In this document: in pieces, positions 1 to 35,753 of the stretch
Position numbering within the stretch: position 1 is the stretch's first letter
How the letters are laid out: each line of letters begins with the position of its first letter
Assembly (NCBI GenBank): GCA_946553025.1
Contig: CAMNRM010000052.1
Coordinates: 1 to 35,753 of the forward strand
Direction of reading: 5' to 3'
DNA: 35,753 nt
Source: an uncultured Clostridium sp.
GTDB taxonomy: Bacteria; Bacillota; Clostridia; Lachnospirales; Lachnospiraceae
Translations under genes and position numbers: made by a program
The notes under the pieces: model-generated
The model's database searches: none
Seen by the model: only the letters and a program-made list of their open reading frames with translations
Told to the model about the DNA's origin: nothing

Positions 1-49
1 TCATTACTATTTGTGCCGCCAACTGAAAGGCGGCGGAATGGAGATTATT

Positions 50-2077
50 ATGAAATTTCTTTCCAATCAAAAACTTGCAACCCGCATCAGTATCATCACC
101 ACCATCATCACCCTGACCGGAATGTTATTGCTCTGGCTTATTGTATCTAATAGTATTGCTTCCATTGTAAAAAACGATATCACCAACCAGATGACCGACG
201 CCGTGGAATCCAGGGCCGCCATTATCAATGACTATGTAACCTCCGCCGAGGAATACATGTCTGCCTTTGCCTTAGGAAGCGAGGTGCACGACCTTTTGCT
301 GCATCCGAACGATCCCGCTCTTTTGGAAAGGGTACAGCGCTATACCGAAGATTTTGCCGCGATCAAGGGCATTTTTGAGGGACTTTACATAGCAACCCCG
401 GATACCTATGTGCTGACGCACACCTCGCCAACGGCTATCGGCATAACCACCCGCACCGGAGAATCCCTGAAAACCTTCCAGAACACCATCCTGGCAAGCC
501 AGCACCTGACCAATCTTGGCATTATGAAGTCGCCGGGAACAGGAAGTATGATTCTTTCCATGTATTATCCCATCTTCGAGGCAGACCAGTGCATCGGCTA
601 TGTGGGTGCCGGTGTCTATGCCAGCCAGCTTATGGATGTTCTTCTGGGGCTGGAAATAAAGGGGCTGCCCAACAGCGAATATGCCTTTTTAAATGCAGAA
701 AACGGAATATACCTCTACCATGAGGATGAAGAATTACTAAACACCGAAACCACGGACCAGGGCTACCTGGAAATCCTTAACCAAATCAAAAACGACGGCA
801 GCACCCAGGCAAATACCTATACATATCGGGACGAACAGGGAATAAACCAGTTAGTTGTCTATAAATATTTAAAAGACCGCGGATGGGTTTTTATGGTTCG
901 GGACAATGCCTCGGAGGTTTATCACGCAGTTATGCTGGTTCGCATTATCGCCGGTGCATTATGTGCCGCCGTCGCTGCTGCCATCATCCTTATCACATTG
1001 GTTATTCTTTACCGGCAGGGCAAGGAACTGATGGTTGTGGAACATGCCATCCATCATCTCGGCAATCTGGATCTGTCTGCCGACCGGGAACTTGAGGACT
1101 TTTACGGACGCATGGATGAAATCGGTCTGATTGCCCAGACGGTACACGATGTCTGTGACTGCCTGCGCAAAACCATTGACGATATCGGACGGATACTGGG
1201 CGAGATGGCTGACGGCAATATCGCTGTCGATGTAACCCAAAATGAATCTTATTACATTGGCGACTGCCGAACCTTATCCCAAAGCCTGACCACCATACGC
1301 GCAAAGCTGACCAAGGTTATGCGCGATATTTCCCAGGTTGCCAACCAGGTAGATTCCGGGGCCTATCAGGTATCCGCCGGACTTCAGACCCTTTCTCAGG
1401 GTACGATGGAACAGTCCATATCCATCGACGGCTTAGTATCTCACGTAACCGAACTCAGTTCCCGGATTAAGGACAGCTCCACGCGCTGCAACCATGCCAG
1501 CGAACTGGTCGATAAGGCCAACGGCTTTGCTGCCGAGGCAGATACCAGGATGACCGAGTTAATTGAATCCACAAAGAAAATTGACCAGTCCTCCGCAAAG
1601 ATTGTCAGCATTATCAAAACTATTGAGGATATCGCCTTCCAGACCAATATCTTAGCGCTCAATGCCTCCATCGAAGCCGCCCGTGCCGGAAGCGCCGGAA
1701 AGGGATTCTCCGTTGTCGCCGAGGAAGTCAGCAACCTTGCTGCCAAATCCAGCGAAGCGGCACAGGATACCGGCGTGCTGATTGGTCACTCCATGCAGGA
1801 TATCCAGGCCGAAACCGAATCCACCAACCATGCGATTTCCGCAGTGCAGACCATTAACGAATGTATCCAGTCCATCAAAACGCTGACCGACGAAATTGCC
1901 CGTGCCAGCGCCCACCAGTCCGAGATGATTACCTCTGTCGAGGAAGGCATTAAAGATATTTCCCGGGTAGTACAGGCAAACTCCGCCGCAGCCGAAGAAA
2001 GCGCCGCTGTATCCAAAGAACTCTCCAACCAGGCCAACACCCTAAATAGTTTAATCGGTCAGTTCCGTATCCGGTAA
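50..2077 (+). CDS. Methyl-accepting chemotaxis protein (dCache-type chemoreceptor)
   Basis: A membrane chemoreceptor that should bind a small ligand outside the cell and control CheA kinase through its cytoplasmic tip. A hydrophobic segment at about residues 13-33 is TM1, and a second at about 292-323 is TM2. The roughly 250 residues between them resemble a periplasmic double-Cache domain. A HAMP-like stretch follows, then a long helical signalling domain whose hairpin tip carries IAFQTNILALNASIEAARAG near residue 530, the conserved CheA/CheW contact. The chosen ATG at 50 has GGAG six bases upstream; in-frame ATG 38 and TTG 11 are possible alternatives. No che genes are nearby, so the receptor probably works with a remote chemotaxis locus. 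The ligand cannot be inferred. The family call is secure. Confidence 0.95.
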   Translation: MKFLSNQKLATRISIITTIITLTGMLLLWLIVSNSIASIVKNDITNQMTDAVESRAAIINDYVTSAEEYMSAFALGSEVHDLLLHPNDPALLERVQRYTEDFAAIKGIFEGLYIATPDTYVLTHTSPTAIGITTRTGESLKTFQNTILASQHLTNLGIMKSPGTGSMILSMYYPIFEADQCIGYVGAGVYASQLMDVLLGLEIKGLPNSEYAFLNAENGIYLYHEDEELLNTETTDQGYLEILNQIKNDGSTQANTYTYRDEQGINQLVVYKYLKDRGWVFMVRDNASEVYHAVMLVRIIAGALCAAVAAAIILITLVILYRQGKELMVVEHAIHHLGNLDLSADRELEDFYGRMDEIGLIAQTVHDVCDCLRKTIDDIGRILGEMADGNIAVDVTQNESYYIGDCRTLSQSLTTIRAKLTKVMRDISQVANQVDSGAYQVSAGLQTLSQGTMEQSISIDGLVSHVTELSSRIKDSSTRCNHASELVDKANGFAAEADTRMTELIESTKKIDQSSAKIVSIIKTIEDIAFQTNILALNASIEAARAGSAGKGFSVVAEEVSNLAAKSSEAAQDTGVLIGHSMQDIQAETESTNHAISAVQTINECIQSIKTLTDEIARASAHQSEMITSVEEGIKDISRVVQANSAAAEESAAVSKELSNQANTLNSLIGQFRIR

Positions 2078-2143
2078 TATGTTTGATATCACTTATGCCA
2101 AAAATCTATACCCATCCGGGCACTCGTGGATGCAAATCCTTTC

Positions 2144-2180
2144 AGGATGGGCGGACTTCGTCCGATAAGGTATCCTTTTT
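2144..2180 (+). terminator. Rho-independent terminator of the chemoreceptor gene
   Basis: An outer stem AGGAT/ATCCT encloses an inner CGGAC/GTCCG stem with a TTC loop and is followed by five T on the plus strand. It lies about 70 bases after the chemoreceptor stop codon. Confidence 0.65.
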
Positions 2181-2219
2181 AAGAGAAGAAACAGCCCCGG
2201 TACAAACGCCAGGGCTGTT
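2181..2219 (-). terminator. Terminator downstream of the ferredoxin remnant
   Basis: Inverted repeat AACAGCCC (2189-2196) / GGGCTGTT (2212-2219). Read on the minus strand it is followed by a T-rich tail (TTTCTTCTCTT), so it fits the ferredoxin remnant better than the plus-strand chemoreceptor. Confidence 0.55.
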
Positions 2220-2288
2220 CCTGCCTTCAAGGGTGTAACACAGATAAACCCAAATATCCTATTTTCAAATCTTCTTCTGCTGCTTTCC

Positions 2289-2480
2289 CTATTTTTCCTC
2301 TGGCTCCGGGATAACGTCTACAAATTTCGTCCGGTTCATCAGCGGATGTTCCAGCATAATCGCCCCCGGCACCGGACACTGCTGAACACAGGCACCGCAG
2401 TACCAGCATTCGCCGGGCCATACGACAATCGGATGCTCTCCCTTTTCGGTGCTGGGAAGCAGCACGTCGCTGTGGCATGT
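2289..2480 (-). pseudogene. 3' remnant of a 4Fe-4S ferredoxin-type gene
   Basis: Reading the minus strand from 2480 to a TAG at 2289-2291 gives about 63 codons with a clear ferredoxin C-terminal half: ECWYCGACVQQCPVPGAI, a CxxCxxCxxxCP cluster ligand motif, followed by a short tail. This resembles two-cluster ferredoxins that partner a flavoprotein oxidoreductase. The reading frame has a TAG directly upstream of its first codon here, no start codon or ribosome binding site precedes it, and the N-terminal cluster motif is absent. The break lies about 25 bases from the terminator of the RloA/RloB cassette, so a deletion or the arrival of that cassette probably removed the 5' half. No flavoprotein partner gene is in the window. 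The true identity of the parent gene is unknown. Confidence 0.7.
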
Positions 2481-2504
2481 CTAATTGACTTTCCTGAAAA
2501 ACAT

Positions 2505-2532
2505 AAAAAAGGAACAGCAAAACTACTGTTCC
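2505..2532 (-). terminator. Terminator of the AAA-ATPase/RloB operon
   Basis: Perfect 7-bp stem GGAACAG (2511-2517) / CTGTTCC (2526-2532) with an 8-base loop. On the minus strand it is followed by six T (2505-2510). It lies just past the RloB-like stop codon. Confidence 0.85.
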
Positions 2533-2539
2533 CAAAACA

Positions 2540-3187
2540 TCATATTAGTGATTCTACAAGATGATATACGTCCGTAAATGGATTTACGCCAATGCTAAAG
2601 GGCAGGTTGGCATTGTTATAAATCTGATATTGCTCTACCTTCTTGGCATTTTTAATTGCTGTACTGGTATGTTCTATTAGCTGTGCACATACATCATTCG
2701 ATTTCTCATAATCCGGCAAATGAACTGTCAGCATGGCTTTCACTGCCGGATAATCCTTGAGAAATCGGGTTGTATATTGAAAATGAAGAAGATACCAAAA
2801 CTCAAAGCAGGGATTGGAAATAGCAATTTGGATTCCCTTTGCCTCAGCCATTTTTCTTGCTCTGGCAAGCTGCCCATCTTTCGCTGTTACAGGATCTGGA
2901 TTTCTATAATTCACATCTCCATCCGCAACTACCCACACCGCATCCCCGCCATCAACAGAAATTTGATTTTTATTCTGATATTCGACAGCTTTCCGAATTA
3001 AACGAATATAATCCGTTTCCCCTGCGCTGGTACGGCTGCCCACCACACGAATATCAACATTGGTCTGGCGCGTCCGAAAATGCTCAAAATACTTGGGTTC
3101 CGTCTTTGAGCCTTCAGTTACAATTAAAATAACCGGCTTAATTTTTCTGCGCCGCCCGCCGCGCTTTTCTATTTTTCCTCGTGTCAT
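2540..3187 (-). CDS. RloB-like protein (AbiLii/RloB family, TOPRIM-like)
   Basis: A 215-residue protein with the layout of RloB proteins: basic N-terminus, then VTEGSKTEPKYF with an acidic residue (E25) after the first strand, then WVVADGDVNY carrying a DxD pair (D89, D91), then NPCFEFWYLLHF at 125-136. The E plus DxD pattern is that of a TOPRIM-type metal-dependent nuclease or nucleotidyl active site. The ATG follows the stop codon of the upstream ATPase after one base, and GGGGGA lies just upstream, so the two are almost certainly translated together. Known RloA/RloB (AbiL) pairs are linked to abortive infection and restriction-associated phage defence. The defence role here is inferred from family and pairing. 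The family call is well supported; the enzymatic activity is not established. Confidence 0.85.
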   Translation of the reverse strand: MTRGKIEKRGGRRRKIKPVILIVTEGSKTEPKYFEHFRTRQTNVDIRVVGSRTSAGETDYIRLIRKAVEYQNKNQISVDGGDAVWVVADGDVNYRNPDPVTAKDGQLARARKMAEAKGIQIAISNPCFEFWYLLHFQYTTRFLKDYPAVKAMLTVHLPDYEKSNDVCAQLIEHTSTAIKNAKKVEQYQIYNNANLPFSIGVNPFTDVYHLVESLI

Positions 3188-3188
3188 C

Positions 3189-4394
3189 CTACAATTTTCC
3201 CCCTTTAATCAAAGGAATTGCCCCATATCTCCCAATCAAATATCCGTTTTCAATCTTGGCATCCTTTCGCACAGAAAAATCATAAAGGGAGAAAAGATCC
3301 GTCGATGAAGTTTGTTCATCCTTCTCTGTAAACCAGATTTGATCCCTGCGCAATAATTCTAAATCCAGAAGATTCGTGTTATGCGAAGTAAAAATCAACT
3401 GTGCACCATTTGCATTATATTCTGCACTGTTAAATAATGATACTAAATGTTTCGTTAAAAGCGGATGCAGGTGCGCATCAATCTCATCAGCAACCAAAAG
3501 AGTTCCCTGATCCAAAGCCTTTTTGATAACACCAATCAGCCGAAAATAGCTGTTGGTTCCATCAGATTCCTCGGACATAGGCAATGCATACGAAACAGCA
3601 TTACCATTTTCATCTTGAATGATGTGGACAGCGTCAATATTGTTATAATGCCCGTTTCCTTTTTGCAAAGCAAGTAAAGGTTCTGCCTCCCTTATCAAAA
3701 GCGAATGAATACCAAAATCTGCAATGCGAAGCATGGATGCAATAACACTGCGGTAAGTATCATCCTTTAACTGTTCTGCCTCTAATCCATATGCATCTGC
3801 AACTGAATTTTTTGTAACAATCCGGCAGGATGCAAACCACTCGAAAACAGGAATCACTTTAGAATAACTCCAGTTCGATGCCACAGACAAATAAAGTTTA
3901 TTGGCAGAAGTGCGTTCTTTAAGTGTAGTTTGTTCATCGATATCTATCATAAAACGAAATAATTTTGTGTTTGTGCGTTCAAAGATCAATGCCGGCCTGC
4001 CATTAGGATAGTAATACAAATATTCTTCCACAACTTCCTTATCTGTTACGGAAAAACCATAGGCATATCGTACACCTTTAACCGTAAAAATAACCTCAAA
4101 ACTGCTGGGCTGTACAGGTGTTATCTTATCAAATTTAAAAGGAGAACGATCAATCGACTTATGGAGCTGCTGATTATGGGAAGTCAGCACATAATTTACC
4201 ATAAACCAGAATGCATTCAGCACATTGGATTTGCCGGAAGCATTCGCACCGTAGATAACCGCAGATTTTAAATAATTTTTATTTGTATCAGAAATCAAGT
4301 ATTCAGAGTGCTCACTGTCTTTACCGGCAAGCATGGACAGTACAATCTTATCTTTAATCGACAGATAGTTTTCTACACTAAACTGAATCAGCAT
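3189..4394 (-). CDS. AAA family ATPase (RloA/AbiLi-like), partner of RloB
   Basis: A 401-residue ABC/SMC-like ATPase of the AbiEii/AbiL-type AAA_15/AAA_21 class. Visible motifs: an N-terminal strand MLIQFSVENYLSIKDK, Walker A GANASGKSN (residues 49-57), an ABC-signature-like SEESDGTNS near 275, Walker B LLVADEIDAHLHP near 299-311, and the switch TSHNTNLLD near 337. In this class the ATPase is thought to sense infection and license the partner nuclease. A GGAGGT ribosome binding site precedes the ATG, and a promoter sits about 40 bases upstream. The gene looks more AT-rich than its neighbours, which fits horizontal acquisition. No signal peptide or membrane segment is seen. The defence function is inference; the ATPase family is clear. 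Confidence 0.88.
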   Translation of the reverse strand: MLIQFSVENYLSIKDKIVLSMLAGKDSEHSEYLISDTNKNYLKSAVIYGANASGKSNVLNAFWFMVNYVLTSHNQQLHKSIDRSPFKFDKITPVQPSSFEVIFTVKGVRYAYGFSVTDKEVVEEYLYYYPNGRPALIFERTNTKLFRFMIDIDEQTTLKERTSANKLYLSVASNWSYSKVIPVFEWFASCRIVTKNSVADAYGLEAEQLKDDTYRSVIASMLRIADFGIHSLLIREAEPLLALQKGNGHYNNIDAVHIIQDENGNAVSYALPMSEESDGTNSYFRLIGVIKKALDQGTLLVADEIDAHLHPLLTKHLVSLFNSAEYNANGAQLIFTSHNTNLLDLELLRRDQIWFTEKDEQTSSTDLFSLYDFSVRKDAKIENGYLIGRYGAIPLIKGGKL

Positions 4395-4425
4395 CTCTTA
4401 CACCTCCAAACAACAGTTTATGAAC

Positions 4426-4454
4426 ATTATATCCTTATTTGTGTAAAAAAGCAA
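4426..4454 (-). promoter_or_regulatory. Sigma-A-type promoter of the AAA-ATPase/RloB pair
   Basis: On the minus strand TTGCTT (4449-4454), a 17-base spacer and TATAAT (4426-4431). It lies just past the tpl terminator, so the cassette is independently transcribed. Confidence 0.65.
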
Positions 4455-4456
4455 TG

Positions 4457-4514
4457 AAAAGCCATAAAAACCAAAAGCCCCCCGATTTCTCGGAAGGCCC
4501 TGGTTTTCATGGCT
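4457..4514 (-). terminator. Long hairpin terminator downstream of tpl
   Basis: A 13-14 bp outer stem with one mismatch pairs 4460-4473 with 4501-4514, and encloses a smaller CCGA/TCGG hairpin (4482-4485/4490-4493) within a GCC/GGC stem. T-rich runs follow on the minus strand. It ends transcription of the symporter-tpl operon. The 175 bases between this hairpin and the tpl stop (4515-4688) show no gene or other signal. Confidence 0.65.
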
Positions 4515-4688
4515 GCTGGTAGCTCTTAATCTTTGTTTTGGTCTTTCGTTCCCGGCTTCTGCTCTGCTTTGTCGGCCCCACATCCGAAAAGCTTTGCTTC
4601 CTCCGGTATTTAAGGATGATTAACTCAGCCTAATCAGCTTACTGCTCATGTTTACTGCAAATTTCTGCAATACAGCAATTACCTTACA

Positions 4689-6107
<1,419 letters not shown>

Positions 6108-6140
6108 CTAATATAATTTATATAGTTTTTTTGATAGCTT

Positions 6141-6156
6141 GATTAATGGATTAATC
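6141..6156. promoter_or_regulatory. Perfect dyad between symporter and tpl (candidate operator)
   Basis: GATTAAT-GG-ATTAATC, a perfect 7-bp inverted repeat with a 2-base centre, lies in the 100-base gap between the symporter stop and the tpl start. No T-run follows on the minus strand, so it is not an ordinary terminator. A protein binding site is the simplest reading; the binding protein is unknown. Confidence 0.45.
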
Positions 6157-6195
6157 GATACATAGTAATTATTTCTAAAAAAATCTATCTGCTTC

Positions 6196-7710
6196 TTACT
6201 TCTTCTTCATGTAATTGGCCTCGTAATCCTTCAGCGCATTTAACGCCTGGCTGGCCAGAGGAAGAATAGCAAACATATTGAAGATGGTCATTAAACCAAC
6301 GCCTAAGTCACCCAGATCCCATACAAAGGTGTATGCTGCAAGTCCGCCGATAAACAGCATGACCAGACAGAAAACCTTATAACCCGTCTGTGCAGCCCAG
6401 GTATCTCCGAATACATAAGCAACGTTTGGACGTGCATAGTAGAGAATACCAATAAAGGTTGAAAAGCTGAACAGGAACAGGATTACTGCGATAAATACAA
6501 CGCCGAAGTAACCTAAGTGATGATTCATGGCTGCCTGTAACAGATCCATTCCTTCCAGTCCGCCGATAACGGAATCAGGAGCCAGAAGCATCAGGAATGC
6601 GGAACAGCTACAAATAACCAGAGTATCAATAAATACGCCCAATGACTGAATCAGGCCCTGCTTTGCCGGATGAACAACGTCCGCCGAAGCTGCCGCACAG
6701 GGGGCAGAACCGCTACCTGCTTCGTTGGAGAACAGTCCGCGCTTAACGCCGTTCATAACCACTGCTCCAAGTCCGCCGCCTGCTACCTGCTTTAAGCCAA
6801 ATGCCTGTGAGAAAATATTTCCAAGCACTGAAGGCATTAAGGTAATGTTTTTAAGAATGATAAAGATGGTAATGGCAAAATAAGCAACTGCCATAACCGG
6901 AACCACTCGGTCAAGTACCTTTACGGTTGCATTCTTGCGCAGAACGATAACTGCGGACAGGGCAACTAATACGACCGTTGTGGCAATCTGCGGGATGTTA
7001 AACGCATTCTTCATGGATGTGGTAACGGAGTTTGCCACTACCTGGCTGATACCGGCCCAGCAAAGCAGTCCTGATAAGGCAAACAAAACGCCCAGAAGTC
7101 TGAACTTACAGCCGCGGCTGTAATGGGACTCTTTATCATCGGAAACATAAGCTGCTTCACTGTCTACATCCTTTACGTAAACATCTTCACGCTTAATCTT
7201 GGTAATCATGCGCATACGATCCATAAAGTAGGCCGGACCTCCGCGGTAACCGCCGTATAACGGGTCCTTCTCTTTATAAATCTGTGCCAGCGTGGATTCA
7301 ACAAATGCGGTAGAGGAACCGATTAATGCGGTAATCCACATCCAGAATACAGCTCCTGCGCCTCCGACCGATACCGCTGCAACTACACCGGCTAAGTTCC
7401 CCATACCAACGCGGGTAGCCGTAGCAACGATCAGCGCCTGTACACCGGAAATTGAATCCTTGTCTTTTTCCTTGCTCTCGTCTTTTTCCAGCGTCACCCG
7501 TATCATCTCGGGAAAGAGCCGGAACGGTAAAAACTTGGTTTTCACGGTGAAGTAAATACCAACAGGTATCAGAACCAATACCAGAAGGGATAAACCAAAC
7601 TGTGTTTCGCCGTTAGAAAATTCCAGGACTACCAAGTCGCCCCACAATAAATTGTTTACTGATGTCACAAGCTTGACAAATGCCTGCGCTATCCAGTTAA
7701 AAACATTCAT
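6196..7710 (-). CDS. AGCS-family sodium/amino acid symporter
   Basis: A 504-residue multi-spanning membrane protein of the alanine-or-glycine:cation symporter family. Family features include FGLSLLVLVLIPVGIYFTVK near the N-terminus, ATATRVGMGNLAGVVAAV, IYKEKDPLYGGYRGGPAYF, and GLFSNEAGSGSAPCAAA, a conserved substrate/cation-binding loop. I start at the ATG at 7710, which has GGAGG six bases upstream; a start seven codons earlier lacks one. It precedes tpl on the same strand, so it may import tyrosine or another TPL substrate (TPL also acts on some serine and cysteine derivatives), or it may carry alanine as usual for the family. Enterobacterial tpl is instead paired with the HAAAP-type permease TutB. 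The substrate assignment is inference from context. Confidence 0.92.
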   Translation of the reverse strand: MNVFNWIAQAFVKLVTSVNNLLWGDLVVLEFSNGETQFGLSLLVLVLIPVGIYFTVKTKFLPFRLFPEMIRVTLEKDESKEKDKDSISGVQALIVATATRVGMGNLAGVVAAVSVGGAGAVFWMWITALIGSSTAFVESTLAQIYKEKDPLYGGYRGGPAYFMDRMRMITKIKREDVYVKDVDSEAAYVSDDKESHYSRGCKFRLLGVLFALSGLLCWAGISQVVANSVTTSMKNAFNIPQIATTVVLVALSAVIVLRKNATVKVLDRVVPVMAVAYFAITIFIILKNITLMPSVLGNIFSQAFGLKQVAGGGLGAVVMNGVKRGLFSNEAGSGSAPCAAASADVVHPAKQGLIQSLGVFIDTLVICSCSAFLMLLAPDSVIGGLEGMDLLQAAMNHHLGYFGVVFIAVILFLFSFSTFIGILYYARPNVAYVFGDTWAAQTGYKVFCLVMLFIGGLAAYTFVWDLGDLGVGLMTIFNMFAILPLASQALNALKDYEANYMKKK

Positions 7711-7806
7711 ACGCCTCCTCCATATCGACATTTTCTTTAGCTACACCCTTGAGTTTTCAGCCTCGTCGCGACCTCAGCTTTTTTCTGACACATGGCGCGT
7801 AATGCG

Positions 7807-7816
7807 TGATGCATCA
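7807..7816. promoter_or_regulatory. Palindrome TGATGCATCA near the symporter-tpl transcription start
   Basis: A perfect 10-bp palindrome starts about 14 bases downstream of the -10 element of the symporter promoter, a typical repressor position. It is a candidate site for the divergently encoded GntR/FCD protein; this is inference. Confidence 0.4.
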
Positions 7817-7829
7817 TGTTTGTATCTCT

Positions 7830-7857
7830 ATAATACCATATATTTCACAAAAGTCAA
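7830..7857 (-). promoter_or_regulatory. Sigma-A-type promoter of the symporter-tpl operon
   Basis: On the minus strand TTGACT (7852-7857), a 16-base spacer and TATTAT (7830-7835), each 5 of 6 to consensus. The leader would be about 110 bases. The spacer starts TTTGTGAAAT, one half of a Rex-like site, without a matching second half. Confidence 0.7.
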
Positions 7858-7963
7858 GCGTTTTTTTATTTTTTTTTAACAGATTTTACAACTTTTTATT
7901 TTTTCCAATTTTTAGTTCAAAAACAGTTTGCAAAAAAAGGCCGAAAAAATACATGTAACTGGA

Positions 7964-7992
7964 TTGTAATTCCTGAGAAAGTATAGTAAAAT
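7964..7992 (+). promoter_or_regulatory. Probable promoter of the GntR regulator
   Basis: TTGTAA (7964-7969), a 17-base spacer and TAAAAT (7987-7992) on the plus strand, upstream of the regulator. Confidence 0.5.
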
Positions 7993-8110
7993 AGGGAAGA
8001 TTTCAAAGGTTAGTACAAACTGACACTGTATCGCACATAAAATACAGCATAAGTTTTTTTGTTAAATGACACTTTTTGTTAAAATCCACAAAGAAGAGGA
8101 GCCAAATTCT

Positions 8111-8761
8111 ATGGCAGAAAAAATTGTAAAACTGACACTCAGCGATCAGATATACAACATATTGCAGAAAGATATTATTGACGGGGTTATTCCTTTAGGA
8201 GGCAAGCTGACCAACCGTGAGCTCCAGGAGCGCTTCCAGGTTTCTTCCACCCCTGTCCGCGATGCTATCCATAAGTTATTTCAAAACGGCTTAGTCGAGG
8301 ATGTGACAAAGACCGGGGCGCAGATTATCAGCTTTGACCCGGATTATTCCAAAGAAGTAAACGAATTTATCTCGGCCCTGGCCTGCGAAGCGATGCTGAT
8401 GACCGCACAGATTGCCGACCAGGAACAAATTGCGAAGGAACTTTACCGCTATCAGAACGAAATGATTAAGGCGGAGGACAGCAACCTCTATTTTGAGGCC
8501 GATGTCAATTATCACAACTGTTTTTTTGAACACTGCGGAAACCGCTTTTTAAAAGAAACCTACGAACGGTACGACTTGATCCGTATTTTATTAACCCGCT
8601 ATGCGATCCGCACACCGGAAGAGAAAACGGCAACCATCCGCCAGCACCAGGCCATCACGGAAGCCTACGTATCCGGCAGCCATGAACTGGCCAAAAAGCT
8701 GATTAACAAGCATTACCGCTATGGTATCTGGCAGATTAATGATTATTTTTCACGGCAGTGA
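8111..8761 (+). CDS. GntR-family transcriptional regulator, FadR/FCD type
   Basis: A 216-residue one-component regulator. Residues 5-75 form a winged helix-turn-helix (LTNRELQERFQVSSTPVRDAI, with the following wing near TKTGAQI). The C-terminal helical FCD domain shows the usual metal/ligand residues: an Asp/His pair in DVNYHNCFFEHCGNRFL, a His in RQHQAI and a His in NKHYRYG. I start at ATG 8111, preceded by GAGGAG about nine bases upstream; an ATG 45 bases earlier has no ribosome binding site. It is divergent from the symporter-tpl operon and should respond to tyrosine or a related acid and control that operon and itself. Its stop lies one base from the stop of the converging radical SAM/HAD gene. 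Confidence 0.9.
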   Translation: MAEKIVKLTLSDQIYNILQKDIIDGVIPLGGKLTNRELQERFQVSSTPVRDAIHKLFQNGLVEDVTKTGAQIISFDPDYSKEVNEFISALACEAMLMTAQIADQEQIAKELYRYQNEMIKAEDSNLYFEADVNYHNCFFEHCGNRFLKETYERYDLIRILLTRYAIRTPEEKTATIRQHQAITEAYVSGSHELAKKLINKHYRYGIWQINDYFSRQ

Positions 8762-8762
8762 G

Positions 8763-10307
8763 TTATTTTATACCCTGAAGCTTTATTCCTTCACTGCACA
8801 AAAGCAGCATGGCTTCATCTTCCGCCGAATCCCCCACGGCAGCCGCCTGTTTCGGGGATATGCCGATTTCCCGGCAGATGATTTCCACGCCGTTTTCCTT
8901 GCTGGCCCCTGCCGGGATAACCTGCATACAATTATTCTCGCAAAGAAAACGAACGCTTCCTTTCCATGTTTCGGGAAGAACACCCTGAAGGAAGCTTTCT
9001 TCTGCCCTCTCCCACCCGCAGTCCTCCCGGCGGCATAAGGTTATTTTGTAGAGTTTTCCCTTATTTCTGTAGGCATACAGGCGGCAATGCAGGCTTTTAC
9101 TCTGCTCTTTCACCGCAGAAAGCACGGCTTCGTCAAGCGGATAAAGGATTTCCCGGTATTCCTGGTGCAGGGCTTTTTTCTGCCGGATTTTATTACAGGG
9201 CACTTGTTCATCCTCACCTCCGGCTTCCTTCCACAAAAGATGGGCACCCCCGGCAAAAATCCCGCCGTCAAACAGTTCCCATACCTCCGGGCACCTTTTT
9301 TTTGCCTCCGGCACAGGAAGGCTTGTGGCAAAAAATAACCGGGTTCCCATCGTTTTCAGCGCCTTAAGGCTTGCCGCGGTCAGCGGATCGATCTCCCTTT
9401 CTCCCTCCTGCAGCAAAGTCCCGTCGATATCCAGAAAAACCGCCGGGAAATACCGGGGAATACGAAACAGAGGATACTTTCCAAACAGCAGGGTATTTAC
9501 CCAGTCCCCGCGCCCGCCGTAGGCCAGATAGCAGGAACAAGCCTTTTGCCTGCACACAGGAGAAGGAAAGGAAAAATTCTCCTGAAACCAGTTTCCCGGC
9601 ATACGTCCGCTGATATTGCAGGTCTGCATCTTACCGTTTCCCTCGATAAAAAGACGATTTTGGCAGTTTTTACGTTTTGCCGGGACGGCGCTTAACTCAC
9701 GGATAAAAAAGGGATCAATCGCGGAAAATGCCTGCACTTCTTCTCTGGTATAAGCCCGTTTCAGACCGTCCATCACATTGATCCAGAGGTAAATTTCATC
9801 CGGTAAGCAGCGGCGAAGTTCACCGATCAGAGAAAGGTTTTCCGGCACGCCCACTGCCCCGGCACACAGGGCAATCCCTTCCTCTGCCGCTTCCCGGCAT
9901 TTCTTGGCAAAATGCTCAGGAGAAACCATCTCCGGATGATAGGTCGCCCAAAGGCGCAGTTTCTCTTTCCTTCCTCCGGCTTCTTTCCACAGCTTCCCCG
10001 CCTGCTCCATGGAAAAGCTGAAATTTGTCTGGACGCCCACAGCTTCTGCCTGTTTAAGCCGGCTGAGAAAGGCAAGTCCCTCCCAGTACCACGGATGAAT
10101 CAGGGCTTCGCCGTAAGGAACCACCATCAGCGCAAATCTGCCCAATTCCTCTGCCCGCTCTTCCAGACTTTTACAAAATTTCATCCAATCCTGTCTGTCT
10201 TTCTCCATTTCCCGCCCGGAAGTCGGATGCTTGGCAAAAGGACAGTAGGAGCAGGAATAATTACAGCTTTTTAAACTGCCCCGGTAAAGAATCATCTTAC
10301 TGTCCAT
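8763..10307 (-). CDS. STM4011-like radical SAM protein fused to a HAD phosphatase domain
   Basis: A 514-residue two-domain protein. Residues 1 to about 275 are a radical SAM protein: CNYSCSYC (C15, C19, C22) binds the SAM cluster, and further cysteines (C215, C230, C252, C257, C259) look like a C-terminal auxiliary cluster region. Residues from about 288 form a HAD-IIB-like phosphatase: FLDIDGTLL (D293, D295), a T/S motif near FFATS, and GDSAEDEAMLL (492-502). The HAD part ends about ten residues after its last motif, shorter than usual. The family is known to me as STM4011, of unknown function. The start ATG has GGGAGG six bases upstream and overlaps the preceding STM4012-like gene by 11 bases, so translation is coupled. 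Substrate unknown. The gene set around it suggests modification of a peptide or small molecule. Confidence 0.85.
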   Translation of the reverse strand: MDSKMILYRGSLKSCNYSCSYCPFAKHPTSGREMEKDRQDWMKFCKSLEERAEELGRFALMVVPYGEALIHPWYWEGLAFLSRLKQAEAVGVQTNFSFSMEQAGKLWKEAGGRKEKLRLWATYHPEMVSPEHFAKKCREAAEEGIALCAGAVGVPENLSLIGELRRCLPDEIYLWINVMDGLKRAYTREEVQAFSAIDPFFIRELSAVPAKRKNCQNRLFIEGNGKMQTCNISGRMPGNWFQENFSFPSPVCRQKACSCYLAYGGRGDWVNTLLFGKYPLFRIPRYFPAVFLDIDGTLLQEGEREIDPLTAASLKALKTMGTRLFFATSLPVPEAKKRCPEVWELFDGGIFAGGAHLLWKEAGGEDEQVPCNKIRQKKALHQEYREILYPLDEAVLSAVKEQSKSLHCRLYAYRNKGKLYKITLCRREDCGWERAEESFLQGVLPETWKGSVRFLCENNCMQVIPAGASKENGVEIICREIGISPKQAAAVGDSAEDEAMLLLCSEGIKLQGIK

Positions 10308-11604
10308 GGCACGCCTCCCACTCTATCATCCTCTGTCTTACCTGCCGGGAAATCATCTGCGGGCCAAGATAATCCGACAGACCCAGTCCCATCTCAGAAA
10401 GCGCCAGGAAAGAATCCCGAACCAGCCAGCCTTTATCGATCCATTCCCCCAGAAACGGAAAATCCACATCTGCCCTGCTTTGAAACCGCCGGTGATATTC
10501 TTCCTCATCTAGCCCCGGATAAATCAAAAGATGGCGGATAAGATAGCGCCTCTTTATCTCGTCTTCCGAAAGCAGAATCCCATGGTTTACCTTCGTATAA
10601 TCTTTAGCCGCGATAAATTGCTGAAGCTGAAAAAGACTGTCTTTGGGGGTAATGGCATAGGGTGTGCAGAAATGAAGGTTTCCCAGATAACTCCTCCCGC
10701 CGCAGCCCAAAGCCAGGGATGTCCCAAAACCGCAGTCCGAAAATTCCCGCAAAGTCCCTTTTTCATCCTTTACCCGCACAAACCGGCGCATGGAATCCTG
10801 GCGAAAACCAGAAGATCTTAAAAAGGCAGAGGCTTCCCTGTACTGTTCATAAGCTTTCTGCGGTTCCAGAACCAGCCCGCACTGTATTTGCTTTTCCAGC
10901 CCGGCACCATGTTTAACATAAAGCGGGTAGAGAAATATCTCGTCCGGGGAAAACTCCAGGGCTTCTTTTAATGAACACAGAAGCGAATCCTTCGTCTGCC
11001 CGGGAATCCCATAGATAAAATCAATATTTACACAGGCAAAACCCTCCTCCATTAAAAGTTCTAAAGCCTTACGGGCTTTTTGGGCACTGTGCTGCCGGAT
11101 GAGGGTTTTCAGTTCCGCATCAGAAAAACTCTGAATCCCCATACTGACACGGGTAACTCCCGCCTGTTTTAACCGCTGAAGCTTTTCCCTGCTTGTCTGG
11201 TTGGGTGCCGTTTCTATAACCATTTCTTGGATTCCCTGAAAATGCGGTGATTTTTTCAGCATCTCAAAAAACCTATCCATCTGGCTTTCATTGAGAAGCA
11301 AAGGCGTTCCTCCCCCAATGGTCAGCGAAGAAAATGAACATGAATCGGGAAGAATGGAAACATACTGTTCCACCTGGCGTTCTACCGCCAAAAGATACTT
11401 GTCCATAACTTCTGCGGACTGGCCCGTCACCGAAAACAGGTTGCAGTAACCGCATTTCGTCTGACAAAAAGGGACGTGCAGGTACAAACCGTGCCCCGGG
11501 CCGGCAAGACGCCGAAAATAATCTTTAAGCGGGAGTGAAGGCAGGGGACGGTAAGCCGTTTTATGGGGATAACTGTACATATACTGGACATAAGGGTTGA
11601 ACAT
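10297..11604 (-). CDS. STM4012-like radical SAM protein (HemN-related)
   Basis: A 435-residue HemN/HemW-like radical SAM protein. The N-terminal YLHVPFCQTKCGYC supplies the three cluster cysteines (C47, C51, C54). GGGTP near 97-101 and ETAPNQTS, SMGIQSFSD and FIYGIPGQT follow, as in the coproporphyrinogen-dehydrogenase-like family. The C-terminal third differs from true HemN. It matches the family named STM4012 by its place in this gene set. The chosen ATG at 11604 has AGGAGG five bases upstream; a start 14 codons earlier would lie inside the hairpin that follows the DUF4397 gene. No other haem synthesis gene is near, so I do not call it HemN or HemW. Reaction and substrate are unknown. Confidence 0.87.
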   Translation of the reverse strand: MFNPYVQYMYSYPHKTAYRPLPSLPLKDYFRRLAGPGHGLYLHVPFCQTKCGYCNLFSVTGQSAEVMDKYLLAVERQVEQYVSILPDSCSFSSLTIGGGTPLLLNESQMDRFFEMLKKSPHFQGIQEMVIETAPNQTSREKLQRLKQAGVTRVSMGIQSFSDAELKTLIRQHSAQKARKALELLMEEGFACVNIDFIYGIPGQTKDSLLCSLKEALEFSPDEIFLYPLYVKHGAGLEKQIQCGLVLEPQKAYEQYREASAFLRSSGFRQDSMRRFVRVKDEKGTLREFSDCGFGTSLALGCGGRSYLGNLHFCTPYAITPKDSLFQLQQFIAAKDYTKVNHGILLSEDEIKRRYLIRHLLIYPGLDEEEYHRRFQSRADVDFPFLGEWIDKGWLVRDSFLALSEMGLGLSDYLGPQMISRQVRQRMIEWEACHGQ

Positions 11605-11632
11605 AAAAGCCTCCTGGATGTAAGAATAGTTA

Positions 11633-11678
11633 GAAAACAGGGCCATAATTCATCGTCGCCTTCTGAACTATGGCCCTG
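11633..11678 (-). terminator. Hairpin between the DUF4397 gene and the radical SAM pair
   Basis: A perfect 10-bp stem CAGGGCCATA (11638-11647) / TATGGCCCTG (11669-11678) with a 21-base loop and TTTTC on the minus strand. The short T-run suggests partial termination, which would set a lower level for the two radical SAM genes than for the DUF4397 gene. Confidence 0.6.
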
Positions 11679-11734
11679 CAAAGCAAAGGAATTTCAAAAT
11701 GCCTGCTAAAGCAAAATCGTTCCCCTACAGCTTT

Positions 11735-12772
11735 TTAATACACCAAATCGCTCTCTAAAGTCAGGATCTGCAGTGCCGGGAACTGATAGGCCATTCCGAT
11801 AATATACATCGTGTAAGTTACCCCGTTCATCAGATTGACATTGGAAGAATCCATATAGGCAATGCGGGTATTATTACATTCTGCATAGGTATCGGCCATA
11901 ATCACAGCATTATTGTTCGTGCAGGGCAGAGCCTCCGATACAAAGGCCCGGTAGCCTCCCTGGCCGACCGAATAATAACCGGAAGCATCCAACTGCCCCA
12001 GACGCGATACAACACGCCCATAGCCAGAAAGGAAAATATCCACCGGGCCGCTGTTTGGCGATAAGTTTACGGCACGCACACAGGCTGCACCGCGGCTGCT
12101 GCAGGGCGTATCCGTCAGCGTAAACGCGGTAATTCCCGAACCGTCATTAATGATGGATACGGTATAGGCATTTTGGCCGGAAAAGCGGATATTTCGCCGA
12201 AACAGGGTCTGGCCGGTCTGAGCATCTTCAATCGTCACCAGCGTATTTCCCCCGTTTTCCAGATAATAGGGCGTGGAGTTTCCATACTGCAGGTTATTGA
12301 TAACTGTGCGGTTTCCCAGTCTTACATGTACAGCCGGCTGGTTCACTGCAGCATGAAGAAAACGCACATTCGCATAATTGCCTGAAGAACCGGAACCGCA
12401 GTTCACACAGCCGATCTGCCCCGGGATAATGACAACCGGACGATTGCTGCCTCCACCCGAACCTCCTGGATTTCCTGGCGGCGGCCCCCAGGAGGGCGTA
12501 TCCGGGGATATCGGGGCAAAGCCCGGGGAATTATCACCTGCGGGCGGCGGTCCCCAGGAGGGCGTATCCGGGGATATCGGAGCATAGCCCGGGGAATTAT
12601 CATCTCCTGGCGGCGGTCCCCAGGAGGGCGTATCCGGAGATATCGGGGCATAGCCTGGATCTGAGCCGCCTGCTGCGGGCTCTGCATCCTGTGAGGCTTC
12701 GGTCATCTGTACCTGTTCATTACTGCCTGAAACAGGGCGAAAAGGCATCCATCCGTTTTCATTGATATACAT
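11735..12772 (-). CDS. DUF4397 protein with three 22-residue Pro/Trp repeats
   Basis: A 345-residue protein. Residues 39-99 hold three near-identical 22-residue units, PGYAPISPDTPSWGPPP plus a G/D/N/S-rich spacer; the third has F for Y. A Gly/Ser linker and CVNC (122-125) follow. From about 133 to 330 are two DUF4397 modules (YANVRFLHAAVNQPAVHVRL and AACVRAVNLSPNSGPVDIFL). Related domains are usually extracellular, but no signal peptide, sortase motif or membrane segment is seen. A mother-cell spore coat role would fit a leaderless surface protein, but no sporulation promoter is visible. AAAGGA precedes the ATG. The gene interrupts the STM4011-4015-like set between the hydrolase and the STM4012-like protein. 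It may be a substrate of those enzymes or an unrelated insertion. Confidence 0.8.
   Translation of the reverse strand: MYINENGWMPFRPVSGSNEQVQMTEASQDAEPAAGGSDPGYAPISPDTPSWGPPPGDDNSPGYAPISPDTPSWGPPPAGDNSPGFAPISPDTPSWGPPPGNPGGSGGGSNRPVVIIPGQIGCVNCGSGSSGNYANVRFLHAAVNQPAVHVRLGNRTVINNLQYGNSTPYYLENGGNTLVTIEDAQTGQTLFRRNIRFSGQNAYTVSIINDGSGITAFTLTDTPCSSRGAACVRAVNLSPNSGPVDIFLSGYGRVVSRLGQLDASGYYSVGQGGYRAFVSEALPCTNNNAVIMADTYAECNNTRIAYMDSSNVNLMNGVTYTMYIIGMAYQFPALQILTLESDLVY
12476..12658 (-). repeat. Three tandem 66-base coding repeats
   Basis: In-frame tandem copies encode the Pro/Trp units of the DUF4397 protein. The last copy is incomplete, ending after GPPP. The copies are almost identical in DNA, which implies recent expansion or gene conversion. 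Confidence 0.9.
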
Positions 12773-12816
12773 ACGTTTTCCTTTCTGTTTGATTGCTTCT
12801 GCAAACGGTATACTAT

Positions 12817-12847
12817 ATCATACGTAAAATCTGACGGATGGTGTAAA
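12817..12847 (-). promoter_or_regulatory. Weak candidate promoter of the DUF4397 gene
   Basis: On the minus strand TTTACA (12842-12847), a 19-base spacer and TATGAT (12817-12822). The spacer is long. No CATA-type -10 element of sigma-E or sigma-K was found in this 100-base gap. Confidence 0.3.
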
Positions 12848-12872
12848 CAATTGCTTAATCGGTGATCAATTT

Positions 12873-13796
12873 TCACAGGAAAAAATGCTTATAGGGAACC
12901 GTATTGACATAAGGATGATTAATTCCGTGGAACTGACAGCCGTCCTCGCCGTAGCAGGTTCCATGATCCGAGCAGCAGATAACCAGGGCTTCCTTCCTCT
13001 GGCTCTTCCATCCCGCAAACAGGCGTCCAAGTTCCCGATCCACATAGCGCAGGGCTGCCGCATGGCTCTGGAGGTTGTCATGAGAAACGCCGTCGGCATA
13101 AAAATAATTCGGATAATGGATGGCATCCACATTAAGGTACAAAAAGATCCGCTGATCCTTATCTGCCGCCGAAATTTTTTTCAGCAGAAAATCCACCTGG
13201 TTTTTAGTACTTTCTTTGACCGGACAGGCAAAGGACGGATTCCAGTAGCTTTTCTTAAAATAACCGGGAAATACCTTCCCAATCGGAGAACGCTTGTCAA
13301 AAAAAGCCACGCCGCCCACGCACCAGGTATCGTACCCGTCCGCCGCCAGCCCTTCCATAATCGTGCTTCCCGAAAAACCGTAGGCACCTTCAGGCACCTT
13401 ATTTCCCAGACCAATCTGCCTTGGAAAAAATAAGAGTTCGCGGTCGGCAACGTTCTTTGCATCGTAGCGGCAGGGCATAAATCCGGCAAACATCGCATGG
13501 TGTGAAGGGTAGGTAAAATTCCCCGGGGCCTGACATTTCTCCCAGGGGCCGTACTGATTTAAGACCGGGGTTGTTCCTGCTTTTTCTTCCTGAACAGCCA
13601 CATCATAGCGCAGCGTATCCAGACAGATAAATAAAATATCTTTTTTCCCCACAACTTCACGCATATCCACGGACGGCTTTTCTTTGGGATGGGAAGGCCG
13701 AAAAAGGCCGACGGGAACATCCTCAGCCGCCCTTGCCCCTGTAGGGTTATTTTTATTATTTACATCATCATTGCGCATTTCTTTCCTGTCTTCCAT
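12873..13796 (-). CDS. STM4013/SEN3800-like hydrolase (alkaline phosphatase/sulfatase fold)
   Basis: A 307-residue member of the alkaline phosphatase superfamily. LFICLDTLRYD (D60) gives the first metal site, FTYPSHHAMFAGFMP holds the nucleophile position, and CSDHGTCYGEDG with FHGINH (D277, H278, H290/H294) gives the remaining metal ligands. The sulfatase CxPxR or SxPxR signature is replaced by T95-Y-P-S-H, so formylglycine cannot form. A threonine nucleophile, as in some phospho- and phosphono-hydrolases of the superfamily, is more likely than sulfatase activity. The first 45 residues are polar and low in conservation. GGAGG lies 11 bases before the ATG; M7 is an alternative start. There is no signal peptide, so it is cytosolic. 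Gene context identifies it with the STM4013 family of unknown substrate. Confidence 0.83.
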   Translation of the reverse strand: MEDRKEMRNDDVNNKNNPTGARAAEDVPVGLFRPSHPKEKPSVDMREVVGKKDILFICLDTLRYDVAVQEEKAGTTPVLNQYGPWEKCQAPGNFTYPSHHAMFAGFMPCRYDAKNVADRELLFFPRQIGLGNKVPEGAYGFSGSTIMEGLAADGYDTWCVGGVAFFDKRSPIGKVFPGYFKKSYWNPSFACPVKESTKNQVDFLLKKISAADKDQRIFLYLNVDAIHYPNYFYADGVSHDNLQSHAAALRYVDRELGRLFAGWKSQRKEALVICCSDHGTCYGEDGCQFHGINHPYVNTVPYKHFFL

Positions 13797-13812
13797 GACG
13801 GTTATTTCCTCC

Positions 13813-14874
13813 TTATCCGTATAGTTCGGAAAGCATCATCCTGGCCTGATGGCGGTAAATCCGGTTTTCATGGTAAATATCCTGATAAATTAAATCTCCC
13901 TGCCCGTTCATCTCGATAATTCTCGGGCGAAGGCTTCCTTTTTCCAGAAGAATATCTATCCCCGCAGTTTTAAGCCCCGGGTACAGGCGCACGGACTCCA
14001 CGGCCAGGGATTCTGCGGCATACAGGACGGAAGGGGGAAGCTGCAGTTCGGAGGCTAAAAGAGGATGGTTGTTTAAATGCAGGTTGGTAATCGGTCCCTT
14101 CGAGAGCCTGGCCAGGCAGAAATCCATCTGCCCGTCCTGAACCACAACCCGCAGATCATAGGTAAAGCCTTTGTGTTCGGCTTTCGCATACCAACGCTCA
14201 ACCACACAGTCCATCGCTAAAAGCTGATTTAAAAAAACCAAAATATCCCTGCGTTCTTCCAGACGCCGCATCTTTTTTGTATTCATCAGACAATTTTCCT
14301 GCGGATTCCAGAGTGCGCAGGTATAGAGAACCATCTTCCCGGTTTTTGGGCAGACCCGAAACGCCGTAACGCCCAAAGCTCCCGACCCGTAATTCGGCTT
14401 GATAAATACCTGGCCGATCCGCCGTTCCTCCATCACCGAAAGAAGAACTTCCAGCGTATCTGCCGCCGGGAGTTCTTCGGTCACGGATAACCCGGAAAAA
14501 GCAAGCTTTTGCTTACAGGCACGTTTATCTAACAGACAAAGGATTGCCTCCGGATGATTAAAAAAAGAATAACCAAACGCTTTCCCTATAGTATCCAACC
14601 GTTCCAGATTCTTCCGGTACTCCCCGGCCAATGCCGGAAATACATCCAGCGCAGCACTCTCCCACAGCGGCGGGTCGATCTTAATGATCCCATTTCCTCC
14701 ATGTTCGTCAAGCCAGTTCTTCCAAAACGCTTGGTTCCACGTCTTCCAGTCGATAAAGAGAAGCGAAAGCCCCTCACGCCTGGCCGCATCTTCCAGAAAA
14801 ATCTTTCGCTTTGTCCCCGAACAGCCCAAAAGAGCCGCCCACTTCTCTCCTGCCTTTTCCATCACGCCGTCCAT
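13813..14874 (-). CDS. STM4014-like protein (ATP-grasp fold)
   Basis: A 353-residue protein with an ATP-grasp-like core. FIKPNYGSGALG (about 157-168) is the nucleotide-binding lysine/glycine loop, FTYDLRVVV supplies the basic residue, and AGIDILLE plus IIEMNGQGDLIYQD (E321, N323) supply the metal ligands. Enzymes of this fold join a carboxylate to an amine or thiol through an acyl phosphate. The preferred start is the ATG whose A is the last base of the upstream TGA (TGATG), so it is translationally coupled to the LRR gene; the GTG just before it is an alternative. It lies 16 bases upstream of the hydrolase gene. It corresponds to the STM4014 family by position and size. Substrates are unknown. 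Confidence 0.82.
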   Translation of the reverse strand: MDGVMEKAGEKWAALLGCSGTKRKIFLEDAARREGLSLLFIDWKTWNQAFWKNWLDEHGGNGIIKIDPPLWESAALDVFPALAGEYRKNLERLDTIGKAFGYSFFNHPEAILCLLDKRACKQKLAFSGLSVTEELPAADTLEVLLSVMEERRIGQVFIKPNYGSGALGVTAFRVCPKTGKMVLYTCALWNPQENCLMNTKKMRRLEERRDILVFLNQLLAMDCVVERWYAKAEHKGFTYDLRVVVQDGQMDFCLARLSKGPITNLHLNNHPLLASELQLPPSVLYAAESLAVESVRLYPGLKTAGIDILLEKGSLRPRIIEMNGQGDLIYQDIYHENRIYRHQARMMLSELYG

Positions 14875-15737
14875 CACTCGGTCAGCATGGCATTCATCCA
14901 GACCTCACCGTGGTAGACTTCCTGTTCATTCTGCTCCGAAAGATCCAGATCCACCCCCGGCAGTTCGCGTTCCATCCTCTTCATCATCGCATCGGAAAGA
15001 TAATGATAGTGAAGATCCAGCTTTTCTATCTGCGGATAATGCGGAAGTTTTTCCAGAAGCAGTTCGGCCCCCTTATCGGTCAATGTACCGCAGGACAAAT
15101 CCAGGGTGTTTAGCTGTGCCATAAACTTGCTCTCCAAAACCACCGCTGTCAGTTCATCCTGGATTTCGCTGTCTGCAATTCCCAGATATTCCAGTTTCGG
15201 AAAATCAGCTTCTTCAAGAAATGCCCTAATGGTATTTTCATCCCCTTCAAAACCGTAGTTATCAATGCCGATATACAGAAGAAGCTTCTTTAAATTCGGC
15301 AGCTTGGCTTTTTTAATCTCTTCGATAACACTGTCCGGAAGCCCTCCGCAGATAATCGTTAAAGCTTCCAGGTTTTCATGGCAGATCTCTCCAAGGACAA
15401 GTTCTGAACTTCCCTTAATGGTAAGTTCCTTAAGCTGGGGCATGGCTTTCCAGATCCTGCTGTAATTCCCCTGGATAATCCAGGATACCTCGCACTCTTC
15501 ATAGTCCATATCGCCCACAAACAGCTTTTCAATATGAGAAAACTTCTCCGGTGCATCTGCAATCGCATCCAAAAGCGCCTGGCACCCGTCGTCCCAGGCA
15601 TCCCCCCAGCACCCGATAATGACTTCATTCAGCGCGGGAAATTCCGGGTCGTCCAGGATCTGCCTAACCATATCCTCCGGCGTAACCCCTTCTTCATACT
15701 GTTCGTAGCTGATTTCATACTTCTTTGCCTTTTCCAT
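14874..15737 (-). CDS. STM4015-like leucine-rich-repeat protein
   Basis: A 287-residue cytosolic protein. The acidic N-terminal 60 residues (SYEQYEEGVTPEDMVRQILDD) are followed by irregular leucine-rich repeats from about 85 to 260, for example LKELTIKGSSEL, LEALTIICGG, LKKLLLYIGID, LEYLGIADSEI, LNTLDLSCGTLT and IEKLDLHYHYLS. Such solenoids usually bind a protein or peptide, so it could recruit a substrate for the downstream enzymes. AGGAGG lies just upstream of the ATG. It opens the STM401x set, 88 bases downstream of the comF-like gene on the same strand. It may be cotranscribed with that gene; the gap holds GTGACA but no convincing -10 element. It matches the STM4015 family, function unknown. 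Confidence 0.82.
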   Translation of the reverse strand: MEKAKKYEISYEQYEEGVTPEDMVRQILDDPEFPALNEVIIGCWGDAWDDGCQALLDAIADAPEKFSHIEKLFVGDMDYEECEVSWIIQGNYSRIWKAMPQLKELTIKGSSELVLGEICHENLEALTIICGGLPDSVIEEIKKAKLPNLKKLLLYIGIDNYGFEGDENTIRAFLEEADFPKLEYLGIADSEIQDELTAVVLESKFMAQLNTLDLSCGTLTDKGAELLLEKLPHYPQIEKLDLHYHYLSDAMMKRMERELPGVDLDLSEQNEQEVYHGEVWMNAMLTE

Positions 15738-15825
15738 GAAAAAATCCTCCTGTTTTTCTTTTTTATTTTGGTTTTTTATTTTCTAATGTCGTTATTTCTA
15801 ATATCTTTATTTTCTGTCACGCTTT

Positions 15826-16635
15826 CTATCGATCGGCTCCGATACAAATTGCCAGAAAATATACCCTGGGAATCCCTGCTTTTAAAAGTGCACGGGTGCA
15901 GGCTTCCGCAGTGCTTCCTGTCGTGTAGATATCATCCACCAGAATCACCGAAGACAGATGTTTGGGACATCTTTCCTGCCTTACCTCGAATGCCTGTTCA
16001 AGATTTTTCAGACGCTGTCCCGGGGTAAGTTCTTTCTGGGGCGCTGTCTTTTTGCTTCGCAGCAGTACATCCGCACAGAGAGGAATTCCCGTAAGTTTAG
16101 AAAGGCGAACGGCCAGTTCCTCTGCCTGGTTAAACCCTCGCTGTTTCCGGCGCTGGGGATGCACCGGCACGGGAATCAGCGCCTCACCGTTCATCCGACG
16201 TATTTTATCCCCCAGTTTATCGGCCATCTCCTGACTGTAAAAATCCAGGTATTCTCTTTTGTTCTTATATTTAATCTGCACCATGGATTTTGCAGAAACT
16301 TCATTATAGTTAAACAATGCGGCTCCACGGATAAAGCTTTTCGGATGGCGGACACAGTTTAAGCAGTACTCTTCTTCCCCGCCGATTAATTCCTTGCCGC
16401 ATTTTAAGCACAGTTCTCCCTTTACATCGCTTAATTTTCCCCTGCATCCGGAACAAATCAGTTCTCCTGCCGGGACAACGATCTCCTGGCACACCGGACA
16501 TCTGCGGGGAAATAAAAGGCCGGCTGCCTGCTCCCTTAACTGCTTCATCCATTCCCTGCCCCGTTCTTTTCCCGGATACGCAGGTTCTTTTCCATACATT
16601 TCTTTTTTCAAATACCCTTCTCTTCTCCAATCCAT
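15826..16635 (-). CDS. ComF family phosphoribosyltransferase-like protein
   Basis: A 269-residue ComF-type protein. Two zinc-binding clusters (CPVC...CSGC and CLKC...CLNC, about residues 46-95) are followed by a PRTase-like domain with VPVHPQRRKQRGFNQAEELA and the PRPP-site motif VILVDDIYTTGSTAEA. ComF proteins support DNA uptake and processing in competent cells; many hosts keep them without known transformation. The start taken here is three bases after the recD2 stop. An internal ATG at 16548 with AGGGA upstream would give a 240-residue protein closer to the family's usual length, so the first 29 residues may not be translated. It is cotranscribed with recD2. Confidence 0.9.
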   Translation of the reverse strand: MDWRREGYLKKEMYGKEPAYPGKERGREWMKQLREQAAGLLFPRRCPVCQEIVVPAGELICSGCRGKLSDVKGELCLKCGKELIGGEEEYCLNCVRHPKSFIRGAALFNYNEVSAKSMVQIKYKNKREYLDFYSQEMADKLGDKIRRMNGEALIPVPVHPQRRKQRGFNQAEELAVRLSKLTGIPLCADVLLRSKKTAPQKELTPGQRLKNLEQAFEVRQERCPKHLSSVILVDDIYTTGSTAEACTRALLKAGIPRVYFLAICIGADR

Positions 16636-16638
16636 AGT

Positions 16639-18909
16639 CTAAATCGGCTCTCCCATAGCCGCCAGTTCTAAAATCCTCTTCTTTAAACCGGAATACCTTC
16701 TCTGTTCTAATGTATTGCTGACCATGCTCTGGAATCCGGAGGGGAGTCCGACCAGGCAGACGCAGGTCTTTGCCCGGGTCACTGCCGTGTAGATTAAGTT
16801 TCTGGTCATCAGCATCCTTGGGCCTGTATAAACGGGGATAACCACAGCCGGATACTCGCTTCCCTGGGATTTATGGATGGTAATCGCATAGGCCAGTTCG
16901 AGTTCCTCCAACTGTTTAAAGCTGTAGTTCACCATCTTCCCCTCGTCAAATTCCACCGAAACCATCTCGGCAAATGTATTGATCTCCCGGATAACCCCGA
17001 TATCCCCGTTAAATACCCCCATACCTTTTTCCGTAGAAACCCCGTAGCGGCTGCGCACTTCCCATTCCATCTGGTAATTGTTTTTTATCTGCATCACCTT
17101 ATCGCCAACCCGGTAGATGGTCTGCCCGTACTCCCTCTCGGCTTTCTCCGGCGAGGGCGGATTTAAAAAATTCTGTAAAATCACATTCAGCCTTTCCACC
17201 CCCAGGGCACCTTTTCGCATCGGCGTCATCACCTGGATATCGAACGGATGTGCCTTGACATAGGCCGGCAGTTTTTTCTGTACCAGGGTCAGGATGGCGC
17301 TGATGATGGCGTCGGGCATTTCCCGGCGGATAAATAAAAAATCCCGGCTGCGCTTGGTTAAATCCACGGCTTCCCCGTGATGAATCCGGTGGGCATTCAT
17401 CACAATATCGCTCTCTGCCGCCTGGCGGAAAATCCTGGTCAGCTTCACCATGGGAAACGCCTGGCTTTCAATCATATCCCGCAGCACATTTCCCGGGCCC
17501 ACACTGGGAAGCTGGTTTACATCGCCCACCAAAATCAGCCTTGTTCCCACCGTAATTGCCCGAAGCAGAGAATGAATCAGATGAATATCCACCATGGACA
17601 TCTCATCGACAATGACCACATCCCCGTCCAGAGGATTTTCCTCATTCCGCTCAAAATGCATCCCCGCCATCGATGCATTATCCCTGTCGGCCACACCTCC
17701 GCTCAGCTCCAGAAGACGATGAATCGTCCTTGCCTCATAACCGGTAGCTTCGGTCATGCGCTTTGCCGCCCGCCCCGTAGGCGCAGCTAAAAGAATCGTC
17801 ATCCCCTCCTGTTCAAAGAAGTGAATAATCGCATTAATGGTCGTTGTCTTTCCTGTACCCGGCCCTCCGGTGATAATTAAAAGCCCGCAGTTCACCGCCT
17901 GGAAAACAGCCTCCTCCTGCAAAACATCCAGCCGGATATCTTCTTCCTCCTGAATTTTTTCCAGACGTTTTTTTATCTGTGCGTGTGGAATATCTCCGCG
18001 GATATTTAAGTCGTGCAGCATCCTTGCGGTGTTTAATTCCAGATAATAGTACTGCGCCGCGTAGATAACCCTGGTTTTCTTCTCCCCCTCCGAACTTTCT
18101 ATCTCTTTAACGATAATCTTCCGGTCAATCTGCATATCCGTCAGATGTTTTTCCATCAGGGAAATATCCACGCCCAGAAGCTGTGCCCCCTGGGAGAATA
18201 ATTCCTCCTCCGGCAAAAACGTATGACCATTTCCCACGGCCTGGAGAAGGGTGTATAAAAGACCGCATTTGATCCGGAAATCGGAATCGGTAAATATCCC
18301 CACACGTTTTGCCAGTTCGTCGGCCATCTTAAAACCCACACCCGGGATATCCTCCGCCAGCTTGTAGGGATTTTCACGGATAATCCCGTAAAGACGCATT
18401 CCGTATTCCTGGTAAATTTTTACAGCCAGATGAAGAGAAACCCCGTATTCCTGCAAAAACATCATGGCCTGGCGCATCTCCTTCTTTTCCTGAACCTGAC
18501 TGCTGATAGCCATAGCCATCTTTTCGCTGATGCCTTTAACCTCCGAAAGACGCTCCGGCTCCTCCTCCATAATCCGGAACGTATCTGCCTTAAATTTCTT
18601 TACAATCCTTGCCGCCAGTGCCGGCCCGATGCCCTTAATCGCCCCCGAACCCAGATAGCGCTGCATGGAAAGCGTATCCTCCGGCGTCTTCACCGCATAG
18701 CTCTCCACCTGAAGCTGCTGCCCGTAAACCGGATGTTCGGTCATCGTCCCGCAGGCTTCAATCATCTCCCCCTCGCTGATATAGTGAAAGGTTCCAACGG
18801 CAATGATTTCTTTTCCTTCTGCGTTAAGGCTCAGCACGGTATAGCCGTTTTCTTCATTTTTAAACTTAATCCGCTCTACAAATCCTTTTACTGTTTCCAT
18901 CCTGTTCAT
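16639..18909 (-). CDS. recD2: RecD2 DNA helicase (SF1B, RecD/TraA type)
   Basis: A 5'-3' DNA helicase of the RecBC-independent RecD2 type, acting in repair and replication-fork processing. The N-terminal OB-like region ETVKGFVERIKFKNEENGYT is followed by helix-hairpin-helix segments (IKGIGPALAARIVKKF, VKGISEKMA, DIPGVGFKMADELA). Next come Walker A GGPGTGKTTT at about residue 349, VDEMSMVD, GDVNQLPSVGPGN and the C-terminal AYAITIHKSQGSEYP. I start at the ATG at 18909, giving 756 residues; the ATG at 18900 is equally possible, and neither has a strong ribosome binding site. No recB or recC is near, as expected. The comF-like gene follows after three bases. Confidence 0.93.
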   Translation of the reverse strand: MNRMETVKGFVERIKFKNEENGYTVLSLNAEGKEIIAVGTFHYISEGEMIEACGTMTEHPVYGQQLQVESYAVKTPEDTLSMQRYLGSGAIKGIGPALAARIVKKFKADTFRIMEEEPERLSEVKGISEKMAMAISSQVQEKKEMRQAMMFLQEYGVSLHLAVKIYQEYGMRLYGIIRENPYKLAEDIPGVGFKMADELAKRVGIFTDSDFRIKCGLLYTLLQAVGNGHTFLPEEELFSQGAQLLGVDISLMEKHLTDMQIDRKIIVKEIESSEGEKKTRVIYAAQYYYLELNTARMLHDLNIRGDIPHAQIKKRLEKIQEEEDIRLDVLQEEAVFQAVNCGLLIITGGPGTGKTTTINAIIHFFEQEGMTILLAAPTGRAAKRMTEATGYEARTIHRLLELSGGVADRDNASMAGMHFERNEENPLDGDVVIVDEMSMVDIHLIHSLLRAITVGTRLILVGDVNQLPSVGPGNVLRDMIESQAFPMVKLTRIFRQAAESDIVMNAHRIHHGEAVDLTKRSRDFLFIRREMPDAIISAILTLVQKKLPAYVKAHPFDIQVMTPMRKGALGVERLNVILQNFLNPPSPEKAEREYGQTIYRVGDKVMQIKNNYQMEWEVRSRYGVSTEKGMGVFNGDIGVIREINTFAEMVSVEFDEGKMVNYSFKQLEELELAYAITIHKSQGSEYPAVVIPVYTGPRMLMTRNLIYTAVTRAKTCVCLVGLPSGFQSMVSNTLEQRRYSGLKKRILELAAMGEPI

Positions 18910-18959
18910 TAACCCGTCTTCTGCCAGAAAAACAAAGCATCTGCAGTTTCCCCCATACA

Positions 18960-19008
18960 GAAAAAGCAAAGGAAAATCCGCCCTGTAGTTTTACAGATAT
19001 TCCCTTGC
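18960..19008 (-). terminator. Terminator of mreB
   Basis: An interrupted hairpin pairs GCAAAGGAAAAT (18966-) with ATTCCCTTGC (-19008) and CTGTA with TACAG around a TTT loop. T-runs flank it on both strands. It lies directly after the mreB stop and before recD2. Confidence 0.7.
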
Positions 19009-19030
19009 TTTCTTTTCCTGGCTTCGTTTC

Positions 19031-20047
19031 TTATCTTCTTGAAAATTCCTGTTTGCTGCCGCCGTGGGCAAATTCGATAAACTTCCCGGTTCCGATAGCC
19101 ACTGCCGTTAAAGGGTCCTCCGCAATCATCGTGGCAATTCCTGTCTTTTCTGCAATCAGCGTATCCAGACCGCTTAACAGGGCACCGCCCCCGGTCAGCA
19201 CGATTCCCCGGTCAAAGATATCCGCGGCAAGCTCCGGCGGCGTTCTCTCCAGCACATTGTGCACGGCATCGACAATCTGCATGGCAGGTTCCTTTAAGGC
19301 TTCTAAGGTTTCATCAGAGGTAACGACAATGGTCTTGGGAAGCCCGGTCACTAAATTTCTTCCCCTGACTTCCATGGTCAGAACCTCCGAACGGCGGGAA
19401 GCCGCACCGATATTAATCTTAATCTCTTCTGCCGTGCGTTCGCCGATTAAGAGGTTATGTTTCTTTCGCATATAGCGCACCAGGGATTCGTCAAAATCAT
19501 CCCCCGCCGTCTTAATAGAAGCGCTGACCACCGTTCCTCCTAAGGAAATCACCGCAATATCCGCCGTCCCTCCGCCGATATCGACGATCATATTTCCGCA
19601 GGCTTTGGAGATATCGATTCCTGCCCCGATAGCTGCGGCTACCGGCTCCTCGATAATCGTAACCGAACGCGCCCCGGCCTCATAGGTCGCATCCTCCACG
19701 GCCTTTCGCTCTACCTCCGTCGCGCCGCTGGGAATACAGACGCTGATCCTTGGCTTGCGAAGCGTCTTCTTCCCGACCGCTTTATCAATAAAATACTTCA
19801 TCATCTTCTCCGTCACGGTATAATCCGAAATCACCCCCTGGCGCAGAGGGCGGACGGCTACAATATTCCCGGGGGTGCGGCCAATCATCAGGCGGGCGGC
19901 TTCGCCGATAGCCATAATCCGACTGGTATCCCGATCAATCGCCACCACCGACGGTTCCTTTAACACTACGCCTTTTCCCCGGATATAGACCAGGATACTG
20001 GCTGTACCTAAATCAATTCCAATGTCATTGGACATCATTGTAAACAT
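19031..20047 (-). CDS. mreB: MreB/Mbl actin-like cell-shape protein
   Basis: A 338-residue bacterial actin that directs lateral wall synthesis at the membrane. IGIDLGTASILVYIRGKG (phosphate 1), MIVDIGGGTADIAVISLGG (phosphate 2) and IVLTGGGALLSGLD (adenosine site) are all present, as is RPLRQGVISDYTVTEKM. Whether it is the MreB or Mbl paralogue cannot be decided from the sequence alone; absence of mreC/mreD next to it favours a solitary Mbl-type copy. GGAGG lies about 10 bases before the ATG. The promoter is at 20238-20266, leaving a leader of about 185 bases that contains an 8-bp inverted repeat. Confidence 0.93.
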   Translation of the reverse strand: MFTMMSNDIGIDLGTASILVYIRGKGVVLKEPSVVAIDRDTSRIMAIGEAARLMIGRTPGNIVAVRPLRQGVISDYTVTEKMMKYFIDKAVGKKTLRKPRISVCIPSGATEVERKAVEDATYEAGARSVTIIEEPVAAAIGAGIDISKACGNMIVDIGGGTADIAVISLGGTVVSASIKTAGDDFDESLVRYMRKKHNLLIGERTAEEIKINIGAASRRSEVLTMEVRGRNLVTGLPKTIVVTSDETLEALKEPAMQIVDAVHNVLERTPPELAADIFDRGIVLTGGGALLSGLDTLIAEKTGIATMIAEDPLTAVAIGTGKFIEFAHGGSKQEFSRR

Positions 20048-20092
20048 AATTCTTTCTTCCTCCTGTCCGGCTAACTTTCTCGGCAGTTATCT

Positions 20093-20120
20093 CGTTGCTG
20101 TTCACATGTCCGCAGCAACG
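20093..20120 (-). promoter_or_regulatory. Inverted repeat in the mreB leader
   Basis: CGTTGCTG (20093-20100) and CAGCAACG (20113-20120) form a perfect 8-bp stem with a 12-base loop, about 45 bases before the mreB start codon. No T-run follows, so it is not a terminator. It may stabilise the mRNA or bind a protein. Confidence 0.4.
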
Positions 20121-20237
20121 TTATCTCTTCTATCCTTCTATTTTTCCCAGGAAATGTACCTATAAACCGTAACGACACAGGATTCCTGTATACTTCCATA
20201 AAAGTTAAGGCAAAAACAGAGCCTTTCGACACTTTTT

Positions 20238-20266
20238 ATTATATACGAACTTCCCATCTTTTCCAA
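20238..20266 (-). promoter_or_regulatory. Sigma-A-type promoter of mreB
   Basis: On the minus strand TTGGAA (20261-20266), a 17-base spacer and TATAAT (20238-20243). Confidence 0.65.
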
Positions 20267-20318
20267 TGGTTTTTTATATTTTTATTTTCTTTATATTTTT
20301 TTAAGGTAAAGTACATAA

Positions 20319-20343
20319 TTTGGTCACAATTTCCCGTTATACT
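20319..20343 (+). promoter_or_regulatory. Promoter-like block of small RNA 1
   Basis: TATACT (20338-20343) lies seven bases before the first RNA stem. A TTTGGTCACA-TTT-CCC block just upstream is conserved before the second RNA, although no TTGACA-like -35 sits at 17 bases. It may be an activator site or an alternative promoter class. Confidence 0.5.
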
Positions 20344-20349
20344 GAATAC

Positions 20350-20518
20350 AGTCATCCGAAAGGGTGACGGGCCTTTGTTTCAAGTTCACACTTGAAATCA
20401 CAAAGCTTTTTCATACTCATACCGGATGGTGAATAACCATCCGGCCCCCCTTAGCATTTTCTTATTTTATTATATACCTACCATTCCTAAAAAACCGTCA
20501 GTTTTTACTGGCGGTTTT
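20350..20518 (+). ncRNA. Candidate small RNA 1 (first of a tandem pair)
   Basis: A structured, noncoding plus-strand unit of about 169 bases. In order: a 7-bp stem with GAAA tetraloop (20351-20368); a nested stem with TTTCAAGT/ACTTGAAA; a shared AAGCTTTTTCATACTCATA linker; a 9-bp stem CCGGATGGT/ACCATCCGG (20422-20444); an unpaired CCCCCC (20445-20450); an A/T-rich stretch; and a terminator stem CCGTCAG/CTGGCGG (20495-20514) with TTTT. T-G wobble pairs in the first and last stems would become A-C mismatches on the other strand, so transcription from the plus strand is favoured. The same order recurs in the next unit. The C-rich tract could pair with GGAGG-type ribosome binding sites in target mRNAs; this is inference. 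No known RNA family was recognised. Confidence 0.7.
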
Positions 20519-20608
20519 CCTGTATTTTCTCACGATTCCCTTTTTTATTTTCCTTTTTAATAAGAATTTCTTTAGGAATTTTATAAATTTTACAGTTTGC
20601 CGCCACAT

Positions 20609-20633
20609 TTAGGACACATTTATCCCCTATACT
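20609..20633 (+). promoter_or_regulatory. Promoter-like block of small RNA 2
   Basis: TATACT (20628-20633) again lies exactly seven bases before the first stem. It is preceded by TTAGGACACATTTATCCCC, which aligns with the block before small RNA 1. Confidence 0.5.
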
Positions 20634-20639
20634 ATAAAC

Positions 20640-20779
20640 AGTTACTCGAAAGGGTAACCGCTTAAAAAGCTTTTTCATACTCATACCGGATGGCGGACAG
20701 CCATCCGGCCCCCCTAAACATTTTCTTATTTTATACCTACCATTCCCAAAAACGCACCGGATTTGACCGGTGCGTTTTT
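20640..20779 (+). ncRNA. Candidate small RNA 2 (second of a tandem pair)
   Basis: A diverged copy of the preceding unit, about 140 bases. The 7-bp GAAA-capped stem GTTACTC/GGGTAAC (20641-20658) differs from copy 1 at three pairs, all still pairing. The middle nested stem is absent or reduced to a short GCTT/AAGC element. The linker AAGCTTTTTCATACTCATA is kept, the 9-bp stem CCGGATGGC/GCCATCCGG (20686-20708) has a compensatory last pair, CCCCCC follows (20709-20714), and a strong terminator stem CGCACCGG/CCGGTGCG (20753-20774) ends in TTTTT. The terminators of the two copies share structure but not sequence. The copies probably arose by duplication and have been kept under structural selection. 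Confidence 0.7.
20748..20774 (-). terminator. Shared terminator of yebC
   Basis: The 8-bp stem that ends small RNA 2 also has five A before it on the plus strand (20748-20752), i.e. a T-run on the minus strand. It lies about 22 bases past the yebC stop, so it probably serves both directions. Confidence 0.65.
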
Positions 20780-20796
20780 ATTCTTATTCTTCATTT

Positions 20797-21525
20797 TTAT
20801 TCATCCCAGTTATGGTAAACCGCCTGCACATCATCGTCGGCATCGAGCAGATCCAGGGTACGGGTAAGCTTTTTAATATCCTCCTCGTCGGATAATTCCA
20901 CCCAGGTCTGCGGAATCATCGTAATATCCGCCTCCAGCATGGGAATTCCCTCTTTTTCCAGGGTTTCTCTCACCTGGCTGAAGCTGTCCGGATCGGTGTA
21001 AACCTCATAGCTGTCCTCTTCCTCGGCAAAATCCTCTGCACCGGCGTCTAAGGCAAGCATCATCAAATCGTCCGCGTCCATATCGCACTCTTCTTTATCA
21101 ATAATGATCTGACCTTTCTTGTCAAACATATAGGAAACGCTTCCTGGGGTTCCGACATTTCCGCCGCCCTTGGTAAATGCACTTCTTACGTTTGCTGCTG
21201 TACGGTTCTTATTGTCCGTCAGCGTATCCACAATAATGGCCACGCCGCTCGGGCCGTAGCCCTCATAGGTGAGCACCTCATAATTCACCGAATTGGCATC
21301 CCCGGCCGCCTTTTTAATACCGCGGTCAATCGTATCGTTGGGCATGTTGTTGGCCTTGGCCTTGGCGATAACATCGCGCAGCTTGCTGTTATTTGCCGGA
21401 TCAGCGCCGCCTTCCTTCACGGCTACGGCAATCTCACGGCCGATTACGGTAAAGATTTTTCCCTTGGCTGCATCGTTTTTCTCTTTTTTGTGCTTAATGT
21501 TTGCAAATTTAGAATGTCCTGACAT
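20797..21525 (-). CDS. yebC: YebC/PmpR family protein
   Basis: A 242-residue YebC-family protein. It begins with the hallmark [20 protein letters not shown] and contains [27 protein letters not shown] and [19 protein letters not shown], with an acidic C-terminal half. The family was long annotated as a transcriptional regulator; more recent work links members to translation of proline-rich stretches. The start is the conserved ATG at 21525 with AAGGAG about ten bases upstream. It lies 63 bases downstream of the MATE gene on the same strand. The Pro-rich repeat protein encoded in this window would be a natural beneficiary if the translation role holds, but that link is speculative. Confidence 0.95.
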
Positions 21526-21588
21526 ACGCTCTAATCTCCTTTTTCTCTTCAACTCTATTTTTATCCGGTTCCTGAACCCAAATGTTAG

Positions 21589-23013
21589 CTAACCGGCACC
21601 GGAAATCTCGGTATTTAAGTTCTTTAACCACTTCTTCTGGCGATACCTCCAGTATCCCAAAACCATCTTATACACTTCCTCCAGCATTACCAGCGCATAG
21701 ACCTGGCAAATCGTAAGCTTCCATACAAGCCCGCCTAAAAAGGCCAGAGGAACCCCGATACACCACACGCCGCTGGTATCCAAAAACAGGCACATCTTCG
21801 TATCCCCGCCGCTTCGCAAAACCCCGACCACGTTGACATAGTTAAACATCTTCGCTGGCATGTAGAGGGCAAAAATCAGGATCAGGCGGTTGACGTCCGC
21901 CGCCACCTGCGGAGTAATCGAATAGCAGGCAATCACCAGCCCGCGGCCCAGGACAATCACCACGGCCCCGGCCACAGTGACCAGAAACTGAAGGATGAAA
22001 AAATACGTCGCATATTTTTCTGCCCGCTTTAATTTTCCGGCCCCCATCTCATTGCCCAAGATAACGGCGGTAGCCGCACTTAAGCCCTGGAAGAGCACCA
22101 CCACGATATCCTGGATCGTCGTGGCAATGGTGATGGCTGCCACTGCGTCATCGCCCATGCGCCCGTAGGCCAAAGAATACATCGTCGTTCCCAGGCCCCA
22201 CATAAATTCATTTAAGATGACCGGGCTAGCTGTACGGATAAACTGGTAAATAAATGCCCGGGAATAGCCCACCATTTCCGAAAACCTTGCCGCCACCGGT
22301 GAGCGTTTCAGATAAATTACCGATACCAGCACCAGCATTTCCAAAACCCGGGCAATCAGTGTGGCAAGTGCCGCGCCCACAACGCCAAGCCCCAGGCCGA
22401 AAATCCCCACGCTTGTCCCAAAAAGTTCAGCCGTCCGCGAAGGAAAGATAAAAAAGAAATTCAGGATAATATTCGTCACAATCGCCATGCAGCTGGTCAG
22501 CACCGGAAGCTTTACCTCACCCACGGCGCGAAGCATGGATACATAGACATTCGTCACAGCGGTAAAGGGATAGCTGAATACGGCAACCACCAGATAGGAA
22601 GCCCCCAGACGGATGCTTGCGCTGCTCTCGGTAAATATCCCCATAACCCCTTCCGGAAAGAAGAACCCGGCTCCGCTGAAAAAAAGCGCCCCGCCAAGGG
22701 CAATCATCAGCGATAACCCCAGAACCCGGCGGATATTTTTCACATCCATATTTCCCCAGTACTGTGCAGCTAATATCCCTCCGCCGCTGACAACCCCAAA
22801 CACCAGAAGACTAAAGACAAAAAAATACTTGTTCGCCAGACCTACGGCGGCAATCGCCGTGGCCCCTAAGGTTCCGATCATCATGGTATCCGCCAGGTTG
22901 ACAATGGTATTTAACATCCCCTGCATAGCTACCGGACAGGCAATCTTCAGTGCCTTTCCCAAAAACGTCCGATCCCGCAGCATATCCTTTGTATCCTGTA
23001 AAATCATGGTCAT
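21589..23013 (-). CDS. MATE family efflux transporter
   Basis: A 474-residue protein with about twelve hydrophobic segments in two similar halves, as in the multidrug and toxic compound extrusion family. Near the N-terminus PVAMQGMLNTIVNLADTMMI matches the family's first helix, with GLANKYFFVFSLLVFGVVSG after it; the second half repeats the pattern at SPVILNEFMWGLGTTMYSLA. It exchanges Na+ or H+ for organic cations across the membrane. Substrate unknown. The ATG lies ten bases after the stop of the CorC-like gene; the nearest GGAG is about 15 bases upstream, so coupling to the upstream gene is likely. Confidence 0.92.
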   Translation of the reverse strand: MTMILQDTKDMLRDRTFLGKALKIACPVAMQGMLNTIVNLADTMMIGTLGATAIAAVGLANKYFFVFSLLVFGVVSGGGILAAQYWGNMDVKNIRRVLGLSLMIALGGALFFSGAGFFFPEGVMGIFTESSASIRLGASYLVVAVFSYPFTAVTNVYVSMLRAVGEVKLPVLTSCMAIVTNIILNFFFIFPSRTAELFGTSVGIFGLGLGVVGAALATLIARVLEMLVLVSVIYLKRSPVAARFSEMVGYSRAFIYQFIRTASPVILNEFMWGLGTTMYSLAYGRMGDDAVAAITIATTIQDIVVVLFQGLSAATAVILGNEMGAGKLKRAEKYATYFFILQFLVTVAGAVVIVLGRGLVIACYSITPQVAADVNRLILIFALYMPAKMFNYVNVVGVLRSGGDTKMCLFLDTSGVWCIGVPLAFLGGLVWKLTICQVYALVMLEEVYKMVLGYWRYRQKKWLKNLNTEISGAG

Positions 23014-23022
23014 GATAAGTGT

Positions 23023-24402
23023 TTACTGCTCCTTTTCTTTGTCCATTTCCTTTGGCCCGCTCTTTCTCAAAGGTGATACGCGGACGGACTGGATCATCTT
23101 GTTTTTTACTTTTAAAATCCGAAACTCATAGTCTGCAAACTCCACCCGCAGAGATTCGCCGTCCTTGGGAATCCGGTTTAAGCGGGAGATCAGGAAGCCG
23201 TTTAAGGTATCATACATATCCAGATCCTCTTCTTCAAAGGCGATTTCCAATGCCCCCTCCACCTCTTTTAACGGGGTAAGTCCCTCAAAGACAAAGCTTC
23301 CGTCCGGATTTTTAATAATAAATTCTTCTTCCTCGTCATACTCGTCCATAATATTCCCGACAATCTCTTCCAGGATATCTTCCATGGTCACGATACCCGC
23401 TGTTTGTCCATATTCATCCACCACGATTTCCATATGGATCTTTTCCGCCTGCATCTCCTTAAACAATGTATCTAAGTTTCTTGTTTCTGGAATAAAGTGG
23501 GCATCCCGCAGAAGTCCCGGGATCTCCCCAAGTTCCCTTGCACGGTTTTCTTCCTTTTCCGCAAACAGCAGGGCGTCTTTCATATGTAGCAGGCCGATAA
23601 TATCGTCCATATCTTCTTCATAGACCGGATAGCGGGAATTCACCCCTTCTTTTAAGATAAATTCTACGGCATCCCCCAGGAGCATGTGGCTGTCCATCGC
23701 GGCAATGTTCTTGCGGTGCGTCATAATATCATGGGCTTCTTTATCGTTTAACTGGAAAATATTGGTAATCATCTCCGCCTCGTCGGCCTCCACGACACCC
23801 TGTTCATGGCCCTCATTGACCATAGACATAATATCCTCCTCGGTCACATTCTCCCCGCTGCTGTTCATCTCAATCCGTGCAAGTGCCAGGACAATGCGGC
23901 AAAGACCGTTAATTAAGACAATCAGCGGCAGAAAAATCCTGGTAATCAGGGCAATCAGCGGAAGCAGACGATAGCCCCAGCTTTCAGGATTTCTTGCCGC
24001 ACAGCGCTTGGGAATAATCACGCCAAAGCTGATCATCAGGACAAGGAGGACAAGGGCAATCCCCGCCAGCAAAAGCACCCGCCTTATCTGCTCCGGACTC
24101 TGCAGCCAGAGCTGGTTTCCCGCCAGAATCTTTTCCAGATAAAACCGGAAAGCCGAAAGAATAAACGCCCCGGTAATCATCCCGGTTAAATGCGTAATAA
24201 TCTGAATCGCATTGACAAAGCGGGTGGGCCGGTTTACCACCCGAAGAAGACGGGCAGCCCTCTGGTTTCCGGCCTCCATCTCCTGCTCTAGCTTTACCGT
24301 ATTCACATTTTGTATCGCTGCGCCAAAACCGTACAGACAGGCTTCCAGCACAATAAAGCCAATAAATAAGAATAAACTCATTGGCGAATAACCATCCTCC
24401 AT
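23023..24402 (-). CDS. HlyC/CorC family transporter (CNNM + CBS pair)
   Basis: A 459-residue membrane protein. Residues 1 to about 190 form a CNNM/DUF21 domain with four hydrophobic segments; a linker carrying VTEEDIMSMVNEGHEQGVVE follows. Then come a CBS pair (IMTHRKNIAAMD, YPVYEEDMDDIIGLLHMKD, VDEYGQTAGIVTMEDILEEI) and a C-terminal CorC/HlyC domain (about 375-440). The family is linked to Mg2+ or other divalent cation extrusion and resistance, with CBS domains sensing nucleotides. AAGGAG lies about 13 bases before the ATG; M8 is a possible alternative start. MATE follows after ten bases. The haemolysin name sometimes given to the family is historical. Confidence 0.92.
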   Translation of the reverse strand: MEDGYSPMSLFLFIGFIVLEACLYGFGAAIQNVNTVKLEQEMEAGNQRAARLLRVVNRPTRFVNAIQIITHLTGMITGAFILSAFRFYLEKILAGNQLWLQSPEQIRRVLLLAGIALVLLVLMISFGVIIPKRCAARNPESWGYRLLPLIALITRIFLPLIVLINGLCRIVLALARIEMNSSGENVTEEDIMSMVNEGHEQGVVEADEAEMITNIFQLNDKEAHDIMTHRKNIAAMDSHMLLGDAVEFILKEGVNSRYPVYEEDMDDIIGLLHMKDALLFAEKEENRARELGEIPGLLRDAHFIPETRNLDTLFKEMQAEKIHMEIVVDEYGQTAGIVTMEDILEEIVGNIMDEYDEEEEFIIKNPDGSFVFEGLTPLKEVEGALEIAFEEEDLDMYDTLNGFLISRLNRIPKDGESLRVEFADYEFRILKVKNKMIQSVRVSPLRKSGPKEMDKEKEQ

Positions 24403-24471
24403 GTATCTTTTACTTCTCCTTTTCGTTTGTTTTCCATCATAGCATTTCCTTTTCCATTCGTCAAGGTTTGT

Positions 24472-24819
24472 CTATGTACCTATCTCAAGACTTACCATTA
24501 ACGCAGCATTTACCCGCTCTAACAGGCCGTCATCAATATGACAGATTTTTTCCTTCAAACGCATCTTGTCAATCGTTCTTAACTGTTCCAGAAGGATTAC
24601 CGAATCCTTAATCATATCACACCTTCGGGTATCCAGTTCTACATGGGTAGGAAGTTTTGCCTTATTCATTTTAGAAGTTATCGCCGCACAGATAACGGTG
24701 GGGCTGTGCCGGTTTCCCACATCATTCTGGATAATCAGCACAGGCCGTATTCCGCCCTGTTCGGAGCCAACCACGGGCCTTAAATCGGCATAAAACACAT
24801 CGCCTCGTCGAATTGTCAC
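24472..24819 (-). CDS. mazF: MazF/PemK-type endoribonuclease toxin (EndoA-like)
   Basis: A 115-residue toxin-type mRNA interferase. [33 protein letters not shown] and [20 protein letters not shown] show the family's GSEQGGxRP loop with its arginine and the conserved AxxTS threonine. Close relatives such as Bacillus EndoA cut RNA at UACAU. I start at GTG 24819, with GGAG ten bases upstream; the GTG three codons earlier abuts that site. In Bacillus the antitoxin EndoAI lies between alr and the toxin; here the 143-base gap to alr is too short for one and shows no antitoxin-like frame. The antitoxin may be elsewhere, or the toxin may be controlled otherwise. Confidence 0.92.
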
Positions 24820-24962
24820 GGTATTCACTCTCCATTATCATTATTTTAACTCTAGCATTCCCGATTTTTTTAAACTTATACCTTGTAAATGATATGTGGA
24901 GAGATTGGGATTTTTTCGTGACAATTCAAACCAAAGCCCCGGTTTTATGCATTTTTTGTGCA

Positions 24963-26162
24963 TCAGAGGAAGTCCGTATACAGATCTTCAAAATAATCTT
25001 TCTTCCCGACAGCCTTTCCCTGGAAATAATATATCCGGGGAATCCTCTTTCCTAAATTGCAGAGGATTTCATAGTGGAAGCCGCCGCCTGCCCGCGCCAG
25101 GTCCTCAACAAGGATCTCCTCACCCCCGTCCCGGCCAATCAGTGTCACCGCATCCCCTTTTTTCGCCTCACCGATATGGCTGACGTCCACCATCATCTGA
25201 TCCATACAGACACGACCTAAGATCGGTGCCCGTTTTCCGCAGATTAAGACCTCGCCTTTTCCGGAAAGATTTCTTGGATAGCCGTCCCCGTAACCCACGG
25301 GGATGGTTGCAATGGTTTTTCTTTCATCCGCCCGGTAAGTTCCCCCGTAGCTCACCTCATCCCCCGGTTCAATGGTTTTCATCCAGGTAATATAGCTTTT
25401 CAGCGTCAGGGCGGGACGAAGCCTTACCTGCTCCTTTTTTACTTCGTCGGACGGATACAGACCGTACATGGCAATCCCCGCCCGCGCCCAGGTCAGTTCT
25501 GTTCCCAGGCGGTCAATAATTCCCGCACTGTTTGCACAGTGCTTTACCGGGATATCCACCCCCCGTTCTTTTAAAAGTTCCAGGAAATGCAAAAACCTCT
25601 CGATCTGCTTTTCTGTTTTTGCTTTATCGGCTTCATCCGCCGTGGCAAAATGGGTAAAAATCCCCTCAAGAACGATCGAGGGAAGCCCTGCCATCTCCTG
25701 CACCATATCTGCTGACGCTTCATCCGGTTTCATTCCAATCCGGCTCATCCCCGTATCGACAGCCAGATGCAGGGCAGCTTTTTTCCCCGCCTTTGCCGCT
25801 TCCCGAAAAAAGCCTTCCATCTCCTCCCGGCTAAACATCACCGGACGGATTTCCTGCGCAATCAGTTCCCCGTACCAGCTTTCATGCACCGGACCCAAAA
25901 TCAGTATCGGCTTTTCTATCTTATGACGGCGAAGAAGCAGAGCCTCCTGTGCCGTAGCCACGGCATAACCCGCCGCAAACGGGTCAATCGCCCGGGCAAC
26001 CGGCACTGCGCCGTGCCCGTAGCCGTCGGCCTTTACCACACCGATAAGCTGGGTTTTCAAAGGAAGGTTCTTCTTCATCTCCTGCATGTTTTCCCGGATC
26101 GCGTCCAAATCCACCTCGGCGTAAACCCGGTGATATTCCTGTAATTTTCTTTCTTTATCCAT
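24963..26162 (-). CDS. alr: Alanine racemase
   Basis: PLP enzyme making D-alanine for peptidoglycan. The 399-residue protein has IGVVKADGYGHGAVPVA with the PLP lysine K44, WARAGIAMYGLYPS, and the catalytic tyrosine motif EVSYGGTYRADE; MDQMMVDVSH follows. The ATG at 26162 overlaps the upstream nnr stop by eight bases, with AGGAGG about 15 bases before it, indicating translational coupling. The order nnr-alr-mazF is common in Firmicutes. Confidence 0.95.
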   Translation of the reverse strand: MDKERKLQEYHRVYAEVDLDAIRENMQEMKKNLPLKTQLIGVVKADGYGHGAVPVARAIDPFAAGYAVATAQEALLLRRHKIEKPILILGPVHESWYGELIAQEIRPVMFSREEMEGFFREAAKAGKKAALHLAVDTGMSRIGMKPDEASADMVQEMAGLPSIVLEGIFTHFATADEADKAKTEKQIERFLHFLELLKERGVDIPVKHCANSAGIIDRLGTELTWARAGIAMYGLYPSDEVKKEQVRLRPALTLKSYITWMKTIEPGDEVSYGGTYRADERKTIATIPVGYGDGYPRNLSGKGEVLICGKRAPILGRVCMDQMMVDVSHIGEAKKGDAVTLIGRDGGEEILVEDLARAGGGFHYEILCNLGKRIPRIYYFQGKAVGKKDYFEDLYTDFL

Positions 26163-27717
26163 GTCTGTGCACTTCGTCCTCCTGCTTAAACAATCTCCCG
26201 GCATAGTCCGCCAGTTCCCCTGCCAGCATCCCGTAGCTTCCGTTTTCCTTCCGGTACTCGTCCCCGGCAAGACCGTGGAGGTAAACGCCAAGGATGGTTC
26301 CCTCCATCTCGTCCATTCCCTGGGCCAGCAGCGCCGCGATCATCCCGGTAAGGACATCGCCGGAACCCGCCTTTGCCATGGCACTGTTTCCGCTGGTATT
26401 GATATACATTCTTCCGTCCCGCAGGGCAACTGCCGTGGCAGCATCCTTGAGCACACAGGTGATCCCGTAATGGGCGGCATACTCGGCGGCTGTCCCGGGC
26501 ACATCCTGCTGAATCTCGCTTATGGACTTTCCGGTGAGCCTGGCCATCTCGCCAAGATGCGGGGTGATAATAATATTTTCCGTAAAATACCCGCACATAT
26601 AGGGATGCGCGGCAATCATATTTAATGCGTCGGCGTCCACGACAATCGGCGTGCAGGCAATGGTCAGCACCATCTCCGTCAGGGCCTCCACATAGGCCGC
26701 CTTTCCCAGTCCCGGCCCCAGAACCACAACATCTGCCCATTCGCAGTTTTCCTCGAGCATGGGACGGAAATTTTCCGGATTTTCATGGAACTGCTCCCCG
26801 CTGTAGGTTTCCAGGATGGCTTCGGCAAGCCTGGCCTGCAAAAATTCCCGGTTTTCCTCCACGGTCAGGATCTTTACCAGCCCTGCACCCGCACGGTAGG
26901 CCGCCAGTGCAGAAAGATAGGCGGCCCCGCCCATATTCTTTGACCCGGCAACGATAAGCACCTTTCCAAAGCTTCCCTTATTGGCATAGGCCGGGCGCAG
27001 GGGAATCCTTTCCTTATCCTCCGGCCCATAGGTAAATGCATAGTTTTCCTTTCCTCTGTCTGCCCCTTTTTCATTATCCCAAAAAGAAAGCGGAGGAAAA
27101 CCAATATCGGCCACAATCACCTGCCCGCTGTAGTCCTTTCCCGGATAGAGCACAGTTCCCAGTTTTTCCCATCCAAAGGTTACGGTAACATCTGCCTTTA
27201 GCGCTGCGCCTAAAATCTGTCCGCTCTCAGCAGAAATCCCGGAGGGAAGATCCACAGCCACGGTAAGCCTGGGTTTTGCCCTTTTTAACATCGTGAAAAA
27301 ATCCAGAAACTCTTTCTCCACCGGACGGGACAGTCCCACGCCAAAGACGGCATCCACCAGCACGTCGCAGCTTCCGGGAATAAACTCCTGAAAGGAAATC
27401 ATGCTGATGCCAAGATTTTCTGCAATCGCAGCCTGACGTTTAAACTCCTCGCTTCCCTTTTCCCGGTTTCCGATATAAACCACCATCGCCGGATACCCGG
27501 CCAGATGCAGAAGGCGTGCCACAGCTACACCGTCAGCCCCATTATTCCCGCAGCCGCAGGCACACCAGATTTTTTCGGTCTTTTCTGTCCGCTTTTTCAC
27601 CTCCTCGGCCACGGCCAGCGCGGCCCTCTCCATCAGCACCATGGAGGGAATCCCGATTTCCATAATCGTTCTGCGGTCAATTTCCTTCATCTGCTTTCCT
27701 GTAAGTAATGCTCTCAT
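26155..27717 (-). CDS. nnr: Bifunctional NAD(P)HX epimerase/dehydratase
   Basis: Repairs hydrated NAD(P)H. The N-terminal epimerase part (about 1-215) contains MKEIDRRTIMEIGIPSMVLM and GCGNNGADGVAVARLLH. The C-terminal ADP-dependent dehydratase part (about 225-515) has a ribokinase-like fold with NKGSFGKVLIVAGS, MGGAAYLSALAAYRAGAGLV, IITPHLGEMARL and NTSGNSAMAKAGSGDVLTGM, which holds the catalytic aspartate. At 520 residues it is full length. The ATG follows GGTGG closely. It lies 21 bases past the rex terminator and overlaps alr. Confidence 0.94.
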   Translation of the reverse strand: MRALLTGKQMKEIDRRTIMEIGIPSMVLMERAALAVAEEVKKRTEKTEKIWCACGCGNNGADGVAVARLLHLAGYPAMVVYIGNREKGSEEFKRQAAIAENLGISMISFQEFIPGSCDVLVDAVFGVGLSRPVEKEFLDFFTMLKRAKPRLTVAVDLPSGISAESGQILGAALKADVTVTFGWEKLGTVLYPGKDYSGQVIVADIGFPPLSFWDNEKGADRGKENYAFTYGPEDKERIPLRPAYANKGSFGKVLIVAGSKNMGGAAYLSALAAYRAGAGLVKILTVEENREFLQARLAEAILETYSGEQFHENPENFRPMLEENCEWADVVVLGPGLGKAAYVEALTEMVLTIACTPIVVDADALNMIAAHPYMCGYFTENIIITPHLGEMARLTGKSISEIQQDVPGTAAEYAAHYGITCVLKDAATAVALRDGRMYINTSGNSAMAKAGSGDVLTGMIAALLAQGMDEMEGTILGVYLHGLAGDEYRKENGSYGMLAGELADYAGRLFKQEDEVHRHG

Positions 27718-27737
27718 CTTCCACCCGCCCTTTCCTG

Positions 27738-27777
27738 AAAAAAGCCGGCAACAGTTCCTTGTCTGCTTGCCGGCTTT
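27738..27777 (-). terminator. Terminator of rex
   Basis: A perfect 11-bp stem AAAGCCGGCAA (27741-27751) / TTGCCGGCTTT (27767-27777) with six T following on the minus strand. Confidence 0.85.
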
Positions 27778-27789
27778 CTCTGTCCGTTT

Positions 27790-28449
27790 CTAAGATTCTT
27801 TTTGTTCTCTCTCTTTCTGATCCTGCATATTGCAAACCCGGTAGGAAAGCCGCATCAGGCTTTCGGAGAGATGGACATTTTCCACGACAACATCATCGGG
27901 AACGACAAGATCGGTGTGGGCAAAATTCCAAATCGCCTTCACCCCGGCCTTCACCAGACGGTCGGCAATCTCCGGAGCCTTGGTTTTTGGGATCGTTAAT
28001 GCGGCAATCTGCACCTCATTTTCCACAATAAAATTCTCCAGATCCTCCACACCCCGTATCTCAATACCACGCACCACCAGTCCGATTAAACGGGGATTAA
28101 TATCGAACATTCCCTTAATCATAAATCCCCTTTTTTCAAAATTCGCATAGTTGGCAATGGCCTGACCCAGATTTCCCGCCCCGATAATAATAATATTATG
28201 CTGGCGGTCAATTCCCAGGATTTTTGCAATTTCCGTGTACAGATACTTTACATTATATCCATATCCCTGCTGCCCAAAGCCGCCGAAATTATTCAAATCC
28301 TGGCGGATCTGCGAAGCGGTTACTTTCATCCGGGTACTTAAATCATTGGAAGAAATCCGCTCTACTCCGTCTTCCAGCAGTTCTCCCAGATACCGATAAT
28401 ACCGGGGCAGCCTGGAAATTACAGCTTTAGAAATTTCTTTATGCTCCAC
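27790..28449 (-). CDS. rex: Redox-sensing transcriptional repressor Rex
   Basis: A 219-residue repressor that senses the NADH/NAD+ ratio. The N-terminal winged helix has ISKAVISRLPRYYRYL and VTASQIRQDLNNFGGFGQQG; the Rossmann domain has IIIIGAGNLGQAIANY and ends with the domain-swap helix near VHLSESLMRLSYRV. I start at GTG 28449, with GGAG eight bases upstream; an earlier GTG sits on the ribosome binding site. It is transcribed alone from a consensus promoter at 28545-28573 and has its own terminator. Typical targets are fermentation and butyrate genes, none of which is adjacent here. Confidence 0.95.
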   Translation of the reverse strand: MEHKEISKAVISRLPRYYRYLGELLEDGVERISSNDLSTRMKVTASQIRQDLNNFGGFGQQGYGYNVKYLYTEIAKILGIDRQHNIIIIGAGNLGQAIANYANFEKRGFMIKGMFDINPRLIGLVVRGIEIRGVEDLENFIVENEVQIAALTIPKTKAPEIADRLVKAGVKAIWNFAHTDLVVPDDVVVENVHLSESLMRLSYRVCNMQDQKEREQKES

Positions 28450-28544
28450 GCATTTCACTCCTTTTTTTCATGTGTACGGATAAGCTTTCCCCTGCACACG
28501 CACACACGATTATTCTTTTTCCTGACTTATTTCCTCTGTATTCT

Positions 28545-28573
28545 ATTATAGGTGTATGTGAAATCATTGTCAA
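28545..28573 (-). promoter_or_regulatory. Perfect consensus sigma-A promoter of rex
   Basis: TTGACA (28568-28573), a 17-base spacer and TATAAT (28545-28550) on the minus strand, 12 of 12 positions to consensus. The spacer contains TTTCACA, a partial Rex half-site. Confidence 0.85.
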
Positions 28574-28588
28574 ACGAATTTTCATCTC

Positions 28589-28617
28589 TTGCAAAAAAAT
28601 AGCGTCTATATTATACT
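28589..28617 (+). promoter_or_regulatory. Promoter of the ABC-F gene
   Basis: TTGCAA (28589-28594), a 17-base spacer and TATACT (28612-28617) on the plus strand. The leader of about 70 bases contains stem CTATGG/CCATAG at 28630-28666, which might affect expression. Confidence 0.55.
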
Positions 28618-28694
28618 AATATTGCTATTTCTATGGGTATTTCCTATACAATATTCTGTATCCATAGCACCCACGGATGAACAGGAGGATTTTC

Positions 28695-30698
28695 ATGATT
28701 TTATCATGCAGTAATATAAGTAAAGCGTTTGGAAGTGAAGTGATTTTAGAAAACATCTCCTTCCATATCGAAGAACACGAAAAAGCTGCCGTTGTCGGCA
28801 TTAACGGTGCCGGAAAAACCACACTGTTAAAAATCATTATCGGAGAACTTCCCGCCGATTCCGGGAATGTCATTATCGCCAGGGGAAAAACCATCGGCTA
28901 TCTTGCCCAGCACCAGGATTTAGAGAGCAGCCGGACGATTTACGAAGAAGTTTTGGAAATCAAGCGGCCGCTTATCCAGATGGAAGAACGCATTCGCCAT
29001 CTCGAAAAAGAGATGAAGCACGTCCAGGGCGATGCGCTTGAATCCATGTTTTCCGAATACAGCCGCTTAAATCATCAGTTTGAATTAGAAAACGGCTACG
29101 CCTACCAGAGCGAGGTTATCGGGGTATTAAAGGGTCTGGGATTTGGCGAAGATGAGTTTGAAAAGAAGGTCAACACCCTCTCCGGAGGTCAGAAAACCAG
29201 GGTTTCTTTAGGGCGTCTTCTTCTGTCCAACCCGGATATCATCCTGCTTGACGAGCCGACAAACCATCTGGATATGGAGTCCATCGCCTGGCTGGAAAAC
29301 TACCTGCTCAACTATAAAGGAAGTGTAATTATCGTTGCCCATGACCGCTTTTTTCTTAACCGCGTAGTAAAAAAAGTCATTGAACTGGATCGCGGACACA
29401 GCCAGGTTTACCTGGGCAATTACGACGCCTACAGCCAGAAACGCGCCATGCTCCGCCAGGCACAGATGAAGGCTTATCTTAACCAGCAGCAGGAAATTAA
29501 ACACCAGCAGGAAGTCATCGCCAAACTAAAATCATTTAACCGGGAAAAGTCCATAAAGAGGGCGGAAAGCCGGGAAAAAATGCTTGCAAAAATAGAAGTT
29601 TTGGACAAGCCCACCGAGGTTAATGATGCTATGCACATCATCCTTGAACCGCGGACAGAGAGCGGAAACGATGTGCTTTCCATCCGCAATTTATCCAAAT
29701 CTTTTGGCCCGCTGAAGCTTTTTTCTCACGTCGATATGGAGATTAAACGCGGGGAACGGGTTGCCATTATCGGCAATAACGGCACGGGAAAATCTACGCT
29801 GTTAAAAATTATTATGGACAGACTTCCCGCCGATACCGGCCAAATCCGTCCCGGGACAAAGGTTCATGTGGGCTACTACGACCAGGAACAGCAGGTTCTC
29901 CACCAGGAAAAAACCATCTTTGATGAAATCCAGGACGAGTATCCGGACATGGACAATACCCGTGTGCGCAGTGTCCTTGCCGCCTTTTTATTTACCGGGG
30001 ATGATGTATTTAAGCAGATTTCCGAGTTAAGCGGCGGCGAGCGCGGAAGGGTTTCCCTGGCAAAGCTCATGCTCTCCGAGGCTAATTTTCTGATTCTCGA
30101 CGAGCCGACAAACCACCTGGATATTACCTCAAAAGAAATCTTAGAGGACACTTTAAATCACTATACTGGAACCGTCCTCTATGTTTCCCACGACCGGTAT
30201 TTTATCAATAAAACCGCTACAAGAATCCTGGAATTAACCGGCCAGACCTTTATCCAGTACCTGGGAAATTACGACTATTATCTGGAAAAAAAAGAAGAAC
30301 TGACCAGGGTTTTTACCGGGCAGGAAATCACCGGAGCCGATAAAATACCCGGCAAAGTTTCTGATCCCCTTGCCGGACTGACGGTGAAAAATATCGTCGG
30401 TTTTACGGGAACGGAAAAGGAAGAAACCGCTGCATCAGAAAACAAAGGCAGGGTGGACTGGAAGGCCCAAAAGGAGGAACAGGCAAGGCTTCGCAAGCGT
30501 CAGAATGACTTAAAGAAAACCGAAGATGCCATCCACCGCCTGGAAGTCCGGGACGGGGAAATCGATGAACTTTTAACCCGGCCGGAGATTTACACCGACG
30601 TGGCAAAGCTTGTGGAATTAAACCAGGAAAAAGAAAAACTCACACAGGAACTTGAAGAACTTTATGCGGTCTGGGAAGAACTTGCGGAGGAAGAATGA
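28695..30698 (+). CDS. ABC-F family ATPase (YdiF/Uup-like)
   Basis: A 667-residue soluble protein with two ABC ATPase domains and no membrane part, acting on the ribosome. Domain 1: GINGAGKTTLLK, LSGGQKTRVSLGRLL, IILLDEPTNHLDM. The interdomain linker at about 240-310 is rich in charged residues and contains REKSIKRAESREKMLAKIE. Domain 2: GNNGTGKSTLLK, LSGGERGRVSLAKLM, FLILDEPTNHLDI. A C-terminal coiled coil follows a polar spacer (from about 580 to the end). The ATG at 28695 has AGGAGG six bases upstream. The length and C-terminal extension fit the housekeeping YdiF-like group better than antibiotic-resistance members, but resistance cannot be excluded. Confidence 0.94.
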   Translation: MILSCSNISKAFGSEVILENISFHIEEHEKAAVVGINGAGKTTLLKIIIGELPADSGNVIIARGKTIGYLAQHQDLESSRTIYEEVLEIKRPLIQMEERIRHLEKEMKHVQGDALESMFSEYSRLNHQFELENGYAYQSEVIGVLKGLGFGEDEFEKKVNTLSGGQKTRVSLGRLLLSNPDIILLDEPTNHLDMESIAWLENYLLNYKGSVIIVAHDRFFLNRVVKKVIELDRGHSQVYLGNYDAYSQKRAMLRQAQMKAYLNQQQEIKHQQEVIAKLKSFNREKSIKRAESREKMLAKIEVLDKPTEVNDAMHIILEPRTESGNDVLSIRNLSKSFGPLKLFSHVDMEIKRGERVAIIGNNGTGKSTLLKIIMDRLPADTGQIRPGTKVHVGYYDQEQQVLHQEKTIFDEIQDEYPDMDNTRVRSVLAAFLFTGDDVFKQISELSGGERGRVSLAKLMLSEANFLILDEPTNHLDITSKEILEDTLNHYTGTVLYVSHDRYFINKTATRILELTGQTFIQYLGNYDYYLEKKEELTRVFTGQEITGADKIPGKVSDPLAGLTVKNIVGFTGTEKEETAASENKGRVDWKAQKEEQARLRKRQNDLKKTEDAIHRLEVRDGEIDELLTRPEIYTDVAKLVELNQEKEKLTQELEELYAVWEELAEEE

Positions 30699-30736
30699 AA
30701 AAAGCCCCTTAAACCTAAAGAAAGGAAGCAAAAATC

Positions 30737-30952
30737 ATGGAACGATGCAAACGCCCCCTCGCCATTCTCTGTCTGGTTCTTATGGGCATCCTGATTCTTG
30801 GTGCCCTGGTTCTGGCCGTTATCGGAACCGAAGACGCCCTGCGCCTTTTAATGGCCGACTTATTCTGCCTGATGGTGGTTCCCGCAGTCTTTTATGGCTA
30901 TCTGCTGGTGCTGAAATTTAAGAAAAAAAGCGATGACGAGCGGAAGGATTGA
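30737..30952 (+). CDS. Small two-helix membrane protein, unknown
   Basis: A 71-residue protein with two hydrophobic stretches, LAILCLVLMGILILGALVLAV (two overlapping blocks, about 8-29) and LFCLMVVPAVFYGYLLVL (about 42-59), and a lysine-rich end KFKKKSDDERKD. AAAGGA lies ten bases upstream of the ATG, and the gene starts 38 bases after the ABC-F stop, so the two are probably cotranscribed. No known family was recognised. Confidence 0.65.
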   Translation: MERCKRPLAILCLVLMGILILGALVLAVIGTEDALRLLMADLFCLMVVPAVFYGYLLVLKFKKKSDDERKD

Positions 30953-30977
30953 AGTATGTTTGAATTTTTATTTGTTT

Positions 30978-31007
30978 TTGATATAAATACTTATAAGTTT
31001 ATCTAAT
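30978..31007 (+). promoter_or_regulatory. Possible upstream promoter before purA
   Basis: TTGATA (30978-30983), an 18-base spacer and TCTAAT (31002-31007). It is weaker in context than the candidate nearer the leader RNA. Confidence 0.35.
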
Positions 31008-31038
31008 AAATAGTCAGGTAATTAGTATAAATATTTTC

Positions 31039-31067
31039 TTTACTTATGGAAGATTTTGTTGTAAATT
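31039..31067 (+). promoter_or_regulatory. Probable purA promoter
   Basis: TTTACT (31039-31044), a 17-base spacer and TAAATT (31062-31067). Transcription would start near 31073, exactly where the folded leader begins. Confidence 0.5.
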
Positions 31068-31073
31068 AATAGA

Positions 31074-31141
31074 GGAGTGCTTAAACACCCGTTTCCGAAG
31101 AAAATATAAGAGGAACGGGCTGCTGTCTGCACAGGTGCTCC
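31074..31141 (+). promoter_or_regulatory. Possible structured leader (three-way junction) of purA
   Basis: A closing stem GGAGTGC (31074-31080) / GTGCTCC (31135-31141, two wobble pairs) encloses stem CCCGTTTCC/GGAACGGG (31088-31096/31112-31119) and stem CTGT/ACAG (31123-31126/31131-31134). This leaves a small junction. A further GGG/CCC hairpin sits just before the purA ribosome binding site. No known riboswitch consensus was recognised: the purine riboswitch core and the ZTP motif are both absent. Could be a novel leader or chance pairing. Confidence 0.4.
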
Positions 31142-31184
31142 ATGCAGTAAAAGAACAGGGGATAATCCCAAAGGAGGAATACTT

Positions 31185-32468
31185 ATGGTTAGAGCTATCG
31201 TAGGCGCCAACTGGGGTGACGAGGGCAAAGGAAAAATTACGGACATGCTGGCAAAAGAATCGGATATTATTATCCGCTTCCAGGGCGGAAGCAATGCCGG
31301 GCATACGATTATTAATAATTACGGCAAGTTTGCCCTTCATCTTCTGCCTTCCGGTGTATTTTACCAGCACACCACCAGTATTATCGGAAACGGAGTGGCA
31401 CTGAACATTCCCTACTTAATTAATGAAATCAACACTCTGATCGAGCGCGGTGTTCCCAAGCCAAAGATTCTGGTTTCCGACCGTGCGCAGATTATGATGC
31501 CTTATCATGTGCTGTTTGATACCTGTGAGGAGGCACGGCTTGCCGGAAAATCTTTCGGCTCCACCAAATCAGGCATTGCTCCTTTCTATTCGGATAAATT
31601 TGCAAAAATCGGTATCCAGGTCAGCGAGCTTTTTGATGAAGAGGTAATCCGGGAAAAGATTCAGAGAGTTTGCGACCTTAAAAATGTGCTCCTGGAACAT
31701 TTATACCACCAGCCATTGTTAAATCCGGACGAACTTCTGGAAACCTGTCATCAGTACAGAGATATGATTGCTCCTTATGTCTGTGATGTATCGGCCTACC
31801 TTCAGGATGCATTAAAGGAAGGAAAAACCATCTTATTGGAAGGCCAGCTCGGATCGCTAAAAGATCCGGATCACGGCATTTACCCGATGGTTACTTCTTC
31901 GTCCACATTAGCGGCCTACGGCGCTATCGGCGCAGGTATTCCGCCCTATGAGATTAAGGATATTATAACCGTTGTTAAGGCTTACTCCAGCGCCGTAGGT
32001 GCAGGTGCCTTTGTCAGTGAGATTTTCGGCGATGAAGCCGACGAACTGCGCCGCAGAGGCGGAGATGGCGGAGAGTTCGGCGCTACCACCGGCCGTCCGC
32101 GGAGAATGGGATGGTTTGACGCCGTTGCCACCCGCTACGGCTGCCGGATTCAGGGCGCGACCGAAGTTGCCTTTACCGTCCTTGATGTACTGGGCTATCT
32201 GGATGAACTTCCGGTATGCGTGGGCTATGAGATTGACGGCAAGGTTACAAAGGATTTCCCGACCACCGTTAAACTGGCCAAGGCAAAACCGGTTTACACC
32301 ACGCTTCCCGGCTGGAAATGCGATATCCGCGGGATTAAAAACTATGAAGAACTGCCGGAGAACTGCCGCAAATATATTGAATTTATCGAAAAAGAAATCC
32401 AGGTTCCGATTACTATGGTATCGAACGGGCCGGGAAGAGATGATATTATTCACCGGGTAAGCAGGTAA
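31185..32468 (+). CDS. purA: Adenylosuccinate synthetase
   Basis: Joins IMP and aspartate with GTP hydrolysis to give adenylosuccinate, the first AMP-specific step. The 427-residue protein begins VRAIVGANWGDEGKGKITD with the GTP-binding GDEGKGK and the catalytic aspartate; FQGGSNAGHTI, STKSGIAPFYSDK, LLEGQLGSLKDPDHG and RPRRMGWFD follow. AAAGGAGG lies seven bases before the ATG. It is transcribed towards purB, which encodes the next enzyme, and the two genes share a bidirectional terminator. Confidence 0.96.
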   Translation: MVRAIVGANWGDEGKGKITDMLAKESDIIIRFQGGSNAGHTIINNYGKFALHLLPSGVFYQHTTSIIGNGVALNIPYLINEINTLIERGVPKPKILVSDRAQIMMPYHVLFDTCEEARLAGKSFGSTKSGIAPFYSDKFAKIGIQVSELFDEEVIREKIQRVCDLKNVLLEHLYHQPLLNPDELLETCHQYRDMIAPYVCDVSAYLQDALKEGKTILLEGQLGSLKDPDHGIYPMVTSSSTLAAYGAIGAGIPPYEIKDIITVVKAYSSAVGAGAFVSEIFGDEADELRRRGGDGGEFGATTGRPRRMGWFDAVATRYGCRIQGATEVAFTVLDVLGYLDELPVCVGYEIDGKVTKDFPTTVKLAKAKPVYTTLPGWKCDIRGIKNYEELPENCRKYIEFIEKEIQVPITMVSNGPGRDDIIHRVSR

Positions 32469-32541
32469 AAATTAACGGATTTTCTGTAAAGCAGGCTATT
32501 ACGTGAACAGTAACGTTATTTCCTGTAAGACAGAGAAAAAA

Positions 32542-32581
32542 GAGGTATTCAGCAAACCACTGCCGAACACCTCCTTTTTTT
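32542..32581. terminator. Bidirectional terminator between purA and purB
   Basis: Stem GAGGT/ACCTC with inner TTC/GAA and GC/GC pairs; T-run at 32575-32581 on the plus strand and A-run at 32536-32541 giving T on the minus strand. An outer GACAG/CTGTC pair extends the stem. Confidence 0.8.
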
Positions 32582-32664
32582 CCTGTCTTTTTATCCTATT
32601 CCTGGGTTTAGATTTCTCTCCCGGGATTCGTTTTCCGTTTTCAGGCTCCGACGGAATTAGAATT

Positions 32665-34095
32665 CTACACGAAAATCTCCGCCTTCATCCCCAAAACCTC
32701 TTTATTCTCCTCGAGTAAGGGGTTTACCACCTCTTCTAAAAACTCTTCCACCTGTTTTGGCGCACGGCCCACGTATTTTATCGGGTCCATGGTCTTTTGC
32801 AGTTCTTCTAAGGTCAGGTTAAAGGCCGGATCGGCGGCAATCAGTTCCAGAAGATTATTCTCCTGTCCGTTCACCTTGACATTTTTCCCGGCTTCCATGG
32901 AAAGGGTGCGGATTTTTTCGTGGAGTTCCTGGCGATCTCCTCCGGCTTTTACGGCATCCATCATAATATTTTCCGTCGCCATAAAGGGAAGTTCCGCCAG
33001 CATGTGCTTTTCAATCACCTTGGGATAAACCACCAGCCCGTCCACAACATTCATATATAAATCCAGGATTCCGTCCACCGCTAAAAAGCCCTCCGGCACG
33101 GAAAGCCGCTTATTCGCCGAATCGTCCAGCGTCCGCTCAAACCACTGGGTGGAGGCAACCAGCATGGGGTTCATCACATCCGCCATCACATAGTTTGCCA
33201 GGGAAGCAATACGTTCGCTGCGCATAGGATTTCGCTTATAGGCCATCGCCGAGGAACCAATCTGGTTTTTCTCAAACGGCTCTTCCACCTCTTTTAAATG
33301 CTGAAGCAGGCGGACGTCATTGGAAAACTTATGTGCGCTCTGGGCAATTCCTGCCAGAACCGAGAGCACGCGGCTGTCAATCTTGCGGGAATAGGTCTGC
33401 CCGGATACGGCGTAGCAGCCGGAAAAGCCCATCTTCTCGGCAATCCTCTGGTCAGCCCTGCGGCATTTTTCATGATCATTATCAAACAATTCCAAAAAGC
33501 TTGCCTGTGTTCCGGTCGTTCCCTTAGAACCCAAAAGCTTCATCGAGGACAGAACATGTTCCAAATCTTCCAAATCCAGAGTCAAATCCATCAGCCAGAG
33601 TGTCGCCCGCTTTCCCACGGTCGTCGGCTGCGCCGGCTGGAAATGGGTGAAGGCCAACGTCGGCTGATTCTTATAGCTGTCGGCAAACTTTGCCAGTTCT
33701 GCAATAACATTCAGCAGCTTTTTCTTTACCAGCAAAAGTGCTTCCGTCATAAGAATAATATCCGTATTATCTCCCACATAGCAGGAGGTTGCCCCCAGAT
33801 GGATAATCCCCTTGGCCTTGGGACACTGCACACCGTAGGCGTACACATGGGACATCACATCGTGGCGGACCAGGCGCTCACGCTCCTTCGCCACATCATA
33901 ATTAATATCCTCTGCATGTGCCTTTAATTCCTCGATCTGCTCGTCCGTAATCGGAAGCCCCAGTTCCTTTTCGGTTTCTGCCAGGGCAATCCACAGCTTT
34001 CTCCAGGTCTTAAACTTCTTATCCGGGGAAAAAATATACTGCATCTCCCGGCTGGCATAGCGCTCAGACAGGGGACTTACGTATCTGTCGTTCAT
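32665..34095 (-). CDS. purB: Adenylosuccinate lyase
   Basis: Cleaves SAICAR to AICAR and adenylosuccinate to AMP. The 476-residue fumarase-superfamily protein contains HLGATSCYVGDNTD, FTHFQPAQPTTVGKRA, and the signature loop IGSSAMAYKRNPMRSE with the catalytic serine. AGGAGG lies five bases before the ATG. It sits 36 bases downstream of purC, which makes its substrate SAICAR, so the pair forms a functional operon. Confidence 0.96.
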   Translation of the reverse strand: MNDRYVSPLSERYASREMQYIFSPDKKFKTWRKLWIALAETEKELGLPITDEQIEELKAHAEDINYDVAKERERLVRHDVMSHVYAYGVQCPKAKGIIHLGATSCYVGDNTDIILMTEALLLVKKKLLNVIAELAKFADSYKNQPTLAFTHFQPAQPTTVGKRATLWLMDLTLDLEDLEHVLSSMKLLGSKGTTGTQASFLELFDNDHEKCRRADQRIAEKMGFSGCYAVSGQTYSRKIDSRVLSVLAGIAQSAHKFSNDVRLLQHLKEVEEPFEKNQIGSSAMAYKRNPMRSERIASLANYVMADVMNPMLVASTQWFERTLDDSANKRLSVPEGFLAVDGILDLYMNVVDGLVVYPKVIEKHMLAELPFMATENIMMDAVKAGGDRQELHEKIRTLSMEAGKNVKVNGQENNLLELIAADPAFNLTLEELQKTMDPIKYVGRAPKQVEEFLEEVVNPLLEENKEVLGMKAEIFV

Positions 34096-34131
34096 AAAAT
34101 CCTCCTGAAATCTTAAAAATCTTAACTCTTT

Positions 34132-34839
34132 TTATTCAATCCCCAGACGGCGGAATACTTCCTGGTAAGCGTCCTCGACATTCCCCAAATCGCGGCGGAA
34201 ACGATCTTTATCCAGCTTCTCATGGGTATCCTTATCCCACAAACGGCAGGTATCCGGTGAAACCTCGTCCGCCAGAATAATCTGACCATGGTAACGGCCA
34301 AACTCAATCTTAAAGTCAATGAGTTCAATATTCAGGGAGGCAAAGTACTCCTGCATAACCTCATTCACCAGGAAAGCATACTTGGTGATCGCCTCAATCT
34401 CCTCCTCGGTCGCCAGCCCTAAAGCCAGAGCATAGTACTTATTAATGAAGGGATCGCCTAACTCATCATTCTTATAGCTGAATTCCAGGGTCGGCTGGAT
34501 AAACTTCACACCCTCTTCCATGCCCATCTTCTTTGCAAAGCTTCCCGCCGAAAAATTGCGGACAATCACTTCTAGCGGAACAATCTCCACCTTCTTTACC
34601 GCAGTATCCCGGTCGCTTAATTCTTCAACCAAATGCGTAGGAACACCCTTGGCTTCTAATTTTTTAAAGATATGATTCGTCATCCGGTTATTAATCGCAC
34701 CCTTTCCGACAATCGTACCCTTCTTTAAACCGTTAAATGCTGTAGCATCATCCTTATAAGAAACAATTAATACATCCAGATCTTCCGTGGTATAGACCTT
34801 CTTTGCCTTACCTTCGTACAATAATTCTTTCTTCTCCAT
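34132..34839 (-). CDS. purC: SAICAR synthetase
   Basis: Couples CAIR and aspartate using ATP. The 235-residue protein has LLYEGKAKKVYTT at the N-terminus, VSYKDDATAFNG, RNFSAGSFAKKMG and LIDFKIEFG, with ILADEVSPDTCRLWD near the C-terminus, all typical. AGGG lies seven bases before the ATG. Its promoter is at 34908-34936. Other pur genes are not in the window. Confidence 0.96.
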   Translation of the reverse strand: MEKKELLYEGKAKKVYTTEDLDVLIVSYKDDATAFNGLKKGTIVGKGAINNRMTNHIFKKLEAKGVPTHLVEELSDRDTAVKKVEIVPLEVIVRNFSAGSFAKKMGMEEGVKFIQPTLEFSYKNDELGDPFINKYYALALGLATEEEIEAITKYAFLVNEVMQEYFASLNIELIDFKIEFGRYHGQIILADEVSPDTCRLWDKDTHEKLDKDRFRRDLGNVEDAYQEVFRRLGIE

Positions 34840-34907
34840 CGTTTTTCCCTGTCCTTTCCTACATTGTTGGATTTATCTTCTTGATTATTTTTTCTGTGAT
34901 GCTACAA

Positions 34908-34936
34908 ATTATAATGCAAAGCACAGCTAATTACAA
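34908..34936 (-). promoter_or_regulatory. Promoter of purC-purB
   Basis: TTGTAA (34931-34936), a 17-base spacer and TATAAT (34908-34913) on the minus strand. Confidence 0.65.
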
Positions 34937-34961
34937 GTGCTTTATCTATTAATTTATCTTA

Positions 34962-34985
34962 TAAACCGGAAACTAAACCGGAAAC
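34962..34985. repeat. Perfect tandem 12-base repeat upstream of purC
   Basis: TAAACCGGAAAC occurs twice with no gap, about 26-49 bases upstream of the purC -35 element. It resembles the CCGAAC-core PurBox of Gram-positive purine regulators but has an extra G. A regulator binding site is plausible; the binding protein is unknown. Confidence 0.5.
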
Positions 34986-35040
34986 TGGTAATGTTCACAG
35001 TAATTCGTAATCTTCACGGTAACAGGAAATCCTGCTTCCT

Positions 35041-35496
35041 CTACTCGCCTTCCAAAACCCGCCCTTTCTTTTCCTGAAAAAATACAATCCTTCCGTCCTG
35101 CACCCGCACCTCCACGCCGAAAATCTCCCCCGACCAGTCTTCTTTCTGCATTTTCTGAGTGTTTTTGCTGTTCTGGCTGTTCTGGCTGTTCTGGCTGTCC
35201 GGGTCGTTTTGTGTTTCCTGACTTTCCTGAACAATATCGGACTGTTCAAAGGAAGCTGTCCCCATTCTTAAAAAAAGCACCCAGCTTACCGCCAGCATAA
35301 ACACGCCCAGACCAGCCCAAAGAAAAAAGGATGCCATCTCCGCCCAGGCCGGTTTCCATCGGTCGAGATTAGGTGCAGTTCTTCCCTTCAGGGCACGCGA
35401 AAGATATCGTTTTCTCTGTTTTTTTACCCGCTTTATCCAATTTTTTCGACGAATTTCTTTTTTCAGTTTTTCAGCCTGGTTTATCCTAACATTCAT
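35041..35496 (-). CDS. Single-pass membrane protein, unknown function
   Basis: A 151-residue protein. Residues 1-50 are strongly basic (KKEIRRKNWIKRVKKQRKR), one hydrophobic segment spans about 54-76 (ASFFLWAGLGVFMLAVSWVLF), and a polar external region of 70 residues follows. This region contains QNSQNSQNSKNTQ, encoded by three tandem copies of a 9-base unit (35168-35194), and a small beta-rich end with FGVEVRVQDGRIVFF. AGAGGA lies ten bases before the ATG, and a good promoter is upstream. A basic inside and polar outside suggest type II orientation, perhaps binding nucleic acid or wall polymer. No family was recognised. Confidence 0.7.
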   Translation of the reverse strand: MNVRINQAEKLKKEIRRKNWIKRVKKQRKRYLSRALKGRTAPNLDRWKPAWAEMASFFLWAGLGVFMLAVSWVLFLRMGTASFEQSDIVQESQETQNDPDSQNSQNSQNSKNTQKMQKEDWSGEIFGVEVRVQDGRIVFFQEKKGRVLEGE

Positions 35497-35583
35497 CCAT
35501 TATCAGTCCTCTATTGACTGTCTGTGTTTTTTGATTCGCTGCTATGGAAAAGGCAATTTTATATTTCCATATTTTTACAATTA

Positions 35584-35612
35584 TTGTAGCATGGTTTAGA
35601 AAAAATTTCAAG
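35584..35612 (-). promoter_or_regulatory. Promoter of the single-pass membrane protein gene
   Basis: TTGAAA (35607-35612), a 17-base spacer and TACAAT (35584-35589) on the minus strand, each 5 of 6 to consensus. The bases from 35613 to the window end show no gene. Confidence 0.65.
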
Positions 35613-35753
35613 AATTTTTAAAAATAAATGAAAGACAAGTAAATGAAAAACAAGATTAAATAAAGGCAGTCCTTTCACAAATCCTTGTTTACCAGCTTTA
35701 TACTTGTGAGTTAAAAGTTTTCAACAAAAAGAATAGCCCTTTTGTATGGATTT

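Follow-up and report, generated by a model that had tools for sequence, protein, structure and literature searches.

The LRR protein STM4015, encoded in the STM4011–STM4015 gene set of an uncultured Clostridium sp. (contig CAMNRM010000052.1; the whole analysed stretch of 35,753 nucleotides is here called the window), belongs to a family whose members almost always end in glutamate. This C-terminal Glu is the new point of the present analysis, and the gene set itself is grounded in observed protein families, co-inheritance, tail conservation and retained catalytic residues. Judged from sequence, it falls just short of an even chance that STM4015 acts as a substrate or carrier rather than as a binder, with the ATP-grasp protein STM4014 ligating a building block to the C-terminal Glu and the two radical SAM enzymes modifying it.

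Composition and spread of the gene set

An ORF check of the window located six ORFs, all on the minus strand (Table 1), as had been described in an earlier note on this DNA, which reported six packed genes. The two junctions singled out there are likewise present in the sequence: the stop of STM4015 and the start of STM4014 meet in TGATG, and an 11-base overlap joins STM4012 and STM4011. Five of the proteins exceed the curated NCBIfam cut-offs for STM4015, STM4014, STM4013, STM4012 and STM4011, which confirms the identities proposed in the note. Gene order and strand match those of the STM4011–STM4015 set, with a DUF4397 gene intervening.

Table 1. Features of the gene set in the window, with the profile matches that support them.
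Feature	Positions	Strand	Evidence
STM4015-family LRR protein, 287 aa, first gene of the set	14874..15737	-	NF038076, E 7.2e-100
Last ten codons of STM4015 (EVWMNAMLTE), C-terminal Glu adjoining the stop; proposed modification site	14877..14906	-	
STM4014-family ATP-grasp protein; start GTG 14877 or ATG 14874 (TGATG)	13813..14877	-	NF038074, E 1.4e-88
STM4013-family alkaline-phosphatase/sulfatase-superfamily hydrolase	12873..13796	-	NF038075, E 4.2e-117; Sulfatase PF00884, E 9.9e-13
DUF4397 protein with 66-bp tandem repeats, apparent passenger between STM4013 and STM4012	11735..12772	-	PF14344, E 2.1e-22
STM4012-family HemN-like radical SAM protein	10297..11646	-	NF006067, E 2e-150
STM4011-family radical SAM domain, Twitch-type cysteines	9456..10307 of ORF 8763-10307	-	NF038073, E 1.6e-88
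HAD-IIB (Cof-type) phosphatase domain fused to STM4011	8763..9446	-	TIGR01484, E 1.1e-10; PF08282, E 7.2e-15
Ribosome-binding site of STM4015, AGGAGG	15746..15751	-	direct reading

The Salmonella and E. coli records of STM4011–STM4015 contain the same five families in the same order and with the same HAD partner as the window. They differ in that HAD is a separate gene in the records opened, whereas in the window it is fused to STM4011, and in that the window has the DUF4397 gene between STM4013 and STM4012.

Profile searches found all five families above cut-off in the identical five of 220 genomes of the host's family. In the Streptomyces order, the presence of STM4015 agrees with that of STM4011 in 193/197 genomes (84 with both, 109 with neither, and 2 + 2 with a single one). 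All five genes were found in 53 of the 56 loci with ample flanks, the other three being without some of the five nearby; at L030 and L065 both radical SAM genes are absent nearby, yet the STM4015 tail is kept. The set is found in gut clostridia, E. coli (154 of 5426 complete genomes) and Streptomyces, and also on plasmids. Relatives of STM4013 occur at at least 586 places in named genomes, and the survey loci are 80 of those listed, most of them closely related to the window. The five STM4011–STM4015 genes are one inherited unit. Fisher tests of co-occurrence take no account of kinship among the genomes and so exaggerate significance; no weight is placed on them here. Placement in unrelated families, or genes rarely found together, had been named in the earlier note as grounds against its gene set; the outcome of both searches favoured the set, and co-occurrence in the 220 and 197 genomes bears out its suggestion of a portable set, the genes travelling together across distant bacteria and plasmids.

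The set had also been called undescribed. In the literature searched this is correct for function: full-text searches by gene name returned only incidental mentions of these genes, and there was no match for 2RA8, DUF6745, DUF4397 with radical SAM, or four-term combinations. It is not correct for the families, which NCBI has already curated, nor for the LRR protein, a relative of which has been solved as 2RA8.

The DUF4397 gene, counted in the earlier note as a sixth member, looks like a passenger. The gaps on its two sides measure 100 and 88 bases, in contrast to the overlapping pairs STM4015–STM4014 and STM4012–STM4011; the gene contains 66-bp tandem repeats at 12473-12655. The genome also has another DUF4397 gene outside this locus. 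With a one-sequence profile (E 1e-5), which could miss a distant DUF4397 protein, the family was not detected in any of the 80 other loci. Such a miss is unlikely at the STM4013–STM4012 junction, since the gap there is at most 150 bases in 65/75 cases. Eight ORFs from the 10 longer gaps, tested with Pfam, included no DUF4397 protein; they comprise an FtsX permease, a histidine kinase, an ABC ATPase, a response regulator, a chemotaxis receptor, a DUF2887 protein and two without a match. DUF4397 was thus rejected as a member of the set.

The carboxy-terminal end of STM4015

STM4015 of the window is a relative of the solved structure 2RA8 (E 4.4e-71). Its final residue is shared by 97/97 STM4015 proteins of the first survey, by 16/16 cluster representatives at 50% identity, and by 174 of 180 distinct proteins, near-identical ones remaining among the 180 after six records alike over the last 120 residues had been removed from 186. 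The window gene itself (L001), ORFs without a stop and STM4015 matches below 60 bits were left out of these counts. The Glu is missing in six of the 180, three of which end in GIGA and lie inside complete clusters. The Streptomyces-order sample consisted of 40 hand-picked stretches favouring unlinked copies and matches ending early in the profile, so exceptions to the terminal Glu are over-sampled; copies from this order were fetched in part, and one of the 40 stretches (L165) held nothing over the thresholds. Five further STM4015 proteins outside the 180 (from L092, L093 and L168) all end in Glu.

The terminal Glu follows a variable, mostly acidic linker of 34-47 residues, counted from the last-repeat motif with a rough pattern that left 7/180 unmatched. 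Entropy is 0.24 bits at the last position vs about 3 bits over most of the linker; conservation of the tail is thus highest at the carboxy-terminal residue itself, while linker length and sequence vary. As a control, the last residues of STM4014, STM4013, STM4012, STM4011 and HAD were compared, and all of them vary. STM4015 residues S85, W86 and Y161 are conserved to the same degree as the tail end, being present in 47/47 aligned proteins. The AlphaFold2 model of STM4015 has a mean pLDDT of 95, and the tail, which includes a short hairpin, is modelled with pLDDT 92 (residues 271-280) and 84 (281-287). The tail is thus modelled with fair confidence instead of as a floppy end, and its conservation could in part reflect a structural role.

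The Glu is also kept in 20 of 23 distinct STM4015 copies located away from the enzyme genes (13/16 solo copies and 7/7 beside an STM4014-like gene). Several STM4015 copies per enzyme set were found in 7/80 survey loci and in 7/16 fetched Streptomyces-order clusters. The seven two-gene pairs of STM4015 and an STM4014-like gene suggest a direct partnership of STM4015 and STM4014. In the sole pair examined (L130), the ATP-grasp catalytic residues are altered, so this protein may not ligate.

Enzymes of the set and their surroundings

The nearest solved relatives of STM4014 are RimK, LysX and alpha-L-glutamate ligases, all weak and over partial stretches (best E 4.9e-5; LysX, 2.6e-4), followed by D-Ala ligases (E 9e-4). 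According to a part of PMC4431377, ATP-grasp ligases are marked by two basic residues, one acidic residue and an ExN motif. STM4014 has this pattern: K118, K160, D308 and N324 are present in 40/40 aligned proteins and E322 in 37/40. A text search of the R2K/CDC123 ATP-grasp paper found LRR, leucine and radical SAM unmentioned.

Bioinformatics analysis of STM4011 revealed the cysteines C15/C19/C22, C215-X9-G-X4-C230 and C252-X4-C257-X-C259, all positions being present in 26/26 aligned proteins; these correspond to the CX3CX2C and Twitch cysteines of SkfB-like maturases. SkfB is the only solved sequence relative of STM4011 at E 0.01 or better (E 1.1e-4). In the window, STM4011 has only 14 residues ahead of its first cluster Cys, which leaves no room for an N-terminal RiPP recognition domain. 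The solved relatives of STM4012 are HemN and NocN.

Formylglycine sulfatases carry a Cys or Ser nucleophile within C/S-x-P/A-x-R. STM4013 does not match this pattern: the corresponding motif is T-x-[PA]-[SA]-H, and the presumed nucleophile is Thr in 31/31 aligned proteins; D60, D277 and H278 are, like T95, present in all 31. The HAD-IIB score is only just at the cut-off (41.9 vs 41.8 bits), and the domain contains a DIDGT motif.

Median gaps within the operon are -4 bases for 4015-4014, -4 for 4014-4013 and -22 for 4012-4011, which are lower bounds because starts were taken from the longest ORF. Small ORFs of 20-90 aa lying up to 700 bases from the operon ends number 1308; no short precursor peptide was apparent among them, similar ORFs being common to at most four closely related loci. 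Clustering of 891 flanking ORFs, with the 40 widest clusters judged by eye from sequence starts, brought no recurrent peptidase neighbour to notice, and neither an exporter nor a protease was seen to hold a constant position next to the set. These clusters comprise transporters (MATE among them), ABC ATPases, sensors and regulators, whose positions are scattered; MATE relatives turn up in 12 loci, the window included. A role in anti-phage defence was also considered and rejected, as the only PADLOC match among eight proteins was that of STM4012 to the candidate model PDC-M51A (E 1.4e-6, 99 residues).

Candidate mechanism, alternatives and known systems

In the substrate or carrier reading, the tail of STM4015 would be the reaction site, consisting of an aromatic residue, a small residue or Met, Leu or Val, one of Thr/Gly/Ala/Ser, and a Glu with a free carboxyl, and the LRR body would be the recognition handle. 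STM4014 would activate the C-terminal Glu and couple to it a building block bearing an amino group, comparable to the action of LysX on LysW and of RimK on S6. Twitch-type STM4011 and HemN-like STM4012 would next reshape the tail or what has been attached to it; phosphate may be stripped or transferred along the pathway by STM4013 and the HAD domain; and the product would either remain a built-in part of STM4015 or be freed by an unlinked peptidase. We infer the tail's part as substrate, and likewise the sequence of reactions, what each of the two hydrolases does and what kind of group is attached. Modification of the tail leaves the two phosphate hydrolases without an account, which counts against it. 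So do the six STM4015 proteins that do not end in Glu, the weakness of the RimK and LysX matches of STM4014, the altered catalytic residues at L130, the tail kept at L030 and L065 with no radical SAM genes nearby, and the by-eye survey in which no peptidase recurred.

A bolder proposal, which we regard as tentative and somewhat doubtful, is that the set performs a new post-translational chemistry: the LRR protein would be handle and carrier at once, the ligase would extend the Glu, and the two radical SAM enzymes would build a group there. The group on STM4015 is possibly a resident protein cofactor, as neither an exporter nor a protease recurred at a constant position. In Streptomyces and its relatives, several LRR carriers, linked or unlinked, would share one enzyme set, and some aerobes would add a DUF6745 protein and a small protein with HEEH/QREY motifs. 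The DUF6745 protein has a conserved C-terminal end of its own.

LRR proteins commonly bind partners, and the earlier note had taken STM4015 for a binder. As a scaffold, its tail would dock enzymes whose target is a diffusible small molecule or another protein; the equal invariance of S85, W86 and Y161, the fair AlphaFold2 confidence of the tail and the phosphate hydrolases, which suggest a small metabolite, all agree with this. A docking motif, however, needs no Glu exactly at the stop codon, the position at which nearly all of the distinct proteins have it, and most off-set copies keep the residue too, although docking in trans would explain the latter. Because a substrate or carrier accounts better for the near-invariant Glu, the several copies per set in some loci and the ATP-grasp partner gene, the binder role appears doubtful, and we consider the scaffold explanation rather unlikely. 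It is improbable that the tail serves only to cap the LRR fold, in an operon making a small molecule or cofactor: the well-modelled tail with its short hairpin would suit a cap, but the linker varies as the end stays constant, and conservation peaks at the final residue.

The kinship of STM4011 to SkfB, a Twitch radical SAM enzyme, would also be expected if a short, unannotated precursor were matured in a conventional RiPP pathway, in which STM4015 would be only the recognition protein. With similar small ORFs confined to a few mutually close loci and with intra-operon gaps that leave little room, such a pathway is decidedly improbable. The position of the DUF4397 gene within the window's set could point to its product as the substrate of a six-gene system; its non-detection at the other loci, the usually short STM4013–STM4012 gaps, the other contents of the long ones and the further copy in the genome make this hardly credible.

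The substrate or carrier reading has partial counterparts in known systems. LysX is the ATP-grasp ligase of the LysW system, and LysW is a small zinc-binding carrier ending in EDWGE. STM4015 resembles LysW in its C-terminal Glu, and LysX ranks among the weak top matches of STM4014; STM4015 is, however, a 287-aa LRR protein ending in NAMLTE, its set includes radical SAM enzymes, and no common biosynthetic neighbours were noticed by eye. In amino-group carrier proteins such as LysW, the side-chain carboxylate of the C-terminal Glu accepts the building block (in a part of PMC9303977). RimK, the S6 glutamate ligase and, weakly, the nearest solved relative of STM4014, is an ATP-grasp enzyme working on a protein C-terminus (in a part of PMC10092738), whereas the partner of STM4014 would be a dedicated LRR protein of the operon instead of a ribosomal protein, with radical SAM enzymes added. 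Pearlin/PEARL pathways, as outlined in a part of PMC9303977, apply radical SAM chemistry to groups attached to a carrier C-terminus, but the six window proteins have no PEARL/LanB-like Pfam domain and include an ATP-grasp protein instead. The sactisynthase SkfB (PDB 6EFN) shares the CX9GX4C and CX4CXC cysteines with STM4011 and differs in its N-terminal RiPP recognition domain and in the short precursor, neither of which was found in STM4011 or near the operon, respectively.

The C-terminal Glu recasts the question of function as whether the mass of STM4015 changes when its partners are present. If it does, the set would represent a novel type of radical chemistry on a carrier and a new role for LRR proteins.

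The STM4011–STM4015 set and its inheritance

All six minus-strand ORFs claimed by the earlier note are found in the window at the coordinates given, as are the TGATG junction and the 11-base overlap. NCBIfam puts five of the products above the curated cut-offs for STM4015 (LRR protein), STM4014 (ATP-grasp), STM4013 (hydrolase), STM4012 and STM4011 (both radical SAM), in agreement with the identities proposed earlier; the STM4011 protein also carries a HAD-IIB domain with an intact DIDGT motif. The five families are already catalogued, and the window is a member of this catalogued set. No description of its function was found in the literature searched. Two papers mention one of the genes incidentally: STM4013.S is listed with a sigma-54 binding site (PMC3844500), and STM4015 is an entry in a selection-survey table (PMC2784778).

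The sixth product is a DUF4397 protein, and its inclusion in the set was not supported. With a one-sequence profile DUF4397 was detected in none of 80 other loci, the long STM4013–STM4012 gaps (>150 bases in 10/75 loci) contain other genes or matchless ORFs instead, and a second DUF4397 gene lies elsewhere in the window's genome (contig C82). The DUF4397 gene thus looks like a passenger.

The other genes form a set, as borne out by genome co-occurrence, shared gene order and ORF fusions. In the family of the host (220 genomes, the window's own included), the same five genomes exceed the cut-off for each of the five profiles, and no other genome does; in a class-wide sample, STM4015 occurs in 3/291 genomes. 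Among 197 genomes of the Streptomyces order (Streptomycetales, now Kitasatosporales), hand-matching of the lists above cut-off gave 84 with both STM4015 and STM4011, two with STM4015 alone, two with STM4011 alone and 109 with neither. Of the STM4015-only genomes, G514 has a partial, sub-cut-off STM4011 match and G646 has none.

The STM4013 alignment, run against named genomes, matched at least 586 relatives, of which 80 were kept. All five genes are present in 53 of the 56 amply flanked loci among these 80, and in 51 of the 53 they follow the order 4015-4014-4013-4012-4011 on a single strand (counting one split STM4014 ORF, one STM4013/STM4012 fusion and two loci where STM4015 is duplicated); the other two are rearranged. 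The incomplete loci are L030 and L065, where STM4012 and STM4011 are not nearby, and L033, with STM4013 only. Single ORFs fuse STM4014 with STM4013 (L022), STM4013 with STM4012 (L056, L067) and STM4011 with HAD (54/80 loci); in the examined Salmonella and E. coli records, HAD is a separate next gene. Pairwise protein distances of the five families correlate (r 0.80 to 0.93, 70 loci), as expected under joint inheritance, some of the correlation arising from common descent alone.

A chromosomal set is present in 154/5426 E. coli genomes. Of 13 plasmid records found, the six examined carry the set (Salmonella, Deinococcus, Paenibacillus, Streptomyces, Methylobacterium) or, in Bacteroides, a broken version of it. 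The Salmonella record (L005) is labelled a plasmid, yet also bears glnA and hemN; ompL and typA flank the set and its separate HAD gene both there and in E. coli (L168). STM4013 is also encoded in the short unannotated phage-labelled records OR845521.1 and OR850900.1 (H33, H34), possibly host DNA in phage preparations.

Features and loci of the set (L, compared DNA stretch)
Record	Coordinates	Feature
Window	8066-8761	GntR/FCD regulator gene, pointing towards the set, ending one base from its 3' end
Window	12473-12655	Tandem repeat in DUF4397 gene, 66 bp, 2.8 copies
L004, Bacteroides finegoldii plasmid	7519-11536	Broken set; STM4013 a short remnant, STM4012 not found
L033, Eubacterium plexicaudatum	8998-9819	STM4013 without the other four genes within about 9 kb
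L037	9828-16068	6.2 kb between STM4013 and STM4012: response regulator, histidine kinase, ABC ATPase, FtsX permease
L006, D. taeanensis	2168-4186	VWA-domain protein upstream of STM4015
L090, Deinococcus ficus	8827-12941	VWA-domain protein adjoining DUF6745; glutathionylspermidine-synthase-like gene also near
L128, L131, L133, L135, L137, L139, L145, L149, L150, L154, L156, L158, L160, L162, L164, L166		Streptomyces-order clusters with DUF6745 + QREY
L006, L008, L009, L083, L088, L092, L093		Other loci with DUF6745 + QREY beside the set
L130, L132, L134, L136, L138, L140, L167		STM4015 paired with diverged STM4014-like ATP-grasp, apart from the rest of the set

Accessory genes

In some aerobes, the set is adjoined by two further genes, one for a DUF6745 protein and one for a small protein (roughly 100 aa) with conserved HEEH and QREY motifs, here named QREY. 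Both lie beside the set in 16/16 fetched Streptomyces-order clusters and in Deinococcus, Methylobacterium, Nonomuraea and Streptomyces plasmid records; among the 80 surveyed loci, only L083 and L088 have them. The sets of Rhodococcus (L084) and of Paenibacillus or Saccharibacillus (L007, L082, L085, L087, L089) do not have these two genes next to them. Two records (L090, L091) contain DUF6745 without the set nearby, and two further matches were found in Acetobacter. Eight of nine DUF6745 proteins end in ET or EA and one in QT. The literature searched yielded no mention of DUF6745.

The C-terminal tail of STM4015

The last residue of STM4015 is Glu in 97/97 proteins of the first set, in 16/16 cluster representatives at 50% identity and, once the Streptomyces order is included, in 174/180 distinct proteins. 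All 97 proteins of the first set have an aromatic residue at −6 or −8 (His counted at −6). The preceding linker varies in sequence and length and is mostly acidic (mean 6.7/17 residues, range 0–12), and entropy, about 3 bits before the tail, drops to 0.24 bits for the final residue. No comparable last-residue conservation was found in STM4014, STM4013, STM4012, STM4011 or HAD, the closest being Leu in 46/84 STM4013 proteins.

Streptomyces-order genomes contain up to six STM4015 copies. The 40 stretches fetched comprise 16 enzyme sets with one to four STM4015, 16 solo copies, seven two-gene pairs and one below threshold throughout; Glu is terminal in 13/16 solo and 7/7 paired copies. The six non-Glu proteins form two groups of alike copies, a GIGA cluster copy (L128, L133, L135) and a VGPLTY/VGPLSY solo copy (L142–L144). 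L142 comes from G646; the link between its altered tail and the missing STM4011 match is suggestive only, since the other two genomes of this group do contain the set (L150, L166). In L130, the sole pair examined for catalytic residues, the STM4014-like partner matches NF038074 below its cut-off (E 6e-18) and can be aligned over residues 15–308 of 334; it may be inactive, as Arg occupies the K160 place and Asp-x-Asp replaces ExN.

Enzymes and a proposed mechanism

STM4014 is modelled by AlphaFold2 with a mean pLDDT of 92.6, and it retains the ATP-grasp catalytic residues in the alignment (feature list from PMC4431377). Among solved structures, RimK ranks first against its profile (E 4.9e-5); LysX and alpha-L-glutamate ligases come next and D-Ala ligases after them. 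These weak matches point to peptide-bond-type ligases. RimK adds Glu to a protein C-terminus (PMC10092738), and in AmCP systems building blocks are attached at a C-terminal Glu (PMC9303977).

The STM4011 cysteines CX3CX2C, CX9GX4C and CX4CXC are invariant (26/26 aligned). With a threshold of E 0.01, SkfB is the one solved protein related to it in sequence (E 1.1e-4) and has the CX4CXC motif in common with it; the SkfB paper (PMC6231123) names this motif and reports one auxiliary cluster in a Twitch domain. The N-terminus of STM4011 is too short to hold a recognition domain, and the LRR body of STM4015 could take its place. STM4012 is HemN/NocN-like. STM4013 belongs to the phosphatase/sulfatase superfamily, with arylsulfatase and nucleotide pyrophosphatase as solved relatives. 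The residue at its presumed nucleophile place is an invariant Thr, so it is not a formylglycine sulfatase, the motif of which has Cys or Ser there.

The families, their linkage and their conservation are observed, and from these we infer the reaction, the order of steps and the attached group. STM4015, a binder in the earlier note, would be the carrier or substrate; STM4014 would be the ligase for the C-terminal Glu of STM4015, the two radical SAM enzymes STM4011 and STM4012 would be radical modifiers, and STM4013 and HAD would perform phosphate-handling steps. Against the carrier reading, tail exceptions occur within clusters, and L030 and L065 retain a tailed STM4015 without radical SAM genes nearby; among the neighbours of the set, no enzyme for release stood out. 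AlphaFold2 models the tail with fair confidence (pLDDT 84), and it may therefore be partly structural. A solved relative of the LRR protein, 2RA8 (Q64V53_BACFR), is labelled uncharacterised, and the literature searched yielded no mention of 2RA8. What is new here for this catalogued set is the STM4015 tail, together with the reading of STM4015 as a possible carrier.
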